Assembly (NCBI GenBank): GCA_021731025.1
Contig: JAKFYD010000028.1
Location: 1-60,124 of the forward strand
Length of the DNA stretch: 60,124 bases
DNA from: Pseudobdellovibrionaceae bacterium
GTDB taxonomy: Bacteria; Bdellovibrionota; Bdellovibrionia; Bdellovibrionales; Bdellovibrionaceae
Direction: 5' to 3'
Shown: in pieces, positions 1 through 60,124 of the stretch
How the letters are laid out: each line of letters starts with the position of its first letter
Numbering within the stretch: position 1 is the stretch's first letter
Position numbers and translations under genes: made by a program
The notes under the pieces: model-generated
Told to the model about the DNA's origin: nothing
The model's database searches: none
The model's input: only the letters and a program-made list of their open reading frames with translations

Positions 1-1171
1 AGCCCGCAATGATATTTGCTGTCCTGCCTGTTGTCGTTAAACAAATGATAGCTTGAGCATTCAGCTTTAAAGCACTCAGTGATGCACTTGCACCAATAGC
101 TGAAGGCACAGAAAGAAATTCATTCTCCAGAGAAATCTTATAGTAGGTTTCTTCAGTGCGTTCCACTTCCAGAATAATTTCATGCATAGTTTTAATGGCC
201 TTAAACGGATGCTTACCGCTGGCGGATTCTGCAGACAGCATCAGAGCATCGGTTCCATCTAAAACCGCATTAGCCACGTCAGTAATCTCCGCCCTTGTTG
301 GGCGTGGATTTTCCACCATAGAGTCTAACATCTGCGTTGCTGTGATGACAGGTTTCCCCAGCTGATTGCAAAGAGAAATAATCTTCTTTTGGTACCCCGG
401 CAAACGACTTTGACCCACTTCAACCGCAAGATCTCCCCGAGCCACCATCACCACATCACTGAGACGAACAATCTCTTCAAGATTTTCAAGCGCCTCTAAC
501 ATTTCAATCTTTGCGACAATTTTCGCTGACGATTTTTTATCTTCGATCAATTCACGAAGTCGACGGATGTCGCGACCATGACGAACAAAACTCAAGGCAA
601 CGTAATCGACTTTGTTCTCTAAGCCAAAACGCAGATCCTCGAGATCTTTTTCAGTTAAAGCTTCAACCGGAAGATTCACCCCCGGTAAGTTCATTCCTTT
701 TCGATCCTTAAGCGTCCCGCCATAAATCACTTTTGCTTTAAGTTCAGTTTTATCAACGGAAAGCACTTCAAGCTCTAGCAAACCGTCATCCAGCAAAATA
801 TGATGCCCAGGTCGACAAGCCACAGCCAGTTCTTTAAAATCACTAGGAATCAAACCTGGCTTTCCCAACACCGGATTAACAGTGACGGTAACAATTTCAT
901 CTTTTTTAATTTGAATGGATCCATTTTCGAATTTACCAACGCGAACTTTGGGACCTTGTAAATCTTGAAGGATCGATACCGGAGCTTTTATCTTTTGCGA
1001 AAGCTTCCTTAGATTCTGAATCACCTTTAAATGATCTTCGTGGGACCCGTGACTGAAATTTAATCGCGCGACATTCATTCCTGATCGCAAAGCTTTTTCT
1101 AGATTTTCTTCACTCTGAGTTGACGGACCAATGGTTGCAACAATTTTAGCTCTGCGATCCGCAATTCTCAT
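1..1171 (-). CDS. pyk: Pyruvate kinase (C-terminal part beyond window)
   Basis: Converts phosphoenolpyruvate and ADP to pyruvate and ATP in the last step of glycolysis, in the cytoplasm. The open frame starts at the ATG at 1171 (MRIADRRAKIVATIGP) and runs off the left edge after about 390 codons, so roughly the last 80-100 residues of a normal 470-490 aa enzyme are missing. Visible family signatures are the N-terminal ATIGPS and ARLNFSHG stretches, the KIE segment (AKIEMLEALENL), MVARGDLAVE, and ATQMLDSM followed by PTRAEITDVANAVLDGTDA. The start lies 3 bases after the stop of the coiled-coil gene at 1175, so the two are probably co-transcribed. No ribosome-binding site is obvious other than the upstream gene's end, which suggests translational coupling. 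Confidence 0.96.
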   Translation of the reverse strand, partial: MRIADRRAKIVATIGPSTQSEENLEKALRSGMNVARLNFSHGSHEDHLKVIQNLRKLSQKIKAPVSILQDLQGPKVRVGKFENGSIQIKKDEIVTVTVNPVLGKPGLIPSDFKELAVACRPGHHILLDDGLLELEVLSVDKTELKAKVIYGGTLKDRKGMNLPGVNLPVEALTEKDLEDLRFGLENKVDYVALSFVRHGRDIRRLRELIEDKKSSAKIVAKIEMLEALENLEEIVRLSDVVMVARGDLAVEVGQSRLPGYQKKIISLCNQLGKPVITATQMLDSMVENPRPTRAEITDVANAVLDGTDALMLSAESASGKHPFKAIKTMHEIILEVERTEETYYKISLENEFLSVPSAIGASASLSALKLNAQAIICLTTTGRTANIIAG

Positions 1172-1174
1172 GAA

Positions 1175-2848
1175 TTAAGCTTTCCGGTTATAAGAATTCA
1201 TCTTCACTGCAAGAGTCTTAAGCTCTTCTTGGTGACGCTGATTAATCTTTTCCAATTGTAAATCTTGCTGCTCTCTTTGGGCGGCGATGCGAGATTCGTA
1301 TTTCATTTCCAGTGTAGATTTGTCCATTTTATGAGCTTTTTCCTGACCCTGCATACGAGCCTGGTAATTTTCCTCGATCTTTCTTAGATCATTTTTATTT
1401 TTTTCTGTCATCTCATTAATTCGCGTTTCATACTGGGAAACTGTCTTTTCCATCTTCTCGTTAAACTTAGATTCCATATTGCGAAATTTTTGATTCATAT
1501 CTGTGTTAAGTTTCGCAAAGCCTTCATCATTGCGTTGACGTTGCTCAATGACCCGCTCCACAAAATTGTCTTTAGCTTGATCTAAAGACTGATCATAGAA
1601 TTTGTTCAGTTGAGTTTCCCTTTCACGTGACACTTGAGTAATGCGACGGTTCTGTTTGTCCGTTTGAGTGATGACTCGGTCCAACTGATTTTTCTGCAGT
1701 TCTTTTTCGGCATCCAAACTTTGACGATATTGCTCTGTTTTTAAGTTAGCCTCTGTTTTGTGTCGTCGTTGAACATCGCGCATAATCGCATTATTTTTCT
1801 GAATAGCACCATCTATATGTTTTTCATTGATGTCTCGTAAAACTTCACGTTGACCGTCACGTTGCCCTTCTAAAATTGTGACCTGATTCTGGAAAGCCTC
1901 TTCTAAATTTTTTCTTTCCGTTGATCGCAATCGAGCGTCATTCGCCTTAGCCGAATTAAGTTTAGTCTCTAAATCCTGAATCTTAGATTGTTTAGATCGG
2001 ATCTGACTGCTGATACGACTTTCAACAGTTGTTTTGAAATCCTCGTTAGTTCCAGCCATTCTTTGACCGATCTCTTCGAGCTTTTGCTGGTAGCGATTCT
2101 TAATAAGCTTCACTTCGCTATCAAGAACCTCACCTTTCACTTGCAGATCTTCGCCGTGCTGCTGATTCATGTTTACAACTGTATCATAATATTTTTGTTG
2201 CAAATCTTGCTCTTTCATCTTTTTCTCAGACTTAACTCGCTTCAACTCATTGCCGTAATATTTCGAAATTTCCCGCTTATCCTGATCTTTCTGAAGGAGT
2301 TGTTGATGCTTATCCTCTTGTAAAATATTTTTTTCTTTTTCGTGGGAATTACGCATCCGACTTGAACTGGCTTGCACTTCCTCCTGAAGTTTTGCCCGAG
2401 TTTCTTGATGCAGCTCTGATAAACGTTTGTCGCGCTGCTCGACTTCTGCTTTTTGTTTCTCAGTCAGCTGTCTTTTTTGGTTTTCCGTAATGGCTTGCTG
2501 TTTCGTTTTTTCGCCTTTAAAGGCCGTTTGCATGGCTAATTTCTCGTCAGCCGTGTCTTCCATTTTCTTTTTCAATTGAGATCTGTAAGTCGACTTCACA
2601 TCGTCGATCTGTCTTTGGTATTTTTGATCTCGCTCACTCAGCGAAGACTTATAACGATCTTTTGTTGTGTCTAAGCGATCTTGATAATCATCGGTAATAC
2701 GACGAACTTCCGTTTGATGCCTTTGTTCGGCTCGCTTCAGTTCTGCGTTTTTTCTTTTGATAAGATCGGTTTCTCTTTGTTCAGAGTCTTCACGTACATC
2801 TCGAACGCGATCGTCCTGATTGCGTCTATCTGTCGCACTGATGGCCAT
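1175..2848 (-). CDS. Long cytoplasmic coiled-coil protein
   Basis: A 557-aa protein made almost entirely of Glu, Lys, Arg and Gln in heptad-like patterns. It has no signal peptide, no membrane segment and no recognisable enzymatic domain. A frame extends eight codons further upstream, but an AAGGAGGAG sequence sits at 2851-2859, just before the ATG at 2848 (MAISATDRRN), which decides the start. It is immediately upstream of pyk and probably shares its transcript. Such proteins in Bdellovibrio-like bacteria can act as cytoskeletal filaments or scaffolds. A filament role is inference from composition only; I cannot say whether it matches any characterised coiled-coil protein. A second, unrelated coiled-coil gene lies at 10278. 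Confidence 0.85.
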   Translation of the reverse strand: MAISATDRRNQDDRVRDVREDSEQRETDLIKRKNAELKRAEQRHQTEVRRITDDYQDRLDTTKDRYKSSLSERDQKYQRQIDDVKSTYRSQLKKKMEDTADEKLAMQTAFKGEKTKQQAITENQKRQLTEKQKAEVEQRDKRLSELHQETRAKLQEEVQASSSRMRNSHEKEKNILQEDKHQQLLQKDQDKREISKYYGNELKRVKSEKKMKEQDLQQKYYDTVVNMNQQHGEDLQVKGEVLDSEVKLIKNRYQQKLEEIGQRMAGTNEDFKTTVESRISSQIRSKQSKIQDLETKLNSAKANDARLRSTERKNLEEAFQNQVTILEGQRDGQREVLRDINEKHIDGAIQKNNAIMRDVQRRHKTEANLKTEQYRQSLDAEKELQKNQLDRVITQTDKQNRRITQVSRERETQLNKFYDQSLDQAKDNFVERVIEQRQRNDEGFAKLNTDMNQKFRNMESKFNEKMEKTVSQYETRINEMTEKNKNDLRKIEENYQARMQGQEKAHKMDKSTLEMKYESRIAAQREQQDLQLEKINQRHQEELKTLAVKMNSYNRKA

Positions 2849-2941
2849 GTTCTCCTCCTTGAGACAGCTCATCTCATTTTACATCTACCTCTGGGAGAAT
2901 GTGGAACAAAGTCGACGGGATAGGCCAAAAACAGACCTTTA

Positions 2942-2970
2942 GAGGTGCAAGCACCTCGATCTAAATCGAG
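2942..2970 (-). terminator. Two overlapping alternative hairpins downstream of the FecR-like gene
   Basis: GAGGTGC-aa-GCACCTC (2942-2957) and CTCGAT-ctaa-ATCGAG (2955-2970) share the three bases CTC, so only one hairpin can form fully at a time. On the minus strand the first is followed by TAAAGGTCTGTTTTT. This resembles a terminator with an alternative fold, in the 140-bp gap before the coiled-coil gene. A pure terminator, an attenuator, or chance palindromes are all possible. Confidence 0.4.
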
Positions 2971-2991
2971 CAATAACTCGACAAAAGAACT

Positions 2992-3729
2992 TTATCGCTG
3001 GAAAACTTTTTCAAAGTAAAGACGACGAATTTCCTGAAGGTAAGCGCGACGGCGTTCCGAGGACGCCTGTTCGGCTCGCTTTTTTTCTTCTAATGTTGCC
3101 ACATGACGATCTGCAATTTTCTGATAAAGCTCACCGCCTTCGTAGGCCGTATCTTTATACAGATCTTTCAGCATTTTGACTTTATTTTTAAACTCTTCTC
3201 GACTGCCAGAAAATAAAGTCGACCATAAACGAAGGTGTTCCTCCATAGGGATAATCTCGGGAACTCCATAAGTATTTTTACCTTGTGAATCTTTTCCTGA
3301 AATCCATATTTGAAAACCTTCAGGAAGATTCAAAACGCCGGAATTAATTTTAATGTCTGTCTGACCAACAATGCTTCGAACAAAAATTTTATTGTCTTTT
3401 TCAACAAGCCAGAATTCACCTTTAGTTGAACTGATAGCCGCATAGAGCGTAGAGATTTCCAAAGGCTCTTGGTTTTGCACCCACACAGTTCCACCCATAA
3501 ATTGAAAATTTTTTTCATTTAATCTTTCCAGGGTGGTGTTTTCTTTCAAATTAAAAACTGTTTTTCTATTTTGCACCTGGATGATTTTGTTTCCTGAAGA
3601 AAATATGCAAGGTTTTAACTCACTCGAGTAGCAATTTTCGGGTTTTTGCAAAGGAGGATTAGAAGCCTTGACCCGGATTTCCAAAGTGAAAAAAATGAAA
3701 AAGATAAAACAATTTAAGAAAACTCTCAT
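2992..3729 (-). CDS. Secreted FecR-like domain protein
   Basis: A 245-aa protein with a hydrophobic N-terminal signal segment (about residues 1-22, ending near VKAS), a central beta-rich region and a charged helical C-terminus (residues 195-245). The centre (TVWVQNQEPLEISTLYAAIS, then FWLVEKDNKIFVRSIVGQTDI, then LPEGFQIWISG) resembles the FecR fold, in which an extracytoplasmic domain wraps a strand pattern ending with a non-polar G-x-Q motif. This is inference from pattern. The start overlaps the stop of the upstream gene by four bases (ATGA, 3726-3729), so the two are translationally coupled and probably act together in the envelope. No sigma/anti-sigma partner is seen nearby, which argues against a classical FecR signalling role. 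Confidence 0.7.
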   Translation of the reverse strand: MRVFLNCFIFFIFFTLEIRVKASNPPLQKPENCYSSELKPCIFSSGNKIIQVQNRKTVFNLKENTTLERLNEKNFQFMGGTVWVQNQEPLEISTLYAAISSTKGEFWLVEKDNKIFVRSIVGQTDIKINSGVLNLPEGFQIWISGKDSQGKNTYGVPEIIPMEEHLRLWSTLFSGSREEFKNKVKMLKDLYKDTAYEGGELYQKIADRHVATLEEKKRAEQASSERRRAYLQEIRRLYFEKVFQR

Positions 3730-4406
3730 CGCACTTCCTTTAACAAAACAAGAGCTTGATTTTTTAAAGTCGGATTATTGAACTGCTGGGAAACCAGCGA
3801 ATAAATTTCGCGAGCCTCGTCTGGCTGACTGTTCATTTCACTGATTTGACCCAAGCGAAGTAAAATAAATCCGGTGAGATCATGATCCGGAAATTGAGCA
3901 ACCATCAGATCTATGGTTTCAGTGCATTTTTTGAGGTCGCTCTTATGAAAATAAGATTCGGCCATAAAGAAATAACTTTCCACCACGTGAACCGAAGACG
4001 GATAAGTATCGATTAACTTTTTCGCTTTTTCGACGACATCATCAAACTTTCGTTCTTTGAATTTGTTCTTTACGCTCTCGTAAACCACTGATGAAAGATC
4101 CATTGGTGGTAAACTGGCTGGTGCACGAATCGCGCTCAGCAAATTTCGTGAGGCCACAATTTTTTCATTGGTCAAAAATTTTTCAGCGGGTAGAAGACCA
4201 CTCACCGTTTGCTCAAAGTCTTTGAGCCGGTAGGCCATGATTGTTTGTTCAAACTTTTCTTGAGCTAATTGTTCTTTAACTTGCTCAAGTTCATAAGCCA
4301 CTTCAGGTCGTTGATTAAAGTAATTTGCAAATAGGGAATAAGACCAAATTAAACCGCAGGTCAGCACAAGACAGTAAATTAAAAAGATCGATTTTGGGAT
4401 CGCCAT
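3726..4406 (-). CDS. Membrane-anchored TPR-type protein
   Basis: A 226-aa protein with one N-terminal hydrophobic segment (about residues 5-25), a short coiled stretch (YELEQVKEQLAQEKFEQ) and tetratricopeptide-like helices over residues 105-225 (VVEKAKKLIDTYPSSVHVVESYFFMAES and following). The architecture resembles YbgF/CpoB-type periplasmic scaffold proteins. A GTG two codons upstream (4412) is possible, but the AAGAG five bases before the ATG at 4406 favours the ATG. It is followed with a four-base overlap by the FecR-like protein, and the pair probably forms one periplasmic module. The substrate or partner is unknown. Confidence 0.7.
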   Translation of the reverse strand: MAIPKSIFLIYCLVLTCGLIWSYSLFANYFNQRPEVAYELEQVKEQLAQEKFEQTIMAYRLKDFEQTVSGLLPAEKFLTNEKIVASRNLLSAIRAPASLPPMDLSSVVYESVKNKFKERKFDDVVEKAKKLIDTYPSSVHVVESYFFMAESYFHKSDLKKCTETIDLMVAQFPDHDLTGFILLRLGQISEMNSQPDEAREIYSLVSQQFNNPTLKNQALVLLKEVR

Positions 4407-4462
4407 GTTCACTCTTATGTTCGGAAAATCATGGCGAAAACTAAAATTTAAGACGTGAAATT

Positions 4463-4492
4463 AGGTCCTGATCTCAGATTGAGACAGGACTA
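4463..4492 (-). terminator. Hairpin after argS
   Basis: GTCCTG (4465-4470) pairs with CAGGAC (4485-4490), and TCTCA (4472-4476) pairs with TGAGA (4480-4484), giving an 11-bp stem with one bulged base and a three-base loop. It lies just past the argS stop on the minus strand. The T-run after it is weak, so termination may be partial. Confidence 0.5.
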
Positions 4493-4503
4493 AAAAACAG
4501 TAA

Positions 4504-6204
4504 CTACATGGCATTGGGAATGGGCATGTTCAGAAGCTTCATCCCCTGGATCAAAACACGATCTACGGCGCTCACTAAAGCCATGCGCGATTGCTCGACT
4601 TTAGGATCTTCACCCAAGATGCGGCATTTATTATAGAAACTACTGAAATTACCACTCAACTCCAGTAAATATTGCGCTAAAATATTAGGTTTAAAAATTC
4701 GGTAAGATCCAGAGACAACGTCCTGAAATTGCAGAATTGTGAACATCAATCGTTGCTCTTCCAAGCTTCCCATTAAACTGAGATTCTCGAAGGAAATATT
4801 TTTATTATATTTTTTCATCAGACTTTGACATCGAACTCGAGTGTACTGGACGTAAGGCCCACTGTCGCCATCAAGACTTATGATACGATCCCAATCGAAC
4901 TCAACATTTTTAACACGGTCATTGAGAAGATCATGGAAAACGACGGCGCCGATGGCGACCTCTTTCGCTATCTTTTCTTTTTCTTCCAAATCAGGATTTT
5001 TTTCCTCGATCATCTTAGAAACCATCTCAATGGCTTTATTGATGACATCTTCGAAAAGAATCACCCGTCCCTGACGAGTCGACATTTTTCCATCTTTGAA
5101 TTGGTACAATCCAAAGGAGATATGATGACAGTCCTTCGCCCAATCGTATCCCAGCAGATCTAAGACCTTAAACACTTGTTTAAAATGCAAAGATTGTTCT
5201 TGGCCGACAAGATACAAAAGCACATCGGCTTTTTGAACTTCTTTTCTGTAGATCGCAGCAGCTAAATCCCTAGTGGCATAGATCGAGGCTCCGTCGCTTT
5301 TCTTGATCAAACAAGGAGGCATCTTTTCAGTCTCCTCAAAAAAAACAACCTGGGCCCCTTCGCTCTCTTTAATTAATTGTTTTTTCTCTAGCCGCTGAAC
5401 AACATCATCCAGTTTATCATTGTAAAAACTTTCCCCGATAACAGCGTCATGTTGAGTGCCCAGTAAGGCATAAAGCCTGTTGTAATCTTTAAAGGAATAA
5501 TCGATGACCTTCTTCCAAAGTTTTTCAATTTCAGCATCGCCCTGCTCTAGATTGCGAAATGTTTCAGCGCCTTTTTTCTCGAGCTCGGGATCTTTTTCCG
5601 CTTCACTGTGAAATCGCACGTAAAGTTCAACCAGTTTTTTCATGGGTTCAACGGAAAAGTCGTAATCAGCTCCCCAGTTTTGCATGGCCCAGGCTAATTT
5701 TCCAAACTGACTTCCCCAATCACCAATATGGTTAACGGCGATCACTTCATATCCCTGGGACAAAGCCAAATTTTTTATCGATTGTCCTATCACCGTGGCT
5801 CGCAAATGCCCAACATGCATCGGTTTAGCGACATTTGGAGAAGAAAAATCAATGACAATTCGTCGGCCTTTTCCTTCTTCCGTTCGACCTAATTTTTCGG
5901 GTTGCTGCACTTCTCGAAAAACTTCGTTTTGCAGGGCTTGAGGGTCTATTTTAAAATTCAAAAATCCACTGACAGCGTTGATTTCAGAAATATTTTTAAT
6001 TTTACCAGTGAGTTGTTGCGCAAGTTCAGCAGCCACCGCTGGAGGAGGCATTCTCTTTTCTTTAGCCAGCGAAAAAACCGGATAAGCGAGATGACCGTGG
6101 TCCAAAATTTTTGGCTTTTCAATCAGTCTGCTGATTTCATCAGCTGACTTATTAAGCGCGGGACTTAATGCCTGGGCGATTTCTCTTTTAAAAACGTCAA
6201 TCAT
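4504..6204 (-). CDS. argS: Arginyl-tRNA synthetase
   Basis: Attaches arginine to tRNA-Arg in the cytoplasm (class I aminoacyl-tRNA synthetase, 566 aa, normal length). The N-terminal additional domain spans about residues 1-95. The class I HIGH motif appears as HVGH at residues 130-133, preceded by the ArgS-typical SSPNVAKPMHVGH. A KMSTR version of the KMSKS loop occurs near residue 375 (FKDGKMSTRQGRV). The DALR anticodon-binding domain forms the C-terminus (residues about 450-566). The start at 6204 (MIDVFKREIAQ) fits the family. It stands alone between the TPR gene and the divergent hup gene, with a hairpin after the stop. Confidence 0.97.
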   Translation of the reverse strand: MIDVFKREIAQALSPALNKSADEISRLIEKPKILDHGHLAYPVFSLAKEKRMPPPAVAAELAQQLTGKIKNISEINAVSGFLNFKIDPQALQNEVFREVQQPEKLGRTEEGKGRRIVIDFSSPNVAKPMHVGHLRATVIGQSIKNLALSQGYEVIAVNHIGDWGSQFGKLAWAMQNWGADYDFSVEPMKKLVELYVRFHSEAEKDPELEKKGAETFRNLEQGDAEIEKLWKKVIDYSFKDYNRLYALLGTQHDAVIGESFYNDKLDDVVQRLEKKQLIKESEGAQVVFFEETEKMPPCLIKKSDGASIYATRDLAAAIYRKEVQKADVLLYLVGQEQSLHFKQVFKVLDLLGYDWAKDCHHISFGLYQFKDGKMSTRQGRVILFEDVINKAIEMVSKMIEEKNPDLEEKEKIAKEVAIGAVVFHDLLNDRVKNVEFDWDRIISLDGDSGPYVQYTRVRCQSLMKKYNKNISFENLSLMGSLEEQRLMFTILQFQDVVSGSYRIFKPNILAQYLLELSGNFSSFYNKCRILGEDPKVEQSRMALVSAVDRVLIQGMKLLNMPIPNAM

Positions 6205-6249
6205 ATTTTTTCAAAATAACCTAATTCTGCATCATTTCATAGTCTTTCA

Positions 6250-6267
6250 TTTTGCAATTTTGCAAAA
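6250..6267. promoter_or_regulatory. Palindrome upstream of the hup promoter
   Basis: TTTTGCAA-TT-TTGCAAAA is an 18-bp inverted repeat lying 12 bases upstream of the proposed hup -35 box, in the divergent argS-hup space. It could be an operator or a DNA-bending site. No cognate regulator is identifiable. Confidence 0.35.
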
Positions 6268-6279
6268 ACAAAAAAGCTT

Positions 6280-6308
6280 TTGACCTTAACTTAAGCTTTA
6301 TCTACATT
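6280..6308 (+). promoter_or_regulatory. Putative sigma70 promoter of hup
   Basis: TTGACC (6280-6285) and TACATT (6303-6308) are spaced by 17 bases, a good match to the housekeeping consensus for a highly expressed gene. The start codon follows about 33 bases later, with AGGAG upstream of it. Confidence 0.5.
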
Positions 6309-6341
6309 CATCTTCCTTATTGAACTCAGGAGAATGTAGAC

Positions 6342-6617
6342 ATGAATAAAGCGCAACTCATCGACAAGCTTTCAGAGAAAACCAAACTCACTAAAACTCA
6401 AACTGAATGCTTTATCGACGCTGCTCTCGAACTCATTCAGAAAACAGTTTCCAAAGGTGAAGAAGTGAAACTTGTCGGCTTTGGCACTTTTTCTCGTGCT
6501 GCCCGCAAGGAACGCCCGGCCCGCAATCCACGAACTGGCGCCGCTGTAACAATTCCAAGTCAAAATGTGCCTCGTTTTAAACCGGGCAAAGACTTTAAAG
6601 ATCTCGTTCGTCATTAA
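6342..6617 (+). CDS. hup: DNA-binding protein HU
   Basis: A 91-aa histone-like nucleoid protein that bends and compacts DNA as a dimer. It has the typical N-terminal helix pair (MNKAQLIDKLSEKTKLTKTQ), the GFGTFSRAARKERPARNPRTG signature that forms the base of the DNA-binding arms, and the IPSQNVPRFKPGKDFKDLV ending. The length is standard. An AGGAG sequence precedes the ATG by nine bases, and a good sigma70-type promoter lies upstream. It is monocistronic and convergent with the ChaN-like gene, whose stop lies 16 bases away. Whether it forms homodimers, or heterodimers with another HU elsewhere, cannot be judged from here. Confidence 0.96.
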   Translation: MNKAQLIDKLSEKTKLTKTQTECFIDAALELIQKTVSKGEEVKLVGFGTFSRAARKERPARNPRTGAAVTIPSQNVPRFKPGKDFKDLVRH

Positions 6618-6633
6618 TACGGGTGTGAACTCT

Positions 6634-8265
6634 TTATAGCTTCTCGGCCTTGCTCTTAAAACTCAAAGGCATCATTTCAATGAGCTCCAGAATCTCGTAA
6701 TACAAAGGGATAAAGGATTCTTCCGTCCAATCTTTCTTAAGAAATCCTTGCAAGGTTTTAAGATCTAAAACTTTTTGGCGATAACCCGTATAAATTTTTT
6801 CGCCCATAATTCCACCCAATAAAGTTGCTGCAGTCAGGTAACTGGACTTTTTTCGTGGCACATATTGAAAGCGACGTCCGTCACGTTGGGTCAAAAAAGA
6901 AAGCTCCATCATTTTTTGGGCTAGGGCTAACTTTAAAGGTTCTTTTCCTCCATCTCGAGGATTCTTGGATGAAAGCATTTTCCGAAGATCTAATAATGTT
7001 TCTGTCTTTCGCTTGGGATTAATGAGCTTAGAACCAAAGTAAGAAAGTGCTTCTAGCCAAATAAGTCTCTGAAAGTCTTCTGGAAGATCAAAACGCCATT
7101 CCTTTAGCTGACAGCATTGAGAATGAATATAATGCATGGCCAATGCGGCCGCGTGATTGACCGACATCCTTGAAAGATAAGCAATTCCCAATTGGGGCAA
7201 GAAAAAGGGTCTTTCTTCTTCGACCATCAATTCTAACAGCTTAATTTCATTGTCAGGAAAATGATCCTGGATTTGTTTCCAAAAACTGCGATCTTCAGCT
7301 GTAAAAACGGAAAGATGGGACAGACTCACCTTCAATTCCAAATCTTCACAAATCATTTTTACATATTGAGAAACATGATCTGTCAGATCAATGGACTCAC
7401 CATCAAGTTCCTGATCGTCAGTGTGTTCAAGATCCAACAAATAATTCTGCCACTTCACCCACGGGGGAACCGTCAGCAAACAAAATGTGTCTTTGGGAAG
7501 TTCCACGACATCGATTCGATCTTCTTTTTCTTGGCGTAGAAGTTGAAAGTAAATTCTTTCCGAGTTTTGCATCACGCGCACGACCTTAGGCGCCTTCGAC
7601 TTTTTAAGTTTTTTTGCAACTAAACCAGGCAGTTGATTTTCTGCTAAATGCAAATCGCCATAAACAACAAACATTTGGTTTAACCTTTGGTCAGACAAAT
7701 GCTTAACAATGAGTTCTGCCGCCCACAAGTCCCGTTTTTCCAATTCGCGAGCTCCTGTTTTTAAGGGCTCGGTGCTTGCTTTCTTTGATGGACCATTAAG
7801 TCCGATGACCTTAACCTTGTACTTTCGCGCCCAACGCAACAGCGGCCGGTAATTTTCCCAAGGAAAACCCCAATATTTTTTCCATTCAATTTGCTTTAAA
7901 AAGTCTTTTTCGCTCAATGTTCCCTTGAGAAACCGATTAAGCACGGCTTGATCTTCACTCCAAAAACACTCCATTCCCAGAACCGTGTTTTGCCCTACTG
8001 GAATTCCTTTGAGGATTCGCAAATTGGCCCGCTGAGACTGCTGAAGAGGGTGAAAATCAGCTAAATAAATCAGTTTCGCCGAAGCCACACGCTGTAATAA
8101 AGAAACCCGGTCAGAAAGTTTCCAAGTGCGCTGAAATTCCTTTTCATAATTTTTACGATAGGATTGGATTTCCTGGGGTTCCTGTCCAATCCTGCGAAAA
8201 ACTTGATCCTGAATCTGCTTATAGAAATCGTATCGGATCTTATACCATGTTGGGGTATTCGCCAC
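6634..8265 (-). CDS. ChaN-like (Tiki/haem-uptake superfamily) protein
   Basis: A 543-aa protein. The N-terminal half (about residues 60-250) matches the ChaN-like fold. It has YLADFHPLQQSQRANLRIL (where the family has a GExHD/N-type motif), a GMECFWSEDQAVLNRFL region, WGFPWENYRPLLRWARKYKVKVIGLN, and VVYGDLHLAENQLPGL with a conserved Gly-Asp-x-His. ChaN proteins are haem-binding or metal-dependent protease-like. The C-terminal 290 residues are unusual for the family and have no recognised domain. There is no convincing signal peptide or lipobox, so it may be cytoplasmic, unlike classical ChaN lipoproteins. Function is unassigned. It is divergent from the VKOR-DsbA gene. Confidence 0.7.
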   Translation of the reverse strand: MANTPTWYKIRYDFYKQIQDQVFRRIGQEPQEIQSYRKNYEKEFQRTWKLSDRVSLLQRVASAKLIYLADFHPLQQSQRANLRILKGIPVGQNTVLGMECFWSEDQAVLNRFLKGTLSEKDFLKQIEWKKYWGFPWENYRPLLRWARKYKVKVIGLNGPSKKASTEPLKTGARELEKRDLWAAELIVKHLSDQRLNQMFVVYGDLHLAENQLPGLVAKKLKKSKAPKVVRVMQNSERIYFQLLRQEKEDRIDVVELPKDTFCLLTVPPWVKWQNYLLDLEHTDDQELDGESIDLTDHVSQYVKMICEDLELKVSLSHLSVFTAEDRSFWKQIQDHFPDNEIKLLELMVEEERPFFLPQLGIAYLSRMSVNHAAALAMHYIHSQCCQLKEWRFDLPEDFQRLIWLEALSYFGSKLINPKRKTETLLDLRKMLSSKNPRDGGKEPLKLALAQKMMELSFLTQRDGRRFQYVPRKKSSYLTAATLLGGIMGEKIYTGYRQKVLDLKTLQGFLKKDWTEESFIPLYYEILELIEMMPLSFKSKAEKL

Positions 8266-8338
8266 TCTGCTTCTCCAGGAATACGCTTCATATAAGAAAA
8301 CGTGGACATAAAACTCGATTCCATGCTCTCATGGGTCC

Positions 8339-9541
8339 ATGGAAAATAAAAAGAAAAAATTTCTGATCTTCAGTCTTATTGCAACCTTTATTGCACTTTT
8401 CATTCACGCCTACTTGTCTATTAAGTACTACAACTTAAATTTTGGAATGGCCCAGGGGCAAAGCTCGTGCAACATCAATTCCCTTTTCAATTGTGATGCG
8501 ACCAGCGCCAGCACTTATGCACAGGTTTTCGGCATTCCGGTCGCCATGTGGGGCTTAGCAACAAACTTGGTTTTATTAGCACTTACTCTTATTGCCTGGC
8601 TTCGTTTCGCCGAACGACCCGAGCGCGCTCACCGTTTTGCTGTGCTCTTATCGCTAGCCATTCTACTCACATCGGTGGTGATGGGATCGATCTCAACTTT
8701 CAAGTTGGGGACCTTTTGCCTTTATTGTGTTTTTGCATACGTTCTTTCACTCTTTAGCTTTATTGGTCTTTGGTTTTCCCGTCCCAGTGATAGTTCCACG
8801 TCTTGGAGCCGTGAATTGATCGAGGCCGTCGCTATTGATAAATGGATTTATGGTTTTTTAATCGCAGCCCCGGTCCTGGCCTATATGTTTCATTCAATGG
8901 TACTCAGCAGTTTTGGATTTAAAAACTTTGAACGAACGGTTCAAGAAGCTACTTATCTGTGGTCAACAGCAAGCATTTACACCTTTGATTTGAACACCGG
9001 TTTAGTTCTTAAGCCTGAGCTCAAAAATCCTAAAATGGTGATTGTCGAGTTCGCGGATTTTCTTTGTCCACACTGTAAACATGCTTCTCCCACTTTACAT
9101 GCCTTCGCCGAATCTCATCCCGACGTCCAACTTATTTTCAAACCCTTCCCTCTTGATGGAAGCTGCAATCCAGATCCAGGAATGAAAGGGACGGGCGATG
9201 GAGTGCGCTGTCGTTTATCTTTAGCAACTCTTTGCGCAGAATCCACCGAAAAAAAAGGTTGGCTCACCCATAATTATATTTTCGATCACCAACAAGATTT
9301 CTTCGGCATCAACAAAACTGAAGAGGTTGATCGAATGGTGTGTGAGGGCACTGGTTTATCCTGCACTCCACTTAAGGAATGCATGGATTCAGCGGATGCT
9401 TTACTGAATTTAAAAAAATTAGCGCAAGAAGGTCTACAGGCACAAATCCGTGGGACACCAGCTATCTTTGCTAATGGCAAAGCCCTGATGGCGGGACAAA
9501 CTATTCCCGTTCTTGAAAGCACTTATAAACTGATTAAATAA
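8339..9541 (+). CDS. VKOR-DsbA fusion: disulfide-bond-forming membrane protein
   Basis: A 400-aa fusion of a vitamin K epoxide reductase (VKOR) membrane domain (residues about 10-150, four to five helices) and a periplasmic thioredoxin/DsbA-like domain (residues about 230-395). VKOR signatures are the loop cysteines Cys44 and Cys52 and the active-site CLYC at 127-130. The thioredoxin part has CPHC at 243-246 (FADFLCPHCKHAS) and the cis-proline motif RGTPAIFANG. Such proteins oxidise substrate thiols in the periplasm and pass electrons to quinone, doing the job of DsbA plus DsbB in one chain. No Shine-Dalgarno is evident before the ATG at 8339. Upstream ATGs are out of frame and close quickly, so this start is kept. 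Confidence 0.92.
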   Translation: MENKKKKFLIFSLIATFIALFIHAYLSIKYYNLNFGMAQGQSSCNINSLFNCDATSASTYAQVFGIPVAMWGLATNLVLLALTLIAWLRFAERPERAHRFAVLLSLAILLTSVVMGSISTFKLGTFCLYCVFAYVLSLFSFIGLWFSRPSDSSTSWSRELIEAVAIDKWIYGFLIAAPVLAYMFHSMVLSSFGFKNFERTVQEATYLWSTASIYTFDLNTGLVLKPELKNPKMVIVEFADFLCPHCKHASPTLHAFAESHPDVQLIFKPFPLDGSCNPDPGMKGTGDGVRCRLSLATLCAESTEKKGWLTHNYIFDHQQDFFGINKTEEVDRMVCEGTGLSCTPLKECMDSADALLNLKKLAQEGLQAQIRGTPAIFANGKALMAGQTIPVLESTYKLIK

Positions 9542-9542
9542 A

Positions 9543-10142
9543 TTACCAACCGACAAGATCAAAAAGAAAATTTGTTGTCTTATCGATAAGATCATCCATG
9601 ACAACACCGCTGGTGAGAGCCAGCCCGCGAAAAATTTCCGTAACAAACCATATAAGCACTAAGCTCAAGGCTGCTAACCAGAGTGCGCGAATAACATAAA
9701 TTGTGGATCGGGCGTCTTCGATACGAAGGTCCGCTTCAACTTTTTCAATTTTACGCAACATGAACTGAAGTTCTTTGTAGTGCTCTTTAAACTTTTCCAT
9801 GAGCTCTTGCTGCTTGGCTCGAGTCAATGAACTGATTCCTGGAAAATTTCTTTTAGCTTTAATTGCGTAGACCAGATCTATGCAATGAGCGATGTAGCGT
9901 TCAACTTTTTGCTTAAATTTAGGGTATTCCGAATCCATCTGGGAAAATTCTTTAAGCTCACCGATGGCATTATCATAACCTTCTTGAAGTACCATGTGTA
10001 AGACCTTGTATCTTAAGGAATCTGGTTTCCCAAAATCGGTTTTTTCCATGCCCAGTTGAAACAAATTGGCATCTTCAGCGTCCTTCTTTTCAGTCTGCGA
10101 TAAAACGGCTGTTTTTTCCTCGGTCTTTGGTGCTGCACCCAT
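9543..10142 (-). CDS. Unknown protein with C-terminal membrane helix
   Basis: A 199-aa protein not assigned to a family. The first 25 residues are charged and probably disordered. Residues about 35-150 are helical and charged, and one strong hydrophobic segment (AALSLVLIWFVTEIFRGLAL, about residues 155-175) lies near the C-terminus, followed by an amphipathic tail. This gives a protein with a cytoplasmic body and one C-terminal transmembrane helix. Its stop is two bases from the end of the convergent VKOR-DsbA gene. It is divergent from the coiled-coil gene at 10278. Confidence 0.75.
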   Translation of the reverse strand: MGAAPKTEEKTAVLSQTEKKDAEDANLFQLGMEKTDFGKPDSLRYKVLHMVLQEGYDNAIGELKEFSQMDSEYPKFKQKVERYIAHCIDLVYAIKAKRNFPGISSLTRAKQQELMEKFKEHYKELQFMLRKIEKVEADLRIEDARSTIYVIRALWLAALSLVLIWFVTEIFRGLALTSGVVMDDLIDKTTNFLFDLVGW

Positions 10143-10277
10143 ATAAAAGCCTATCGGCCGAAAAAAAGTTTCCCTTTAAAGCAAGTCCGAGGTCTAGCTT
10201 TCTGGCCTAAAGTTTGACGAATCCATCTCAATTTGAAACAATAAATTTGACCATCATGGATGATGGGTGGAGTAACA

Positions 10278-11396
10278 ATGGATACGGATAAATTTCAAAA
10301 GTTTTCCCTTCCGCATTTGGATTTTAATGGCGATTTAACTCCTAATAACAAAACGCCACGCCCCTACGAAATCAAAAAGTCATCCAGCTTTGAAACTCTG
10401 CTCGAGCAGAACGAAGAGACCTTAACAAAATTCAAGATCAGCTTGCGAAAACAGTCCCGTCTCGAAGAGGAAATTCAAAAACTCACCGAAGAAGTTCAAC
10501 GTCTTGCAGATACGAACAAATCCCTCGTTGATGAAATCTATATCCTCCGAGAAAACGAAAGTAATGCTAAGGTTCAAATCCATCAACTTGAGCAGACCTT
10601 AGACGTTCAAGAAGAAAAGTTGGCTCTTGTTATTTCTCAGCTAGATCGTTCACAAACCGAAAATCAGCGCCATCAAAAATACCAAGATAAAATTAAAAAC
10701 CAGGTCCGCCCCTATCTTCAACAGCTTAAGGAATATGCCCGCAGCCTTGAAGAGCAGATTCAGCAATCAGAGAAAAAGTTAAATTACAAAGAAACTCAGG
10801 TGCGCGAGCTTCGAGCCCAAATGAGCGAGCTTTCAAAAAATACAAGAGCTCAAATTGAAGTGATGGAGCAGCAACATCAAGAATCACTTGAAGCCTACGA
10901 GAGCCAGTTAGAAACTTTAAAAAGCGATATGCAAACCATCAAAGGCGAAGCCGAAGCTTTGGTTTTAAAGAACTTTAAGCTTCAAAAATCCTTTGATCGC
11001 CAAGTCGAACTGGAAAACCAACTCATTGAAATGTCACGAGCTAAAGAATTACAAAAAGAACAACTGGAATCCGAAGTTTTGCGCGTTCAAGAAAAGAATA
11101 ACGAATACCATCGCGAAAACCAAAAACTACAAATCGAGCACGCCGATCTTCAACAGCGGGTTCGCAGTGACAGCGAAAGAATTCAAGAATTCGAAAAAGC
11201 GCATTACGACATGCAACATCAGCTCGAAAGCTTACGTTACATGTGGAACGCTAAAAACGAAGAGAATGAAAAAGTTAAATTGGCCATGCAGGCCCTCGAG
11301 AAACTCAATCTTGATTTAAGTTTGAAAGTTCAAGAATTGCGATCGGGAGCTGCCGCTACTAACGCAATGACTTCGGTTGTTGATTCAACACTCTGA
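10278..11396 (+). CDS. Coiled-coil protein
   Basis: A 372-aa protein. A short N-terminal region (about residues 1-40) is followed by nearly continuous heptad-type coiled coil (residues 45-360), rich in Glu, Gln, Lys and Leu. It has no signal peptide or membrane segment. GGAG six bases before the ATG at 10278 (MDTDKFQKFSLPHLDFNGD) selects this start over the in-frame ATG six codons upstream. The conserved-looking N-terminus ahead of the coil may be a binding peptide (inference). Its last 67 bases overlap the 3' end of the STAS gene on the other strand. A cytoskeletal or cell-pole scaffold role is possible but unproven. Confidence 0.85.
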   Translation: MDTDKFQKFSLPHLDFNGDLTPNNKTPRPYEIKKSSSFETLLEQNEETLTKFKISLRKQSRLEEEIQKLTEEVQRLADTNKSLVDEIYILRENESNAKVQIHQLEQTLDVQEEKLALVISQLDRSQTENQRHQKYQDKIKNQVRPYLQQLKEYARSLEEQIQQSEKKLNYKETQVRELRAQMSELSKNTRAQIEVMEQQHQESLEAYESQLETLKSDMQTIKGEAEALVLKNFKLQKSFDRQVELENQLIEMSRAKELQKEQLESEVLRVQEKNNEYHRENQKLQIEHADLQQRVRSDSERIQEFEKAHYDMQHQLESLRYMWNAKNEENEKVKLAMQALEKLNLDLSLKVQELRSGAAATNAMTSVVDSTL

Positions 11397-11800
11397 TCAA
11401 CCACATCTTCTTCGATCAATTCATGAGCCAAATTTATAGGCATTTCTAAGGCGAGAGCTTTGATCTGAGGATTTTCAAAGCTCTGAGTCGCAATTTCAAT
11501 GTTTTCATAAAATTCAAGTGATTGAAATTCAGCCAAATGAACAATTCTCTTAAAGTCGTTATTCAGTCCTACGACCCGACATGTTCGATTATTGAGCTCA
11601 TGAATTTCTTTAAGCACTTGGAAAAAGTTAATAATGCCTGTTGAACCAACAAAACTTAATTTTTCTAAGGAAAAAATCACCTTTTCTCCCTTAAGAGACT
11701 TTAAGCAGGCTTGTTTAAACAAGGATGTTTTATCGATATCGAGTCTTCCAGAGATTTGCACGATGGTGTAGGGCCCTTGGAATTCCACTTTTGTCTGCAT
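11330..11800 (-). CDS. STAS-domain (anti-sigma factor antagonist-like) protein
   Basis: A 156-aa protein whose first about 105 residues form a STAS domain: VEFQGPYTIVQISGRLDIDKTSLFKQAC, then the conserved loop SFVGSTGIINFFQVL, where the Ser is the usual phosphorylation site of SpoIIAA-type proteins. The last 45 residues are an extra acidic/hydrophobic tail. STAS antagonists normally release a sigma factor from a partner kinase-type anti-sigma factor, but no such kinase is adjacent, so the pathway is unknown. GGAGG precedes the ATG at 11800. The 3' end overlaps the coiled-coil gene by 67 bases in antisense. Confidence 0.85.
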   Translation of the reverse strand: MQTKVEFQGPYTIVQISGRLDIDKTSLFKQACLKSLKGEKVIFSLEKLSFVGSTGIINFFQVLKEIHELNNRTCRVVGLNNDFKRIVHLAEFQSLEFYENIEIATQSFENPQIKALALEMPINLAHELIEEDVVDQSVESTTEVIALVAAAPDRNS

Positions 11801-11914
11801 TTGACCTCCGCCTGTAAGTGTCGGCCTCTGTACCCGTTTCCTCTAGTGATCTTTTGACCAGATTTAGCCGCCTTTCAACTCGACAAAAGCCCTTTATCTT
11901 CTTAGACTTTCCAG

Positions 11915-14329
11915 GTGCAAAGCCTAAGTTTGTCCATCTTGTTCGTCATCTTCTGTTTGGGAGCCCTGTCCCAGGCGCAAACTTCCGCGCGTATCCAGGG
12001 CTTAACGATTAGCGCCGAATCCTTATTCCGCGATAACGAGACCGAATCTGTCGTTCTTGAAGGCAAGGTCCAGGTGATCAACAAAGACCAACATATTTCC
12101 TGTGATAAAGCGCGAATCAATTTGCGGTCCCATCGTCTTGAACTTTATGGAAATGCTAAAGTCATATCGCCAACAGCAACGATGGGTGGTGACCAAATAT
12201 TTTTGGATTACGAAACTAACACCGGTGTCATGGTGAATGGCTACGTGCAATCTGGAAACGTCCTGTTCGAAGGCGAAATGATTCAAAAAACCGGCGACAA
12301 TGATTTTTTTGTCGTCAAAGCCGACTACACCACTTGTAACAACTGCCCTTCTTCCTGGGGATTTTCTGGCTCTCAGATTCGCGCCGAGCTGGGAGGCTAC
12401 GCCTTTATCAAAAATTCCATTTTAAAAGTGGGATCTGTCCCAGTACTTTGGTTGCCCTACCTTGTTGTTCCTCTGAAAAGTGATCGGCAAACAGGACTGC
12501 TCACTCCCCAGTTCGAACTTGAAGACAAAGGGGGTGTGGCCATTGCTCAACCCATTTTCTTTGCCTTAGCTAAAAATAAAGATGCCACTTACACATTGAA
12601 AAATTATGAATTCCGCGGTCCTAAATCTCTTCTGAATTATCGCTATGTACTTTCAGATAGCAGCTCTGGCGAATTTGACACCGCATTTTTGCGCGATCTT
12701 GTTTTCAAAAACGACAGTCGCGTCAACGATTTTCGCACCAGCGAAAAAAAAGGCACCGCCATCAACCGTTGGTTCTTAAAGTACGACCACTACCTCGAGC
12801 TCCCTGACGACTTCATTCACCGCATTCAATTAAACAACGCCAGCGACCTCCAATATCCAAAAGATTTTTCTCGGGAAACAAAGAATCACGGCGATTCGTC
12901 CATGGAAAATCGAATGTCTTTCACAAAGAATACCATTGACCAACATTGGAGTGTTGATTCGTCTTACCACATTAATCTTCTTCAATCCGATCCACTTGGA
13001 GGCAACGACAACGCTGTTCACCGCTTACCTGAATTGCGCTTTTCGCAAAAGCAAAGGACGATCTCGGACACAAGATTTGTTTACGCCTTCGATTTTAATT
13101 TTGTTAATTTCGCTCGCTCCGGACCTGCTTATGACGATTTAAGCCGATGGGTACCTACACCCGATCAACCCGCTTCGGTTCGCTATCAGACAAATCGCTG
13201 CGGCAATCCTCTAGCGGATCGTAATGATCCCAACTGTACTCCAGTTTATGACGGTGTTTTTAACCCTTATAATGATTTTATCCGAACGGGTCAGCGTATT
13301 GATTTCGAACCTACAATTTATTATCCCGTCAAAGTTATCGAAAAAGTTGACCTCGTTCCTCGACTCAGTTTTCGTGAAACCCGTTACAGTTTTCCCATCG
13401 AAAATTACAGCGAAACCTATCGCCGTTATTTGCGCGCCGGAGTTTCAACGAGCACTACCTTAAATCGTATTTATGGAGATCTGAACGATCCTCTGTCAGA
13501 TCGTTATAAACATGAAATTCAACCCGAAATCTCTTACACGACAACCCCATGGATCCAACAAAACTCTCACCCCTTTTGGGGTTTCAAAAAGGATGAGCTC
13601 GATGCCCCTTTTACCTCAAGGGACAGCATAAGTGACGGTGATCTTAACAGCGACTACGGATTGCAGTTCGATCACTATGACCGCTTGTACGATCGCAACC
13701 TTGTTACTTTTGCATTAACCAATCGCCTAGTCGAAAAAAAGTGGGTCAGCGGAGCTCCAACTTATAAACAGATCGCAAGTTTTAAAGTTGCTCAGTCTTA
13801 CGATGCCCATCAGGCTTCGCGCTCGGATCCAAATCGTGAACCCTGGTCCAGCGTCTCGGCAGTCCTCGATGTTCGATTAGACTTTTTTGAAACCCGCACC
13901 CAGATGAATTACTATCCCTATCAAAAGGTGACGAACACCGCGACTCAGTTTCGTTTAACAAACTCTCAAGGACAATTTTTTGAATTTGTAGTTAATCGTC
14001 AGGACACCATCGTTCCAGGCCAACAAGTCGATTCGTCGAAAAGAACAGAAACTTTAACCTTTCAAACCGGATTCACAACTCGTTATCTGAATCTCGTTGG
14101 GCAATTCGTCTACGATTCAAATTGGATTCAACTGCAAGATTCCAATCGAATTAAATCTTGGGCCTATATTGCCCAAATCAAACCACCTGGTGATTGTTGG
14201 CTTATCAATGTCTCCCACAATCAAACTATCGGGGGCTCGTCATTAATCGCAGTGAATTTTGAATTCACTTTTGCGGGCACTCCAACCGCACCACCGCAAA
14301 AAGAAGCTTTAAAAGAACTTCTTTTCTAG
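11915..14329 (+). CDS. lptD: LPS-assembly outer-membrane protein LptD
   Basis: An 804-aa outer-membrane beta-barrel protein that inserts lipopolysaccharide into the outer leaflet together with LptE. It has a signal peptide (MQSLSLSILFVIFCLGALSQAQ), then an OstA/LptA-like beta-jellyroll (about residues 30-170: GLTISAESLFRDNETESVVLEGKV, INLRSHRLELYG). The LptD core signature follows (VLWLPYLVVPLKSDRQTGLLTPQF), then a long C-terminal barrel rich in alternating aromatic strands. The start is a GTG at 11915: there is no in-frame ATG, and a stop lies four codons upstream. The ribosome-binding site is weak. It lies 114 bases from the divergent STAS gene. No lptE is next to it. Confidence 0.95.
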   Translation: MQSLSLSILFVIFCLGALSQAQTSARIQGLTISAESLFRDNETESVVLEGKVQVINKDQHISCDKARINLRSHRLELYGNAKVISPTATMGGDQIFLDYETNTGVMVNGYVQSGNVLFEGEMIQKTGDNDFFVVKADYTTCNNCPSSWGFSGSQIRAELGGYAFIKNSILKVGSVPVLWLPYLVVPLKSDRQTGLLTPQFELEDKGGVAIAQPIFFALAKNKDATYTLKNYEFRGPKSLLNYRYVLSDSSSGEFDTAFLRDLVFKNDSRVNDFRTSEKKGTAINRWFLKYDHYLELPDDFIHRIQLNNASDLQYPKDFSRETKNHGDSSMENRMSFTKNTIDQHWSVDSSYHINLLQSDPLGGNDNAVHRLPELRFSQKQRTISDTRFVYAFDFNFVNFARSGPAYDDLSRWVPTPDQPASVRYQTNRCGNPLADRNDPNCTPVYDGVFNPYNDFIRTGQRIDFEPTIYYPVKVIEKVDLVPRLSFRETRYSFPIENYSETYRRYLRAGVSTSTTLNRIYGDLNDPLSDRYKHEIQPEISYTTTPWIQQNSHPFWGFKKDELDAPFTSRDSISDGDLNSDYGLQFDHYDRLYDRNLVTFALTNRLVEKKWVSGAPTYKQIASFKVAQSYDAHQASRSDPNREPWSSVSAVLDVRLDFFETRTQMNYYPYQKVTNTATQFRLTNSQGQFFEFVVNRQDTIVPGQQVDSSKRTETLTFQTGFTTRYLNLVGQFVYDSNWIQLQDSNRIKSWAYIAQIKPPGDCWLINVSHNQTIGGSSLIAVNFEFTFAGTPTAPPQKEALKELLF

Positions 14330-14631
14330 TAATTATAGGTGTAGAAAAATCCGCGCAAATCGCCAGACATTAAAACCACTTCATGTTTCAAACGTTTTTC
14401 TTGAGCTTCAAGCAAGCCATAAACGATGCCACCATACAGCCCCAAAGATGCTCCTCGCGCGATATTATTTGCATGATCGGAAGGATTTTTTTCAAAAGCT
14501 AAAGTGACCACCCCAACTCCGGCCCCTATCAAGGTTCCATAGCCGCAAGCTTGTAAAAAACTATTCAGCTCAGCCGCATAACTTTGAGACGAGAAAAATA
14601 AGAATGAAAAAAGTAAAAAATATTTTTTCAT
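14326..14631 (-). CDS. Small secreted glycine-zipper protein
   Basis: A 101-aa protein with a clear signal peptide (MKKYFLLFSFLFFSSQSYAA) and a glycine-rich hydrophobic segment (YGTLIGAGVGVVTLAF, then ASLGLYGGIVYGLLEA) typical of glycine-zipper envelope proteins. The C-terminus ends FFYTYNY. It overlaps the lptD stop tail to tail by four bases. Function is unknown, but the pattern suggests association with a membrane or self-assembly. Confidence 0.7.
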   Translation of the reverse strand: MKKYFLLFSFLFFSSQSYAAELNSFLQACGYGTLIGAGVGVVTLAFEKNPSDHANNIARGASLGLYGGIVYGLLEAQEKRLKHEVVLMSGDLRGFFYTYNY

Positions 14632-14675
14632 TTTCTCATTACGCTTTTCTTCATTAGAGATGTCAACTTGAAATC

Positions 14676-15101
14676 TTATGTATCAAGAAAGACTAATTTT
14701 TTTCCTGGTGCAAGATAGGCTATCTTTAAAATAACCGGTCGTGAATATTTGCTTTCAATATAAGCCCGGGTTCTGTGCAAACGCTGTCTTTGTTTTGGAG
14801 TTAATCTGTAAAGAATTCGATCCCAATTTGACAATGATTTTACTTCTAACATCACCAGATTTTTTCTTGGTGATTCAAGCAACAAATCAATTTCTCCAAA
14901 AGGCGTTCTGAATCTTTGCTTTAATAATTTAAATTTTTTTTCAATCAGGAAATCTGCGACATAGTTTTCAGTCTCAATTCCCTTTTGAGAAGAACTCTTT
15001 AACTCCGGCGAAGCTTTTTCGGTGCAACGCACAGGGGCCAAGGCCAGATAGAGCAGCTCGATGTTTTTCTGTTCCGTAGCCCTTATGAATTTCAAAGCCA
15101 T
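14676..15101 (-). CDS. YraN/UPF0102 family endonuclease-like protein
   Basis: The C-terminal 100 residues match the UPF0102 restriction-endonuclease-like fold: [48 protein letters not shown] (the GEIDL and EVK catalytic-type residues), then a basic helix ([18 protein letters not shown]). Function is unproven in the family; it is usually next to rnhB, as here. The ATG at 15101 gives 141 aa but buries the first 39 residues inside rnhB (128-base overlap). The conserved domain begins near residue 38, with no ATG, GTG or TTG exactly there; a GTG lies at 15032. The true start is therefore uncertain and may involve coupling to the rnhB stop at 14974. Confidence 0.8.
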
Positions 15102-15636
15102 AGCCGGGAAATTTCTCCGAATAAGTTTTCATCAGTTGATCCCGATGAACTTTGGCGACAATCGAAGCTGCAGAAATTTGCGCAACTCGCAGATCCCCTT
15201 TAACAACTGGAGTTTGTGGCCAGTGAAGCAAACCAGGAATTTTTTGGTGACCATCAATAAGCAGATGACCGGATTCGATCGCTAAACCCTCGACGGCTCT
15301 TTTCATCGCCAGCAGTGAAGCTTTCAAGATATTCAGATCATCGATTTCGCTGACTTCTGCAAAACCTAAAGAGACATGGTGATGTTTATGAATCTGCTCA
15401 GCCAATTCTATTCGGCGGGCCTCGGAAAGCAGTTTTGAATCTGTGACTTGATCAATGCATTCATTATTTAAAAAAATAACGGCAGCAGCGTAGACAGGTC
15501 CCGCTAAACAACCTCGCCCTACTTCATCGATCCCAATCAAAGGATGGGGACCGACATCACTGGTATCAAATTTATCAATTATTTTTCTTCGGAGAGAAGA
15601 GATCTGATTCTTAAGCTTTTGCTTTTGCTTCTGCAT
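14974..15636 (-). CDS. rnhB: Ribonuclease HII
   Basis: Removes RNA from RNA-DNA hybrids and single ribonucleotides from DNA. It is 220 aa, with the catalytic Asp37-Glu38 in [15 protein letters not shown], the second acidic site in LLIDGH, and SIVAKVHRD-x-LM, which is typical of RNase HII. The C-terminal [15 protein letters not shown] is also characteristic. A 25-residue Lys/Gln-rich N-terminal extension precedes the fold. The start (15636) lies 26 bases inside the 3' end of rplS. It is the penultimate gene of the rimM-trmD-rplS operon. Confidence 0.95.
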
Positions 15637-16072
15637 TGACGGCTTCAGTCTTTGCTGGAGCTTCTGCAGCCTCTTGGGTCACCAGTTCAGATTCGATTTT
15701 CGCAGCCTTACCATCAAGATTACGCAGATAATAAAGTTTTGCGCGACGAACTTTTCCCGTAGAGACAACTTCAATTTTATCTAAAGCTGGTGAGCGGAAA
15801 GGGAAAGTTCTTTCAACGCCAACCCCTGCAGAAACTTTACGAACTGTGAATGAACGGGCAACTCCAGAACCTTGGATTTTAGTGACTAAGCCTTTGTAAA
15901 GCTGAATACGTTCTTTTTCGCCCTCTTTAACTTTAACGTAAACACCAACAGTGTCACCAGGATGAAAAGTGGGCATGCTTTTAGCCATTTCTTTTATGGT
16001 CACACGACGCACGAGATTTGTCTCGACACCAGATTTTTTAACGATTTTAGTTTTAGTTCTCGCTTTGGCCAT
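15611..16072 (-). CDS. rplS: 50S ribosomal protein L19
   Basis: Large-subunit protein at the 30S-50S interface, 153 aa. The L19 signatures are present: [28 protein letters not shown], then [29 protein letters not shown] and [18 protein letters not shown]. The last 25 residues (Ala, Glu and Lys rich) and the first 20 basic residues extend beyond the usual 115-aa core. It follows the SPOUT methyltransferase and precedes rnhB, the order seen in many bacterial rpsP-rimM-trmD-rplS operons. Confidence 0.97.
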
Positions 16073-16101
16073 ATATCATCCTTTTTTAGAGAGTCTCGTT
16101 G

Positions 16102-16680
16102 TTACCATGGACCCATCAGTCGGTCAAGACAGATACTTACAGCAGATCTCACGGAAAGATGACGGTAATCTGCAGGAGGAGCTCCTCGAATACTTTCTAA
16201 AACACCCGAGCAGCCCTTCATAAACTCCTCGGTCATGCCGAAACCTGTTCCAAAGATCAAAAAACAAGGCTTTTTTTCAACGTGCATCTGATGCTTCAGC
16301 TCTGTGAAACTGAAGGTCTTAGATCCAGGCACTGGACGGGCGTGGGTCGCCACAGTTATGGCATCGGGGACCCCCCAGTCCGCAAGGGCCATCTCGAAGT
16401 TTTCAGCGGTACGCACGGGATTCAAAGCGGTTCTCCGAGACGGATTGAACTTAGATCCTTGTCCAACTCTCCAGTGATCGAGAATTCGATCCACAAACAT
16501 GAGCTGCTCTCTCATGGGATGAATGATGTAATACCTTTCAACTCCAAATACCGTTGAAGCGCGAGCAATATCATGGATATCGAAATTTGTGACATTGGTG
16601 GCAACCACCTTTTTTTCTCGATCCAAAATAGGATAATGAACCAATCCGATCGCCAACCGAGGAACATAAACTTCAGCCAA
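16102..16680 (-). CDS. SPOUT-class RNA methyltransferase (Methyltrn_RNA_4-like)
   Basis: A protein of about 192 aa resembling the TM1570-type SAM-dependent knotted RNA methyltransferase family that sits beside trmD. Visible features are an N-terminal VPRLAIGLVHYPILDREKKVVATNVTNFDIHDIARASTVFGVERYYIIHP, then a knot region (PCFLIFGTGFGMTEEF, then RGAPPADYRHLSVRSAVSICLDRL). A frame without a stop extends to 16779, but that would lie deep in trmD. A TTG at 16680, preceded by GGAGAGG, gives the family length and an eight-base overlap with the trmD stop. The target RNA is unknown. It is probably translationally coupled to trmD. Confidence 0.82.
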   Translation of the reverse strand: MAEVYVPRLAIGLVHYPILDREKKVVATNVTNFDIHDIARASTVFGVERYYIIHPMREQLMFVDRILDHWRVGQGSKFNPSRRTALNPVRTAENFEMALADWGVPDAITVATHARPVPGSKTFSFTELKHQMHVEKKPCFLIFGTGFGMTEEFMKGCSGVLESIRGAPPADYRHLSVRSAVSICLDRLMGPW

Positions 16681-17449
16681 AGAAATCCTCTCCTTCAGGC
16701 AGTCCACAGATGTGCTTTTCCTCTGCGGAAAGCGAAGCCAAGAATTTTTTAGTCTCTTCAATTTCTTTTCGAGGAACATCTTTTAACAAATCAGGGCGCT
16801 TATGAGCTGTGACCAGCAAGGCCATTCGCATTTTCCATTCATTAATTTTTTCATGGTGGCCACTTTTTAAGATGTCGGGAACTGGTTTTCCTTCCCAGAT
16901 CCAGGGCCTGGTGAACTGAGGTTCCTCGAGCAAACCCCTGGCAAAAGAGTCTCGACTTGAAGATTCTTGGTGGCCTAAAACTCCGGGAATCTTTCTGGCC
17001 ACAGCATCGATAAGCACCAAAGCTGGTACCTCGCCGCCTGACAAAACGTAATCTCCAATAGAAATTTCTTCATCGACCCATTCGTTGAGAAGCCGTTGAT
17101 CAATGCCGCCATAGCGACCGCTTAAAATAACCACGTGTTCGCAGTCTGCAAGCTCGATGCATTTTTTTTCATTCAGAGTTTTCCCCTGAGGAGACATGTA
17201 AATAACGTGGGAAGTTGACCCGTGGAGAGTTTCTTTCAGTGAGCGATGAAGCACCTCTGGAGACATAATCATTCCGTCTCCACCGCCAAAAGGTCTATCG
17301 TCCACGGCCTTATGAACCCCAGTGGCCCAAGCGCGCGGATTAACTGTACTCAGTTGGAAGATTCCTTTTTTGAGAGCCTGGCCGACGACTCCGACATCGA
17401 ATGCCTGATGAATCATCTGAGGATAAAGAGTAAACAAAGTGAACTTCAC
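16673..17449 (-). CDS. trmD: tRNA (guanine-37 N1)-methyltransferase
   Basis: Methylates G37 next to the anticodon to prevent frameshifting; a SPOUT-fold dimer of about 258 aa. The signatures are FTLFTLYPQMI at the N-terminus, RPFGGGDGMIMSPEVL, LSGRYGGIDQRL, and the trefoil-knot SIGDYVLSGGEVPALVLIDAVARKIPGVLG. An open frame continues to 17491, but the family start is VKFTLFTLYP, a GTG at 17449. It overlaps the rimM stop in a GTGA arrangement. It is followed by a second SPOUT methyltransferase. Confidence 0.95.
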   Translation of the reverse strand: MKFTLFTLYPQMIHQAFDVGVVGQALKKGIFQLSTVNPRAWATGVHKAVDDRPFGGGDGMIMSPEVLHRSLKETLHGSTSHVIYMSPQGKTLNEKKCIELADCEHVVILSGRYGGIDQRLLNEWVDEEISIGDYVLSGGEVPALVLIDAVARKIPGVLGHQESSSRDSFARGLLEEPQFTRPWIWEGKPVPDILKSGHHEKINEWKMRMALLVTAHKRPDLLKDVPRKEIEETKKFLASLSAEEKHICGLPEGEDFFG

Positions 17450-17952
17450 TCTTCCCCCAAAAGCCCAGGGGGGAGATCCATCTGGACACACTGGTTCTCA
17501 AAATCCAAATTTTTTATCCAGGGCTGTACAAAGGGAACCAGATGTTCCCCACGCTGATTTTTAATGATGAGCAAATCCTGCATCCCATTTGAAGAAAAGC
17601 CCGAAATTTTTCCCAGCACCTGGTTTTTTTCATCAACTAAAGAAAAATTTAAAATCTCTGAAAGAAAAATCGTCTCCCCTTGTTTAGAAACTAAAAGATC
17701 TTCTGCAACTAAGAAATGATGACCAATTAATTTTTCCGCATGAGTGCGATCTTGAATGTCAGGTGAAGATATTATGATACCCTTTTTATGAGGCTTAATT
17801 TTTTTGACTTTGAATTCTTGAGTTTGTCCAAGACCATCCTTCAACTGAAAGACTTCCAGATCTTCGGACCATGATATATCCCCAGAAAAAATTAAAACAA
17901 AGAGTTCTCCGCGAAGCCCGTGTGCATCTTTAACTTTTCCCACTAACTTCAT
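17446..17952 (-). CDS. rimM: Ribosome maturation factor RimM
   Basis: A 30S assembly factor of 168 aa. The N-terminal RimM beta-barrel begins KLVGKVKDAHGLRGELFVLIFSGD, with the conserved HGLRGE motif. A PRC-barrel-like C-terminal half follows (FSLVDEKNQVLGKISGFSSNGMQDLLIIK, then HLVPFVQPWIKNLDFENQCVQMDLPPGLL). The ending MDLPPGLL is highly typical. It starts at the ATG at 17952 and overlaps trmD by four bases. It is the first gene after the strong hairpin at 18004-18038. Confidence 0.95.
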   Translation of the reverse strand: MKLVGKVKDAHGLRGELFVLIFSGDISWSEDLEVFQLKDGLGQTQEFKVKKIKPHKKGIIISSPDIQDRTHAEKLIGHHFLVAEDLLVSKQGETIFLSEILNFSLVDEKNQVLGKISGFSSNGMQDLLIIKNQRGEHLVPFVQPWIKNLDFENQCVQMDLPPGLLGEE

Positions 17953-18003
17953 AAAACTTTACCTTTTTCGAGACCGTTCATTCTTTTTACTGCAATTCGT
18001 GAA

Positions 18004-18038
18004 TAAAAAAAAGGCCGCTTCAATGGCGGCCTTTTTTC
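18004..18038. terminator. Strong bidirectional-looking terminator between the KH gene and rimM
   Basis: AAGGCCGC (18011-18018) pairs perfectly with GCGGCCTT (18026-18033) across a seven-base loop. It is flanked by an A-run on the left and a T-run on the right, so each strand shows a stem followed by Ts. It splits the ffh-rpsP-KH genes from rimM-trmD-rplS, so rimM needs its own promoter or readthrough. Confidence 0.85.
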
Positions 18039-18071
18039 ATCAAGGATCTCAGTAAATTTTACCTGAATTTG

Positions 18072-18311
18072 CTATTCGACGATATCAAGATGGTAGCGTT
18101 TATTGAGTTTAGTTCCAGCGGCGCGAATAATTGTTCTCATAGCTGCAGCCGTTTTACCTTGTTTACCAATCACCTTGCCGAGGTCATCTTTGTCTACTTT
18201 CAAGGCCAAAAGTGTAGTTTGTTGTCCTGGAATCTCGTCAACTTCAACATTGTCTGGCTTATCCACAAGGGCTTTGGCCATATACTCGACGAGTTCTTTT
18301 AAACTATCCAT
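18072..18311 (-). CDS. khpA: KH-domain RNA-binding protein (KhpA type)
   Basis: A 79-aa single-KH protein of the KhpA/YlqC family, which binds RNA, usually with KhpB. The KH core is LKVDKDDLGKVIGKQGKTAAAMRTIIRAAG, with the GKQG loop at residues 49-52. An open frame extends 21 codons upstream, but AGGGG precedes the ATG at 18311 (MDSLKELVEYMAKALVD), which matches the family start. It follows rpsP, as in many bacteria, and is closed by the strong terminator at 18004. Confidence 0.92.
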   Translation of the reverse strand: MDSLKELVEYMAKALVDKPDNVEVDEIPGQQTTLLALKVDKDDLGKVIGKQGKTAAAMRTIIRAAGTKLNKRYHLDIVE

Positions 18312-18384
18312 TTTATTCCCCTGTTTACTGTTAATAAACAAACCCTCATTGATTTTCGCAAACGAGCTGCGCAAAAAACAAGGA

Positions 18385-18633
18385 CTATTTAGCTTGTTGA
18401 GCCAATTTCACGACGTGTTTTACACGAATCGTAGGTTGAGCACCTTTTTTAACCCAGCTTTCATACTTGGCTAAATCGATTTCAACTTTTTTCTCGGCAC
18501 CGCGAGGTGTTGGGATGTAAGTTCCCAAAATTTCTAAATATTTTCCTGTTACGAAACGTTTAGAGTCAGCAACAGTGATTCTATAGCGAGCATCGTGTTT
18601 TTTACCATTTCGAGATAAACGAATAACAACCAT
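18385..18633 (-). CDS. rpsP: 30S ribosomal protein S16
   Basis: Small-subunit assembly protein of 82 aa. The standard N-terminus is MVVIRLSRNGKKHDARYRITVADS, followed by YLEILGTYIPTPRG, VEIDLAKYESWVKKGAQPT and a basic end. A TTG two codons upstream is in frame, but AGAGGA is placed correctly for the ATG at 18633. It lies between ffh and khpA, the classical gene order. Confidence 0.97.
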   Translation of the reverse strand: MVVIRLSRNGKKHDARYRITVADSKRFVTGKYLEILGTYIPTPRGAEKKVEIDLAKYESWVKKGAQPTIRVKHVVKLAQQAK

Positions 18634-18693
18634 TTTCAATCCTCTTTCAAATGAAGTTCAAAGGTTTAACGGCTTTGGAAAAAAAATTCAAGT

Positions 18694-20025
18694 TCAAAAT
18701 GGAAACTTCATTCCACCACGACCTAGTCCCATTTTCATCATTCCTGACATGAACTTTTGAGTCTCCTCGAACTGTTTAACGAGTTTATTGATATCTTGCA
18801 CCTGAGTGCCACTTCCCAGAGCAATTCTTTGGCGCCGGCTAGCATTAAGAATTTTATGATTTCGGCGCTCTTGCGCCGTCATTGAGCGAATTATAGCTTC
18901 TATTTTTTTAATTTCCTGATCCGGAGGAGCCAAGTTCTTCATTTTCTTACTGAGCTCGCCCATTCCCGGTAAAAATTTCATAATACTTTCAAAGCCTCCC
19001 ATCTTTTTAAGTTGCTGGATTTGGCTCAGAAAATCCTCGAGAGTGAATTCGTTCTTCATCATCTTGCGGGCAGACTCTTTAGCTTCTTTTTCGTCAATGA
19101 CCTCTTGGGCTTTTTCAACCAAGGTGATCACGTCGCCCATATCTAGAATTCGTCCCGCCAAACGATCAGGATGAAAAACTTCGAGCTTGTCGACTTTTTC
19201 TCCCATCCCTAGGAATTTAATAGGGATTCCTGTAACTTCACGAATGCTTAAGGCCGCTCCACCCCTGGCATCACCATCGACCTTAGTTAAAACCAAGCCC
19301 GTTAAACCTAATTTTTGCTGAAAGCCCTCAGCGACATTCACTGACTGTTGTCCCAACATGGCATCAGCGACGAGCAAAACTTCTTGAGGCTGCCAGATCG
19401 ATTTCAACCTCTGCAGTTCGCCCATCAAGTCTTCATCGATCTGTAAGCGACCGGCTGTATCAACAATGACGACGTCGATCATGTTTTCTTTAGCCCAAGC
19501 CTTAGCCTGAGTAAGAATCTCTTCAGGTTTCTGCCCAGCAGCTGTTGGATAAGTTGGAAAGTTATTTTGCTTCCCTAAGGTCTGCAGTTGATCGACCGCT
19601 GCTGGTCGATAGATATCCGCAGGAACAAGCCCGGGCTTCTTGCCCAGTTTTTGACGAATGTACAAAGCTAATTTTGCTGCAGAGGTTGTTTTCCCCGCCC
19701 CTTGCAAGCCCACCAAAAAAATCACTGATGGATTTTCTCGGCAATTCAGATCGACGGCTCCACCACCTAAAGTTTGTACAAGTTCATCGTGCACAATCTT
19801 AGTGAACATCTGGCCCGGATTGACGTTCTTCAAAACTTCGGTACCGAGGGCTTTAACTTTAACTCTTTCGATAAAATTTTTGACGACTTTGAAGTTAACG
19901 TCGGCTTCTAAAAGGCTGCGACGAATTTCTTTTAAGGTGTCATCAATGTTGGATTCACTGATCTTATTTTGACCCTTAATTTTTTTTAGACTACCTAAAA
20001 TTTGTTCCGATAAATTTTCAAACAT
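18694..20025 (-). CDS. ffh: Signal recognition particle protein Ffh
   Basis: SRP GTPase that targets nascent membrane proteins to FtsY and SecYEG. It is 443 aa, with the N-terminal helical bundle (residues 1-95), the NG GTPase P-loop GLQGAGKT at 106-113, DTAGRLQIDEDLM, TKVDGDARGGAALSI, and the C-terminal M domain with its methionine-rich helices (MKKMGGFESIMKFLPGM, MSGMMKMGLGRGGMKF). It starts six bases after the stop of the ABC permease gene, so it is probably co-transcribed with prfC and the transporter. Confidence 0.97.
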   Translation of the reverse strand: MFENLSEQILGSLKKIKGQNKISESNIDDTLKEIRRSLLEADVNFKVVKNFIERVKVKALGTEVLKNVNPGQMFTKIVHDELVQTLGGGAVDLNCRENPSVIFLVGLQGAGKTTSAAKLALYIRQKLGKKPGLVPADIYRPAAVDQLQTLGKQNNFPTYPTAAGQKPEEILTQAKAWAKENMIDVVIVDTAGRLQIDEDLMGELQRLKSIWQPQEVLLVADAMLGQQSVNVAEGFQQKLGLTGLVLTKVDGDARGGAALSIREVTGIPIKFLGMGEKVDKLEVFHPDRLAGRILDMGDVITLVEKAQEVIDEKEAKESARKMMKNEFTLEDFLSQIQQLKKMGGFESIMKFLPGMGELSKKMKNLAPPDQEIKKIEAIIRSMTAQERRNHKILNASRRQRIALGSGTQVQDINKLVKQFEETQKFMSGMMKMGLGRGGMKFPF

Positions 20026-20031
20026 AAAAGA

Positions 20032-20805
20032 TTACCACCGTTGAAATGAGCCTCTTTTAAGACTCCATAAAGCAAGAATATAAAAAACCACAAAACCAAT
20101 TAATGAAACCATCATGGCACGCATGATTTCAACGTCACTGACGCCGACCACACCATAGCGCAAACCATTGATCAGGTAGAGCAATGGATTCCACTCACTA
20201 ACTCTTTGCCAAAAGGGATGCAGACTTTTTATCGAAATGAAAACACCGCCCAAATAAGTTAAGGGTAAAAGAATGAATGCGCTGAAGGCCGAAAGCTGAT
20301 CAAAAGTTTTCGCCCAGAAGGCAATGCAAATCCCCATCAGAGCAAAAATAAAGCCGCCAACAATAACAAAATAAAAAAGAATCCATGGATGAGCGACGCC
20401 TAAAAAATTTCCCTGAATGTAGGAATAAAATCCGGTCCCAACAATGTAAGTCACCAGACCCACCACGCTACCGCGAATTAAAGCTCCAATCATCAGGGCC
20501 CAAATAAACTGGTGATTGGTTATAGGAGCTACGCGAATGTCTTCAAGATCCCCAGAAAACTTAGAGGTCACGATGGATGATGAAGTGTTTTGAAAAGCGT
20601 TGTTCATGAGACTCATCATGACGAGACCGGGAATTAAAAACGCGAGGTAGGGTAAGCCATGGGGATCATTAACTTGTGACCCAAGAGAAACACCAAAGAC
20701 GAGAAGGTAAAGGAAAGATGTTACAAAAGGAGAAACAACCGTTTGCACCATGACCTTCATAAAACGCTTAATTTCTCGACGCAGCAGAGTGAGGAAAATA
20801 ATCAT
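20032..20805 (-). CDS. ABC-2 type transporter permease (YadH-like)
   Basis: A 257-aa inner-membrane permease with six hydrophobic segments in ABC2_membrane arrangement. An N-terminal amphipathic LLRREIKRFMK is followed by VVSPFVTSFLYLLVFGVSLGS, PYLAFLIPGLVMMSLMNNAFQNTSSS, a coupling region FSGDLEDIRVAPI, and a C-terminal helix ending LWSLKRGSF. It resembles YadH, which pairs with YadG. The ATPase partner is the next upstream gene. The exported substrate is unknown. Confidence 0.88.
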   Translation of the reverse strand: MIIFLTLLRREIKRFMKVMVQTVVSPFVTSFLYLLVFGVSLGSQVNDPHGLPYLAFLIPGLVMMSLMNNAFQNTSSSIVTSKFSGDLEDIRVAPITNHQFIWALMIGALIRGSVVGLVTYIVGTGFYSYIQGNFLGVAHPWILFYFVIVGGFIFALMGICIAFWAKTFDQLSAFSAFILLPLTYLGGVFISIKSLHPFWQRVSEWNPLLYLINGLRYGVVGVSDVEIMRAMMVSLIGFVVFYILALWSLKRGSFQRW

Positions 20806-20918
20806 GAGTTCTTTTAAATCGAAGGTGCCTGGAAATCAAGGAGCCTTGCCTAAAATTCGAAGCTGTAATGAAGGCCAATGAGACCTCGTGAGAATTCTTG
20901 CATTCTCCATTTCGCACG

Positions 20919-21821
20919 TTACTTATTATTCAATACGGCGACGAAGGCCTCTTCCAGAGTGCCTTCGACGATGCGCACGTCATCGATCTCTTGGGATCCC
21001 ACCTTCAGCTCGCTCAACAAATCTCCTAGGCCTTTTTCCATGGGTACACGGAAGGTAAAGTTGTTAGCCTCGGAGTGTTGGAGATAGGGTGAAACGAAAG
21101 TGCGCGGATTTTTCAGCTGCAAGACTACTTTTTTCTGTGTGAATTTTTGAATCACTTCTTGAGTGGGCTCAACACATTCTAATCGGCCGTAATTGATAAT
21201 TCCTACGCGTTGGCAAAGCTGCTCGGCCTCTTCGAGGTAATGTGTCGTTAATAAAATTGATAGACCTTCGCGCTGAAGCTCTAAGACAAACTTCCAAAGA
21301 GTTTCGCGCAAGGTGATGTCGACTCCGGCTGTGGGCTCATCCAGCAAGAGCAACTTAGGATTATGAACCAAAGCTTTACCAATCATCAACCGTCGTTTCA
21401 TACCGCCCGAAAGCTGTTTTACTTTTTTCTGCCGGTGCTCGTAGAGTCCCAACTTTTCCAAAAGGTAATGGATACGTTCTTTATTTTTAGCGATGCCATA
21501 ATAGCCCGATTGAAATTCTAGAATTTCTTCAACACTGAAGAACCCCGAGTTAATGACTTCTTGATGAACAACACCGATTTGGCGTTTGGTTGTCATTGGA
21601 TCTTCAGTCACATCCGTTTCAAAAATAAGCGCACGACCCGACGTGGGCCGCTCGAGTGTCGTCAAAATCGAAATGATTGAAGTCTTTCCTGCTCCGTTAG
21701 GACCGAGGAGACCAAATATTTCTCCTGGCTTAACCTCAAAACTAACGCCATTAACGGCCTCAACAGTTCCATAAGACTTTTTTAAATTTTCGATTCGCAA
21801 AGGCATCGCTACTTGATTCAT
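20919..21821 (-). CDS. ABC transporter ATP-binding protein (YadG-like)
   Basis: ATPase subunit of about 300 aa driving the adjacent permease. Walker A GPNGAGKT is at residues 40-47, the signature is LSGGMKRRLMIGKAL, Walker B is LLLLDEPTAG, and the switch histidine is in LTTHYLEEAE. The C-terminal 90 residues are a regulatory domain as in YadG. Frame upstream of 21821 overlaps prfC; AGGA five bases before the ATG at 21821 (MNQVAMPLRIENLKKSYG) selects the start, seven bases after the prfC stop. A gap of 113 bases separates it from the permease. Confidence 0.9.
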   Translation of the reverse strand: MNQVAMPLRIENLKKSYGTVEAVNGVSFEVKPGEIFGLLGPNGAGKTSIISILTTLERPTSGRALIFETDVTEDPMTTKRQIGVVHQEVINSGFFSVEEILEFQSGYYGIAKNKERIHYLLEKLGLYEHRQKKVKQLSGGMKRRLMIGKALVHNPKLLLLDEPTAGVDITLRETLWKFVLELQREGLSILLTTHYLEEAEQLCQRVGIINYGRLECVEPTQEVIQKFTQKKVVLQLKNPRTFVSPYLQHSEANNFTFRVPMEKGLGDLLSELKVGSQEIDDVRIVEGTLEEAFVAVLNNK

Positions 21822-21828
21822 GAATTTC

Positions 21829-23430
21829 CTATCTTGCTCGAGAAATTGAAGTGTGAAATTCAATGTCCGGATTTTCTCGAACGGCCCAATTCAAATCCCA
21901 TTCTTGATTCAATAAAATAACGGGTTGATCAATCATATCGCGGTAAATTGTAAAATCACCCTTCAGCTGATCCGTAGCTTTGCCTTCTTTAGTTTTGGGC
22001 CATCGAGCGACAGTGAAAGGAAGCCGTTGAAGTCGTACATCCAAATTATATTCATCTTGCAATCGGTGTAGTAAAACTTCGAATTGAAGTTCGCCGACAG
22101 CACCGATCAAAGGATCTTGCATCCCCACGTGAGGATCCATGAAAAGTTGAATCGCGCCTTCTTCAGACAGATGCTGTAAAGCTTCTTGCATTTTTGATCT
22201 CTTCATCGCATCGCCAACCACAAGTTTTCCAAAAAGTTCGGGTGCAAATTTAGGAATGTCTTCGAAGCGCACCTTCCCTTGGGAAGAAACACAATCCCCG
22301 ATCGCAAAATTTCCGGTGTCATTCACACCGACAATATCACCGGCGTAAGCTTCGTCCACAGTTTCCCGATCCGCAGCCACGAATTGATTCGAATAAGCCA
22401 AGCGCAATTCTTTCTGCAGCCGCGAGTGCTGAACCTTCATTCCTCTTTCGAATTTTCCTGAACAAATCCTTAAAAAAGCTACGCGATCGCGATGACGGCG
22501 ATCCATATTGGCTTGAATCTTAAATACAAAGCCTGAAAAGTTGGCATCTAGGGGATCCATCTCAGGTCCCGCCTGAGTTTTCCGGGCCTGCGGAGCCGGA
22601 GCAAAGCGAGTAAAAAAATCCAGGAATGTATTCACACCAAAATTTTGTTTAGCGGAACCAAAAGTGACCGGAGAAATCTCGCCCGAAAGAAAGGCCTTTT
22701 CATCAAAGGGAGGTAAAGCGCCTTCAATCAGCTCGAGCTCCCCTTGAACCTGCTCTGCACTTTCACGATCGAGATATTCGAAGAGAATGGGATCATCGGG
22801 GCCTTTAAAAGGAAAAATTCTCACTTCATCGCCTTCTCGTCGTTGATCATAAATCATCACCTCTTGAGTGATGCGATTGTAGATACCGCGAAAGCGTTGA
22901 CCAATTCCTAAGGGCCAGGTCACAGGATAACACTGCATGCCCAAAGTTTTTTCAACCTCATCGATCAAAGCCAAAGGATCTTTTCCTTCGCGGTCCAATT
23001 TATTCACAAAAGTAAAAATGGGAACGTGTCTCATTCGACAAACTTCATAAAGTTTTTTCGTTCGCTCTTCCACTCCCTTGGCCACGTCAATCAGCATGCA
23101 AGCGGAATCGACGGCCATAAGCACGCGATAAGTGTCTTCCGAAAAGTCTTTATGTCCTGGAGTATCCAACAAGTTAATGCGCAGATCTTTGTAATCGAAA
23201 GTCATGACAGAAGAGGTGATCGAAATTCCTTTTTGTCGTTCCAACTCCATCCAGTCTGAGGTAACCGCCTTGCTCCCCGACTTGCCTTTAACCTCACCGG
23301 TTTCGTGAATAACTCCACCGTGATAGAGCAATTTTTCGGTTAAAGTGGTTTTACCGGCATCGGGATGCGAGATAATGGCAAAGGTTCTTCGCCTTAAGAT
23401 TTCTTTTTGTGCAGGAGCAGCTATTTTCAT
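21829..23430 (-). CDS. prfC: Peptide chain release factor 3
   Basis: A GTPase of 533 aa that recycles RF1/RF2 from the ribosome after termination. The G1 motif is SHPDAGKT (residues 21-28), followed by the switch GISITSSVMTF, G3 DTPGHKDFSEDTYR, G4 NKLDREG, and RF3-specific regions such as PVTWPLGIGQRFRGIYNR and FMDPHVGMQDPLIGAVGELQFEVL. The length is normal. It has its own 126-base divergent spacer with trhO and appears to head the prfC-transporter-ffh-rpsP-khpA transcription unit. No clear Shine-Dalgarno precedes the ATG at 23430. Confidence 0.96.
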   Translation of the reverse strand: MKIAAPAQKEILRRRTFAIISHPDAGKTTLTEKLLYHGGVIHETGEVKGKSGSKAVTSDWMELERQKGISITSSVMTFDYKDLRINLLDTPGHKDFSEDTYRVLMAVDSACMLIDVAKGVEERTKKLYEVCRMRHVPIFTFVNKLDREGKDPLALIDEVEKTLGMQCYPVTWPLGIGQRFRGIYNRITQEVMIYDQRREGDEVRIFPFKGPDDPILFEYLDRESAEQVQGELELIEGALPPFDEKAFLSGEISPVTFGSAKQNFGVNTFLDFFTRFAPAPQARKTQAGPEMDPLDANFSGFVFKIQANMDRRHRDRVAFLRICSGKFERGMKVQHSRLQKELRLAYSNQFVAADRETVDEAYAGDIVGVNDTGNFAIGDCVSSQGKVRFEDIPKFAPELFGKLVVGDAMKRSKMQEALQHLSEEGAIQLFMDPHVGMQDPLIGAVGELQFEVLLHRLQDEYNLDVRLQRLPFTVARWPKTKEGKATDQLKGDFTIYRDMIDQPVILLNQEWDLNWAVRENPDIEFHTSISRAR

Positions 23431-23556
23431 GAACTATTATGTATCTTTAGCGATCAAGCCCAGCAAGTGAATTTTTGCTCAAGTTGACCTCGATCTTATT
23501 TTGTATTATCACCACGCAGTCCGCAGTGTTTGTAGCATTGAGAGGACGGAGGAATA

Positions 23557-24492
23557 ATGACTTTTCACATCACCGCTTTTTATCGCTTTTCAAAAATTTC
23601 CGACGATTTGGATGTTCTCAAAAGTAAGATCACCGCGAAGGCTCAAGAACTGGACACCACTGGCCTTATGGTTCTTGGAGCTGAAGGAATCAATTCCACT
23701 ATTTCGGCTTCATCAGCTGAAACTCTGGCTGATTTTAAAAAATTCATTCAAGAGCTTTTAGGTATTGAAATTACAAATTTCAAGGATTCGTATGCCAACA
23801 AAAAACCATTTCGAAAATTCGTCGTTAAAGTTCGTGAGGAAATTGTTACTCTAGGGACGCCAGAACTAGTTCCCAACATGACAGAAAACAATCATCATCT
23901 TAGTCCCGCCGAGTGGAACGAAGTCATGAAAAACGAAAAAGATTATGTCATCATCGACACTCGAAATTGGTATGAATACAACATTGGCAGCTTCAAAGGT
24001 GCGATAAATCCTAACATTGATAAATTCACAGAATTTCCTAAGTATCTTGAAGAGCAAAAAGTTTCCAAAGACAAAAAGATGCTGATTTTTTGCACCGGAG
24101 GCATTCGTTGTGAAAAAGGCATCCTAGAACTTCAGCGACAAGGCTATCAAAATGTCTTTCAATTAGAAGGCGGCATCCTCAAATATTTGGAAGAATTCCC
24201 TAACGAACAATTTGAAGGCGAGTGTTTTGTTTTTGATCACCGCGTGGCCTTAGATCAAGACTTAAAACCAACAACAAAATATGGTCTTTGCCCGCATTGC
24301 GGGCAACCCGCTTCAATTTCCATCGACTGTAAACGCTGTGACACTCAAACTTTGATCTGTGGAGATTGCGAAAGACAAGAATGGAAAAACATCACCTGCT
24401 CAAAAAATTGCGCCTACCAATACCAACTCCACCCCGAAAGAAAAGCCCCACCCCAACAAATCTTCTGGAAACAACCAAAATCCCAACAGTAA
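23557..24492 (+). CDS. trhO: tRNA uridine(34) hydroxylase TrhO (rhodanese-like)
   Basis: Oxygen-dependent hydroxylase forming ho5U at the wobble position of tRNAs, formerly YceA; 311 aa. The N-terminal acylphosphatase-like domain (residues 1-95) contains GAEGINSTIS. The rhodanese domain (about 120-215) contains DTRNWYEYNIGSFKGAINPNI and the catalytic CTGGIRCEK with Cys179. A C-terminal cysteine-rich zinc-type module follows (CPHCGQPASISIDCKRCDTQT, then CGDCERQEW). GGAGG precedes the ATG. It is a single gene, followed by the structured element at 24550. Confidence 0.94.
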   Translation: MTFHITAFYRFSKISDDLDVLKSKITAKAQELDTTGLMVLGAEGINSTISASSAETLADFKKFIQELLGIEITNFKDSYANKKPFRKFVVKVREEIVTLGTPELVPNMTENNHHLSPAEWNEVMKNEKDYVIIDTRNWYEYNIGSFKGAINPNIDKFTEFPKYLEEQKVSKDKKMLIFCTGGIRCEKGILELQRQGYQNVFQLEGGILKYLEEFPNEQFEGECFVFDHRVALDQDLKPTTKYGLCPHCGQPASISIDCKRCDTQTLICGDCERQEWKNITCSKNCAYQYQLHPERKAPPQQIFWKQPKSQQ

Positions 24493-24549
24493 AAAAAACT
24501 TTTACAAAATCACATAAGATTAAGGAGAAAAACCGCACACCACTAAACT

Positions 24550-24679
24550 AAGAACGGCTCCTAATAAGCCCGCGGCCGAGGCGCGCAGGAGAGAGGCGCG
24601 GAGGCGTACGAACGTACGCCGCACAAGCCGACCGACCAAGCAACGAAGGACCCGGGTTTATTAGGAGTCGTTCGCTTAG
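24550..24679 (+). ncRNA. Putative structured RNA or mobile palindromic repeat
   Basis: About 25-base outer arms pair: CTAAG (24549-24553) with CTTAG (24675-24679), then CGGCTCCTAATAAGCCCG (24555-24572) with the complementary stretch at 24653-24670. Both mismatches in the long arm are G-U pairs if the plus strand is transcribed, but A-C mismatches on the minus strand, suggesting the plus strand is the functional RNA. Inside is an 8-bp hairpin (GGCGTACG-aa-CGTACGCC, 24603-24620) and the direct repeat GAGGCGCG at 24578 and 24593. The interior is far GC-richer than its neighbours and has no coding potential. The right arm runs into the stop codon of the gene at 24676. There is no T-run, so it is not a plain terminator. 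Type assignment is inference. Confidence 0.5.
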
Positions 24680-25371
24680 AGGATTAGTTCCATCATTAGG
24701 TAAACAACCGCCGTCAAAGCAAAACCGCTACTGACAACGCCTTTAACTGTGGCCATCGGTCCTAATTTTCCTTTGATGGCGTTAAACTCTAGTGCGCCAA
24801 CGAGGATCAAGAACGCGATATAATAGGTTGTACTGTTAGCCACGTCCATTTGTATGGGAAGATGTGCTCCTGCCAACATATAGAACAACATCGGAATCGA
24901 AAATAAAGTGTTGGTTCTTGAAGCCACCAAAGCACGAGCAGCTCGTGCTGGGACATCAGGAATAGGTTGTCCTCCGCCAGCAACCTGAGTTGCTGACTGG
25001 ATAATTACTTTTTGATGAGGCCAAATAATGAACCAAACGTTGAACCACATAAGAATCCCGAAGATCCCGCCTGTTAGAATTTTAACTCCCCAATCGCCTT
25101 GAAGAGAAAAACCAACGTAACCGGCCGTGTGCAACATCAGCAAACCTGTGACGAAGGTCCACATGGCTCCCCATCGAAACCACCATAAAGCAATCGGTAC
25201 CAACTTTTGCGTCGCTTGGGATTTGGTTGCTGCATCCGCCTGGGCCATAAAGGCACCTTGGGTAAAGTTAAAATAATAGAGATGACCAATCCATAAAAGG
25301 CCAAAAAAGACATGAAGCCATTTCAGGAAAAAATGAAGTCCCGGATAAGTGAGCAGTGCAAATTCCATCAT
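24676..25371 (-). CDS. PuuD/Urate_ox_N-like membrane protein
   Basis: A 231-aa protein with about seven hydrophobic segments. The N-terminus (FFLKWLHVFFGLLWIGHLYYFNFTQG), then LWWFRWGAMWTFVTGLLMLH and GILMWFNVWFIIWPHQKVII, resemble the membrane domain of urate hydroxylase PuuD-type proteins, with conserved His and Trp residues that could hold haem. The cytochrome c domain found in full PuuD is absent. Similar short proteins are widespread and uncharacterised, so a urate role is not implied. It stands alone, with the right arm of the 24.6 kb structured element overlapping its stop codon. Confidence 0.65.
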   Translation of the reverse strand: MMEFALLTYPGLHFFLKWLHVFFGLLWIGHLYYFNFTQGAFMAQADAATKSQATQKLVPIALWWFRWGAMWTFVTGLLMLHTAGYVGFSLQGDWGVKILTGGIFGILMWFNVWFIIWPHQKVIIQSATQVAGGGQPIPDVPARAARALVASRTNTLFSIPMLFYMLAGAHLPIQMDVANSTTYYIAFLILVGALEFNAIKGKLGPMATVKGVVSSGFALTAVVYLMMELIL

Positions 25372-25479
25372 TAACCTCGCTAAGATAAAGTAAAAGATTA
25401 ACTCTACGCTCTAAAGCTAGGCCTGAGATATTTTCTGGTCAACTCAGCAAAATTTTTCTTAGTTAATGCGTCAGGAGAT

Positions 25480-25743
25480 CTAACGGCGTTTAGAAAACTT
25501 TTTTCTTAAATCAGCTTCGATTTGTTTAAGCGTACTTTTCAAGTAAACTTGAAACAGGTTATCTGGTGAAATTTTGTACAATTGAGCAATGGCACGAAGA
25601 GAGACCACCGGAGGAGTAGAAAGTCCTCTTTCCCAGTTCGAAACAAATTGTGGAGACGAATAGCCCAACTTTTTAGAAACTTCCGCTTGTGAGAATCCTA
25701 CTTTTTCCCGCTTGTCCTTCAATAACTTACCTAAAGAGTTCAC
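25480..25743 (-). CDS. Small XRE-family helix-turn-helix regulator
   Basis: A DNA-binding protein of about 87 aa with a Cro/CI-type HTH over residues 5-60: LGKLLKDKREKVGFSQAEVSKKLGYSSPQFVSNWERGLSTPPVVSLRAIAQLYKIS. A basic helix follows (KQIEADLRKKFSKRR). An ATG lies at 25755, but GGAGG is positioned five bases before a GTG at 25743, which I prefer. It is divergent from the parvulin gene. The CTTAAG-tg-CTTAAG site at 25773-25786 lies just upstream and may be its own operator. Target genes are unknown. Confidence 0.85.
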   Translation of the reverse strand: MNSLGKLLKDKREKVGFSQAEVSKKLGYSSPQFVSNWERGLSTPPVVSLRAIAQLYKISPDNLFQVYLKSTLKQIEADLRKKFSKRR

Positions 25744-25772
25744 TGCATCCTCCATCCATCGTTGTAAAAAAA

Positions 25773-25786
25773 CTTAAGTGCTTAAG
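25773..25786. promoter_or_regulatory. Possible XRE operator (paired CTTAAG)
   Basis: Two CTTAAG hexamers separated by TG lie about 30 bases upstream of the XRE gene start, in the space shared with the parvulin gene. The symmetry and placement suggest autoregulation. This is inference. Confidence 0.3.
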
Positions 25787-25863
25787 AAGTGAAGTACAAT
25801 AAACAAAAAGATAGGTTACAATCAAATCAAAATTTTAAAAAAATGAAATCATCAGAAGGATCT

Positions 25864-26160
25864 ATGTTAAAAGCGAAAGTTATTCATCTTTTTCACATAT
25901 TGGTTCCACATCGGCACGAAGCTGATGATCTCCTTCGTCTTATAAAGGAGGGTCATAGTTTTTTCGAGCTCGCGAAAAAGTTTTCACACTGTGCTTCGGG
26001 AAAAAACTCGGGTGACTTGGGTGAAGTTAACTTTCGTTCTTTGGATGAAGACTTCCTTGAGGCTGCGGAAAGTTTAGCCATCGGTGAAATGACTTTGAAC
26101 CCCGTGCGCACCAAATTCGGCTATCATTTGATTTTAAAAATGCAGAAAAAAAAGAGTTAG
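25864..26160 (+). CDS. ppiC: Parvulin-type peptidyl-prolyl isomerase (PpiC-like)
   Basis: A small 98-aa cytoplasmic rotamase consisting of a single parvulin domain. Motifs are HLFHILVPHRHEADDLLRLIKEGHSFFELAKKFSHCASGKNSGDLGEVNFRSLDEDFLEAAESL, then VRTKFGYHLILKM. It retains the HILV and FGYHLI ends and the SGKNSGDLG loop. AAGGA three bases before the ATG at 25864 selects this start over an in-frame ATG 25 codons upstream. There is no signal peptide. It is convergent with the HD-GYP-like gene, four bases away. Confidence 0.93.
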   Translation: MLKAKVIHLFHILVPHRHEADDLLRLIKEGHSFFELAKKFSHCASGKNSGDLGEVNFRSLDEDFLEAAESLAIGEMTLNPVRTKFGYHLILKMQKKKS

Positions 26161-26164
26161 ATTT

Positions 26165-27517
26165 TTACGATAAGAATTGCGATTTCATTTTTTCTAAAAA
26201 GAGCAAACTGTAAACATTGCCAGCGGCGTAGTGCTGTTCAAAAATGGTTTTTTTAACATCCTGGATTTTAGGTCTTTCGGCATTCAATCGGATCAACGTC
26301 GCCTGATCAATCTCTTGCGAAATTTGCACAAGCATAGCTTCAAGCGGAATTTTCTCGGGCCGAGGCCTTTTAGGGAAACCTTTCATGTCAACTCGTTCAT
26401 GGGTACATAAAATTGTGTTTTTAACATCTTCAGGAATTTGCAGCTTGCGGGACAAGGCTTTCTCTAAGCTGGCAATGGGGTGATTGCGGTATGCTTGCTG
26501 CTCCTCTGCTGAGAGCGAATCAATGGCTTCCCCTTTGCGAATTTTCTTTGTGGTTTTTGGCGACAACTCAATCATACCAATATCTGACATAAAAGTTGCC
26601 GTCATAACCTGAGTGGGAACACCAATCCCTGAATTTAAACTTAACAAACCTGCATAGGCTGCGATTGAAGGAGCACGCTCCACGGAACCAAATTGACCGA
26701 TGCTGGAATTGTTGATGATACTCCATGCATCGCCGACGGCGCCCAAAGTATTCATTAAATCCGAAGCTAATCTTTCACAACGCTCGTAAAGTGCAGCCCC
26801 TTCTTTAAAGGAGGTCGATTCGCTTTGATCAGAAATCATTAAAATAAGGTCTACATAAGATCCAAAAAGACTTAAGAATTGGGCTCGACAACGTCCGCTG
26901 AGGCCCGCTGCTGATTTGTCCATAAACTTTTCAGAATACTTCTGAAAATGGGAAATATGTTCTCGGCGAACGTAGATTTCGCCAACTTCTTTAAGCTTTT
27001 CAAGTTTCTTCGCATTGATAGGTTCATTCGCGCGAATAATTGGCAGATACTTACGATTAAGAGGCATCAAGTGATAAAGTGGACAATCAATGACAGAATC
27101 AAGGATAATTTCGTTCACTTTTATCGGTAAAAAGGAAGATTGAATTTTTTGTGAAGCTACAAATTCTAATTTGCTGGTGTGACGAAGTTCGGTGCCGACA
27201 AAAACAGCGTTCGCGCCAGATTTTTTAACAAAAACTGCGACCTTCGGATCTAACTTCGAATCGATGGCAACAAGAATGTAAGCATCGGGAGCAATCTGAC
27301 GAATCACTTGAACCATGCCAGCAATTTCCGCGTCGATCTGAACTTTTTCGGCAGAAACAAGGATAAATGTCACTTCCGCAAACTCGGCTTCTTTTTCAGC
27401 GAATTGGTCGACATTATCGACATTGACGTAGGAATACCCGAATTCGGCTGAAATCTCTTCACATCTTTTTTTGATGTCAGACTCTGATGCTATCGCTAAA
27501 AAATCAATTTTTGCCAT
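26165..27517 (-). CDS. Degenerate HD-GYP domain protein
   Basis: A 450-aa cytoplasmic protein. The N-terminal 120 residues resemble a degenerate receiver domain without a clear phospho-aspartate. The C-terminal half follows the HD-GYP pattern, but the key residues are altered: the HD motif reads SD (FMSDIGMIELSP) and GYP reads GFP (HERVDMKGFPKRPRPEKIPLEAMLVQISQEID). The second His (CTHERVD) and HP (RNHPIASLEKAL) remain. HD-GYP enzymes hydrolyse cyclic di-GMP; loss of the metal-binding His suggests a non-catalytic sensor or scaffold. Bdellovibrio-type genomes carry several degenerate HD-GYP proteins. No partner is adjacent. Confidence 0.78.
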   Translation of the reverse strand: MAKIDFLAIASESDIKKRCEEISAEFGYSYVNVDNVDQFAEKEAEFAEVTFILVSAEKVQIDAEIAGMVQVIRQIAPDAYILVAIDSKLDPKVAVFVKKSGANAVFVGTELRHTSKLEFVASQKIQSSFLPIKVNEIILDSVIDCPLYHLMPLNRKYLPIIRANEPINAKKLEKLKEVGEIYVRREHISHFQKYSEKFMDKSAAGLSGRCRAQFLSLFGSYVDLILMISDQSESTSFKEGAALYERCERLASDLMNTLGAVGDAWSIINNSSIGQFGSVERAPSIAAYAGLLSLNSGIGVPTQVMTATFMSDIGMIELSPKTTKKIRKGEAIDSLSAEEQQAYRNHPIASLEKALSRKLQIPEDVKNTILCTHERVDMKGFPKRPRPEKIPLEAMLVQISQEIDQATLIRLNAERPKIQDVKKTIFEQHYAAGNVYSLLFLEKMKSQFLS

Positions 27518-27643
27518 TCAACTTCGTTTTCCAGCGTCCGTGATTAAAAACTATCCCCGCTTAAAAATATCACAGCTTTTCTTAAACTGTAAATAACATC
27601 GTATTTTATTCGACCCGATGAAGGTCCTAAGCCCATTTTGGCC

Positions 27644-27664
27644 ACTGTCTCAAACTTAGACAGT
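27644..27664. promoter_or_regulatory. Inverted repeat upstream of the 27.7 kb gene
   Basis: ACTGTCT-caaactt-AGACAGT is a perfect 7-bp dyad lying about 60 bases before the start of the secreted-protein gene at 27728, in the 204-base divergent spacer. It is a candidate operator; no regulator is known. Confidence 0.35.
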
Positions 27665-27727
27665 CAATGAATGTTAAAGGCATTTCACTAGCCATAAACG
27701 GGAATAGTTTATGCTACTCCAGTGACC

Positions 27728-28972
27728 ATGCTAAGAATATTGGGACTTTGTCTAAACTTGTTTTTACTCACACCTTCACTGGCTTTGTCCCAGGAAAGTA
27801 AAAATTCATTCAAAGTCAGCGACTATCTTTTCGACTCTTTAGGCAAATTGGATGACCTCATCGAAGAAGTGGAATACAAAGAACAGAGCAATTCTTTAGA
27901 CCGGATCAGTTTTACAATATCAACTTTAATTAACTTGACGCCCATCTCTGTCAGCATGATCAGCTATAATCTTAAGCATTCTAAACTAGCAATACCGGTT
28001 GTCGCGCGAAGTGCAACTGTTGAAACCAGAACAACCTTGTCTGAACTTTTTAACAGCTTTCTGCTAAGTACGACTTCGGTTAAACTTTTATCAGAAGCCC
28101 AACACTTTCAAGCGAACATTGAAAGCTTTTCGATTCATCGAAATGACTTAGTCATACTTAAAAGACACATGAAGAGTTTAAGGGAAAAACAATTTTCTTT
28201 GCTTGAACAACAACTCAAAGTTAAGCGTGGTAGTGACTTTTCGCCAGGGACAGGGATCGAAATCGATGTCCTCAAGTCAAGACCAAGCTACCGATCTATC
28301 TACAATGAATGCAGCCGGAGTGTGGGCCAATATAAAGACACAACGAAACTAAAAATCCTCGAAGGCAGTCTTCACGACCTTTATCGTCTCACCGCCTTCA
28401 CTCCTTCCGTTATCAAGTTGCAATTGGATTCAAAGTTAACTTCACCGACTTTAAAAAAATATTTATCTCAAGATGTTCTTCCAATGGCCTTAAACAATTG
28501 CTTTGCTACTGAGCCTGGCGCAAGTAGGGAAACTTACCAAGACTTCATTCAAAGGCTGAAGAATATTGAAAATTTAGCTCGCGGGATCGTCGTGTCGTCT
28601 GCGGGGACAGCCTTCGTTGCCGCCGAACATTTCCTGACTCATCCAAAAGTCAAATTGTTAACAGAGTACTTTTCAAAGACCTCTCTCTTTGTTGCTAAAA
28701 AGGCGGCCATTATCACGACAATGATCACGGGCGTTTATTGTTCTTTTCAGCTTAAAAAAGCTTACGATATCGCAAGCGATCGCGATATGACCCGCTACAC
28801 TGAAGACGAGTATAAAAGCTATATTAAAAATTACTTTCATAAAGACATCTCGCAAAAGATCAACAAATTGGAATCCGACCTCAAATCCTCTGCCCTGAAA
28901 GAAAAGGATAAGAGCGAGCTGCAGAACGAGCTCAACAATTGGAAAACTGTTTTACGCGAACTTTCTACATAA
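27728..28972 (+). CDS. Unknown exported or membrane protein
   Basis: A 414-aa protein with an N-terminal signal segment (MLRILGLCLNLFLLTPSLALSQ). The long helical body has two moderately hydrophobic regions (near residues 55-75 and 325-345: SLFVAKKAAIITTMITGVYCSF). The C-terminus is charged and helical (KINKLESDLKSSALKEKDKSELQNELNNW). No known family was recognised. A GTG two codons upstream (27722) is an alternative start. It is followed after 36 bases by the DUF2914 gene on the same strand, and the two may form an operon. Confidence 0.7.
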   Translation: MLRILGLCLNLFLLTPSLALSQESKNSFKVSDYLFDSLGKLDDLIEEVEYKEQSNSLDRISFTISTLINLTPISVSMISYNLKHSKLAIPVVARSATVETRTTLSELFNSFLLSTTSVKLLSEAQHFQANIESFSIHRNDLVILKRHMKSLREKQFSLLEQQLKVKRGSDFSPGTGIEIDVLKSRPSYRSIYNECSRSVGQYKDTTKLKILEGSLHDLYRLTAFTPSVIKLQLDSKLTSPTLKKYLSQDVLPMALNNCFATEPGASRETYQDFIQRLKNIENLARGIVVSSAGTAFVAAEHFLTHPKVKLLTEYFSKTSLFVAKKAAIITTMITGVYCSFQLKKAYDIASDRDMTRYTEDEYKSYIKNYFHKDISQKINKLESDLKSSALKEKDKSELQNELNNWKTVLRELST

Positions 28973-29008
28973 GTTGACCAATCGAGAAATCTCTATAAAA
29001 ATTGAGCC

Positions 29009-30103
29009 ATGACAAATTTAAAAAATCGCTTGGTCGATTATTACGAAAAGAATGAAGCTAAAGTTGATGTTGCTTTTTTTCTAGGTGGGTTTCTTTTTGA
29101 TGTTGTCACCCTGTCTGACATTGACGATCCCTTCAGCATTTTGCAGCAAATTGTTTATCTTTTTGTGACTGGGACTATTCTTTACTACGAGTTTCTAGTC
29201 CCTCTTAACCTTGCCGAAATCAGTCCCCGGTTGAGTAAAATTTGGAATTACCGGCAATTGATTTTTCACTTTTTAATGGGAAGTCTACTCAGCGTTTACT
29301 CTTTGTTCTTCCTTAAGAGTTCCTCTTTTTTCTCGTCCATGATTTTTGTTATTTTACTTATGGCCCTGATGGTCGCGAATGAACTTAAGACAGTGCAAAA
29401 AAGTCGACTTAATATTAAAATCGCTTTGTACATCATTTGTATTTTTTCGTTTTTTTCCATGATCATTCCCGTGATTCTTGGCTTTGTGGGAATTGTTCCC
29501 TTCACCCTCGCCTTTTTATTTACTCTGGCCTATATCTATTTTGCCTATCGATTGCTCCTGAAAAAGATAGTTGATAAGCGCACTCTGATTCGACAATTAG
29601 TTTCGCCAGGAATTGCAGTCACCAGTTTATTTTTGTTATTCTATCTGATTGGTTGGGTTCCCCCTGTTCCACTCTCAGTACAAAATATGGGGATCTATCA
29701 TCAGATCGAAAAAAGCTCTGGGCAGTTTATCCTTCATCATGAAAGGCCCTGGTGGCGATTTTGGCACAATGGAGATCAAGACTTTGAAGCCCAGCCGGGT
29801 GATAAAATTTATTTCTTTGCTAAAATATTTTGTCCCGGTCGCTTCAATGATTCAGTCGTGCTTCATTGGTATTATAAAGATCCACGCTGGGGATGGAAAA
29901 GTACAGATCGGATTCCCATGCAGGTTACAGGAGGACGCCGCACCGGTTACCGTGGTTTTGCGACAAAACAAAACTACAGCCCGGGCGAATGGCGAGTGAG
30001 TGTCGAAACAACAGATCAACGAGAGATCGGAAGACTTTACTTTGAAGTCAAAACCGCAAACTCAGTCGTCGAGCGCCAATTTGAAAAAGAAGTCTCCGAA
30101 TAA
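29009..30103 (+). CDS. DUF2914 domain membrane protein
   Basis: A 364-aa protein. About seven to eight transmembrane segments occupy residues 20-230, followed by a C-terminal extracytoplasmic domain of the DUF2914 type (about 255-355: FFAKIFCPGRFNDSVVLHWYYKDPRWGWKSTDRIPMQVTGGRRTGYRGFATK, then YSPGEWRVSVETTDQREIGRLYFEV). The conserved HxWYYK, GYRGFA and GEWRVSVET strings are characteristic. The domain looks beta-sandwich-like and may bind a ligand outside the inner membrane. Function is unknown in the family. Confidence 0.85.
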   Translation: MTNLKNRLVDYYEKNEAKVDVAFFLGGFLFDVVTLSDIDDPFSILQQIVYLFVTGTILYYEFLVPLNLAEISPRLSKIWNYRQLIFHFLMGSLLSVYSLFFLKSSSFFSSMIFVILLMALMVANELKTVQKSRLNIKIALYIICIFSFFSMIIPVILGFVGIVPFTLAFLFTLAYIYFAYRLLLKKIVDKRTLIRQLVSPGIAVTSLFLLFYLIGWVPPVPLSVQNMGIYHQIEKSSGQFILHHERPWWRFWHNGDQDFEAQPGDKIYFFAKIFCPGRFNDSVVLHWYYKDPRWGWKSTDRIPMQVTGGRRTGYRGFATKQNYSPGEWRVSVETTDQREIGRLYFEVKTANSVVERQFEKEVSE

Positions 30104-30108
30104 ATAAT

Positions 30109-30567
30109 CTATTTTTCGAAGAGTTTTTTAAATTCCGCGTAACCCTGTTCTTCTAATTTTTCAAAAGGTATAAAACGAAGTGAAGCTGAATTAATACAGT
30201 AACGCAATCCCGTAGGCTCAGGCCCATCTTCAAAAACATGCCCAAGATGAGAATCTGCGTATGGACTTCGCACTTCGACTCTTTTTCGTGACATCTTGTG
30301 ATCTTCTTTTTCAACAATTTTCACTTCAGGTAAGGGTCGAGTAAAACTGGGCCAGCCGCAACCAGAATCAAATTTATCCAAAGACGAGAAAAGTGGTTCG
30401 CCCGATACGATGTCGACATAAAGACCGGGAGATTTTGATTCGTGGAATTCATTTTCAAAAGGGGCTTCGGTGTCTTCCAGTTGAGTCACCGAGTACTGGA
30501 GGGGGCTTAGTTTTTTTTGAAGTTCATTTGGACTCGGCTTTTTAAAATTTTTTGGGTCAAAACTCAC
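30109..30567 (-). CDS. msrB: Peptide methionine-(R)-sulfoxide reductase MsrB
   Basis: Repairs oxidised methionine (R-sulfoxide) in proteins; 152 aa. Motifs are [11 protein letters not shown] (Cys70), [18 protein letters not shown], and the catalytic [11 protein letters not shown] with Cys124. The two CxxC pairs that hold structural zinc in many MsrB proteins are missing, so this is the zinc-free form. There is no signal peptide, hence cytoplasmic. It is divergent from the PilZ gene and ends six bases from the DUF2914 gene. Confidence 0.96.
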
Positions 30568-30635
30568 TTGGCTCCTCCTTGAAATATGTTACCATGAATT
30601 ACACTACTCTCGTCGAACTGGAAAGTGAGAACTCT

Positions 30636-30923
30636 ATGGCTAAAGCTGTAAAACGCGCCCCGATTCGCTTTAAACCTGATCCATTGACTGTTGCTTACAT
30701 TGACAATGGAAATTCACGAAGCTTTACTCCTCAACATGTTGCACTGGCTATTAATGAATCTTACTCTGGATGCGCTGTTTTAATAGCGACAAGCCATGAA
30801 TTCAAAAAAGGCGACAAGATTAAAATCAAAGTTGGCCAGTTATCAGAAATGAAGGCCAAAGTTGTTTGGTGCAAAAACCTCGAAGAGAATATCTATAAAA
30901 TGGGAATCCAGTTTTTAGAGTAG
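30636..30923 (+). CDS. Small PilZ-domain protein
   Basis: A 95-aa single-domain protein with both PilZ cyclic-di-GMP-binding motifs: RxxxR as RAPIR (residues about 7-11) and (D/N)xSxxG as NESYSG, followed by the beta-barrel (FKKGDKIKIKV, then MKAKVVWCKNLEENIYKMGIQFLE). It probably senses c-di-GMP and acts through an unknown partner. An in-frame ATG at 30594 would add 14 residues but lacks a ribosome-binding site; GAG six bases before 30636 is weak but better. Its end overlaps rsmG by nine bases tail to tail. Confidence 0.85.
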   Translation: MAKAVKRAPIRFKPDPLTVAYIDNGNSRSFTPQHVALAINESYSGCAVLIATSHEFKKGDKIKIKVGQLSEMKAKVVWCKNLEENIYKMGIQFLE

Positions 30924-31541
30924 ACCGCCGATTTGAACGAGATTTCTTTCAACATCCAAGACCGGAGACTTTAAAGCCGTAATTTTTAAATTGAGATTTT
31001 TAAATTTTTTAAGTGCTTCTAACTTTTCTTCCTCGATCTTTTCCCTTCGGCCTTTCAATAAAAAATACTCACCTTGGGATTCATAATGAGAACGGCTGAG
31101 TTCCAAAATAACATTCAATGGTTTAAAGGCTCGCGCCATGATCAGATCGAGCTTTTCAAACTTTGGAGTGATCTCACCCTTAACGTGAAGATTAGGAGCT
31201 ATGGCCTTGAGTTGATTCAGAAAACTTTGTTTTTTAGGGCTTTTTTCAAAAAGAAAAAACTGAGTTTCGGGAAACTGCAAAGCATAGATAACCGAAGGCA
31301 ATCCCCCACCCGAACCAAAATCAGCAACCTTCTTTAGATTTTTCGGAAAATATTTTAAAGGCAGTAAACTATCAACAACGTGATTATCAATTAACTCAGT
31401 CGTTTCCATTTTACGACTGATTAAATTCAGGTCTTGATTTGAGCGCCATAAAAGTTCGAGATAAGACTTCAATCCTGGCAGAGCTGAAGGATTGAAGCCC
31501 AATTCGATCAACAGCGGAGTTTTTTCTGTTAATTCAATCAT
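30915..31541 (-). CDS. rsmG: 16S rRNA (guanine-527 N7)-methyltransferase RsmG
   Basis: Methylates G527 of 16S rRNA; 208 aa. The GidB fold is recognisable from YLELLWRSNQDLNLISRKMETTELIDNHVVDSLLPLKYF, the SAM-binding VADFGSGGGLPSVIYALQFPE, and FEKSPKKQSFLNQL, then MARAFKPLNVILEL. It is usually next to mnmG or parAB, but neither is here. It overlaps the PilZ gene in a convergent arrangement and follows the subtilase gene (31557) on the same strand with a 15-base gap. Confidence 0.95.
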   Translation of the reverse strand: MIELTEKTPLLIELGFNPSALPGLKSYLELLWRSNQDLNLISRKMETTELIDNHVVDSLLPLKYFPKNLKKVADFGSGGGLPSVIYALQFPETQFFLFEKSPKKQSFLNQLKAIAPNLHVKGEITPKFEKLDLIMARAFKPLNVILELSRSHYESQGEYFLLKGRREKIEEEKLEALKKFKNLNLKITALKSPVLDVERNLVQIGGLL

Positions 31542-31556
31542 TCCGCCGCATTCATA

Positions 31557-32933
31557 TTAAAATACAAAAGTATTCGCAAAGTTTTGCATATCCGCAGGAA
31601 CTTGTGATTTTGGAGTCGAAGGTAACAGCACATCGCTTTGATCTTTGATTTCAGTTCGGGCCAACTTAATAGCTTCGTCCAAACTCATGCTTTTGGATTT
31701 TTCTGCAGCCAAATAAGCGCGATCGGGATTAACAAGCCCTTCAGAGAGAACTTTTCCTTTCAGCCAATCTTTACGATCTACCGTCGACATCAACATCTTT
31801 TTAAGGTCCCGAGACGACAAACGAGCATTGATCTCTTTCATTTTCGCTGCGACTCCAGCCACGTAAGGAGCCGCCATCGAGGTCCCCGACATGGGCAACA
31901 ACTGCTTTTGATCTAAGGCTGGCACTGAACTGATGATCGCCACACCAGGCGCAGCAATATCAACAGATTTTGCTCCGTAATTAGAAAATTTAGCTAACTT
32001 AGAAATCCCATTGGTTGCAGCAACTGTAATTGAATTATCAACGCGAACATTCGCAGGAAAAGTTGGCATTGCATCGTTATCGCTACCTTCGTTTCCAGCA
32101 GCAACCACAAACAAAGTTCCCGGAGTAATGGCCATCCATTTTTCACCTTCTGGAATAAACTGAGCAGCTGCTCGACGAGTTTCGTTCGATAGCTGTTCTG
32201 GCGTTGGCTCCTTGATTCCGCGCAAACCCAAAACTAATTTCGCAATCGTTTGCAGGCTAACGCCTAAACTGTAGTTGGCTACGTCAATTTGTCTTTCTTT
32301 AAGATAACCACCCACTTGTTTAAAGGCACCGTTGTTAAGAGCCGCAAAAATTTTATAAAAAATATCGGCTGGACCAATTTTTTTGGCTGCCATCGAAGTT
32401 GTCTGTGTTTTTTGATTCGACATCAACTGACTTTCAGGAGGAGTGTCGGGAAAAACTCGATTGGACATGATCTTTGAGGAAGGCGAAAGACTGGCAATGA
32501 TTCCCGAAACATGTGTACTGTGGGCGTACTGACCATAAAAGTTCAGTCTTGCATCGAGGCGTCTTTTGTCTTCCGGCTTTAGATTCGAAACATTGTCTTC
32601 CCAAAATTGCTGATCTTCACGCGTTGGCGATTCAGACTGAATTCGAGCGATGACTTCAAAATATTTAAAAATACTTGTATCAAGAGACTGAAGATGTTCA
32701 GGGAAAAAGACTCGCCCGTAACCGTCGACGAAATTCCACCCAGTCAGATCATCAACTTTACCATTCCGATCATCATCCACGCGGTTCCCAGCAATTTCAC
32801 GTGAATTCACTAACTCTCGACCCTTAAGCCAAGAGTGTGAGAAATCCGTTCCTGAATCCGTAACGGCAACTTGAGTTGCAAAACTGTTTGTCGCTATTGA
32901 AAATGCCATTAAGGCGATAAAATATTTTTTCAT
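31557..32933 (-). CDS. Secreted subtilisin-family serine protease without propeptide
   Basis: An S8 peptidase of 458 aa. It has a signal peptide (MKKYFIALMAFSIATNSFA), then the catalytic triad Asp26 (VAVTDSGTD), His141 (HSTHVSGI) and Ser352 (MSGTSMAAPYVAG), with oxyanion Asn281 (AAGNEG). The 115-residue spacing between Asp and His is long, with a large insertion. The Asp lies directly after the signal peptide, so there is no room for the usual I9-type inhibitory prodomain. GAGGGG precedes the ATG at 32933; upstream frame to 32990 is not used. It lies 16 bases after the unknown secreted protein's stop, and they are probably one operon. Confidence 0.92.
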   Translation of the reverse strand: MKKYFIALMAFSIATNSFATQVAVTDSGTDFSHSWLKGRELVNSREIAGNRVDDDRNGKVDDLTGWNFVDGYGRVFFPEHLQSLDTSIFKYFEVIARIQSESPTREDQQFWEDNVSNLKPEDKRRLDARLNFYGQYAHSTHVSGIIASLSPSSKIMSNRVFPDTPPESQLMSNQKTQTTSMAAKKIGPADIFYKIFAALNNGAFKQVGGYLKERQIDVANYSLGVSLQTIAKLVLGLRGIKEPTPEQLSNETRRAAAQFIPEGEKWMAITPGTLFVVAAGNEGSDNDAMPTFPANVRVDNSITVAATNGISKLAKFSNYGAKSVDIAAPGVAIISSVPALDQKQLLPMSGTSMAAPYVAGVAAKMKEINARLSSRDLKKMLMSTVDRKDWLKGKVLSEGLVNPDRAYLAAEKSKSMSLDEAIKLARTEIKDQSDVLLPSTPKSQVPADMQNFANTFVF

Positions 32934-32949
32934 AAAGTTCCCCTCAAAA

Positions 32950-34704
32950 TTAATTAACACCAATAAGCTTTTTATTCGCGGCGATGACATTGTCTTCAGA
33001 AATCATTGATTTTGGCAAAAATGGATTTAGATTTTGAATGTACAGCCATTGCAACAACTGACTTTCTTCAGCGTTTAAAGCTGTTCCTGATCGTTGTTGA
33101 GTCGAAAATGAATTTCTCATTAAAGCTTCGTCTAAGATTCCAGAATTCATAAAACCTTTAAGTACGGGCTCAAGTTGAACTACAGCCTGCCGAGCAATGT
33201 TGACACCAAAAATTCGCAGCGCAAGGGAAAGGGCCCAAGTTCCACCGCGACGAAGTGATGCTTCGTAAGGTCGTTGGTAACGGTACAGTAAAGGTGGACC
33301 AAAACTTTTGTTAATAACAGTTTGATCAGAAATCAAAGAGTAAATAGCATCTTTTTTTCCACCAATAGTACAGACGGCAAAATAGTCCTTAACAAACTCA
33401 GTTTGGCATTTCTTGTCCAAAACAAGTTTGGAGTTCTGCTTCGACATCAAAATATCACGCTGTTTCTCGACATTGTAGCGAGAGGCTTTCCCCATAGTTT
33501 CAAAGGCTGTCCAGTCAAAAGGTTTACCTTGAGCGACTGCCAAAATGTAAGTTGTAAACAAATCAGTTCTTTGCCCATGAAGAATGTTAAAGGCCCTACC
33601 AGTATCTTCAGCATTGATACCAATATCAGATCTTCCTAAAGAAGCCGTTCTCAAGGTGTCTTCCAGTTGCAACATTTGATAGCTGTAGGCCATTTCGATT
33701 TGTTCGAAAGCGTCAGTAACCAGAGTTTCAACAGAATTGGCGATCATTTTATTTGGAATAAATCGCGAAAGGCTTTGAATGCCAGAAGATAAGATTGAGC
33801 GGAAAAGTTTCTCGACCGCATATTTATATTGTGTTTGGTAATCAACAAGAATGACAGGCCCTGCGAAAGGCAGAAAATCCCCATCTAGAACAACATCATA
33901 AACTTTTTCTAATTCATTCCAATCAAAGCGAATTCCTTGCAAAAAGCTTTCAGGAGTCTTCAAAACTTTCGTCATGTATTCAGCTTCAGTCGCCGCTTCG
34001 GGAGATGTTGAACGGTAGTTTTGCAGCTCGCTCAAAAAACCTTGGATTTCGTTTTGCGTTTGAGCATCGAATCGATACTGACCAATATCTAAATCAGCAA
34101 TACGAAAGGAGCGAGGCAAACCGTTTTCTAAAAGTGAGGCCTGAGAGCCTGGAATAGCCGAAGGCTTAATGCGAAACTTTAACTTTGCGATCCAACTTTC
34201 TTTAGCGACTTGCAAAGGGTTGAAGCGCTGGCGAAACTGTTCGCGACTTTGCTCGATAGCAGAATAATTTCCATCAAGCCAGTTCAAGTAGTCTCTTGAT
34301 TTTAATTTTTGCACTGGCACTTGCAAAGTTTTTTTCGCTGACAACAAAGTTTTTAAATTTGGAAAAGATAAATCATAAATTCGACAAGGCTTCCCAGCAC
34401 TGTCGCGGGTCAGAACATATTTGCGGGCAAACAAAGTCTTACTAGAGTCTGCACATTTTGGTGTCTGCGCTGCTGCTCGATGAAATTTTTTCAGCTCAAC
34501 TAATGCTTGAGACATTGAAAATGTTTTCGCCGGAATTAAGCTTTGAACTTTTGGAGTTTCCGAAAGCACTCTCTGCTCGAGCAATTTATCATCTTCACTT
34601 TGCTCTTCTTGCACTTGAGCATGAACTAAAGTTGCGCTCATCAGCAGTGTTAAAGAAACTGAAAGTAACGTGCTAATACGTTTTTTGCTGTGGTGGTTCT
34701 GCAT
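32950..34704 (-). CDS. Unknown secreted protein paired with the subtilase
   Basis: A 584-aa protein with a signal peptide (MQNHHSKKRISTLLSVSLTLLMSATLVHA). A mostly helical body has several paired cysteines (for example CRIYDLSF and CQTEFVKDYFAVC). No known domain was recognised. GGGGGAAG precedes the ATG at 34704. It is translated directly ahead of the protease gene, with 16 bases between them. Since the protease lacks a prodomain, this protein could be its chaperone, inhibitor or substrate; that is inference from position only. Confidence 0.75.
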   Translation of the reverse strand: MQNHHSKKRISTLLSVSLTLLMSATLVHAQVQEEQSEDDKLLEQRVLSETPKVQSLIPAKTFSMSQALVELKKFHRAAAQTPKCADSSKTLFARKYVLTRDSAGKPCRIYDLSFPNLKTLLSAKKTLQVPVQKLKSRDYLNWLDGNYSAIEQSREQFRQRFNPLQVAKESWIAKLKFRIKPSAIPGSQASLLENGLPRSFRIADLDIGQYRFDAQTQNEIQGFLSELQNYRSTSPEAATEAEYMTKVLKTPESFLQGIRFDWNELEKVYDVVLDGDFLPFAGPVILVDYQTQYKYAVEKLFRSILSSGIQSLSRFIPNKMIANSVETLVTDAFEQIEMAYSYQMLQLEDTLRTASLGRSDIGINAEDTGRAFNILHGQRTDLFTTYILAVAQGKPFDWTAFETMGKASRYNVEKQRDILMSKQNSKLVLDKKCQTEFVKDYFAVCTIGGKKDAIYSLISDQTVINKSFGPPLLYRYQRPYEASLRRGGTWALSLALRIFGVNIARQAVVQLEPVLKGFMNSGILDEALMRNSFSTQQRSGTALNAEESQLLQWLYIQNLNPFLPKSMISEDNVIAANKKLIGVN

Positions 34705-34882
34705 CTTCTTCCCCCTTGAAGAAAAATTGGTATCATTCCCTGACTGGTCCGATGCTATCGCACTTTTTCCTAGACCCAAGTCTTTTGATAAAAAAATAAA
34801 ATTTGATGTGCTGTGCTAGTGATTTTCAGAGGGGAAAAGAATCGACGTTTCAAAAAGCGAATTGAACTTTGATAAACAACAA

Positions 34883-34924
34883 GGGCAACAAGATGAGAGT
34901 TTTCATTTTGTTGCCCCGTTTTTT
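34883..34924. terminator. Hairpin terminator after the Cys-rich lipoprotein gene
   Basis: GGGCAACAAGATGA (34883-34896) pairs with TCATTTTGTTGCCC (34903-34916), a 14-bp stem with one G-T pair, followed on the plus strand by CGTTTTTT. On the minus strand it lies 20 bases past the lipoprotein stop codon and is followed by the weaker TTGTTGTTT. It could work in both directions. Confidence 0.65.
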
Positions 34925-34935
34925 GTTAAACAAAT

Positions 34936-36963
34936 TTAAGGACGAAAACGCGGTGGTCTTTCCGGTGATGGCCGCACTGGCCCGGGGCGCACTGGCCCGG
35001 GGCGCACGGGACCTGGCGTGGGTCGTGGCTCAACGCGTGGTCGCTCTGGTTGTGGCGCAGGTCGGACTGGCTCCGGAGATGGCCTTACTGGTGACGGACG
35101 AACTGGCTCTGGGCGTGGACGCACCGGCTCCGGAGATGGTCTTACGGGCCCAGGTCTTACTGGCTCTGGGCGTGGACGCACCGGCTCCGGAGATGGTCTT
35201 ACGGGCCCAGGTCTTACTGGCTCTGGGCGTGGACGCACCGGCTCCGGAGATGGTCTTACGGGCCCAGGTCTTACTGGCTCTGGGCGTGGACGCACCGGCT
35301 CCGGAGATGGTCTTACGGGCCCAGGTCTTACTGGCTCTGGGCGTGGACGAACGGGTTCTGGATTTGGACGAACAGGTCCCGGTCGAACGGGCTCAGGATT
35401 CGGACGGACTGGTCCAGGTGAAGGTCGCACTGGCCCTGGGCGTACCGGCTCAGGCCTCACTGGCCCCGGTCGTACCGGGCCGGGTCTGACCGGCCCTGGG
35501 CGAATCGGATCTGGACGATGAGGAGGTCGCACAGGATTTGGCGTTATCCAAGGGGCACAACGACGATCCCCGGGGGACCAGCGCTCGCGGGGTCCACAAG
35601 CTCGATCAATTTCCCGTCGCACGCAATAGCGGCGATTAAAATCGTAGTCTTCATAACCCTGGCAGCGAGGAACAAAATGTCTTTCACATCGACTAGAACC
35701 CCAGTTCCAAACTTCATCCCGATGACAACGAGAATAGTACGAACTCACTTCACAACGAGCATAAATCGAATTCCAGTACCAACCAATCGAGCAATAACCT
35801 ACAGCCGGGCGACAACGGCCAGCATAATTATCCCAGTATTCATTAGATCCACAAGTGTATTGCCAGATACGTAAACAAGAATTTGTTGAATAAGAATAGG
35901 TTGTTCCAATAGGACAAGTGTAAGGCAAGCGATCACAGCGATATTCAAATTGATTCCATCTGTAATTCAGAGGGCATCGAGGATAAGTGCGCATCACACA
36001 CTGACCTAAATAAGAATCAAAAACTTCGTTGTAGTTACAAGTAACAAAGGTTGGAGGAGCTGCGTAGGCCACGCAAGTGTTTGAATCCGGGTTATAAAAT
36101 GTTCCGGCCTCACAAACTGAGCTTCCGTTACCTTGTACACAATATCGCAAACTATCGTTGTAATAATAGCCTGCAGGACAAGCGTACTGATTTCCACTCT
36201 CGTCAAGGATATCAATTTTATACTGACGATAAACCTCGTAGAAGTCAGAGCTATTGACATCATTTTGCGTCCATAATCTTAAGATCAAATTTTTCTGTCC
36301 TGCACTTGAACTTTGACCTTGAATTAAGAAACGGTTCATCGACGTTTGAAATTGAACCTGGAAAGGCTCGATGCCGGTGTTGACCTGCTGTCCTTGTAAA
36401 GAGTTTTTTGCAACCCCCTGCGCCTGCACGTCGACAGGTTGACTGTAGTACTTATTCACTTGAGCAGAAGAAAGCGGGCTTTGTGTCTTAAACTTTAAAG
36501 GATAAGCGGTATCTTCTTTCGCATTCACACAGAGTTCTTCACGAACTTGTGAGCCCGAAGCTTCATCACGAGCATTGAGCTTAAAACACCAAGTCCCGGC
36601 AAACTGGGGATAACCTCGAAGTACAGCACGATTTGAATCTAGAGTTTGCACTTCTAAACCTGGCGGCAAAAATTCATCTTCATCAACAAACCACTGAAGT
36701 TGTGTCAGGTTTTGACCTGCGGCTGAAAGCTCAATTTCTTGATATTGATTTTGTTGCATTTGCAAACTTGCATGGTCGACTAACATCGAAATGTTGTTAG
36801 GATTTGCCAGAACTTTTTCGCCAACGGGTGCGACCGCTTGCGGACTTGAAGCATTGTTTGCCTGGCAAGCCAAAGTAAAAAGCAAAATAATAGGTGCATA
36901 AAAAAAGCGCGCGCTGAGTGATGGTTTTGGTGTTTCCAGAAAGCCCCCTTTAGATTCGGTCAA
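34936..36963 (-). CDS. Lipoprotein with ten C-X12-C repeats and a Pro-Arg repeat tail
   Basis: A protein of up to 675 aa. It has a lipoprotein signal with lipobox FTLAC (Cys about residue 33), then an Ig-like region (QLQWFVDEDEFLPPGLEV, then GYPQFAGTWCFKLNARDE, resembling putative Ig domains) to about residue 260. Ten consecutive modules follow, each exactly C-X12-C and rich in Tyr, Trp and Asn, joined by 6-11 residue linkers (about residues 263-475). The last 200 residues are PVRPGPVRPSPEPVRPRPE-type repeats, basic and probably extended. There is no ATG start: TTG at 36963 has no ribosome-binding site, while a CTG at 36939 follows AAGGGGG. It is likely surface-exposed, and the Pro-Arg tail could span or bind cell wall or polyanions (inference). 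Confidence 0.85.
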   Translation of the reverse strand: MTESKGGFLETPKPSLSARFFYAPIILLFTLACQANNASSPQAVAPVGEKVLANPNNISMLVDHASLQMQQNQYQEIELSAAGQNLTQLQWFVDEDEFLPPGLEVQTLDSNRAVLRGYPQFAGTWCFKLNARDEASGSQVREELCVNAKEDTAYPLKFKTQSPLSSAQVNKYYSQPVDVQAQGVAKNSLQGQQVNTGIEPFQVQFQTSMNRFLIQGQSSSAGQKNLILRLWTQNDVNSSDFYEVYRQYKIDILDESGNQYACPAGYYYNDSLRYCVQGNGSSVCEAGTFYNPDSNTCVAYAAPPTFVTCNYNEVFDSYLGQCVMRTYPRCPLNYRWNQFEYRCDRLPYTCPIGTTYSYSTNSCLRIWQYTCGSNEYWDNYAGRCRPAVGYCSIGWYWNSIYARCEVSSYYSRCHRDEVWNWGSSRCERHFVPRCQGYEDYDFNRRYCVRREIDRACGPRERWSPGDRRCAPWITPNPVRPPHRPDPIRPGPVRPGPVRPGPVRPEPVRPGPVRPSPGPVRPNPEPVRPGPVRPNPEPVRPRPEPVRPGPVRPSPEPVRPRPEPVRPGPVRPSPEPVRPRPEPVRPGPVRPSPEPVRPRPEPVRPGPVRPSPEPVRPRPEPVRPSPVRPSPEPVRPAPQPERPRVEPRPTPGPVRPGPVRPGPVRPSPERPPRFRP
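35105..35349. repeat. 57-bp perfect tandem repeats in the Pro-Arg coding region
   Basis: Four identical 57-bp copies begin at 35105, 35162, 35219 and 35276, each starting GGCTCTGGGCGTGGACGCAC, with a 17-base partial fifth copy at 35333. Each unit encodes 19 residues of the Pro-Arg tail of the lipoprotein on the minus strand. Weaker copies flank the block. Perfect identity suggests recent expansion by slippage, so copy number probably varies between strains. Confidence 0.95.
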
Positions 36964-37202
36964 TTTTTGATACCAGCTGCGTGCAACAGCAAAAGAAAGA
37001 CCATAATTAATTTTTCTTTTTCTTAAAAGTATTTCAAAAATATTGCAGGGAGTTATTTTAGAAGTTGTTAATTTGTCTCGTTGTTTTATAAACAGGTTTT
37101 TGTGAATGGAATTTATCGCCGGTTCTTTTTTGCACCGACCTTGAAAAGCTCGCCAAAATACCCCTCGCTAAAGGTCGTTTTGTCCCTCGACAAAAGATGA
37201 AA
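36964..37202. other. AT-rich spacer between the lipoprotein and AbiE genes
   Basis: About 240 bases with no convincing open frame. It must hold the promoter of the minus-strand lipoprotein gene, but I see no clear -35/-10 pair. It is AT-rich, with runs such as TTTTTCTTTTTCTTAAAAG. The AbiE operator begins directly to its right. Confidence 0.5.
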
Positions 37203-37310
37203 ATATATCCCTGTATGTGACACTTATTGTAACTTACTGGACCATTTTTGGATTAAATTTGATAAAATTAAGCCGATATGTTACAAATAGTGTCACATAC
37301 AGGGATATAT
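37203..37310 (+). promoter_or_regulatory. abiE operator: 31-base inverted repeats flanking the promoter
   Basis: The left arm (37203-37233) and right arm (37280-37310) are inverted copies of each other with only two mismatched positions out of 31. The core word is CCCTGTATGTGACACT and its complement. Between them lies a plausible -10 box TAAAAT (37263-37268) with a weak -35 near 37238-37245, so the arms bracket the promoter. The right arm ends two bases before the abiEi ATG. In characterised AbiE systems the antitoxin AbiEi binds two inverted repeats upstream of its gene and represses transcription; this layout fits that model. Confidence 0.8.
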
Positions 37311-37312
37311 TT

Positions 37313-37966
37313 ATGAAGCCAGTCCGTTCTAAAAAAACCTCAATGAATTGGGAGGCCCTCCTTCCCGAAGTCGACTACCAAGCATTGATGGCCCAAATGC
37401 CCCCCTGCACTCATCCTCGTCGCAAACTTAAAGAGTGGCAAAATAAGGGCTTCCTGACCCGACTTAAAAAAGGTTTTTATGTTTTATCCTCTCAAGTTTG
37501 CGATCAAGTTTACTCGATCGAAATTGTGGCTAATCTTCTTTATGGGCCCTCCTACATTTCCCTGGAATCAGCCTTGTCGTATTATCAATTGATTCCTGAA
37601 AGAGTTGAGGAAATCACAAGCGTAACGACACAAAAAAATAAAAACTTCCCAACTTCCATTGGCCGCTTCACCTACACTCATCTCTCCGCACAGCTCTATC
37701 CGATCGGAGTTGGCCTTCAGAAAACGCAAGATCAAAGGAATTTCCTAATCGCAACTCCGGAAAAAGCCCTGATGGATATTTTTACTTTAAGGTTTCCCAA
37801 ATCTCGCAAACCAACAATTAAAATGGTTCGAGCCGCACTGGAAGATGATCTGCGTTTTTCAATTCAAGAATTTAAAGCCAACCGCGAACTCTTAAATGAA
37901 ATGAAACCCTTTTACAAAAATCGCACGTGGAACCGTTTACTCATTGAAATTTTACTGGAGTCCTGA
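37313..37966 (+). CDS. abiEi: AbiEi antitoxin, type IV toxin-antitoxin
   Basis: Antitoxin and autorepressor of the AbiE system, 217 aa. The N-terminal winged-helix region contains LKEWQNKGFLTRLKKGFYVLSS (about residues 35-57). It is followed by the AbiEi domain with NLLYGPSYISLESALSYYQLIPERVEEITSVTT and the ATPEKALMDIF motif. The open frame extends 32 codons upstream into the operator, but the ATG at 37313 begins right after the right operator arm and fits family length. No good ribosome-binding site is visible because the operator occupies that space. It overlaps abiEii by one base (TGATG). Confidence 0.93.
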   Translation: MKPVRSKKTSMNWEALLPEVDYQALMAQMPPCTHPRRKLKEWQNKGFLTRLKKGFYVLSSQVCDQVYSIEIVANLLYGPSYISLESALSYYQLIPERVEEITSVTTQKNKNFPTSIGRFTYTHLSAQLYPIGVGLQKTQDQRNFLIATPEKALMDIFTLRFPKSRKPTIKMVRAALEDDLRFSIQEFKANRELLNEMKPFYKNRTWNRLLIEILLES

Positions 37967-38832
37967 TGAATCAAGCCGTTAAAGAAATGCTCAACACTTA
38001 CCAGATAAAAACTGGGGCTGAGGCTGAGAACGCTCTTAAAGAAATCATTCAAGAAATTGCTCTATTGGGTTTACACCGAGCAAATTTTTTTGAGAAAGCT
38101 GCTTTTTATGGAGGAACTGCTCTGCGCATTTTGTACAAGCTCCCACGCTATTCCGAAGATCTGGATTTCACTTTGTTCAAAAAGACGCCTGACTTTTCTT
38201 TAAAAGCCTATTTTTCTGCAGTCGAAAAAGAACTTCAGGCCTATGGATTCCAGGTCGACGTTGTCCCTGTGGATAAAAAAAATAAACTTGAAGTTGAATC
38301 AGCCTTTATTAAAGCCAGCACCCAGATTCATCTTTTAAAAATTGAATCCTTAAAAGGCTTTGGAATAAAAACGCAAACGAATTCTAAGTTACAAATTAAG
38401 TTCGAAGTCGATACTGAGCCAATTACAAACTTTCAGTATGAAACCCGCTATCTGCTAGCACCCACCAGTTTCCCCGTCATTAGCTTAAAAAAACCTGATC
38501 TTTTTGCCGGAAAAATCCATGCGCTTTTGTTTAGAAAATGGAAAAACCGAGTTAAGGGAAGAGACTTCTACGACTACATTTGGTACTTGAAAAATAAAAC
38601 ACCAGTGCGGCTCGATTACCTTCGCGAAAAGGCCATTCAAAGTGGTCATGCGGAAAAAAGTGATTTTAAAAATCTGGCCCAACTTAAAGAAGCGCTTTTA
38701 AGCCGTTTTAGCAAAGTCGATTTTATTGCGGCTCAAAAAGACATTCGACCTTTTATCAAAGATGATTCTGAAATTAAACTATGGAATAATGATTTTTTTG
38801 CTCAGGCCACGGAACAGTTGGAAATTGAATAG
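37966..38832 (+). CDS. abiEii: AbiEii toxin, nucleotidyltransferase
   Basis: Toxin of the type IV AbiE system, 288 aa. The nucleotidyltransferase core has GG at 49-50 in FYGGTALRILYKLPRYSEDLDFTLF, with catalytic-type Asp65 and Asp67. Later motifs are LKIESLKGFG, KKPDLFAGKIHALLFRKWKNRVKGRDFYDYIWYL (Lys-His and the GRDFYD motif), all features of the AbiEii/DUF1814 family. It transfers nucleotides and arrests growth, giving phage abortive infection in studied examples; that role here is inferred. It is complete and apparently intact. Confidence 0.94.
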   Translation: MNQAVKEMLNTYQIKTGAEAENALKEIIQEIALLGLHRANFFEKAAFYGGTALRILYKLPRYSEDLDFTLFKKTPDFSLKAYFSAVEKELQAYGFQVDVVPVDKKNKLEVESAFIKASTQIHLLKIESLKGFGIKTQTNSKLQIKFEVDTEPITNFQYETRYLLAPTSFPVISLKKPDLFAGKIHALLFRKWKNRVKGRDFYDYIWYLKNKTPVRLDYLREKAIQSGHAEKSDFKNLAQLKEALLSRFSKVDFIAAQKDIRPFIKDDSEIKLWNNDFFAQATEQLEIE

Positions 38833-38842
38833 CAAACTTAAT

Positions 38843-38860
38843 TAAACAATATATTGTTTA
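38843..38860. terminator. 18-bp AT-rich palindrome between convergent genes
   Basis: TAAACAATATATTGTTTA is a perfect palindrome between the abiEii stop and the end of the hybrid kinase gene, and overlaps the latter's stop codon (38858-38860). It could be a weak bidirectional terminator or a protein-binding site. Confidence 0.35.
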
Positions 38861-40900
38861 TAAGAATTGAAGATGCTGGATATCTTTCTTTTTGCTGAAG
38901 CTTTGCACGCTTTCAATCAGGACATGGCGATCAATGGGTTTTGTCAGATGGCTATTTGACCCAAGATCAAAACACTTTTGTCGATCTTCAGCCATACCAT
39001 GCGCCGTCAGGGCGATAATTGGTGTTGAGTACCCATTTTTGCGAAGTTGATCAATTGCACCGTAACCATCCAGTTCGGGCATTTGAATGTCCATCAGTAC
39101 AACATCGTGATGGCCACCCGTTGCTTTTTTAACACCTTCGAGACCGTTATTTGCGACTTCAACTTCAGCGCCGGCCATTGTAAGAAACAGACTAAAAAGA
39201 GCTTGGTTATCCAAAGAATCTTCAACCAGCAAAACTTTTGTGCCTTTCAATGTTTCACTGTTCAAATTTGAATTGACCGGTTGTGGGGATATCCCTGAAC
39301 TGAATTCTTGTATAAAGCTGCTGTCTTCACATAAAGTCACTGGAAAGCACAGGATGAACTCACAGCCTTCTCCAGGAATGCTTTCTTTTATAGAAATTTC
39401 GCCACCCATAGCACGAGCAAGCTTACGTGAAAGTGCTAAACCAAGTCCCGTCCCCCCGTGTTTGCGAGTCATCGAAGTGTCAATTTGGGTGAAAGGTTGG
39501 AAGAGATTTTCAATTTGAGTTGAAGATAATCCAGGCCCAGAATCTTTAACAGAAACTCTCAGCTGAGTCGTTCCATTTTGCACAAAGCCCGTACTCACAA
39601 CGACACTTCCTTTTGGACTGAATTTAATCGCGTTGCCAATCAGATTCACCAAAATCTGTTGAACCCGACTGGGAGACATGATGACTTTTGTAGGAATTTT
39701 ATCATCGATCTTAAACTGGAATTTGAGCCCCTTTTCTTTAGCAGGCAATGACAAAAAGGCTTTAAGTGATTGCAAAAATTCGGGCAGAACAACTTCACTC
39801 TTTTCCATTTCCATTTTTCCAGCTTCCACTTTCGAAAGGTCTAGAATTTCATCGATAATGCGTGAGAGTTGTTTTCCATTGCGACGGATTGCCATAATGG
39901 CTTCTTTTTTTTCTTCGGGATTTACTTCTGTGTCCATAAGGACTTCCGAAAATCCCAAGATAATTCCCAGTGGAGTCCGAATTTCATGACTCATATTTGC
40001 CAAAAAATTACTTTTAGTTTCGTTAGCAACTTCGGCTTGTTTTTTTGCCAAGGTGAGCTCTTGCTGAATTATTTTTTGATCGTGAATATCTGTAGCAACA
40101 CCGATCCAACTGATTGGATTTAAGTGAAGATCAAGTTCGGGCACGACACGAAGCAAGTGCCAGCGATACTCTTGATCAGAACCTTGTCGCAGACGACACT
40201 CAACCTCGAATCCTAGCTGATTCGTTAAAGCTTGATGCCATTTTTCTTTAAGGATCACTTGGTCGTTAATAAATAAACTTTGTTCCCATTGGTCTGCCGG
40301 ATGGTGTGCTGTATGCTCGCCGGTAAATCTGAACCAAAATTGATTGAAGTGTTCAATCTCCCCGACGCTGTCAGCGCGAAAAATAATCTGTGGAATAGCG
40401 TCGGCTAAATTTTGGTATCTTCGGCGGCTTTCAAGCTCTAGATCCCGCAAAATTCTTAAACGGTCACGACGTTCGACCTCTTGCAAGGTGGCCGCTTGTT
40501 TTTCCAGCAAACGACTTTTTTTATAAAGCTCCACGAAGACCGCAACCTTGGATTTGAGAATATGCGGATCAAAAGGCTTTAAGACATAATCAACAGCGCC
40601 GACCGAATAACCAATAGAAATATACTGTTCTGCCCGATTATTTGCCGTCATAAAAATGATCGGAATATTTTTGGATTTTTCCCGCTGTTTAATAATGCTC
40701 GTGGCTTCGAAGCCATCCATGTCGGGCATTTGCACGTCCATTAAAATAACAGCAAAATCATTTATAAAAACTTGGGCCAAGGCCTCTTGCCCCGAGCTTG
40801 CTGTGATCAAGTTGTATTCAGGGCATTTCAAAACGGACTCTAAACTAACAAGACCTTCTGGCCTATCGTCAACCAAAAGTATGTTAGTTTTTTCTATCAT
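38858..40900 (-). CDS. Hybrid histidine kinase: REC-PAS-HisKA-HATPase-REC
   Basis: A 680-aa soluble signalling protein. In order: receiver domain (residues 1-125, phospho-Asp about 56 in [15 protein letters not shown]), a coiled linker, a PAS domain (about 165-285, [27 protein letters not shown]), HisKA with [18 protein letters not shown] (His about 305), HATPase ([41 protein letters not shown]), and a C-terminal receiver ([18 protein letters not shown]). There is no membrane segment. Its start overlaps the stop of the HAMP-array kinase by four bases, so the two are translated together and probably exchange phosphoryl groups. Confidence 0.95.
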
Positions 40901-43900
40901 GTTTGAACCTCAACAAAAGTTTCAACGGGTTGAACTTCTTGAATATCAGACTTTGTTAGCCATGAATGCATTTTAGCCAACAGATTGGTCGAATCCACAG
41001 GCTTAGTGATGTACTCCGACGCACCAGCCGCTAAGCACTCTTCCCTATCGCCCTTCATGGCCTTAGCGGTCAATGAAATGATGGGTAAATTCGCAAATTC
41101 TGGCATTTTGCGAATTTGTCTCATGGCTTCTAGTCCATCCATTTCTGGCATCATAGTGTCCATCAAAACCAGATCAATATCTGGATGATTCTGAAGACTT
41201 TGAAGCGCTAACTTCCCATTTTCTGCGTAGGAAACGGACATTCCTTGTTTTTCTAAAATGCTCGTAATCGCAAAAATATTTCTCATGTCATCGTCGACAA
41301 TCAAGATTTTTTTGCCATTGAAGTCGGCGTTTTGAGGAAGCTCGGAAATAACAAGCTCATGCTCTTCGGCAGATGGTCTCATCGGCTCTTGCCCCATGTA
41401 GTTCTGAGGCAAGAATAATGTAAAGGTACTTCCTTCACCCGGCACGCTATTGACTTCAATTGCACCACCCAGCAGTCGAGCAATTTCACGACTGATAGTT
41501 AAACCCAAACCAGTTCCACCGTACTTACGGCTCGTCGTTCCGTCAGCTTGCTGGAAAGCCTCGAAAATCAATTTCTGTTTATCTTCTGGAATTCCAATAC
41601 CGGTATCTCTAACAACGAAGGCTATAACATTTTTAGCATTCTCTAAAGTTTCCATAGAGAATTTTCTGTGTTTAGGCGCCAATTCTATTGTTAAAGAAAC
41701 ACTGCCTTTTTCAGTAAACTTAAAGGCGTTGGACAACAGATTTTTTAGGATCTGCTGAAGACGATTCTCATCGGTAAACATGCTTCTTGGAACATCGGGA
41801 GTCCGCGATGTTTTAAACTCTAAGCTCTTATGTTCCGCGATCGGCTTAAAAGTTTGCTCAAGATATTCTTTCACTTTTGGCAACTGAATGGCCGTTGGAT
41901 CAACTGGCATTTTTCCAGCTTCCACTTTAGAAAGATCCAGAATTTCATTGATCAATGCTAAGAGATCTTGTCCTGCAGAATGAATGGTTCCCGCATATTT
42001 GATCTGTTCATTGCTCAAATTGTGATCTTTATTTTCCAAAAGATTTTTAGACAAGATCAGCAAGCTGTTCAGTGGTGTTCGAAGTTCATGGGACATATTT
42101 GCCAAGAATTCGGATTTGTATCGTGAAATTAATGACAATTGTTCCGCTTTTTCTTCCACGCTTCGTGAAGCCAGCTCAACTTCTTGATTTTTAACTTCAA
42201 GCAGCTTCGCTTTGTCTTCCAGCTCTTTCGCTTGCGCTTCCAGTTCGGCATTGGATTTTTTCAGCTCTTGTAACAGCTCTTCCGTTCTCATTGAAGACGA
42301 AATCATATTCAAGATAACACCGATGGAATCCATCAGCTGATCCAAGAAATTCAAGTAGTTCTGAGTGAACGGAACAAAAGAAGCAAGTTCGATGACCGCT
42401 TTCAGTTCTCCTTCAAAGAGTACTGGTAAAACGATGATGTTTTTTGGAGCAGCCTCGCCCGTGCTCGAAGAAATGCGGATGTAATCAGAAGGAGGATTCG
42501 TGATCAAAATCGATTTCTTTTCGAAAGCGCATTGACCAACAAGACCTTCTTTCAATTTGTAACGATGAGATAAATTTTTTCTTTCGTTGTAAGCATAATT
42601 TGCGATCATCACCAATTCGGTGTCTTCATGATCACCTTCAGCCATAAAGAAAGTTCCCAAACGAGCATCCACCAGCGGAGTCAGTTCTGACATGATCAAC
42701 TGTGCCACAGAATTGATACTGCGTTGACCTTGCATCATTCCTGAAAATTTCGCTAAATTTGTTTTCAGCCAATCTTGCTCGGTATTTTTTTGAGTCGTGT
42801 CTTTTAAATTTCCAATCATTTGATTGATATTATTTTTTAAAGCCGCAACTTCTCCTTCGGCTTCAACAGTGATGGATCGTGTGAGATCCCCGCGTGTGAC
42901 CGCAGTCGAAACTTCCGCGATGGCTCGCACTTGAGAGGTCAAATTCCCAGCGAGCTGATTCACGTTATCTGTTAAATCTTTCCATGTTCCCGCTGCACCC
43001 GGAACTTTAGCTTGTCCGCCCAGTTTACCTTCGATACCCACTTCCCGTGCAACCGTAGTCACTTGGTCAGCGAAAGTTCGAAGTGTATCTGTCATGTTGT
43101 TGATTGTTTCTGCTAGAGCTGCCACTTCCCCTTTAGCTTCAAGGACGAATTTTTGTGACAAGTCACCATTTGCAACCGCAGTCACAACTTTCACGATACC
43201 TCGCACTTGAGTCGTTAAGTTTGACGCCATGAAATTCACGTTATCTGTTAAGTCTTTCCATGTTCCAGAAACTCCAGGCACTTTCGCTTGTCCCCCCAGT
43301 TTTCCTTCGGTACCCACTTCTTTCGCCACACGAGTAACCTCGGCTGCGAATGAATTCAGCTGATCCACCATCACGTTGATCGTGCTTTTCAGTTCAAGGA
43401 TTTCACCTTTGGCATCAACAGTAATTTTTTGTGACAAGTCCCCATTGGCAACCGCTGTTGTCACTTTCGCGATATTACGAACTTGCGCTGTCAAATTTCC
43501 AGCGAGTTGGTTCACGTTATCTGTGAGATCTTTCCAAGTTCCAGAAACCCCTTTTACATCAGCTTGTCCGCCCAGTTTTCCTTCGGTACCCACTTCTTTC
43601 GCCACACGAGTAACCTCGGCTGCGAATGAATTCAGCTGATCCACCATCACGTTGATTGTATTTTTTAGCTCAAGGATTTCGCCTTTAGCATCAACAGTAA
43701 TTTTTTGTGACAAGTCCCCATTGGCAACCGCTGTTGTTACCTTCGCGATATTTCGAACTTGGCCCGTTAAATTTCCTGCAAGACCGTTCACGTTATCCGT
43801 TAAATCTTTCCAAGTTCCCGCGACTCCTTTTACGTCAGCTTGTCCACCAAGCTTCCCTTCGGTACCAACCTCTTTCGCAACACGAGTTACCTCGGCTGCG

Positions 43901-46134
43901 AAACTTCGGAGAGTGTCCACCATGATATTGATTGTATTTTTTAATTCAAAGATTTCGCCCTTAGCATCGACTGTGATTTTTTGAGATAAGTCACCATTTG
44001 CAACCGCTGTTGTTACCTTCGCGATATTACGAACTTGCGCTGTCAGATTTCCTGCAAGACCATTCACGTTATCCGTAAGATCTTTCCATGTTCCAGAAAC
44101 CCCTTTAACGTCTGCTTGTCCGCCCAGTTTTCCTTCTGTACCCACTTCTTTTGCCACACGAGTTACCTCCGCAGCGAATGAAGAGAGCTGATCCACCATC
44201 ACGTTAATTGTATTTTTAAGTTCAAGGATTTCGCCTTTAGCATCAACAGTAATTTTTTGAGATAAGTCCCCATTGGCAACCGCTGTTGTTACCTTCGCGA
44301 TATTTCGCACTTGCGCTGTTAAATTTCCTGCAAGACCGTTCACGTTATCCGTTAAGTCTTTCCAAGTTCCGGAAACCCCTTTTACATCAGCTTGTCCACC
44401 CAGCTTCCCTTCGGTACCCACTTCTTTCGCAACCCGTGTAACTTCCGCTGCAAAACTTCTTAGAGTGTCCACCATGATATTAATTGTATTTTTTAATTCA
44501 AAGATTTCGCCCTTAGCATCGACTGTGATTTTTTGAGATAAGTCACCATTGGCAACCGCAGTTGTCACTTTCGCGATATTACGAACTTGGCCCGTTAAAT
44601 TTCCTGCAAGACCGTTCACGTTATCCGTTAAATCTTTCCAAGTTCCCGCGACTCCTTTTACGTCAGCTTGTCCACCGAGTTTACCTTCGGTACCAACCTC
44701 TTTCGCAACCCGTGTAACTTCGGCTGCGAATCGACGAAGTGTATCCACCATCGTATTGATAGTGTCTTTCAACTCGAAGATTTCACCTTTCGCGTCAACA
44801 GTAATTTTTTGAGATAAGTCTCCAATTGCAACCGCTGTTGTTACTTTCGCGATATTACGAACTTGAGCTGTCAGATTCCCCGCAAGACCATTCACATTAT
44901 CCGTTAAATCCTTCCAAGTACCAGACACACCTTTAACGTCAGCTTGTCCGCCCAGTTTTCCTTCGGTACCAACCTCTTTCGCCACACGAGTTACCTCGGC
45001 TGCGAATGAGTTCAGCTGATCCACCATCGTATTAATTGTATTTTTTAATTCTGAAATTTCACCACGGGCATCAACGGTAATTTTTTGAGATAAGTCACCG
45101 TTTGCAACCGCTGTTGTTACTTTCGCGATATTACGAACTTGTCCTGTCAGATTTCCAGCAAGACTGTTCACATTGTCTGTGAGATCTTTCCATGTTCCAG
45201 AAACCCCTTTAACGACCGCTTGTCCGCCCAATTTTCCTTCGGTACCAACCTCTTTCGCCACACGAGTAACCTCTGCCGCAAAAGAAGAGAGCTGATCCAC
45301 CATGACGTTAATTGTATTTTTCAATTCGTAGATTTCACCTTTGGCATCGACTGTGATCTTTTGTGACAAGTCACCTTTTGCAACCGCCGTTGTCACTTTC
45401 GCGATATTTCGCACTTGATCTGTCAAATTCGAGGCAAGACCATTCACGTTATCAACCAGATCCCGCCAAATTCCCGAAGCTCCTTTAACGTCAGCTTGTC
45501 CGCCCAGTTTCCCTTGTGTTCCCACTTCCTTCGCCACCCGAGTCACCTCAGAGGCGAATGAGTTCAGCTGATCCACCATCGTATTCACGGTCATCCCGAT
45601 ACGGTGATACTCACCCTTCAGAGGTCGTCCGTCGATTTCCATCGACATTTTTTGTGACAAGTCCCCTTTAGCCACCGAGGTGATAACCCGTGCTGCTTCA
45701 CTTGTCGGCTGAACAAGAGCACCAATGAGGTCATTCAAATCATTAACACTGCTCGCCCAACTGCCTTTGATATTTCCAATAGTCACTCGCTCGGTCATCT
45801 TTCCTTCGAGACCAACGATGTTTCGTACACGTGTGATCTCACCGGCCATATTTTCATTGAGTTCGATGATGTCATTGATAATTTCGCCAATGTCGGAAAT
45901 GACACCTTCCTGATCCACATTCATACGCACGGAAAAGTCACCGGCCCGAACGGATTTGACAACATACAAAAGTTGTTTGAGTTGCTGACGTGAAGTTTTA
46001 TCAGCGTGGTGAAGTGGCGATGGGAAGTTGTCGTCTTTATCGACTTTCCGCTTTGCTCGAAGTATTACACTTTCTGGAATTTTTGTTTTTTTGCCCGTAG
46101 AAACCGATAAAGATTTATCCTGAGATGCCTTCAT
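40897..46134 (-). CDS. Giant soluble HAMP-array hybrid histidine kinase
   Basis: A 1745-aa protein with no membrane segment. Residues 1-192 include divergent HAMP-like units. Residues 193-1112 are ten tandem 92-aa units (for example [20 protein letters not shown] at each start) forming a poly-HAMP array. A GAF domain follows (about 1125-1285), then a coiled coil, HisKA ([19 protein letters not shown]), HATPase ([32 protein letters not shown]) and a C-terminal receiver ([14 protein letters not shown]). The arrangement resembles group III fungal osmosensing kinases and related bacterial proteins. GAGGAG precedes the ATG at 46134. It lies between the OmpR-type regulator gene and a second hybrid kinase in one operon. 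Confidence 0.95.
42799..45558. repeat. Ten 276-bp tandem coding repeats (HAMP array)
   Basis: Each 92-residue HAMP unit corresponds to 276 bases. The central eight units are very alike in DNA, while the first (near 45558) and the last two (42799-43350) diverge. Small variants recur in the loops (VSGTWKDL or [15 protein letters not shown] or LTGQVRN; MVDQLNS, MVDTLRS or MVDQLSS). The patchwork of shared variants suggests duplication plus gene conversion between units. Confidence 0.95.
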
Positions 46135-46304
46135 GAACACTCCTCTAATTTTACGTGCAATCACGAATCAATTTTTGTTTAGTTTAAGATTTAAAAGGAT
46201 TATTTTCACTCGAGCAAACCCTCAATTGCCAAGAGATCTTAACAATCACCTTGTAAAGCAAATTGGTTGTTTTACGCCAGAGATTAAGTGCTGGATTCCT
46301 TTGG

Positions 46305-46985
46305 TTAATCAGCTTTAAATACGTAGCCAGTGCCGTAAACAGCCTGGATGCAAGATGAATAAGTGCCTAATTTTCGTCGGAGCGAATTAACGTGAGTATC
46401 AATGCTGCGGCTGACGTGAACGCCTTTACCCCAAATTTCACTGATCAGCTGATCCCGAGGAACGACTTCACTTTCATGAGACATCAAATAAAATAAAATT
46501 TTAAACTGCAGAGGAGTGACCTGAATTTCTTCGTCTTTAATGAAAACTTTTTGCAAAGGAATAACTAAACGAAGATGATTTTTGACTAAATCTCCGGCAG
46601 TTTGGGATCGCTTTTCCAAGGTTAATTTTTTTAAACGATTTTCAATTCTGAGCCGAACCTCGCGCAAATCACAGGGTTTAACGATATAATCTTCAGCTCC
46701 CAACAGGAATCCAGCTTCTTTATCCGCAATATCGTTTTTTGATGTCAGAAAAATCACCGGAACGTTTTTTCCTTCAGGAAGCATGCGGAGCTGCTGGGTT
46801 AGCTCAAATCCATTGCCATCTTCTAACATCACATCCATAAGAATCAGATCGAATTTATTTTTTTTAAAGGCCTCAAAGGCCGAATGAATGGATCCGGAGA
46901 TGTGAAGATCTGCAATTGGCTTCAAGGCAATTGTCAAAAGATCTTGAATATCTAGAGAATCCTCAACAATTAACAACTTATACAT
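46305..46985 (-). CDS. OmpR/PhoB-family response regulator
   Basis: A 226-aa DNA-binding regulator. The receiver domain covers residues 1-120 with acidic pocket VEDS and phospho-Asp51 (FDLILMDVMLEDGNGFE), then the switch Thr/Lys (FLTSKND, YIVKPCDLREV). The C-terminal winged helix spans residues 130-226 (VTPLQFKILFYLMSHESEVVPRDQLISEIWGKGVHVSRSIDTHVNSLRRKL, then VYGTGYVFK). It is the first gene of the operon containing the HAMP-array kinase and the second hybrid kinase, and is probably their output. Target genes are unknown; the divergent 47.1 kb genes are candidates. Confidence 0.95.
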   Translation of the reverse strand: MYKLLIVEDSLDIQDLLTIALKPIADLHISGSIHSAFEAFKKNKFDLILMDVMLEDGNGFELTQQLRMLPEGKNVPVIFLTSKNDIADKEAGFLLGAEDYIVKPCDLREVRLRIENRLKKLTLEKRSQTAGDLVKNHLRLVIPLQKVFIKDEEIQVTPLQFKILFYLMSHESEVVPRDQLISEIWGKGVHVSRSIDTHVNSLRRKLGTYSSCIQAVYGTGYVFKAD

Positions 46986-47151
46986 ATTTGATTTTTTTCT
47001 CTAAAAATAAATAGATACGTTAACTGACCGGATTGGTGTAACAAATATCTTTGCTCCGTGCAAAAATATTTTAAAAGAAAACAGTGGACAGAAAGTAACT
47101 AAACTTAAAAAATGGCTCAACTTGAATTAATCGCAGTTATACGAGGACATG

Positions 47152-47541
47152 ATGTCTGAAAGTGACATACCCGAAAATATTCGTCATTTTATCTTCGAGC
47201 ACATCAATTCTGTAGAGCAGATCGAAGTCCTCCTCTTTTTACGACAAAATGCTGAAAAAACATGCACAAGTGAAGCGATCAGCGTCGAGCTGCGCTCCTC
47301 GCGAGCTTCTGTCCTCCAAAGACTTGAGTCTTTGATGGCGATCGGACTCGTCCAGAAAAACGGTGAAGAATTTCAGTATAATCCTAGGACCAATGAACTT
47401 CGAAATACCGTGAATCAGCTCAGTGAGATTTACCGTCTCAAACGGCAAAAGGTTTTTGAGATCATTTTCTCGCCAATGAAAAAAGCAAAAAATTTCGCCG
47501 ATGCATTTATGATTGGCAAACCACCGAAAAAGGGGGAATGA
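47152..47541 (+). CDS. Winged-helix regulator linked to the DUF5985 genes
   Basis: A 129-aa protein with a winged helix-turn-helix over residues about 15-90: SVEQIEVLLFLRQNAEKTCTSEAISVELRSSRASVLQRLESLMAIGLVQKNGEEFQYNPRTNELR. A helical tail follows. ATG codons are adjacent at 47149 and 47152; GAGG is better spaced for the second. It is divergent from the response regulator (163-base spacer) and one base upstream of the first DUF5985 gene. Two further genes in tight succession make a clear operon. Confidence 0.85.
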   Translation: MSESDIPENIRHFIFEHINSVEQIEVLLFLRQNAEKTCTSEAISVELRSSRASVLQRLESLMAIGLVQKNGEEFQYNPRTNELRNTVNQLSEIYRLKRQKVFEIIFSPMKKAKNFADAFMIGKPPKKGE

Positions 47542-47542
47542 A

Positions 47543-47806
47543 ATGGTTCAAACAGTTTATTTGCTTTGCGCTTTTACGAGCGTGCTCTGCGCCTTCCTTC
47601 TTTTTAAAGGCTATCGCGTAGGACGCTCGAGCCTTCTTTTGTGGAGCAGCCTCTGTTTCGCTTTTTTAGCTTTGAATAATATCACCTTAGTTTTAGATCT
47701 CGTTATTTTTCCCGAGCTGGATTTCGCCGGAGTTCTGTGGAGAAATCTGATGGGATCGATTGCTGGCTTCCTTTTGGTTTTCGGGCTGGTTTGGGAGCTC
47801 ACATGA
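47543..47806 (+). CDS. DUF5985 family membrane protein, first copy
   Basis: An 87-aa protein with three hydrophobic segments (YLLCAFTSVLCAFLLFKGY, LLLWSSLCFAFLALNNITLVLDLVIF, LMGSIAGFLLVFGLVWEL). The signature GYRVGRSSLLLWSSLCF and the double-Asn turn are typical of DUF5985. GGGGGAA precedes the ATG at 47543. Its stop overlaps the next gene's start (ATGA at 47803). It is probably an inner-membrane partner of its neighbour; function is unknown. Confidence 0.85.
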   Translation: MVQTVYLLCAFTSVLCAFLLFKGYRVGRSSLLLWSSLCFAFLALNNITLVLDLVIFPELDFAGVLWRNLMGSIAGFLLVFGLVWELT

Positions 47807-48096
47807 CCATGAGTTTTGCTATTTTCTTTGCTGGTATTTTTGTCGCTACCTTTGCGATTGCTGGATTATTTTTCCTTAAATTTTGGAAAGCCTCTCGGGA
47901 TCCCTTTTTTCTTCACTTTGTGATTTTCTGTTGGATGATCTGTCTGGAAAGAATCACCGCTGTGGTTTTAGAGATCACTCAGCAGTCCCTATCGGCCAAT
48001 AGCGAAACTTTGATTTGGGTTTATGTTATTCGTCTGTTAGCTTTCGCCGTGATTTTATCAGCCATTCTTAAGAAGAATGGCTATTTCGGGAGATAG
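47803..48096 (+). CDS. DUF5985 family membrane protein, second copy
   Basis: A 97-aa protein with three hydrophobic segments (FAIFFAGIFVATFAIAGLFFLKFW, FFLHFVIFCWMICLERITAVVLEI, VYVIRLLAFAVILSAILKKNGYF). FLKFWKASRDPFFLHFVIFCW and YVIRLLAF match the other DUF5985 subtype, which commonly pairs with the first. The ATG at 47803 overlaps the previous stop by four bases. The pair likely forms a small membrane complex controlled with the winged-helix protein (inference). Confidence 0.85.
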   Translation: MTMSFAIFFAGIFVATFAIAGLFFLKFWKASRDPFFLHFVIFCWMICLERITAVVLEITQQSLSANSETLIWVYVIRLLAFAVILSAILKKNGYFGR

Positions 48097-48101
48097 GTTT
48101 T

Positions 48102-48638
48102 CTAAAATTTAAACAATTTTGAGCATTGGTTCTCATCCCTTTGCGTCTTATATTTTTCCTCAAGATACTGGAAAATATCATCAGGGGACAACCCCCCACC
48201 ATTCTGAGATTTTACAAATTGAGAACTTTGGCTCCAAAACTTGGACTTAAATTTCATTGGTTTTGGGATCATATTGAGTAGCTTTCCAACCAATTCGGAA
48301 CAATATATTTTATCATCACTCCATGAAAATTCAGAATCATAGCGCTTTCCCAAGTAGCGATTAACTTGCTCCTCCTGCAAGTCTTGCGATTCTGAAACCG
48401 TCAAAATGCTTTTAATAGCTCCAATCTTTTCAAGATTTTCCTTGGAAATGATCTCGACACCACGAAATGGATAAGAGTGAATCCACTGTCCCTGATAGGA
48501 AATTGCGATATGAGCAAACTGCCCGCCCGGCTCCAATTGAATGACCTGCCCTTCATGATTTCTTAATTCAATAAATGCAATTTCAATGGCAGCGTAACTT
48601 CTCAGTGACAGAAACAGCAGCACGATGATGTATTTCAT
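48102..48638 (-). CDS. YiiX/YycO-like permuted papain-fold cysteine peptidase
   Basis: An exported protein of about 178 aa with a signal peptide (MKYIIVLLFLSLRSYAA). The circularly permuted NlpC/P60-type fold shows a catalytic-type His early (GGQFAHIAISYQGQWIHSYP) and the Cys later in YDSEFSWSDDKIYCSELVGKLLN, the usual order for this family. It may hydrolyse peptide or amide bonds in the envelope. An ATG three codons upstream (48647) is also possible. The 3' end lies five bases from the second DUF5985 gene, and the gene is divergent from the MarR gene. Confidence 0.82.
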   Translation of the reverse strand: MKYIIVLLFLSLRSYAAIEIAFIELRNHEGQVIQLEPGGQFAHIAISYQGQWIHSYPFRGVEIISKENLEKIGAIKSILTVSESQDLQEEQVNRYLGKRYDSEFSWSDDKIYCSELVGKLLNMIPKPMKFKSKFWSQSSQFVKSQNGGGLSPDDIFQYLEEKYKTQRDENQCSKLFKF

Positions 48639-48715
48639 AAACTCCATCTTAGTAAATACAAATTATCAGAAACAGCGAGTATTTAAAATAATCAAAACCA
48701 AATTTTTGATTTCAA

Positions 48716-48734
48716 TAGTTGAATCGTTCAACTA
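48716..48734. promoter_or_regulatory. MarR-type operator palindrome
   Basis: TAGTTGAATCGTTCAACTA is a perfect 8-bp dyad with a three-base centre, lying 10 bases before the MarR ATG at 48745. The size and placement are typical of MarR-family autoregulatory operators. It also lies between the MarR gene and the divergent YiiX-like gene, so both may be controlled. Confidence 0.75.
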
Positions 48735-48744
48735 AGATATAGAA

Positions 48745-49215
48745 ATGAAAATTAAAAAATATCTTCAACAAAGTCCCATCTTCGCTTTAAACACAGCTTA
48801 CGAAAGCATAATTCCTAAGCTCAATAAGCAGTTGAAATCAGAGGAGCTCAATTTACTTCAGGGGCTCGTGCTCACTGGTCTTTTGTTTGAAGAAAGAACG
48901 GATATCAATCCATCTCAACTTGCGGAAATATTCCAAACAAGCCGAGGTAACATGAGCCATATTTTATCTGGTCTCGAGTATCGAGGTTATATTAAGCGCG
49001 TTTTAAATGAAAAAGATGCGCGCAGTTTTAAAATCGAACTTAAGTTCGAAGGCAAAAGGAAAGCACTTTCACTCATCAAATTTTACGATCGGCTTCAAGC
49101 TGTTTTCGAAAAAGGCTTAGGATCGCTTAATTGTCAGAAAACCGTTGATGGACTTTATTCGATTTCTGAAATTTTTGATAAAGCGAATAAGGCAAAGTCA
49201 AAGATTTATAATTAA
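48745..49215 (+). CDS. MarR-family transcriptional regulator
   Basis: A 156-aa winged-helix repressor-type protein. The DNA-binding core is residues about 35-105: NLLQGLVLTGLLFEERTDINPSQLAEIFQTSRGNMSHILSGLEYRGYIKRVLNEKDARSFKIELKFEGKRKALSLIK, containing the D-x-R wing (EKDARSFKIEL). The terminal helices form the dimer interface. It carries its own palindromic operator just upstream. The next gene, a DUF1304 membrane protein 55 bases downstream, is the likely co-regulated target. Confidence 0.93.
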   Translation: MKIKKYLQQSPIFALNTAYESIIPKLNKQLKSEELNLLQGLVLTGLLFEERTDINPSQLAEIFQTSRGNMSHILSGLEYRGYIKRVLNEKDARSFKIELKFEGKRKALSLIKFYDRLQAVFEKGLGSLNCQKTVDGLYSISEIFDKANKAKSKIYN

Positions 49216-49270
49216 GCCTAGGGCGTCTGCAATTATTGACTCTGGTCCCTTGTTCACTAATGATAGCCGC

Positions 49271-49630
49271 ATGCATACACTCGCAAATATTTTTGTCGGA
49301 ATCGTAGCTTGTCTTCACATTTATTTTCTTATCTTAGAAATGTTCTTATGGACTAAACCAAAAGGTCTTAAAGTGTTTGGAAACACTTTAGAAAAAGCTC
49401 AGGCGACAGCTGTACTTGCGGCAAATCAAGGCCTGTACAATGGATTTCTCGCTGCTGGATTAATTTGGGGGCTTGCGCACTCCATTCCTGAATTCTCTTT
49501 CCAAATAAAGATTTATTTTCTAGCTTGCGTTGTGATCGCCGGAATTTATGGCGCTTACACTGTTAATCGGAAAATACTTTTTGTGCAGGCTCTACCTGCG
49601 ATTATGGCGATGATTCTGATTTTAATTTAA
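49271..49630 (+). CDS. DUF1304 family membrane protein
   Basis: A 119-aa protein with four hydrophobic segments: IFVGIVACLHIYFLILEMFLW, then a loop (GLKVFGNTLEKAQATAVLAANQGLYNGFLAAGLIWGL), IYFLACVVIAGIYGAYTV and a C-terminal helix. The family hallmarks ANQGLYNGFLAAGL and GAYTVNRKI are present. An open frame extends upstream into the MarR gene, but the ATG at 49271 gives the family length. The function of DUF1304 is unknown; MarR linkage suggests an inducible envelope response. Confidence 0.88.
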   Translation: MHTLANIFVGIVACLHIYFLILEMFLWTKPKGLKVFGNTLEKAQATAVLAANQGLYNGFLAAGLIWGLAHSIPEFSFQIKIYFLACVVIAGIYGAYTVNRKILFVQALPAIMAMILILI

Positions 49631-49700
49631 TTTATAAATTGCATCTTCGGACACATATTAAAAAAGACGAACTCTATCCTAAGTCTCGAATTTGTCCATT

Positions 49701-49898
49701 TCACAAAGCTTTTCGAGGTCCTCTAATTTCAAACCAGAAAAAATCGGAAGTCCCAACATTTCCACTAGCATCTTGGTTAACAAAGTGGCGCAACACCATG
49801 TCGTTCATTTTTCCATTCTTAAATTTTTCCAGCTGTTCCATGGCCAATCCGCATTTTTGACCGCTTTCGCAGATTGAGCCAGCCTTCTTTAGAAGCTC
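49701..49898 (-). pseudogene. Coding remnant or short unannotated ORF
   Basis: Between the DUF1304 gene and the lipoprotein operon, a 65-codon open stretch on the minus strand reads like real protein: it begins ELLKKAGSICESGQKCGLAM and continues through VLRHFVNQDASGNVG, then FFWFEIRGP. It has no start codon until an ATG at 49841 (46 aa) and is bounded upstream by a stop at 49899. I read it as the 3' remnant of a lost gene. Plus-strand frames in the same place look random. Confidence 0.4.
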
Positions 49899-49915
49899 TT
49901 AACGAAGAATACAGG

Positions 49916-51538
49916 TTACTGTGTCGTTAATTCCAAATCTCGGTAAAAACCTTCCAACATAAGTCTCTGCAACTTTGATTTTGCCATCAGAAATGCATAT
50001 ATCGCAGTGATATGATTAGCGTTAGATTTTAGGAGCAAACCATTAGCATTCACTATTTCTTGGACAAAGTATTCATCGGTAATACGCGCATCACCAATTT
50101 GCAATTGTCGACGTAATCTATTTATTCTCTCGTCCGCACTCACTAGCCCTGTCTTCGCGATCTTATAGGATCTTAAGCTATTATTATATTCAGCAATAGC
50201 CATTACAGTTTTTTGATCAATGAGGGATAAGGTTTCTTCCTTTTTATTGATGAGTTCTCGCTCCCCCGATTTTCCTACTCGTAATGTGGCTGCATATCCA
50301 AATCCCATAACGTCATCTGAATTAGGATCTAAAAATCCCCAGGCATGAGCTTTCGTGTTAAGCTTAATTGCTTTAATTAAATAATTCAGAGTCGCGATCT
50401 CGAAGGATTTTTCTTGAGCGATCTTAACGAAATCCCTGGGATTCAATTCACTCTCACTGGCCAAATCCGGCAATGTGATTGGCAGAAGCTTCTTAATTCC
50501 TGATGAAGCTGGCAGAGCCACAGCATGAGCTAATGAGCTCTGTTCCAGTTCAATCAAAGTGTTTAACTGTAAGAGATCTTGCTCCATCGCTAAAACTGTT
50601 AAACGATAATTTTCGGCACTTTTGGGTGGTACAAGCCCAAAACTCTCTTTTTTCTCGATAATTCTGTGAATTTCTTTTTGGTTAAGTAAATCTTTTTGAA
50701 GAAATTCCTGAATCGCCAAATCACGGGAAACTAAATAATATGTCGTTTCCACATACTGCATTTCATTTCCACGCAATGAAGCAAACGATTTACTTTTAGC
50801 TTTTGCCAGGTCTTTAGCTTCATCAACTTTATACCAGTTGCTCGGAAATAAAAATGGCAAAAAGCTTCCAATGGCTTCTACACCGCCAAGCGGACCGCCG
50901 GAAACAAAGGCTAAAAGATCTCTCATGTTAAAATGAGGCAGGAGATTGCCTACAGCGATCTTAATCCTTTGTTTGGATTGGAATACTCTCTCTGCATCCT
51001 GGGAAACTGTGTAGTTACTAAATCTTGCCCGACCCATCAGTTCATCAAGACTATAATGCCCTTCTTGCTCGCCACTTTTCGGAGCCGGCGGCAAGGCACC
51101 ATCCTTTATTAAGCGAGCTGAAACAATAAGCTGCTCAGTTTGCTTATCTGTTAAATCAAGATCGACCTTTCCTACTGCTAAACAAAGTTTAATTTTTCTA
51201 TCGATGTTTTCACCAAACCCACAATTTCCTGATCTTCGATTCAATTTATATTCTTTTGTCCCCAACATTGGACTTTGCAAAGTCATAAACGAATCCGCAA
51301 TTTGAATGAAAATTCTTTCCGGCTTGGCTGAGCCAAGTGTTCTAAAAACAGAAAATTCAAGCGTTTTAAATTGTCCTTTTTGTTTTGCAACAGGGACTTC
51401 AGTCACAACCTGAGAAGTTACCGAATTCACGATCATCGTTCCCTGATAACGACCAGAAAGCTGCTGTAAATTGACATCACGACAACCAACTGTAAATGCA
51501 GCTAATAATATACTTGTAGAAAATTTCATGAATTTCAT
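49916..51538 (-). CDS. Lipoprotein of unknown family, efflux-operon end
   Basis: A protein of about 540 aa. The signal peptide has lipobox FTVGC (Cys19). An N-terminal beta-rich domain (residues 25-165: LSGRYQGTMIVNSVTSQVVTEVPVAKQKGQFKTLEFSVFRTLG) is followed by a helical region resembling outer-membrane efflux proteins in rhythm (YETTYYLVSRDLAIQEFLQKDLLNQKEIHRI, then LRSYKIAKTGLVSADERINRLRRQLQIGDARITDEYFVQEIVNANGLLLKSNANHITAIYAF). The latter pattern of repeated long helices suggests a TolC-like fragment, which I cannot confirm. It begins seven bases after the stop of the other lipoprotein gene. A closer ATG is at 51529. Confidence 0.7.
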   Translation of the reverse strand: MKFMKFSTSILLAAFTVGCRDVNLQQLSGRYQGTMIVNSVTSQVVTEVPVAKQKGQFKTLEFSVFRTLGSAKPERIFIQIADSFMTLQSPMLGTKEYKLNRRSGNCGFGENIDRKIKLCLAVGKVDLDLTDKQTEQLIVSARLIKDGALPPAPKSGEQEGHYSLDELMGRARFSNYTVSQDAERVFQSKQRIKIAVGNLLPHFNMRDLLAFVSGGPLGGVEAIGSFLPFLFPSNWYKVDEAKDLAKAKSKSFASLRGNEMQYVETTYYLVSRDLAIQEFLQKDLLNQKEIHRIIEKKESFGLVPPKSAENYRLTVLAMEQDLLQLNTLIELEQSSLAHAVALPASSGIKKLLPITLPDLASESELNPRDFVKIAQEKSFEIATLNYLIKAIKLNTKAHAWGFLDPNSDDVMGFGYAATLRVGKSGERELINKKEETLSLIDQKTVMAIAEYNNSLRSYKIAKTGLVSADERINRLRRQLQIGDARITDEYFVQEIVNANGLLLKSNANHITAIYAFLMAKSKLQRLMLEGFYRDLELTTQ

Positions 51539-51545
51539 TTCAAGC

Positions 51546-52211
51546 CTACCTTTTAACCGATACATCAAAGATGTTTGGTGTTTTTGATGACTGCCTAAAT
51601 CCCTTTAATTCTTCAACTCTATCTCTTTGTCCATTCAAAATTTCTCTAGAAACTCTCTCACTCACGAATTTTAATTCTAAATTCAGGTCTGAAGGATCCG
51701 GTGCAAAGATATGAAGCGTAAAAAGACTTGGACATCCATCTTTAGCCAAACTGATTGTGCCCTTGGCTAGGTCAGGATGCACTTTCTCAAAAGTACAGGG
51801 AAAGGCGATCGCGCTATCTTTGGGATCAAAATGCAAAACATCAACAGTAAGATATAAATTATTTAAATCAGAGATTATCTCGTCCATTGTGCGAGAACGA
51901 TCGACTTTGTACGGAGGTAAATTAGGTATAAATGTAAATCGCACATTGAGATCTAAAATCTCACCATTACTTAACTTAGTTTTTATAATGCCGTTAAATG
52001 TTCCCGAAAGTGCTTGATAAAACCGCTGACGCATTTCTAGATCACTTTCCATCTCTAAAGCTTTTATGGCTTCAGCTTTTCTTTGCCCTTCGGCATTGGC
52101 CTGGCCCTCAATGTTTGCCTTTTCGGTTAAGCGTCCGTCGTTGTCTTTGTTGCAAGACACGCACATAAGAAAAACCATTGTTCCTATTAATAATTTAAAA
52201 AGATTCTCCAT
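51546..52211 (-). CDS. Small lipoprotein, unknown
   Basis: A 221-aa protein with a lipoprotein signal peptide (lipobox MCVSC, Cys20) followed by a charged linker (residues 21-60). The beta-rich domain contains SGTFNGIIKTKLSNGEILDLNVRFTFIPNLPPY. The opening of that domain (ALSGTFNGII) parallels the start of the domain in the next lipoprotein (LSGRYQGTMIV), suggesting a shared fold. Position after the outer-membrane channel gene (11-base gap) ties it to the efflux operon. Function is unknown. Confidence 0.75.
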   Translation of the reverse strand: MENLFKLLIGTMVFLMCVSCNKDNDGRLTEKANIEGQANAEGQRKAEAIKALEMESDLEMRQRFYQALSGTFNGIIKTKLSNGEILDLNVRFTFIPNLPPYKVDRSRTMDEIISDLNNLYLTVDVLHFDPKDSAIAFPCTFEKVHPDLAKGTISLAKDGCPSLFTLHIFAPDPSDLNLELKFVSERVSREILNGQRDRVEELKGFRQSSKTPNIFDVSVKR

Positions 52212-52222
52212 CGCTTCCCCTA

Positions 52223-53452
52223 TTAGCTATTGGTTAAAAACAAAACTTCTGCTTTTTTAATTTGATAATTTTTCCGACGTTCAACAGATTCGCGTTGAAA
52301 ACTTAAATATTTTTGTAAAGCTCCAAGAGCATCGATCGAGTTTTTGACGCCTCGGTTGTATTCATCCATGGTCCGGTTTAAATATCTTTTTCCTTGTTCG
52401 GCTCTTTCTTCACTAAAATGAATCAGTTCATGTTCATGTTTTAACTCTTCTTGAGTTACTTTAATTTCAGTCTCTAAAGATATGGACTTTTGTTCCGCTT
52501 GCTTTTGGGCGCCTTGAGCTTCAAGAGCTAAAGCAAAACTGTCAGAGACCTTCATAAAATCAAATTCGATAATAAGCCTAGCTCCAACATACTTATCGAT
52601 ACGATCTTTTTCTGTTAAGTAGTCACGGTCACGAGTCGTAAAAAGTTGGTACCCGCCATAGAGATCCACGGAAGGCAACCACCAGCGACTGGATTGTTTG
52701 TATTGATTCCTCAGAGATTCTTCATTCGACTTGAAGAAAATAAATTCGGGATTACTTTCGGAACTGATTTTCTTAGCGAGTAATACCTCATCGTGGACAT
52801 GTTCGACCAATTCAGGAGTTTTGAATGAAGTTCCTTCATCCACTCCAAGAATTGCTGCTAAGCTCATTTGCAAAAGTACAAGTTCATGGGTAATGCTTTC
52901 AATTTCTTCATCAAGTTGTCCTTTATGAATCTGAAAATCAAGGCGATCTGTTTCCGTCCCTAGTCCTCGATGAATACGTCGATTCGCTAAAGCGAGAGTC
53001 TTTTCATTCTGTCCTAAAGCTCCGCTTAAAATTTTCAAGAGCTCACGACTAGAAACAATTTCCCAGTATAACTTCCTTGCAGATTTAAGCTCGCTGTTAA
53101 AAACACCTTGAGCATTAGCTGTGGCGGACCTCGATTGACTGAGGCGAATTTGCTCTTCGAGAGAATCCCTTCCGCCTCGAAATAAATTTATATTTGCTTC
53201 GATGCCCCCGTAGGGCTGGGTTTGCTCCGTATAAACTCCAGTTTGAAAGCTCTCTCGTCCTCCAAAAGCTTTCACCGAAGGTAAATAGGATCGAAAAAGG
53301 TGGCCCGTTTTGCTTTGGGCTGCATCCTTCATTAAGGATGCTCCCGAAACATTTCTATTCTTTTCTTGAACAAGTTTTGGAATATCATCAGCTGTCAACT
53401 TCATTTCCGCTGCAAAACTGATTTTAAAAAATATCAAAAAAAATAAACTCAT
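52223..53452 (-). CDS. TolC/CusC-like outer-membrane efflux channel
   Basis: A 409-aa OEP-family protein with a signal peptide (MSLFFLIFFKISFAAEM). Two repeated halves of long helices and strands are typical of TolC: RSYLPSVKAFGGRESFQTG and EANINLFRGGRDSLEEQIRLSQSRSATANA in the first half, and SRWWLPSVDLYGGYQLF and ARLIIEFDFMKVSDSFALALEA in the second, ending with RTMDEYNRGVKNSIDALGALQKYLSFQRESVERR. It provides the outer-membrane exit for the RND pump, 21 bases after the small periplasmic protein gene. Confidence 0.88.
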   Translation of the reverse strand: MSLFFLIFFKISFAAEMKLTADDIPKLVQEKNRNVSGASLMKDAAQSKTGHLFRSYLPSVKAFGGRESFQTGVYTEQTQPYGGIEANINLFRGGRDSLEEQIRLSQSRSATANAQGVFNSELKSARKLYWEIVSSRELLKILSGALGQNEKTLALANRRIHRGLGTETDRLDFQIHKGQLDEEIESITHELVLLQMSLAAILGVDEGTSFKTPELVEHVHDEVLLAKKISSESNPEFIFFKSNEESLRNQYKQSSRWWLPSVDLYGGYQLFTTRDRDYLTEKDRIDKYVGARLIIEFDFMKVSDSFALALEAQGAQKQAEQKSISLETEIKVTQEELKHEHELIHFSEERAEQGKRYLNRTMDEYNRGVKNSIDALGALQKYLSFQRESVERRKNYQIKKAEVLFLTNS

Positions 53453-53473
53453 AAGGCCACCCTTGGTGAAATG

Positions 53474-53920
53474 CTAGTCCAAGTTATCAAAAGCTGATAA
53501 AAGTTCTTTATCTCCCTCTTTAACAACCACATCAATATTGAAGGGCTTTGAAGGCGATTTGGGAACTTTAGCCGTAAACGCACCGTCAGCTTGACTTAAA
53601 GCAAATTCATTTTTTGTCCACTTTTTATTCTTTTTAAATTCTAAATATCCTTTGGCCGATTTTTCGAGCTTGCTCAAATCAAGAGGTTTCATGTCTTTAT
53701 CATAGAAATAAACTCTAACAGTTCCATCTTCTGATCGAACGAGTTCTGCTTTATAAAGCAAATTAGCCTTAGCGCCTTTTGATGCTTCGTTAGCACTGAT
53801 CACAGGCGATACAATTCCACCCTGTTTTCCGCTATCGCTTAATTTTGGTCCATGCCCTTCATCGTGGGCGTAAGAACTGAAGCTCAGTAGTAGAGCACTG
53901 GCTAATATTAATGATTTCAT
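53474..53920 (-). CDS. Small periplasmic protein of the RND efflux operon
   Basis: A 148-aa protein with a signal peptide (MKSLILASALLLSFSSYA), then a His-containing start (HDEGHGPKLSDSGKQGG) that could bind metal. The beta-rich domain reads KANLLYKAELVRSEDGTVRVYFYDKDMKPLDLSKLEKSAKGYLEF, then FNIDVVVKEGDKELLSAFDNLD. It occupies the operon slot where a CusB/CzcB membrane-fusion protein would be expected but lacks that protein's size and helical hairpin. Four-base overlap with the pump gene (ATGA) shows coupling. It may be a metallochaperone (inference). Confidence 0.8.
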   Translation of the reverse strand: MKSLILASALLLSFSSYAHDEGHGPKLSDSGKQGGIVSPVISANEASKGAKANLLYKAELVRSEDGTVRVYFYDKDMKPLDLSKLEKSAKGYLEFKKNKKWTKNEFALSQADGAFTAKVPKSPSKPFNIDVVVKEGDKELLSAFDNLD

Positions 53921-56900
53921 AGTACGTCTTCTCCTTGTTGTTTTGTTGTTTGATCTTCTTTAATAATTTTATCGATCGATTTTTTACCAAATTTATAAAA
54001 CACGGCCGGTGTGACAATGATATCCAACAAAGTTGAAGAAAAAAGCCCGCCAACAATGACCACCGCAACAGGATAAAGAATTTCTTTTCCTGGTTGCCCT
54101 TTGGAAAGTAATAGCGGGAAAAGAGCTAAGGCAGCTGAAAATGCTGTCATTAAAACGGGTACCAAACGCTCCAAAGATCCACGAATGATCATTTCTTTAC
54201 TGAAATGTTCGCCTTCTTCTTTTATCAAATGAATATAATGACTGATCATCATAATTCCATTCCGAGAAGCGATTCCGCACAAAGTAATAAAGGCAATTAA
54301 CGTGGCTACCGATAATTCGCGTTCGGTTAAAAAGATAGCTACGATACTTCCAATTAATGCCAGAGGGACATTCAACATGACCTGCAAACTCAACATCATT
54401 GATTTGAAATGCACGTAAAGAACAAAGAAAATTCCTAGAAGTGAAAGAATACCTAAGAACAAAAGCAAACGAGAAGCCTGTTGTTGGCTTTCAAATTGTC
54501 CACCATAGGTGATGAAATACCCAGAAGGCAGCTTTACGTTTTGTGAAATTTTGGATTTTATCTCATTGATAAGACTTCCTAGGTCCCTGTCATGAGAGTT
54601 TGCAGAAATAACAATACGCCTTTGCATGTCTTCACGATTGACCATATTTGGTCCAGTTCCTTTATAAACTTCAGCGACGTCACCCACTGTAATAAGTTGT
54701 CCAGTTGGTAAGGTTTTAACGAGCGTAGAGCTGATATTTTCTGGAGTAGACCTTGATTGATCATCTAAACGCATAAAAATGGAATATATTTTTTGTTTCT
54801 CTAAAACTGATCCCACTTCCACACCATTCAGCGCCATTTCTAAATCACCAGCGAGAGTCCCCGGACGTATCCCATACTTTGCCGTTTCTTCACGATTCAT
54901 AGCGATTTTTAATTGTGGAATTAACACTAATGGCTCTACTTGCAAATCCACGATGCCTTCAACGTCTTTCAAAATATTTTCAACTTGAGCACCCAGACGT
55001 CGAAGCTCTGATAGCTCGGAACCAAAAACCTTGATTGCAATTTGTGCTCTGACACCCGAAAGCAAATGATCAAGTCGATGACTGATAGGTTGACCAATGT
55101 TTACGTAAACATCGCCGACTTTTTCGATTTTTTCCCGTATTTCCTGCAGAACAATATCTTTTGATCTTCCGTTTTCTTTAAAATCGACATCGATTTCACT
55201 CCAATGAACACCTTCCGCATGCTCATCCATTTCAGCCCGACCTGTTCGACGGATCGTAGATTTAACTTCAGGGACAGAAAGCATAGCTTCTTCTATTTTT
55301 TTTCCTAGCTCATCGGAACTGCTCAGAGCGATTCCCGGTGCTGCTGCGACTCCAATGGTTGCCGTTCCTTCATTAAAAGGTGGTAAAAAATTTCTTCCCA
55401 TCAGAGGTAATAATGACAAGGCCAGTGCCAGCGCAATCCCGCAACCAATCAAGACTGCTTTTGGACGGTCAATTGTTTTTAAAATCAATTTTCGATCTAA
55501 CTCTTTTAAAAACCGTACAAACTTACCATCCTCTTTATGTTCGATAATCTTTGCATCAGACAATAAGTAAGAACATAACACCGGCGTAACAGTGAGCGAA
55601 ATAAAGAGCGAGGCTGTCAGAGAAATGATATAGGCTACGCCCAATGGTGAAAAAAGTTTTCCTTCAATACCACCCAAGGCAAACAAGGGAATAAAAACCA
55701 AAATCACAATTATGGTTGAAATAACAATAGAATTTCGGACTTCAGACGAAGCTTCATAAATGACTTTCAGAGGATTTCGAGGATGAGAGCTAGCGCGATT
55801 TTCCCGCAGTCGACGAAAAACGTTTTCAACATCAACAATGGCATCATCAACAAGTTCACCGATAGCAACAGCCAACCCACCTAAGGTCATTGTGTTAATA
55901 CTCAAACCAAATATTTTAAAAATAATTGCAGTAACTAATAAGGACAGTGGAATAGTTACCAATGTGATTGCTGTCGTGCGAACATTCAGCAAAAAGATAA
56001 ACAGAACGATGGCGACCATAATAGCCCCATCACGAAGCGCTTCCTCAACATTTGAAATTGAAGCGGTAATAAATCGCGACTGCTTAAACAAATCAGACTC
56101 AATTTTCACACCTTGAGGCAAGGTCTTCTCAAGATCTTTTAACATAGTATCGATTTTTTTTGTGAGTTCTATAGTACTGGCGCCCGGCTGCTTTTGAATC
56201 GTCATGACAACCGAATGCTTTCCATTAATGCTAGCTTCACCGCGTCTGGTTCTTGGCCCAAGCTTCACTTCAGCAATTTCTTTAAGAAGAACTGGCCTTC
56301 CTAAATGCATTCCAACCGAGGAATTTTGAATCTCTTCGATGCTTTCGACTCGACCCAAAGGCCGAATTAAATATTCTTTCTCATCAAGATCAATAAAACC
56401 ACCCGTCGTGTTTTCACTGATTTCCGAGAGCGCATGTTTTAAATCTTCAAGAGAAATTCCACGCTGTTGAAGTTTGTCACTGGAAACTAAAATATGAAAT
56501 TGCTTAACCTGACCGCCCATTACAACAACTTGGCTAATTCCCGAAATGGTCATAAGCCGTGGACGAAGCGACCAATCCGCAATAGTCCTTAAATCCATAG
56601 GGTGAACAGATTCATCAGGACTGGTCAGACCCACAAATTGAATCTCTCCCATGATTGAACTCACTGGGCCCATTGTGGGAGTTATTTTTTCAGGCAATCT
56701 TTCTTTCACCAATTGCAAACGTTCGGATACGAACTGACGATTTCTAAAAATATCTGTGCCCCAATCAAACTCGACAAAGATAATAGAAATACCTATGCCG
56801 CTCGAGGATCTGACCCGGATTACCCCTGGTGTACCGTTCAGAACAGATTCAATGGGAAGTGTAACAAGAGTTTCTACTTCTTCAGGGGCTAAACCATGAG

Positions 56901-57057
56901 CCTCCGTTAGAATAGTTACAGTTGGACGGTTAAGATCTGGAAATACATCCACAGGCAAATGAATTGTAATCCAAAAGCCATAAATCATAAGACCAATGGC
57001 AATGAGCAAAACAGTTAACCTGTTTTTTAAAGAGACTCTAATGATGTAATTAAGCAT
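53917..57057 (-). CDS. CusA/CzcA-type heavy-metal RND efflux pump
   Basis: A 1046-aa inner-membrane proton antiporter. Twelve hydrophobic segments sit in the RND layout (one at the N-terminus, a large periplasmic loop, six, a second loop, five). The proton-relay motif GELVDDAIVDVENVFRRLREN is near residue 404. Other signatures are PVDVFPDLNRPTVTILTEAHGLAPEEVETLVTLPIES and GRNFLPPFNEGTATIG. Substrates are probably cations such as Cu, Ag, Zn, Co or Cd, given the His-rich gene upstream. The usual partner membrane-fusion protein is not in the operon. The downstream gene overlaps by four bases. Confidence 0.93.
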   Translation of the reverse strand: MLNYIIRVSLKNRLTVLLIAIGLMIYGFWITIHLPVDVFPDLNRPTVTILTEAHGLAPEEVETLVTLPIESVLNGTPGVIRVRSSSGIGISIIFVEFDWGTDIFRNRQFVSERLQLVKERLPEKITPTMGPVSSIMGEIQFVGLTSPDESVHPMDLRTIADWSLRPRLMTISGISQVVVMGGQVKQFHILVSSDKLQQRGISLEDLKHALSEISENTTGGFIDLDEKEYLIRPLGRVESIEEIQNSSVGMHLGRPVLLKEIAEVKLGPRTRRGEASINGKHSVVMTIQKQPGASTIELTKKIDTMLKDLEKTLPQGVKIESDLFKQSRFITASISNVEEALRDGAIMVAIVLFIFLLNVRTTAITLVTIPLSLLVTAIIFKIFGLSINTMTLGGLAVAIGELVDDAIVDVENVFRRLRENRASSHPRNPLKVIYEASSEVRNSIVISTIIVILVFIPLFALGGIEGKLFSPLGVAYIISLTASLFISLTVTPVLCSYLLSDAKIIEHKEDGKFVRFLKELDRKLILKTIDRPKAVLIGCGIALALALSLLPLMGRNFLPPFNEGTATIGVAAAPGIALSSSDELGKKIEEAMLSVPEVKSTIRRTGRAEMDEHAEGVHWSEIDVDFKENGRSKDIVLQEIREKIEKVGDVYVNIGQPISHRLDHLLSGVRAQIAIKVFGSELSELRRLGAQVENILKDVEGIVDLQVEPLVLIPQLKIAMNREETAKYGIRPGTLAGDLEMALNGVEVGSVLEKQKIYSIFMRLDDQSRSTPENISSTLVKTLPTGQLITVGDVAEVYKGTGPNMVNREDMQRRIVISANSHDRDLGSLINEIKSKISQNVKLPSGYFITYGGQFESQQQASRLLLFLGILSLLGIFFVLYVHFKSMMLSLQVMLNVPLALIGSIVAIFLTERELSVATLIAFITLCGIASRNGIMMISHYIHLIKEEGEHFSKEMIIRGSLERLVPVLMTAFSAALALFPLLLSKGQPGKEILYPVAVVIVGGLFSSTLLDIIVTPAVFYKFGKKSIDKIIKEDQTTKQQGEDVL

Positions 57058-57116
57058 AAACTGCTCCGCCGAACGTGAGTTGAATCATTACTTGGAATAC
57101 TGTTGTCTAAAAAGAC

Positions 57117-57548
57117 TTAAGCGATGGGCGGTCGAAATATTGATGAAATAAAAATACTAGCATATGCTAATTGCTGAAAATAACTAATCACCTTCGCAAT
57201 TACCGGTCGATAGAATACTGGATTTGCTTCACAAGCAACCAATGCAGTGAACCCAGTAGCAATGCTATAACAATGAGATTTATCGTGAGTGTGTTCTGGC
57301 TGATCTGGAGCATGTCTGTGAGTGTAAGAAACTGATTCATGAACCTTATCGTGATCATGTTCATGACTATTAGAATCATGATGGTGTAATTCTTCAGAGT
57401 CCTCATCTTGCTGATGAGAAGTCCTCAACTCTGCATGATCGTGATCGGTAACGGACTGAAACTGAGTACTTACGAAAGAAAAGGAAGCAAATGCAAAAAA
57501 TATCGCTCCGAATAAAAAAATATATATTCGCTTCAGCACTGAGTTCAT
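57117..57548 (-). CDS. His-rich membrane or secreted protein at the head of the pump operon
   Basis: A 143-aa protein. An N-terminal hydrophobic segment (IYIFLFGAIFFAFASFSFV) is followed by a His/Asp/Glu-rich stretch (residues about 36-95, with clusters such as HDHAEL, LHHHDSNSHEHDHD and HAPDQPEHTHD), then a second hydrophobic C-terminal region ending SIFRPPIA. Small proteins of this kind often lead CzcA/CusA operons and are thought to sense or buffer metal. It precedes the pump gene by 59 bases. His-rich composition points to Zn, Ni, Co or Cu rather than a specific ion. Confidence 0.8.
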   Translation of the reverse strand: MNSVLKRIYIFLFGAIFFAFASFSFVSTQFQSVTDHDHAELRTSHQQDEDSEELHHHDSNSHEHDHDKVHESVSYTHRHAPDQPEHTHDKSHCYSIATGFTALVACEANPVFYRPVIAKVISYFQQLAYASIFISSIFRPPIA

Positions 57549-57578
57549 TCCTAATGAGTAATGGATATTTTTATCGAG

Positions 57579-57598
57579 TTCAACTATTAAATATTGAA
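57579..57598. promoter_or_regulatory. Imperfect dyad upstream of the efflux operon
   Basis: TTCAACTATTAAATATTGAA shows TTCAA and TTGAA ends in inverted orientation, with matching TTAA at the centre, about 35 bases before the His-rich gene. Its left half TTCAACTA equals a half-site of the MarR operator at 48716. It is a candidate metal-regulator or MarR site. This is inference. Confidence 0.3.
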
Positions 57599-57614
57599 TC
57601 TGTAACTACAACGG

Positions 57615-57677
57615 TCACTCGTAGAGATTACTCATGCACATTTCCATAGCCATTATGAACATCATCGTCATGAACAT
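57615..57677 (-). other. Short Met-rich open frame upstream of the efflux operon
   Basis: A 20-codon frame MFMTMMFIMAMEMCMSNLYE carries eight methionines. The same DNA in another frame reads as a His/Asp-rich stretch (VHDDDVHNGYGNVHE) continuing past the stop of the gene at 57694. The ATG/CAT word repetition makes either reading possible by chance, and no ribosome-binding site is evident. It is noted because Met- and His-rich peptides bind copper and it lies in the leader of a metal pump operon. Confidence 0.2.
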
Positions 57678-57693
57678 TAAGGGCTGTATTTAT

Positions 57694-58149
57694 TTATCGG
57701 GCAAGAGCTTGTTGAGGAAGAGGAGTTCGAGTGAGCTTAACCCAGCCATAGTAAGATTCTGTCGGAGAAACGGCAACCTGACTGCTGCCTAATTTGATTT
57801 CGTTAAGTTCCTCAAGTGAATTTACATTGGTTGAATAGGACCCCAAACCAGATCCATCTTGAGGGTTCTTTAAGAAAACTCTGCAAATGTAACCTTTGCC
57901 GTTGGAGTTTTCGCGCACAACAAGAATAAGCTGAAAATGAAATGGCTTACTTAATTCGTTGGCGATAAACAATTTCTGGTAGGGTTCGTCGCTCAGTTGA
58001 ATTCCTTCTGCGGCGTAAGAGGTTCTGCCGCAATTCTCTATACCATCTTGGCGAACGCAGGACTGAGTTCCAACTTCGAGAGTGAATTGGGGAAGAGCAA
58101 ATACATTTGAAGAAAGAAAGAGAGCAAAGAAAAGAATGAAAGCTTTCAT
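57694..58149 (-). CDS. Small secreted protein
   Basis: A 151-aa protein with a signal peptide (MKAFILFFALFLSSNVFA). Paired cysteines in the first mature segment (SCVRQDGIENCGRTSY) and another in YICRVFLK suggest a small disulfide-bonded beta domain. No known family was recognised. It lies 13 bases downstream of the hydrolase gene on the same strand and is probably co-transcribed with it. Confidence 0.7.
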   Translation of the reverse strand: MKAFILFFALFLSSNVFALPQFTLEVGTQSCVRQDGIENCGRTSYAAEGIQLSDEPYQKLFIANELSKPFHFQLILVVRENSNGKGYICRVFLKNPQDGSGLGSYSTNVNSLEELNEIKLGSSQVAVSPTESYYGWVKLTRTPLPQQALAR

Positions 58150-58162
58150 ATAAATATTCTTT

Positions 58163-59044
58163 CTAATGGGCGGCGACCCACTTTATAATGACATTATACC
58201 GATTTTGATCCAAAGCATGTCCACCTGAAAATCTAAAGTGTTTAACTTCTTTAAAATCTTTTAAAATCAGGTCAGCGTTTTGAGAGTATTTGTCTTGCTC
58301 TGCGGAAACAATCATAAGATCGCGTGGAAGGATTGCTTGAACTAAATCTTTGATTTCAAAATTTTCTATAAATCCAGGAATAACAAGCCCCATCTCGAGG
58401 CTCGTGTGTTTTTCTATTTTATTTTTATAGGAACAAAGAGCACCGCTCGAACAAGCAAATTTAATTCTTTCGTCGGTCGCGGCTTGAAATAAAGTCGTAT
58501 TCCCACCCAGCGAATGTCCCATAACTCCGATCCGACCTTGATGAACCAGTTGGTGATGAAATAAAATCGAAAGACCCCGAGCGGCATCATCCAATACTTT
58601 GCGCATCAAGGTGTCACCCTTAATCAGTCGATAGGTCATCTCATTAAATTGCTGAAGAAAATCCTTGTCACCTTGATCAGGCTCTATGCCCTTCTTATTG
58701 CGACGACGGTCCTCAAAGCAAATTTGATCTGGAGCCAGAACAACAAAGCCCCGTTGCGCCAGTTGGGGCCCAAAAGCCTGAAGAGGGTTTCCCGCAATTC
58801 CAGCAACTTCACTTTTGCCTAAAAATTGTTCCCCGTTATGTTGATGATGAATGAGCACAGCCGGCGCCGAAGCCAAACTTGAATTCGTAGGCTCAAACAA
58901 AAACGCCTTTATGAGATCATCTTCCGAACCAGAATATTCAATAAGACTTCTAGTATACCCATCGAATGATTTAGTTTCGATTCGTGCGAATTGATGAGGC
59001 CTGCGATCAACAGAAAGTTTCAAAAATTGAGCTAAGGAATTCAT
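58163..59044 (-). CDS. Alpha/beta hydrolase (dienelactone hydrolase-like)
   Basis: A 293-aa cytoplasmic hydrolase. Core strands (APAVLIHHQHNGEQFLG, RGFVVLAPDQICFEDRR) lead to the nucleophile elbow GHSLGG (Ser about 177, in IGVMGHSLGGNTTLFQAA). The acid is probably in MIVSAEQDKYS and the catalytic His in RFSGGHALDQNRY. The layout resembles acetyl-xylan esterase/dienelactone hydrolase-type family members that carry an insertion between strand 4 and the nucleophile. The substrate is unknown. There is no signal peptide. Confidence 0.85.
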   Translation of the reverse strand: MNSLAQFLKLSVDRRPHQFARIETKSFDGYTRSLIEYSGSEDDLIKAFLFEPTNSSLASAPAVLIHHQHNGEQFLGKSEVAGIAGNPLQAFGPQLAQRGFVVLAPDQICFEDRRRNKKGIEPDQGDKDFLQQFNEMTYRLIKGDTLMRKVLDDAARGLSILFHHQLVHQGRIGVMGHSLGGNTTLFQAATDERIKFACSSGALCSYKNKIEKHTSLEMGLVIPGFIENFEIKDLVQAILPRDLMIVSAEQDKYSQNADLILKDFKEVKHFRFSGGHALDQNRYNVIIKWVAAH

Positions 59045-59134
59045 TAATTCAATTATCCGGAAAAGAACAACTTTGTCTAGGCGGAAGCAAACCGGCTTTG
59101 GTTGCAGAACTCTGTACAGTAATCTGAATTCAGT

Positions 59135-59189
59135 TTCAGTATTCTGTACATGAATTCAAGATTCTCGAATTCATGTACAGAATACTGAA
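59135..59189. repeat. 23-bp perfect inverted repeat
   Basis: The left arm (59135-59157) begins TTCAGTATTCTGTACATGAA, and the right arm (59167-59189) is its exact complement, separated by nine bases (AAGATTCTC). The arms could extrude a cruciform, form an RNA hairpin or bind a protein. There is no T-run, so it is not an ordinary terminator. Confidence 0.9.
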
Positions 59190-59340
59190 TACCGAACAGT
59201 ATCCAGGATACCGGGCCCAGCATCCTGGATACCGGGGATTGTACTTCGTTTTTTCGTTGAGTATTGGAGGTTTCACTACGAAACCATACAATATCAATTA
59301 CTTATAACAAATATTAGACCTTAAAAGCGAGCATTCTCCT

Positions 59341-59400
59341 CTATAGCGAACCATGCTTATTGGCCTCCTGATAATCATAAAAGCTGACCACTTTTTCCAT
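59341..59400 (-). pseudogene. Truncated gene start (19 codons)
   Basis: AAGGGA sits four bases before an ATG at 59400, and the frame reads MEKVVSFYDYQEANKHGSL before a stop at 59341. The peptide resembles the N-terminus of small proteins with an E-A-N-K motif that often accompany nucleotidyltransferase-type genes; that link is uncertain. The good ribosome-binding site, plausible N-terminus and early stop suggest a decayed gene. The TAATCCTG dyad at 59457-59476 is placed where its promoter/operator would be. Confidence 0.35.
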
Positions 59401-59578
59401 GATCCCTTGATTGATGAGAAAAGTCCCGGATTTCCAGATTTAAAACTAGGATTTTTTAATCCTGAGGTCAGGATTACTCTTATTTCGACGATTTGAATAA
59501 CAGTTACTATTAATTCTCAAACAGGGAGCATACTAGTGCTGATCTTACATACATATACTTGTCGGATAGTATTTAGTT

Positions 59579-60073
59579 TCATTTATGAACATCTGAAATT
59601 GACTCAATGAAAATCTTGTTATCAGGGAGTTTTTGTCTGATTTGACTACAAATTAATTCCGTTTCAGAAGAATTTTTTGGCCCTATTAGAGCCATTTTAG
59701 TTAGAATTCCAGTTTTGTAATGCAAATATCCCAATAGTTTAGTCGTAGAGTCTTTGCTATTGTAGGCATCAAATTTAGAATTTTTCATAAACCTAATGAA
59801 CACAATACTTTCAAAATTAATTAATCTAAGCTTTTTGTCCTTTGAGTAAAAAGCTATTCCGAGCGGCGTGATTTCAAAATACCAATAAACTAATTTAGAA
59901 ACTATGGAAGATATAAAGTAAATATTTCCTAACACCAAAAAAAATAAAAGTATAAAAAAAATAGATAAAATATTCGAATTGAGTTTCGATATTTCACCAA
60001 CTTTTGAATAATTTAAGTAAGCTAAAAAATAAATTATCAAAGCGAGAGCAACAGCAGCTAGATTAATTTTCAT
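59579..60073 (-). CDS. Unknown membrane protein
   Basis: A protein of about 164 aa. Two transmembrane segments lie at the N-terminus (INLAAVALALIIYFLAYLN and ILSIFFILLFFLVLGNIYFISSIV), then a cytoplasmic C-terminal domain (FEITPLGIAFYSKDKKLRLINFESIVFIRFM, then GYLHYKTGILTKMALIGPKNSSETELICSQI) resembling a small PH-like fold. That fold is inference. The ATG at 60073 is preferred; the frame stays open to a TTG at 60109, and the gene could begin further right. It is noticeably more AT-rich than its neighbours, which suggests acquisition or relaxed selection. Confidence 0.6.
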   Translation of the reverse strand: MKINLAAVALALIIYFLAYLNYSKVGEISKLNSNILSIFFILLFFLVLGNIYFISSIVSKLVYWYFEITPLGIAFYSKDKKLRLINFESIVFIRFMKNSKFDAYNSKDSTTKLLGYLHYKTGILTKMALIGPKNSSETELICSQIRQKLPDNKIFIESISDVHK

Positions 60074-60124
60074 TAAATAACCAAAGGAATAAATAACTCC
60101 TCTGGCCAACGTATTTATCTGTCT

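Follow-up and report, generated by a model that had tools for sequence, protein, structure and literature searches.

The window, by which we mean the whole stretch of 60,124 nucleotides analysed here from a Pseudobdellovibrionaceae bacterium, contains a GC-rich structured element between two convergent genes. On its left, trhO (23557-24492, plus strand), encoding a tRNA uridine(34) hydroxylase (NCBIfam NF001133, E 7.5e-72), ends 59 nt before the element; on its right, only 2 nt separate the element from the stop codon (24676-24678) of a minus-strand gene (24676-25371) for a 231-aa PuuD-like membrane protein (Pfam Urate_ox_N). The element is delimited by two outer arms of 26 nt each, 85% complementary and spaced by 70 nt, namely GAACGGCTCCTAATAAGCCCGCGGCC at 24552-24577 and GGACCCGGGTTTATTAGGAGTCGTTC at 24648-24673. 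Folded as plus-strand RNA, 24552-24673 reaches -68.5 kcal/mol (z -6.98; 0 of 200 shuffles equal or better), and the minus strand reaches -66.7 kcal/mol (z -4.94). The GC content is ~0.58-0.60, as against ~0.39-0.45 in the surroundings (120-base windows). Arms, fold and composition thus bear out an earlier note, made from the DNA letters alone, which had described a structured GC-rich element with paired arms, and its remark that the arm mismatches become G-U pairs on the plus strand also holds for the window copy. Likewise, in agreement with that note, we found neither a long T-run nor any ORF of at least 60 aa across the element.

Between the arms, a conserved GC-rich core (24578-24647) carries the family motifs GAGGCG ... 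GCGGAGGC-hairpin-GCCGCACAAG ... CAACGAAGG, which correspond to invariant or nearly invariant alignment columns. The word that the earlier note had seen repeated in the core is a direct repeat (GAGGCGCGCAGG / GAGGCGCGGAGG, 24578-24604) of GAGGCGCG, starting at 24578 and 24593; in a copy on C4 of the same genome, the stretch between the two repeats has been lost. The apical hairpin, GGCGTACG-AA-CGTACGCC at 24603-24620, occurs in the variants GTAC, CTAC and GTGC, and all seven pairs of its helix have changed on both sides among copies, with 99% of cells paired. Each arm includes a short A/T tract: AATAA (24563-24567), in the position of a U-tract if the minus strand is transcribed, and TTTATT (24657-24662), which resembles the plus-strand U-tract of a terminator. 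Directly outside the left arm lies a YTAR-type tetranucleotide, CTAA (24548-24551), a possible insertion target, and the right arm is bordered by another one, TTAG (24676-24679), which includes the stop codon of the minus-strand gene. Other repetitive sequences in the window comprise a 276-nt unit repeated ten times in tandem, with 60-90% similarity between units, at 42812-45595 (a long repetitive coding or structural array), nested G-rich tandem repeats of 57 and 15 nt at 34949-35514, probably a low-complexity Gly-rich protein region, and strong inverted repeats at 37201-37312 (49-nt arms, 82% complementary) and 59135-59189 (27-nt arms, 96% complementary, with a 1-nt loop).

A dispersed family with covarying arms

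A BLASTN search with the element hit about a dozen dispersed places in its own genome, and a covariance model (R1, 21 copies) retrieved 21 dispersed copies there, belonging to two subfamilies, A (the window type) and B ('GATCAAGGCCGCACGACCGAGG...GGGAGGAGAACGCAGAGAT'). These copies, together with those of other genomes, settle favourably the question of whether the element is unique, on which the earlier note had made its reading depend. As for the covariance search that it proposed, R1 gave matches in 55 of the 141 genomes of the order, and a second model (R2, 96 copies, 90 of them distinct) in 118 of the 369 genomes of Bdellovibrionota, about a third, the E-values of both custom models being rough. 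Copies are about 95-125 bp long and number 10-31 per genome, and most genomes of the order have none, nor does G001, an 81% complete genome of the same genus as the window. Bdellovibrio bacteriovorus appears to carry more than 20 copies. Among 40 named genomes of other groups, we found matches in Pelosinus fermentans JBW45, a planctomycete, a Nitrospirales metagenome-assembled genome, Pseudoalteromonas and others; those of Pelosinus, read by eye, have 'CAGATGCTAGGCGCGACGAG ... GCAACGACGCAGATG' motifs in common with the family, whereas the weaker ones in the remaining groups must be treated with caution. An exact search with a 16-mer of the arm produced scattered matches in unrelated taxa, the arm being the wrong part to search with. 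The Bdellovibrio-type consensus had no match in a phage collection and one in a plasmid search, a copy at 85% identity (AP029178.1, 32509-32616) under an annotated hypothetical protein on the 48-kb plasmid of Bdellovibrio sp. HAGR004; the plasmid search with the window copy as query yielded none. Copies may also be combined: at G000:C9 34954-35069 a subfamily-A copy replaces the apical hairpin of a subfamily-B copy, and on G000:C55 a fragment of subfamily B lies beside a subfamily-A copy. The window element had no Rfam match, either at the gathering threshold or at E<=10, and the open-access literature that we searched held no description of the family, which apparently is an undescribed group of hairpin repeats.

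The arms are maintained as pairs across the family. RNAalifold predicted 31 pairs from the 21 copies of the genome, 21 of them with two-sided changes. In the alignment of 96 copies (90 distinct), 95.5% of cells are paired; redealing the 3' letters lowers this to 68.2% and sliding to 33-40%. Two-sided changes affect 28 of the 31 pairs, and the covariation score is 0.70 versus 0.17. Having been fitted to the model, this alignment is biased in its favour, and kinship among the copies raises such counts as well, yet the margin is very large. Sequence varies most in the outermost arms, with near-complete difference between copies, and these arms are nevertheless paired at each locus (for example GGAACCTCTTCTGA/TCAGAAGAGGTTCC, CTGAGGCTTCCCAA/TTGGGAAGCCTCAG and AAATTATCTTTTA/TAAAAGATAATTT). 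Arm differences between orthologous copies of two close species include two-sided Watson-Crick replacements. The alternative contemplated by the earlier note, that the arms are not conserved as pairs, is therefore contradicted by the 95.5% of paired cells, and selection would be the cause of this retained pairing. As to the strand, strand-neutral arm alignments, in which A-C is the minus-strand counterpart of G-U, gave plus-strand G-U versus A-C counts of 39:3 in a Bdellovibrio genome (G036), 42:3 in G033, 14:2 in the genome of the window and 6:2 elsewhere, and the plus-strand minimum free energy is the lower one in 83 of 102 copies. With the first three of these counts, the wobble bias designates the plus strand as the folded one throughout the family, as the earlier note had surmised. 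It identifies a strand and does not discriminate RNA from single-stranded DNA, since in DNA, too, G-T is the more favourable mismatch.

Conserved internal-loop motifs flanked by covarying stems would suit a structured RNA, either a trans-acting sRNA or an element of RNA processing or stability, whose core binds protein or RNA and whose copies are genes or 3' ends, and in Pelosinus and Nitrospirales the location of copies, in sense orientation, within rRNA and tRNA spacers (see below) points in the same direction. We consider this distinctly unlikely. The eight attack-phase sRNAs described in B. bacteriovorus (PMC3627812) have coordinates that coincide with no copy of G036, taken as HD100; about half of the loci have no flanking gene that would transcribe the plus strand; and both the absence of an Rfam match and the turnover of copies between close species argue against it.

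Position at gene ends

With all copies oriented as in the window and flanking genes taken from simple ORF calls, the right-hand gene is mostly on the minus strand, and in 16 of the 23 copies of G036, 19 of 26 in G033 and 12 of 21 in the genome of the window the stop codon of such an opposite-strand gene is no more than 20 nt from the arm; a left-hand gene has its stop codon at this distance in only 3, 4 and 6 copies, respectively. The earlier note had suggested a processed 3' UTR of trhO. As stated, this is not supported: in most copies the association is with the stop codon of the gene on the opposite strand, and in other genomes (G005 and G006) the PuuD-like and trhO genes are convergent and adjacent with no element. 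About half of the copies have a convergent left-hand gene, and about half lie between co-directional genes, where bidirectional termination is less obviously needed.

Bdellovibrio-type copies (TCAAAAAGG ... CCTTTTTCA) have an A5/T5 tract beside GC stems (GGCC-TTTTT), an arrangement that, as far as sequence can tell, marks a bidirectional intrinsic terminator, here provided with an additional outer clamp. The AATAA and TTTATT of the window copy are degenerate forms of these tracts; its U-tracts are weak (UUUAUU and UUAUU) and a simple terminator scan of the window gave no score above shuffles. At about 8 of 12 sites without the element, judged by eye, an ordinary hairpin terminator takes its place in the sister genome (for example AAAAAGGCTCCCGATGGGAGCCTTTTG). 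The element would thus act as a bidirectional transcription terminator of the adjoining gene or genes. It has in common with intrinsic (Rho-independent) bidirectional terminators its location at gene ends, a GC stem next to an A/T tract and this interchange at orthologous sites, but it is far longer than termination needs, its stem continues past the U-tract, clear in Bdellovibrio-type copies and weak in the window copy, and it has a conserved core and is mobile. We also considered that the arms were the stem of an older terminator entered by the element at its loop, and rejected this idea, given that the arm sequences are missing from empty sites and the right arm is not followed by a T-run.

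Mobility and orientation relative to replication

The dispersed copies, their presence or absence at orthologous sites and recent, near-identical copies with TWA duplications all lend strong support to one suggestion of the earlier note, a family of small mobile repeats. G036 and G033, with flanking sequences mostly 87-97% identical, have many orthologous copies, and at least 12 occur in one of the two genomes only. Two clean cases, with flanks ~90-95% identical, are G036 3422461 (copy-less allele GGTAAT-CTT-AAAAAAAC) and G033 470322, whose copy-less allele, AAATAA-GGAT-TTATTC, has no terminator. Recent copies were seen in G181, a genome of another class with about 12 near-identical copies, of which 11 are full-length and 95-100% identical at separate loci. 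All 11 have identical GRGCCTATCCCAAAACC ends, and arms are present in all copies of the family. The nine G181 copies that were read at both ends all lie at a YTAR site with TTA/TTA or TAA/TAA as direct flanks, and a truncated tenth copy retains TTA/TTA. Read from sequence, these flanks are a 3-bp TWA target duplication. A TWA/YTAR target leads to placement at gene ends, because TAA and TAG are stop codons. Among the older copies of the genome of the window, including the window copy itself, target duplication is not evident. One copy of G036 (~747.0-747.2 kb) contains a 64-nt insert with two small REP-like hairpins, flanked by ACAA and missing in the G033 orthologue (3026673).

Short, non-coding, multi-copy and patchily distributed, with inverted-repeat ends and, in recent copies, a direct 3-bp TWA duplication at a YTAR-type target, the element resembles the MITEs and other non-autonomous DDE derivatives of bacteria. 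It departs from them in that nearly the whole element is one long covarying hairpin, its core is conserved across genera, its old arms have diverged and still pair, and its replication polarity is near-absolute. No longer element with the same ends was found in G181, G180 or G182, and a lone element end on contig C38, examined as the possible end of an autonomous partner, proved to be a truncated copy. As MITEs have such partners and none was found here, we class the element as working like a MITE and assign it to no named MITE family. ERIC (IRU) sequences, which are enterobacterial, are imperfect palindromes of ~127 bp found in intergenic, transcribed regions. Compared by description only, they are alike in size, palindromic structure and intergenic location; we know of no report of arm replacement with compensation or of replication polarity as features of ERIC.

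That ordinary terminators and the element interchange at orthologous sites could also mean that these are bidirectional terminators evolved by the host, not mobile in their own right, whose core is shared by gene conversion or by template switching at A-run/T-run microhomology and whose arms are kept by selection or quasi-palindrome correction. The two-sided arm changes between orthologues are in line with this, as are the orthologous copies at G036 923272, 2895911 and 2005066, which at 0.80-0.82 identity differ more than their flanks do, as conversion would produce. We nonetheless regard such an origin as unlikely: in G181, the TWA duplications and the near-identity of copies at separate loci indicate insertion as a unit, the insertion at G033 470322 took place cleanly at a site without a terminator, and the polarity described below would have no explanation.

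Orientation follows replication. In G036, dnaA lies at 43-1416 and the GC skew is positive to at least 1.90 Mb and negative from 2.23 Mb; all 23 copies are replication-oriented, on the minus strand before 1.6 Mb and on the plus strand after 2.0 Mb, one of them (2.005 Mb) near the terminus. The same rule holds for 25 of 26 copies in G033, 30 of 31 in G007 and 24 of 25 in G070, all complete genomes, with the origin of G007 and G070 assumed at coordinate 0; these four genomes share copies and their counts are not independent. The copy at G033 1459006 breaks the rule; it is the second of two inverted copies ~160 bp apart, the other being at 1458725, and is missing in G036. Gene strand bias was discarded as the cause of the polarity since only 54.8% of sampled G036 genes are on the leading strand, against which 23/23 has p ~1e-6. 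Tested independently by local GC skew, 18 of the 21 copies in the genome of the window follow the rule (p 0.0015), the window copy (skew -0.08) among them, as do 10 of 10 recent copies in G181, 6 of 7 in G024 and 2 of 3 in G057. It is the leading-strand template that corresponds to the folded plus strand. Since the near-identical copies of G181 conform to the rule already, orientation is probably fixed when the element inserts, as it is for Tn7/TnsE and IS200/IS605 (PMC5371812). The copies of Pelosinus have the opposite polarity, which restricts the rule to Bdellovibrionota and not the whole superfamily: relatives of the element in P. fermentans JBW45 and Nitrospirales lie in 16S-23S spacers, behind the 5S rRNA or among tRNA genes, their plus strand running in the sense of the RNA.

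Orientation by replication direction is known for Tn7 (TnsE), for IS200/IS605 elements such as IS608 and for beta-clamp-binding transposases (PMC5371812); those elements are autonomous, whereas here a non-coding element is alone oriented, at 95-100% in several genomes. The trait invites the idea of a REP-like or IS200/IS605-derived element moved through single-stranded DNA by a Y1 (RAYT) transposase, which would account for both the polarity and the folded-strand signature. The better folding of the plus strand agrees with it, and Y1_Tnp genes occur in 49 of 60 relatives, including the genome of the window (8 matches). Being so near-ubiquitous, these genes do not predict the presence of the element, and their distribution was set aside as uninformative. 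IS200/IS605 transposition is not known to make target duplications, and the direct 3-bp TWA duplications do not fit it. Moreover, the element folds on the leading-strand template and not on the lagging-strand template used by IS608. REP and REPIN sequences (TnpA_REP) are, like the element, dispersed extragenic palindromes with a possible link to single-stranded DNA and Y1 transposases; however, REPs are 20-50 nt long with a 5' GTAG (PMC8266576), whereas the family has 95-125 nt, conserved internal loops and no GTAG guide. We therefore consider a Y1-driven element quite unlikely. A near-absolute orientation might also betray a replication-directed DNA signal, KOPS-like or a polar fork barrier, with orientation under selection. 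This is highly improbable in view of the 10-31 copies per genome, the lack of copies in G001, a congener, and in the majority of genomes of the order, the placement tied to stop codons and a polarity that is complete already among near-identical recent copies.

A possible portable terminator

We favour, with only slightly more belief than doubt, a mobile hairpin, MITE-like and fork-polar, that would terminate transcription in both directions. The dispersal, compensatory pairing, wobble preference, stop-codon position, presence/absence patterns, TWA duplications and orientation of the family come directly from our computations. The mechanism that may connect them starts from a non-autonomous element transposing as a unit, with the arms as terminal inverted repeats. 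A putative DDE-type transposase, supplied in trans and sensing the fork, would target YTAR/TWA sites, the stop codons TAA and TAG among them, and duplicate 3 bp, the orientation of the insertion being set by the passing replication fork. Once inserted, the long plus-strand hairpin and the A/T tracts beside GC stems would terminate transcription in both directions, and the element would persist where it is useful as a terminator, a use that would keep the drifting arms paired. This pairing might reflect selection on termination or, instead, hairpin-templated correction during replication. The stronger plus-strand hairpin would face transcription running against the fork, and orientation may be selected to stop head-on or antisense transcripts before the leading-strand gene.

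A broader and more tentative proposal, which we doubt more than we believe, is that mobile 'portable terminators' exist in several phyla, with a folded core read by the mobilising enzyme at the fork. They would land in fixed orientation at stop codons as ready-made terminators, stronger against head-on transcription, and their arms would be re-sculpted by coupled changes. A selfish element would, on this proposal, be spreading the transcription-termination landscape of a lineage. Small mobile palindromes were already known; one uniting near-absolute polarity, stop-codon placement, interchange with ordinary terminators, arms that change completely and yet stay paired, and a core recognisable well beyond one genus would make two questions directly testable, namely how transposition reads the direction of the fork and whether terminators spread selfishly.

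What the first reader, a model, noticed from the sequence alone, without database searches (positions are those of the whole stretch)
34936..36963. Lipoprotein with ten exact C-X12-C modules plus Pro-Arg spine
Ten consecutive modules keep an exact 12-residue spacing between cysteines with Tyr/Trp/Asn-rich content, linked by 6-11 residues, followed by about 200 residues of PVRP-type repeats. This looks like a modular disulfide-bonded surface adhesin or recognition protein on an extended cationic stalk. I do not recognise the module as a named family.
Basis: partly seen in the sequence, partly recalled or inferred. Interest (0 to 1): 0.7.

Follow-up and report, generated by a model that had tools for sequence, protein, structure and literature searches.

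The report
Ten-hairpin chitin-domain-like secreted protein
A secreted, probably lipid-anchored protein of a Bdellovibrio-related bacterium carries ten copies of a tiny cysteine-closed hairpin that matches half of the chitin-binding domain known from animals; the same ten-hairpin design recurs across its phylum, so it is probably a polyvalent envelope or surface binding protein, though what it binds is untested.

Summary
ORF 36963-34936 (minus, 675 aa) has a lipobox-type signal, two Ig/cadherin-like domains, ten C-X12-C modules with 6-11-residue linkers, and a 206-residue Pro/Arg tail. It is not an orphan: 35 of 368 genomes of the phylum carry a match. In 31 members collected, 25 have exactly ten modules and 292 of 307 modules keep exactly 12 residues. 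Modules keep their position between genomes, so the array is old and fixed, while the tail is a recent 57-bp tandem expansion. The modules match Pfam CBM_14 (peritrophin-A chitin-binding domain) in all 15 members scanned, none of nine cysteine-preserving shuffles does, but only over its C-terminal half. In the PDB a module profile finds the peritrophin-A protein EHEP and contryphan-Vc1, a stand-alone single-disulfide hairpin. AlphaFold makes every module a two-strand hairpin. So this is a chain of ten minimal hairpins, not complete chitin-binding domains. Most likely it is a polyvalent envelope/surface binder of a GlcNAc-type glycan, but ligand and site are unproven and no chitinase goes with it. 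The tail lies distal to the anchor, so it is no stalk.

The parts
34936..36963 (-). whole gene, 675 aa (TTG start; non-ATG start uncertain)
   Evidence: homologous to relatives over its length except the tail
36865..36963 (-). signal peptide and lipobox cysteine (residue 33, ...LLFTLAC|Q)
   Evidence: sequence; relaxed lipobox pattern met in this and 5 of 24 other ten-module members, (one of the five may be an ordinary signal peptide)
36508..36804 (-). Ig/cadherin-like domain 1, with conserved disulfide-type pair C126/C145
   Evidence: AlphaFold model, structural matches, both Cys invariant
36199..36507 (-). Ig/cadherin-like domain 2
   Evidence: Z 9.0, rmsd 2.3 over 86 residues to SraP cadherin-like domain 4m03; profile match to 4m03 E=0.0017
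36139..36180 (-). module 1 CPAGYYYNDSLRYC
36073..36114 (-). module 2 CEAGTFYNPDSNTC
35998..36039 (-). module 3 CNYNEVFDSYLGQC
35935..35976 (-). module 4 CPLNYRWNQFEYRC
35875..35916 (-). module 5 CPIGTTYSYSTNSC
35812..35853 (-). module 6 CGSNEYWDNYAGRC
35752..35793 (-). module 7 CSIGWYWNSIYARC
35686..35727 (-). module 8 CHRDEVWNWGSSRC
35623..35664 (-). module 9 CQGYEDYDFNRRYC
35557..35598 (-). module 10 CGPRERWSPGDRRC
34939..35556 (-). Pro/Arg-rich tail (PVRPxPxPVRP repeats), 206 aa
   Evidence: sequence; composition
35069..35349 (.). 57-bp DNA tandem repeat, 4.9 copies, 95% matches, inside the tail
34883..34916 (.). near-symmetrical 15-bp-stem hairpin 20 nt past the stop codon, possible terminator (T run is on the + strand)
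   Evidence: the number of such sites in the region is not above shuffles

Best explanation
It is a secreted, N-terminally anchored envelope or surface protein built as anchor - two Ig/cadherin-like domains - a chain of ten minimal single-disulfide beta-hairpins - free Pro-rich tail. Shown: the architecture, its conservation, the hairpin prediction and the sequence resemblance of each module to the C4-X12-C5 half of the peritrophin-A (CBM14) domain. Inferred: each C-X12-C closes on itself (as C4-C5 does in solved CBM14 domains and as in contryphan-Vc1); the Ig pair lifts the array off the membrane; the ten hairpins together give polyvalent, individually weak binding to a GlcNAc-containing polymer (peptidoglycan, capsule or another extracellular glycan); and the Pro/Arg (in some species Met/Pro) tail at the far end is an unstructured extension that can touch anionic surfaces.
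For: CBM_14 matches the module region above the curated cut-off (33.1 vs 22.1 bits), in 15 of 15 members, best E 1.1e-19, and in none of nine shuffles that keep every cysteine and the composition. A profile of 45 modules finds in the PDB EHEP, which has three peritrophin-A domains (E 1.5e-4), contryphan-Vc1 (0.003 and 0.009), then weakly the CBM14 allergens Der p 23 and Blo t 12. In solved peritrophin-A domains C4 pairs with C5 across 12 residues (PMC10619976). AlphaFold gives each module a hairpin with strands at C+4..C+7 and C+12..C+15. Position +3 is Gly in 71%, +6 is Tyr/Trp/Phe in 98% and +7 is Asp/Ser/Asn in 99% of 140 modules. N-terminal domains resemble SraP cadherin-like adhesin modules. 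Modules 1 and 4 are strongly conserved (62% and 55%), as expected if function sits in the proximal array.
Against: Each CBM_14 match covers only about positions 28-53 of 53; the half with C1-C3 is missing. Several solved CBM14 proteins (EHEP, Der p 23) do not bind chitin and binding residues are not conserved in the family (PMC10619976). The conserved positions (G+3, aromatic+6, N/D+7) also occur in contryphan-Vc1, so they may be fold determinants rather than a binding site. GH18 chitinase is absent from this genome and does not co-occur with the family (2 of 35 vs 7 of 333, p 0.21). No conserved gene context points to a pathway. Disulfide pairing was not measured. Fold searches with the module model were inconclusive.
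Confidence: 0.42

Rival explanations
1. Pure structural spacer: the ten disulfide hairpins form a protease-resistant semi-rigid rod (like EGF or TNF-receptor cysteine-rich stalks) that has no ligand of its own; recognition or envelope contact is made by the Ig-like domains or the tail.
For: Conserved module positions coincide with those of contryphan-Vc1, a hairpin not known to bind glycans; modules 5-10 are poorly conserved (30-34%); module number is nearly fixed at ten, as for a rod of set length.
Against: Modules 1-4 are conserved at 39-62% in their inner residues and keep their identity by position, more than a plain spacer needs; aromatic residues are abundant (about 2-4 per module).
Confidence: 0.33
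2. Prey-attachment adhesin of a predatory bacterium.
For: Phylum known for predators (relatives named Bdellovibrionales, Bacteriovoracaceae, Oligoflexia); secreted, Ig-like domains like SraP.
Against: Patchy: 35 of 368 genomes, absent from all 24 genomes of the largest genus in the family; no linked predation genes recognised.
Confidence: 0.13
3. Chitin-specific binding protein for attachment to or digestion of chitin.
For: CBM_14 similarity; chitin-binding proteins and chitinases reported in Oligoflexia (PMC8067016).
Against: Half domain only; no GH18 in own genome and no co-occurrence; chitin binding is not universal even in complete CBM14 domains.
Confidence: 0.1

Closest known systems
Pfam CBM_14 (PF01607), peritrophin-A / tachycitin-type chitin-binding domain
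   Same: C4-X12-C5 hairpin with CPxGxx(Y/W/F)(N/D) signature; extracellular, tandem use
   Different: Only the C-terminal half; one disulfide-type pair per module instead of three; ten copies; bacterial, after Ig-like domains and before a Pro-rich tail
[quoted passage not shown]
   Same: C-X12-C, G at +3, Y at +6, N at +7, one disulfide closing a two-strand hairpin
   Different: A single short secreted animal peptide, not a tandem array; possibly convergent
EHEP, 25 kDa polyphenol-binding protein of Aplysia (PDB 8in3)
   Same: Best PDB sequence match of the module profile; tandem CBM14
   Different: Three complete six-cysteine domains; binds phlorotannins, not chitin
SraP cadherin-like modules of Staphylococcus (4m00, 4m03) and He_PIG (PF05345)
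   Same: Fold of the two N-terminal domains
   Different: About 9-12% identity; the window protein itself does not reach He_PIG, 3 of 15 members do

Membership tests
CBM_14 (PF01607) | Profile match above curated cut-off | tested here: met
   33.1 vs 22.1 bits on the module region, 25.1 on the mature protein without tail; 20.0, just below, on the whole ORF; 0 of 9 shuffles
CBM_14 (PF01607) | Complete domain: six cysteines, C1-C3, C2-C6, C4-C5 | tested here: not met
   Two cysteines per module; matches cover profile about 28-53 of 53
CBM_14 (PF01607) | Chitin binding | not testable with these tools
   Needs protein; not universal in the family (PMC10619976)
[quoted passage not shown]
Bacterial lipoprotein | Signal peptide with lipobox cysteine | tested here: met
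   APIILLFTLAC fits the relaxed lipobox pattern; not canonical L at -3; most relatives have none
He_PIG (PF05345) | Profile match | tested here: inconclusive
   No match for the window protein, 3 of 15 members match, best 8.5e-6; structure is cadherin/Ig-like
Bdellovibrio prey adhesin | Role in prey attachment | not testable with these tools
   Needs a deletion mutant

The most novel reading that the evidence does not exclude
A phylum-wide bacterial receptor class in which one of the smallest disulfide hairpins known, half of a CBM14 domain, is used as a tandem repeat of fixed number (ten) with position-specific modules to bind a polymer in register, capped by a fast-evolving Pro-rich tail.
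Probability: 0.2. Interest if true: 0.62.

Novelty: new variant of a known kind. Interest (0 to 1): 0.42.

Why it matters
If right, it shows that half of an animal chitin-binding domain is enough to work as a repeat unit in bacteria, and it gives a defined, conserved, ten-module secreted protein of predatory-bacterium relatives that can be expressed and tested for glycan binding. It also links separately described hairpins (CBM14 half, contryphan-Vc1, BCMA-like) through one bacterial profile, although common descent is not shown.

Tried and rejected
NCBIfam and PHROGs gave nothing useful. phmmer of the whole protein against the PDB gave only composition hits. Foldseek and VIA-align with the four-module model gave no significant match, as expected for short hairpins with little packing; no conclusion is drawn from that. 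No plasmid or viral relatives. Gene neighbourhood: no conserved partner across families; only one family has it regularly beside ExbB/ExbD- and DedA-like genes (named by eye), so no operon function was inferred. Chitin-degradation link not supported by GH18 co-occurrence. The idea that the array is a rapidly shuffling repeat was rejected: the nearest module in other genomes is at the same position in 182 of 239 cases against about 24 expected; only the tail shows recent tandem duplication. The idea that CBM_14 is matched by cysteine spacing alone was rejected. Literature: no paper found on this family in the held library, which misses most subscription journals.

Full report
Observation. The minus-strand ORF 36963-34936 encodes 675 aa. 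It has a signal peptide ending in FTLAC|Q, which fits a relaxed lipobox; two cysteines at 126/145 in the N-terminal part; ten C-X12-C modules at residues 262-469 with linkers 8, 11, 7, 6, 7, 6, 8, 7, 8; and a 206-residue tail of 41% Pro and 20% Arg/Lys. The start codon is non-ATG and not certain.

Not an isolated curiosity. One relative in the family (G033, the same record as LNEB01, 'Bdellovibrionales bacterium Ga0074139') has the same order of parts and again ten exact modules, but a different tail repeat (PRPEPRPEPRPPA). With an alignment of 15 members the family appears in 35 of 368 genomes of the phylum, spread over many families. Of 31 members whose module region could be read, 25 have ten modules, and 292 of 307 modules have exactly 12 inner residues (9 have 10, 6 have 11). 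Named relatives are MAGs of Bdellovibrionia, Bdellovibrionales, Bacteriovoracaceae, Oligoflexia and one Deltaproteobacterium.

Two parts evolve differently. For modules, the nearest match in another genome is at the same position in 182 of 239 cases, against about 24 expected: the ten-module array is an old unit in fixed register. Modules 1 and 4 are the most conserved (62% and 55% mean identity of the inner residues; modules 5-10 30-34%). The tail is made of recent 57-bp tandem copies (4.9 copies, 95%) and differs in every relative: Pro/Arg, Arg-Pro-Asn-Thr, or Met-Pro without positive charge. What is conserved is a Pro-rich, low-complexity C-terminus, not its charge.

What the module is. Pfam CBM_14 (chitin-binding peritrophin-A domain) matches the module region at 33.1 bits, above its cut-off of 22.1; all 15 aligned members match, best E 1.1e-19. 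Nine shuffles that keep every cysteine and the composition give no CBM_14 match, so this is not just cysteine spacing. Each match covers only about positions 28-53 of 53. In solved peritrophin-A domains the pattern is C-X15-C-X5-C-X9-C-X12-C-X5-9-C, with C4 bonded to C5 over X12 (EHEP, PMC10619976). The module is thus that one hairpin. A profile of 45 modules against the PDB gives EHEP, a protein of three peritrophin-A domains (E 1.5e-4), then contryphan-Vc1 (CQPGYAYNPVLGIC; 0.003 and 0.009), then weakly BCMA, Der p 23 and Blo t 12. [quoted passage not shown] 2016, as cited in PMC10501145 and PMC12458967), so one such unit can fold alone. AlphaFold with the family alignment (mean pLDDT 81) makes all ten modules two-strand hairpins with strands at C+4..C+7 and C+12..C+15; modules 1-4 alone do the same. 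Fold searches with the module model found nothing significant: inconclusive for so small a unit.

N-terminal part. Residues 54-255 form two Ig/cadherin-like domains; the best structural match is the ligand-binding region of the staphylococcal adhesin SraP (4m00, Z 10.7 with rmsd 21.0 over 181 residues of both domains, so the two domains are hinged differently; 4m03, Z 9.0, rmsd 2.3 over 86 residues for the second domain), and the family profile also finds 4m03 by sequence (E 0.0017).

How it probably works. Shown: secretion signal, domain order, conserved hairpin array. Inferred: the lipid anchor (pattern present in about a quarter of the ten-module members; the others look simply secreted) holds the N-terminus at a membrane; the Ig pair and the hairpin chain project from it; the Pro-rich tail is the distal end. 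My preferred role is polyvalent binding of a GlcNAc-type polymer, because the module is the CBM14 hairpin and because modules 1-4 are conserved beyond what folding needs. Confidence is limited: CBM14 proteins exist that do not bind chitin, the conserved residues are shared with contryphan-Vc1 and may be only structural, GH18 chitinase is absent here and not associated (2 of 35 vs 7 of 333, p 0.21), and gene context is silent. A plain rod is nearly as likely.

Classification. Not a full member of CBM_14 (complete-domain test not met), though related to or convergent with its C-terminal half; best called a new variant: tandem half-CBM14 / single-disulfide hairpin array with Ig-like domains and a Pro-rich tail. 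I found no description of it in the held literature, which is not exhaustive. Automatic annotation may already call some relatives 'chitin-binding peritrophin-A domain protein' (inference).

Noticed in passing
window 40897-46164 (-): 1755-aa hybrid histidine kinase with at least ten tandem HAMP domains, GAF, HisKA, HATPase and receiver domains, next to a 680-aa PAS hybrid kinase.
   Followed up: partly
window 37217-38832 (+): AbiEii-type nucleotidyltransferase toxin (PF08843) preceded by a 249-aa gene in the position of the AbiEi antitoxin, which has no Pfam match.
   Followed up: partly
L002 1366-1983 (own genome contig C16, 58098-58256): A second, unrelated 205-aa secreted protein in this genome carries the same PVRPGPVRP tract.
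   Followed up: no
L030 4503-7794: Anaerolineaceae protein with a sulfatase-modifying-factor-like domain (by eye) followed by about 18 CPxGYYYD...C-type modules: the module exists outside the phylum in another architecture.
   Followed up: no
L018 1434-2973 (minus-strand reading, G057): Protein with about five such modules at the N-terminus joined to a C-terminal part of other type.
   Followed up: no
L029 5835-7142: Desulfarculus MAG: secreted protein almost wholly made of CPPGxxWS...RC modules.
   Followed up: no
L075-L079: In one family of the phylum the gene regularly sits downstream of ExbB/ExbD- and DedA-like genes.
   Followed up: partly
window 34869-35521 (+): Two long plus-strand ORFs opposite the tail (206 and 167 aa) are most likely artefacts of the GC-rich repeat.
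   Followed up: partly
window 31557-34779 (-): Downstream gene pair: 609-aa protein without Pfam match and an overlapping S8 subtilase.
   Followed up: partly
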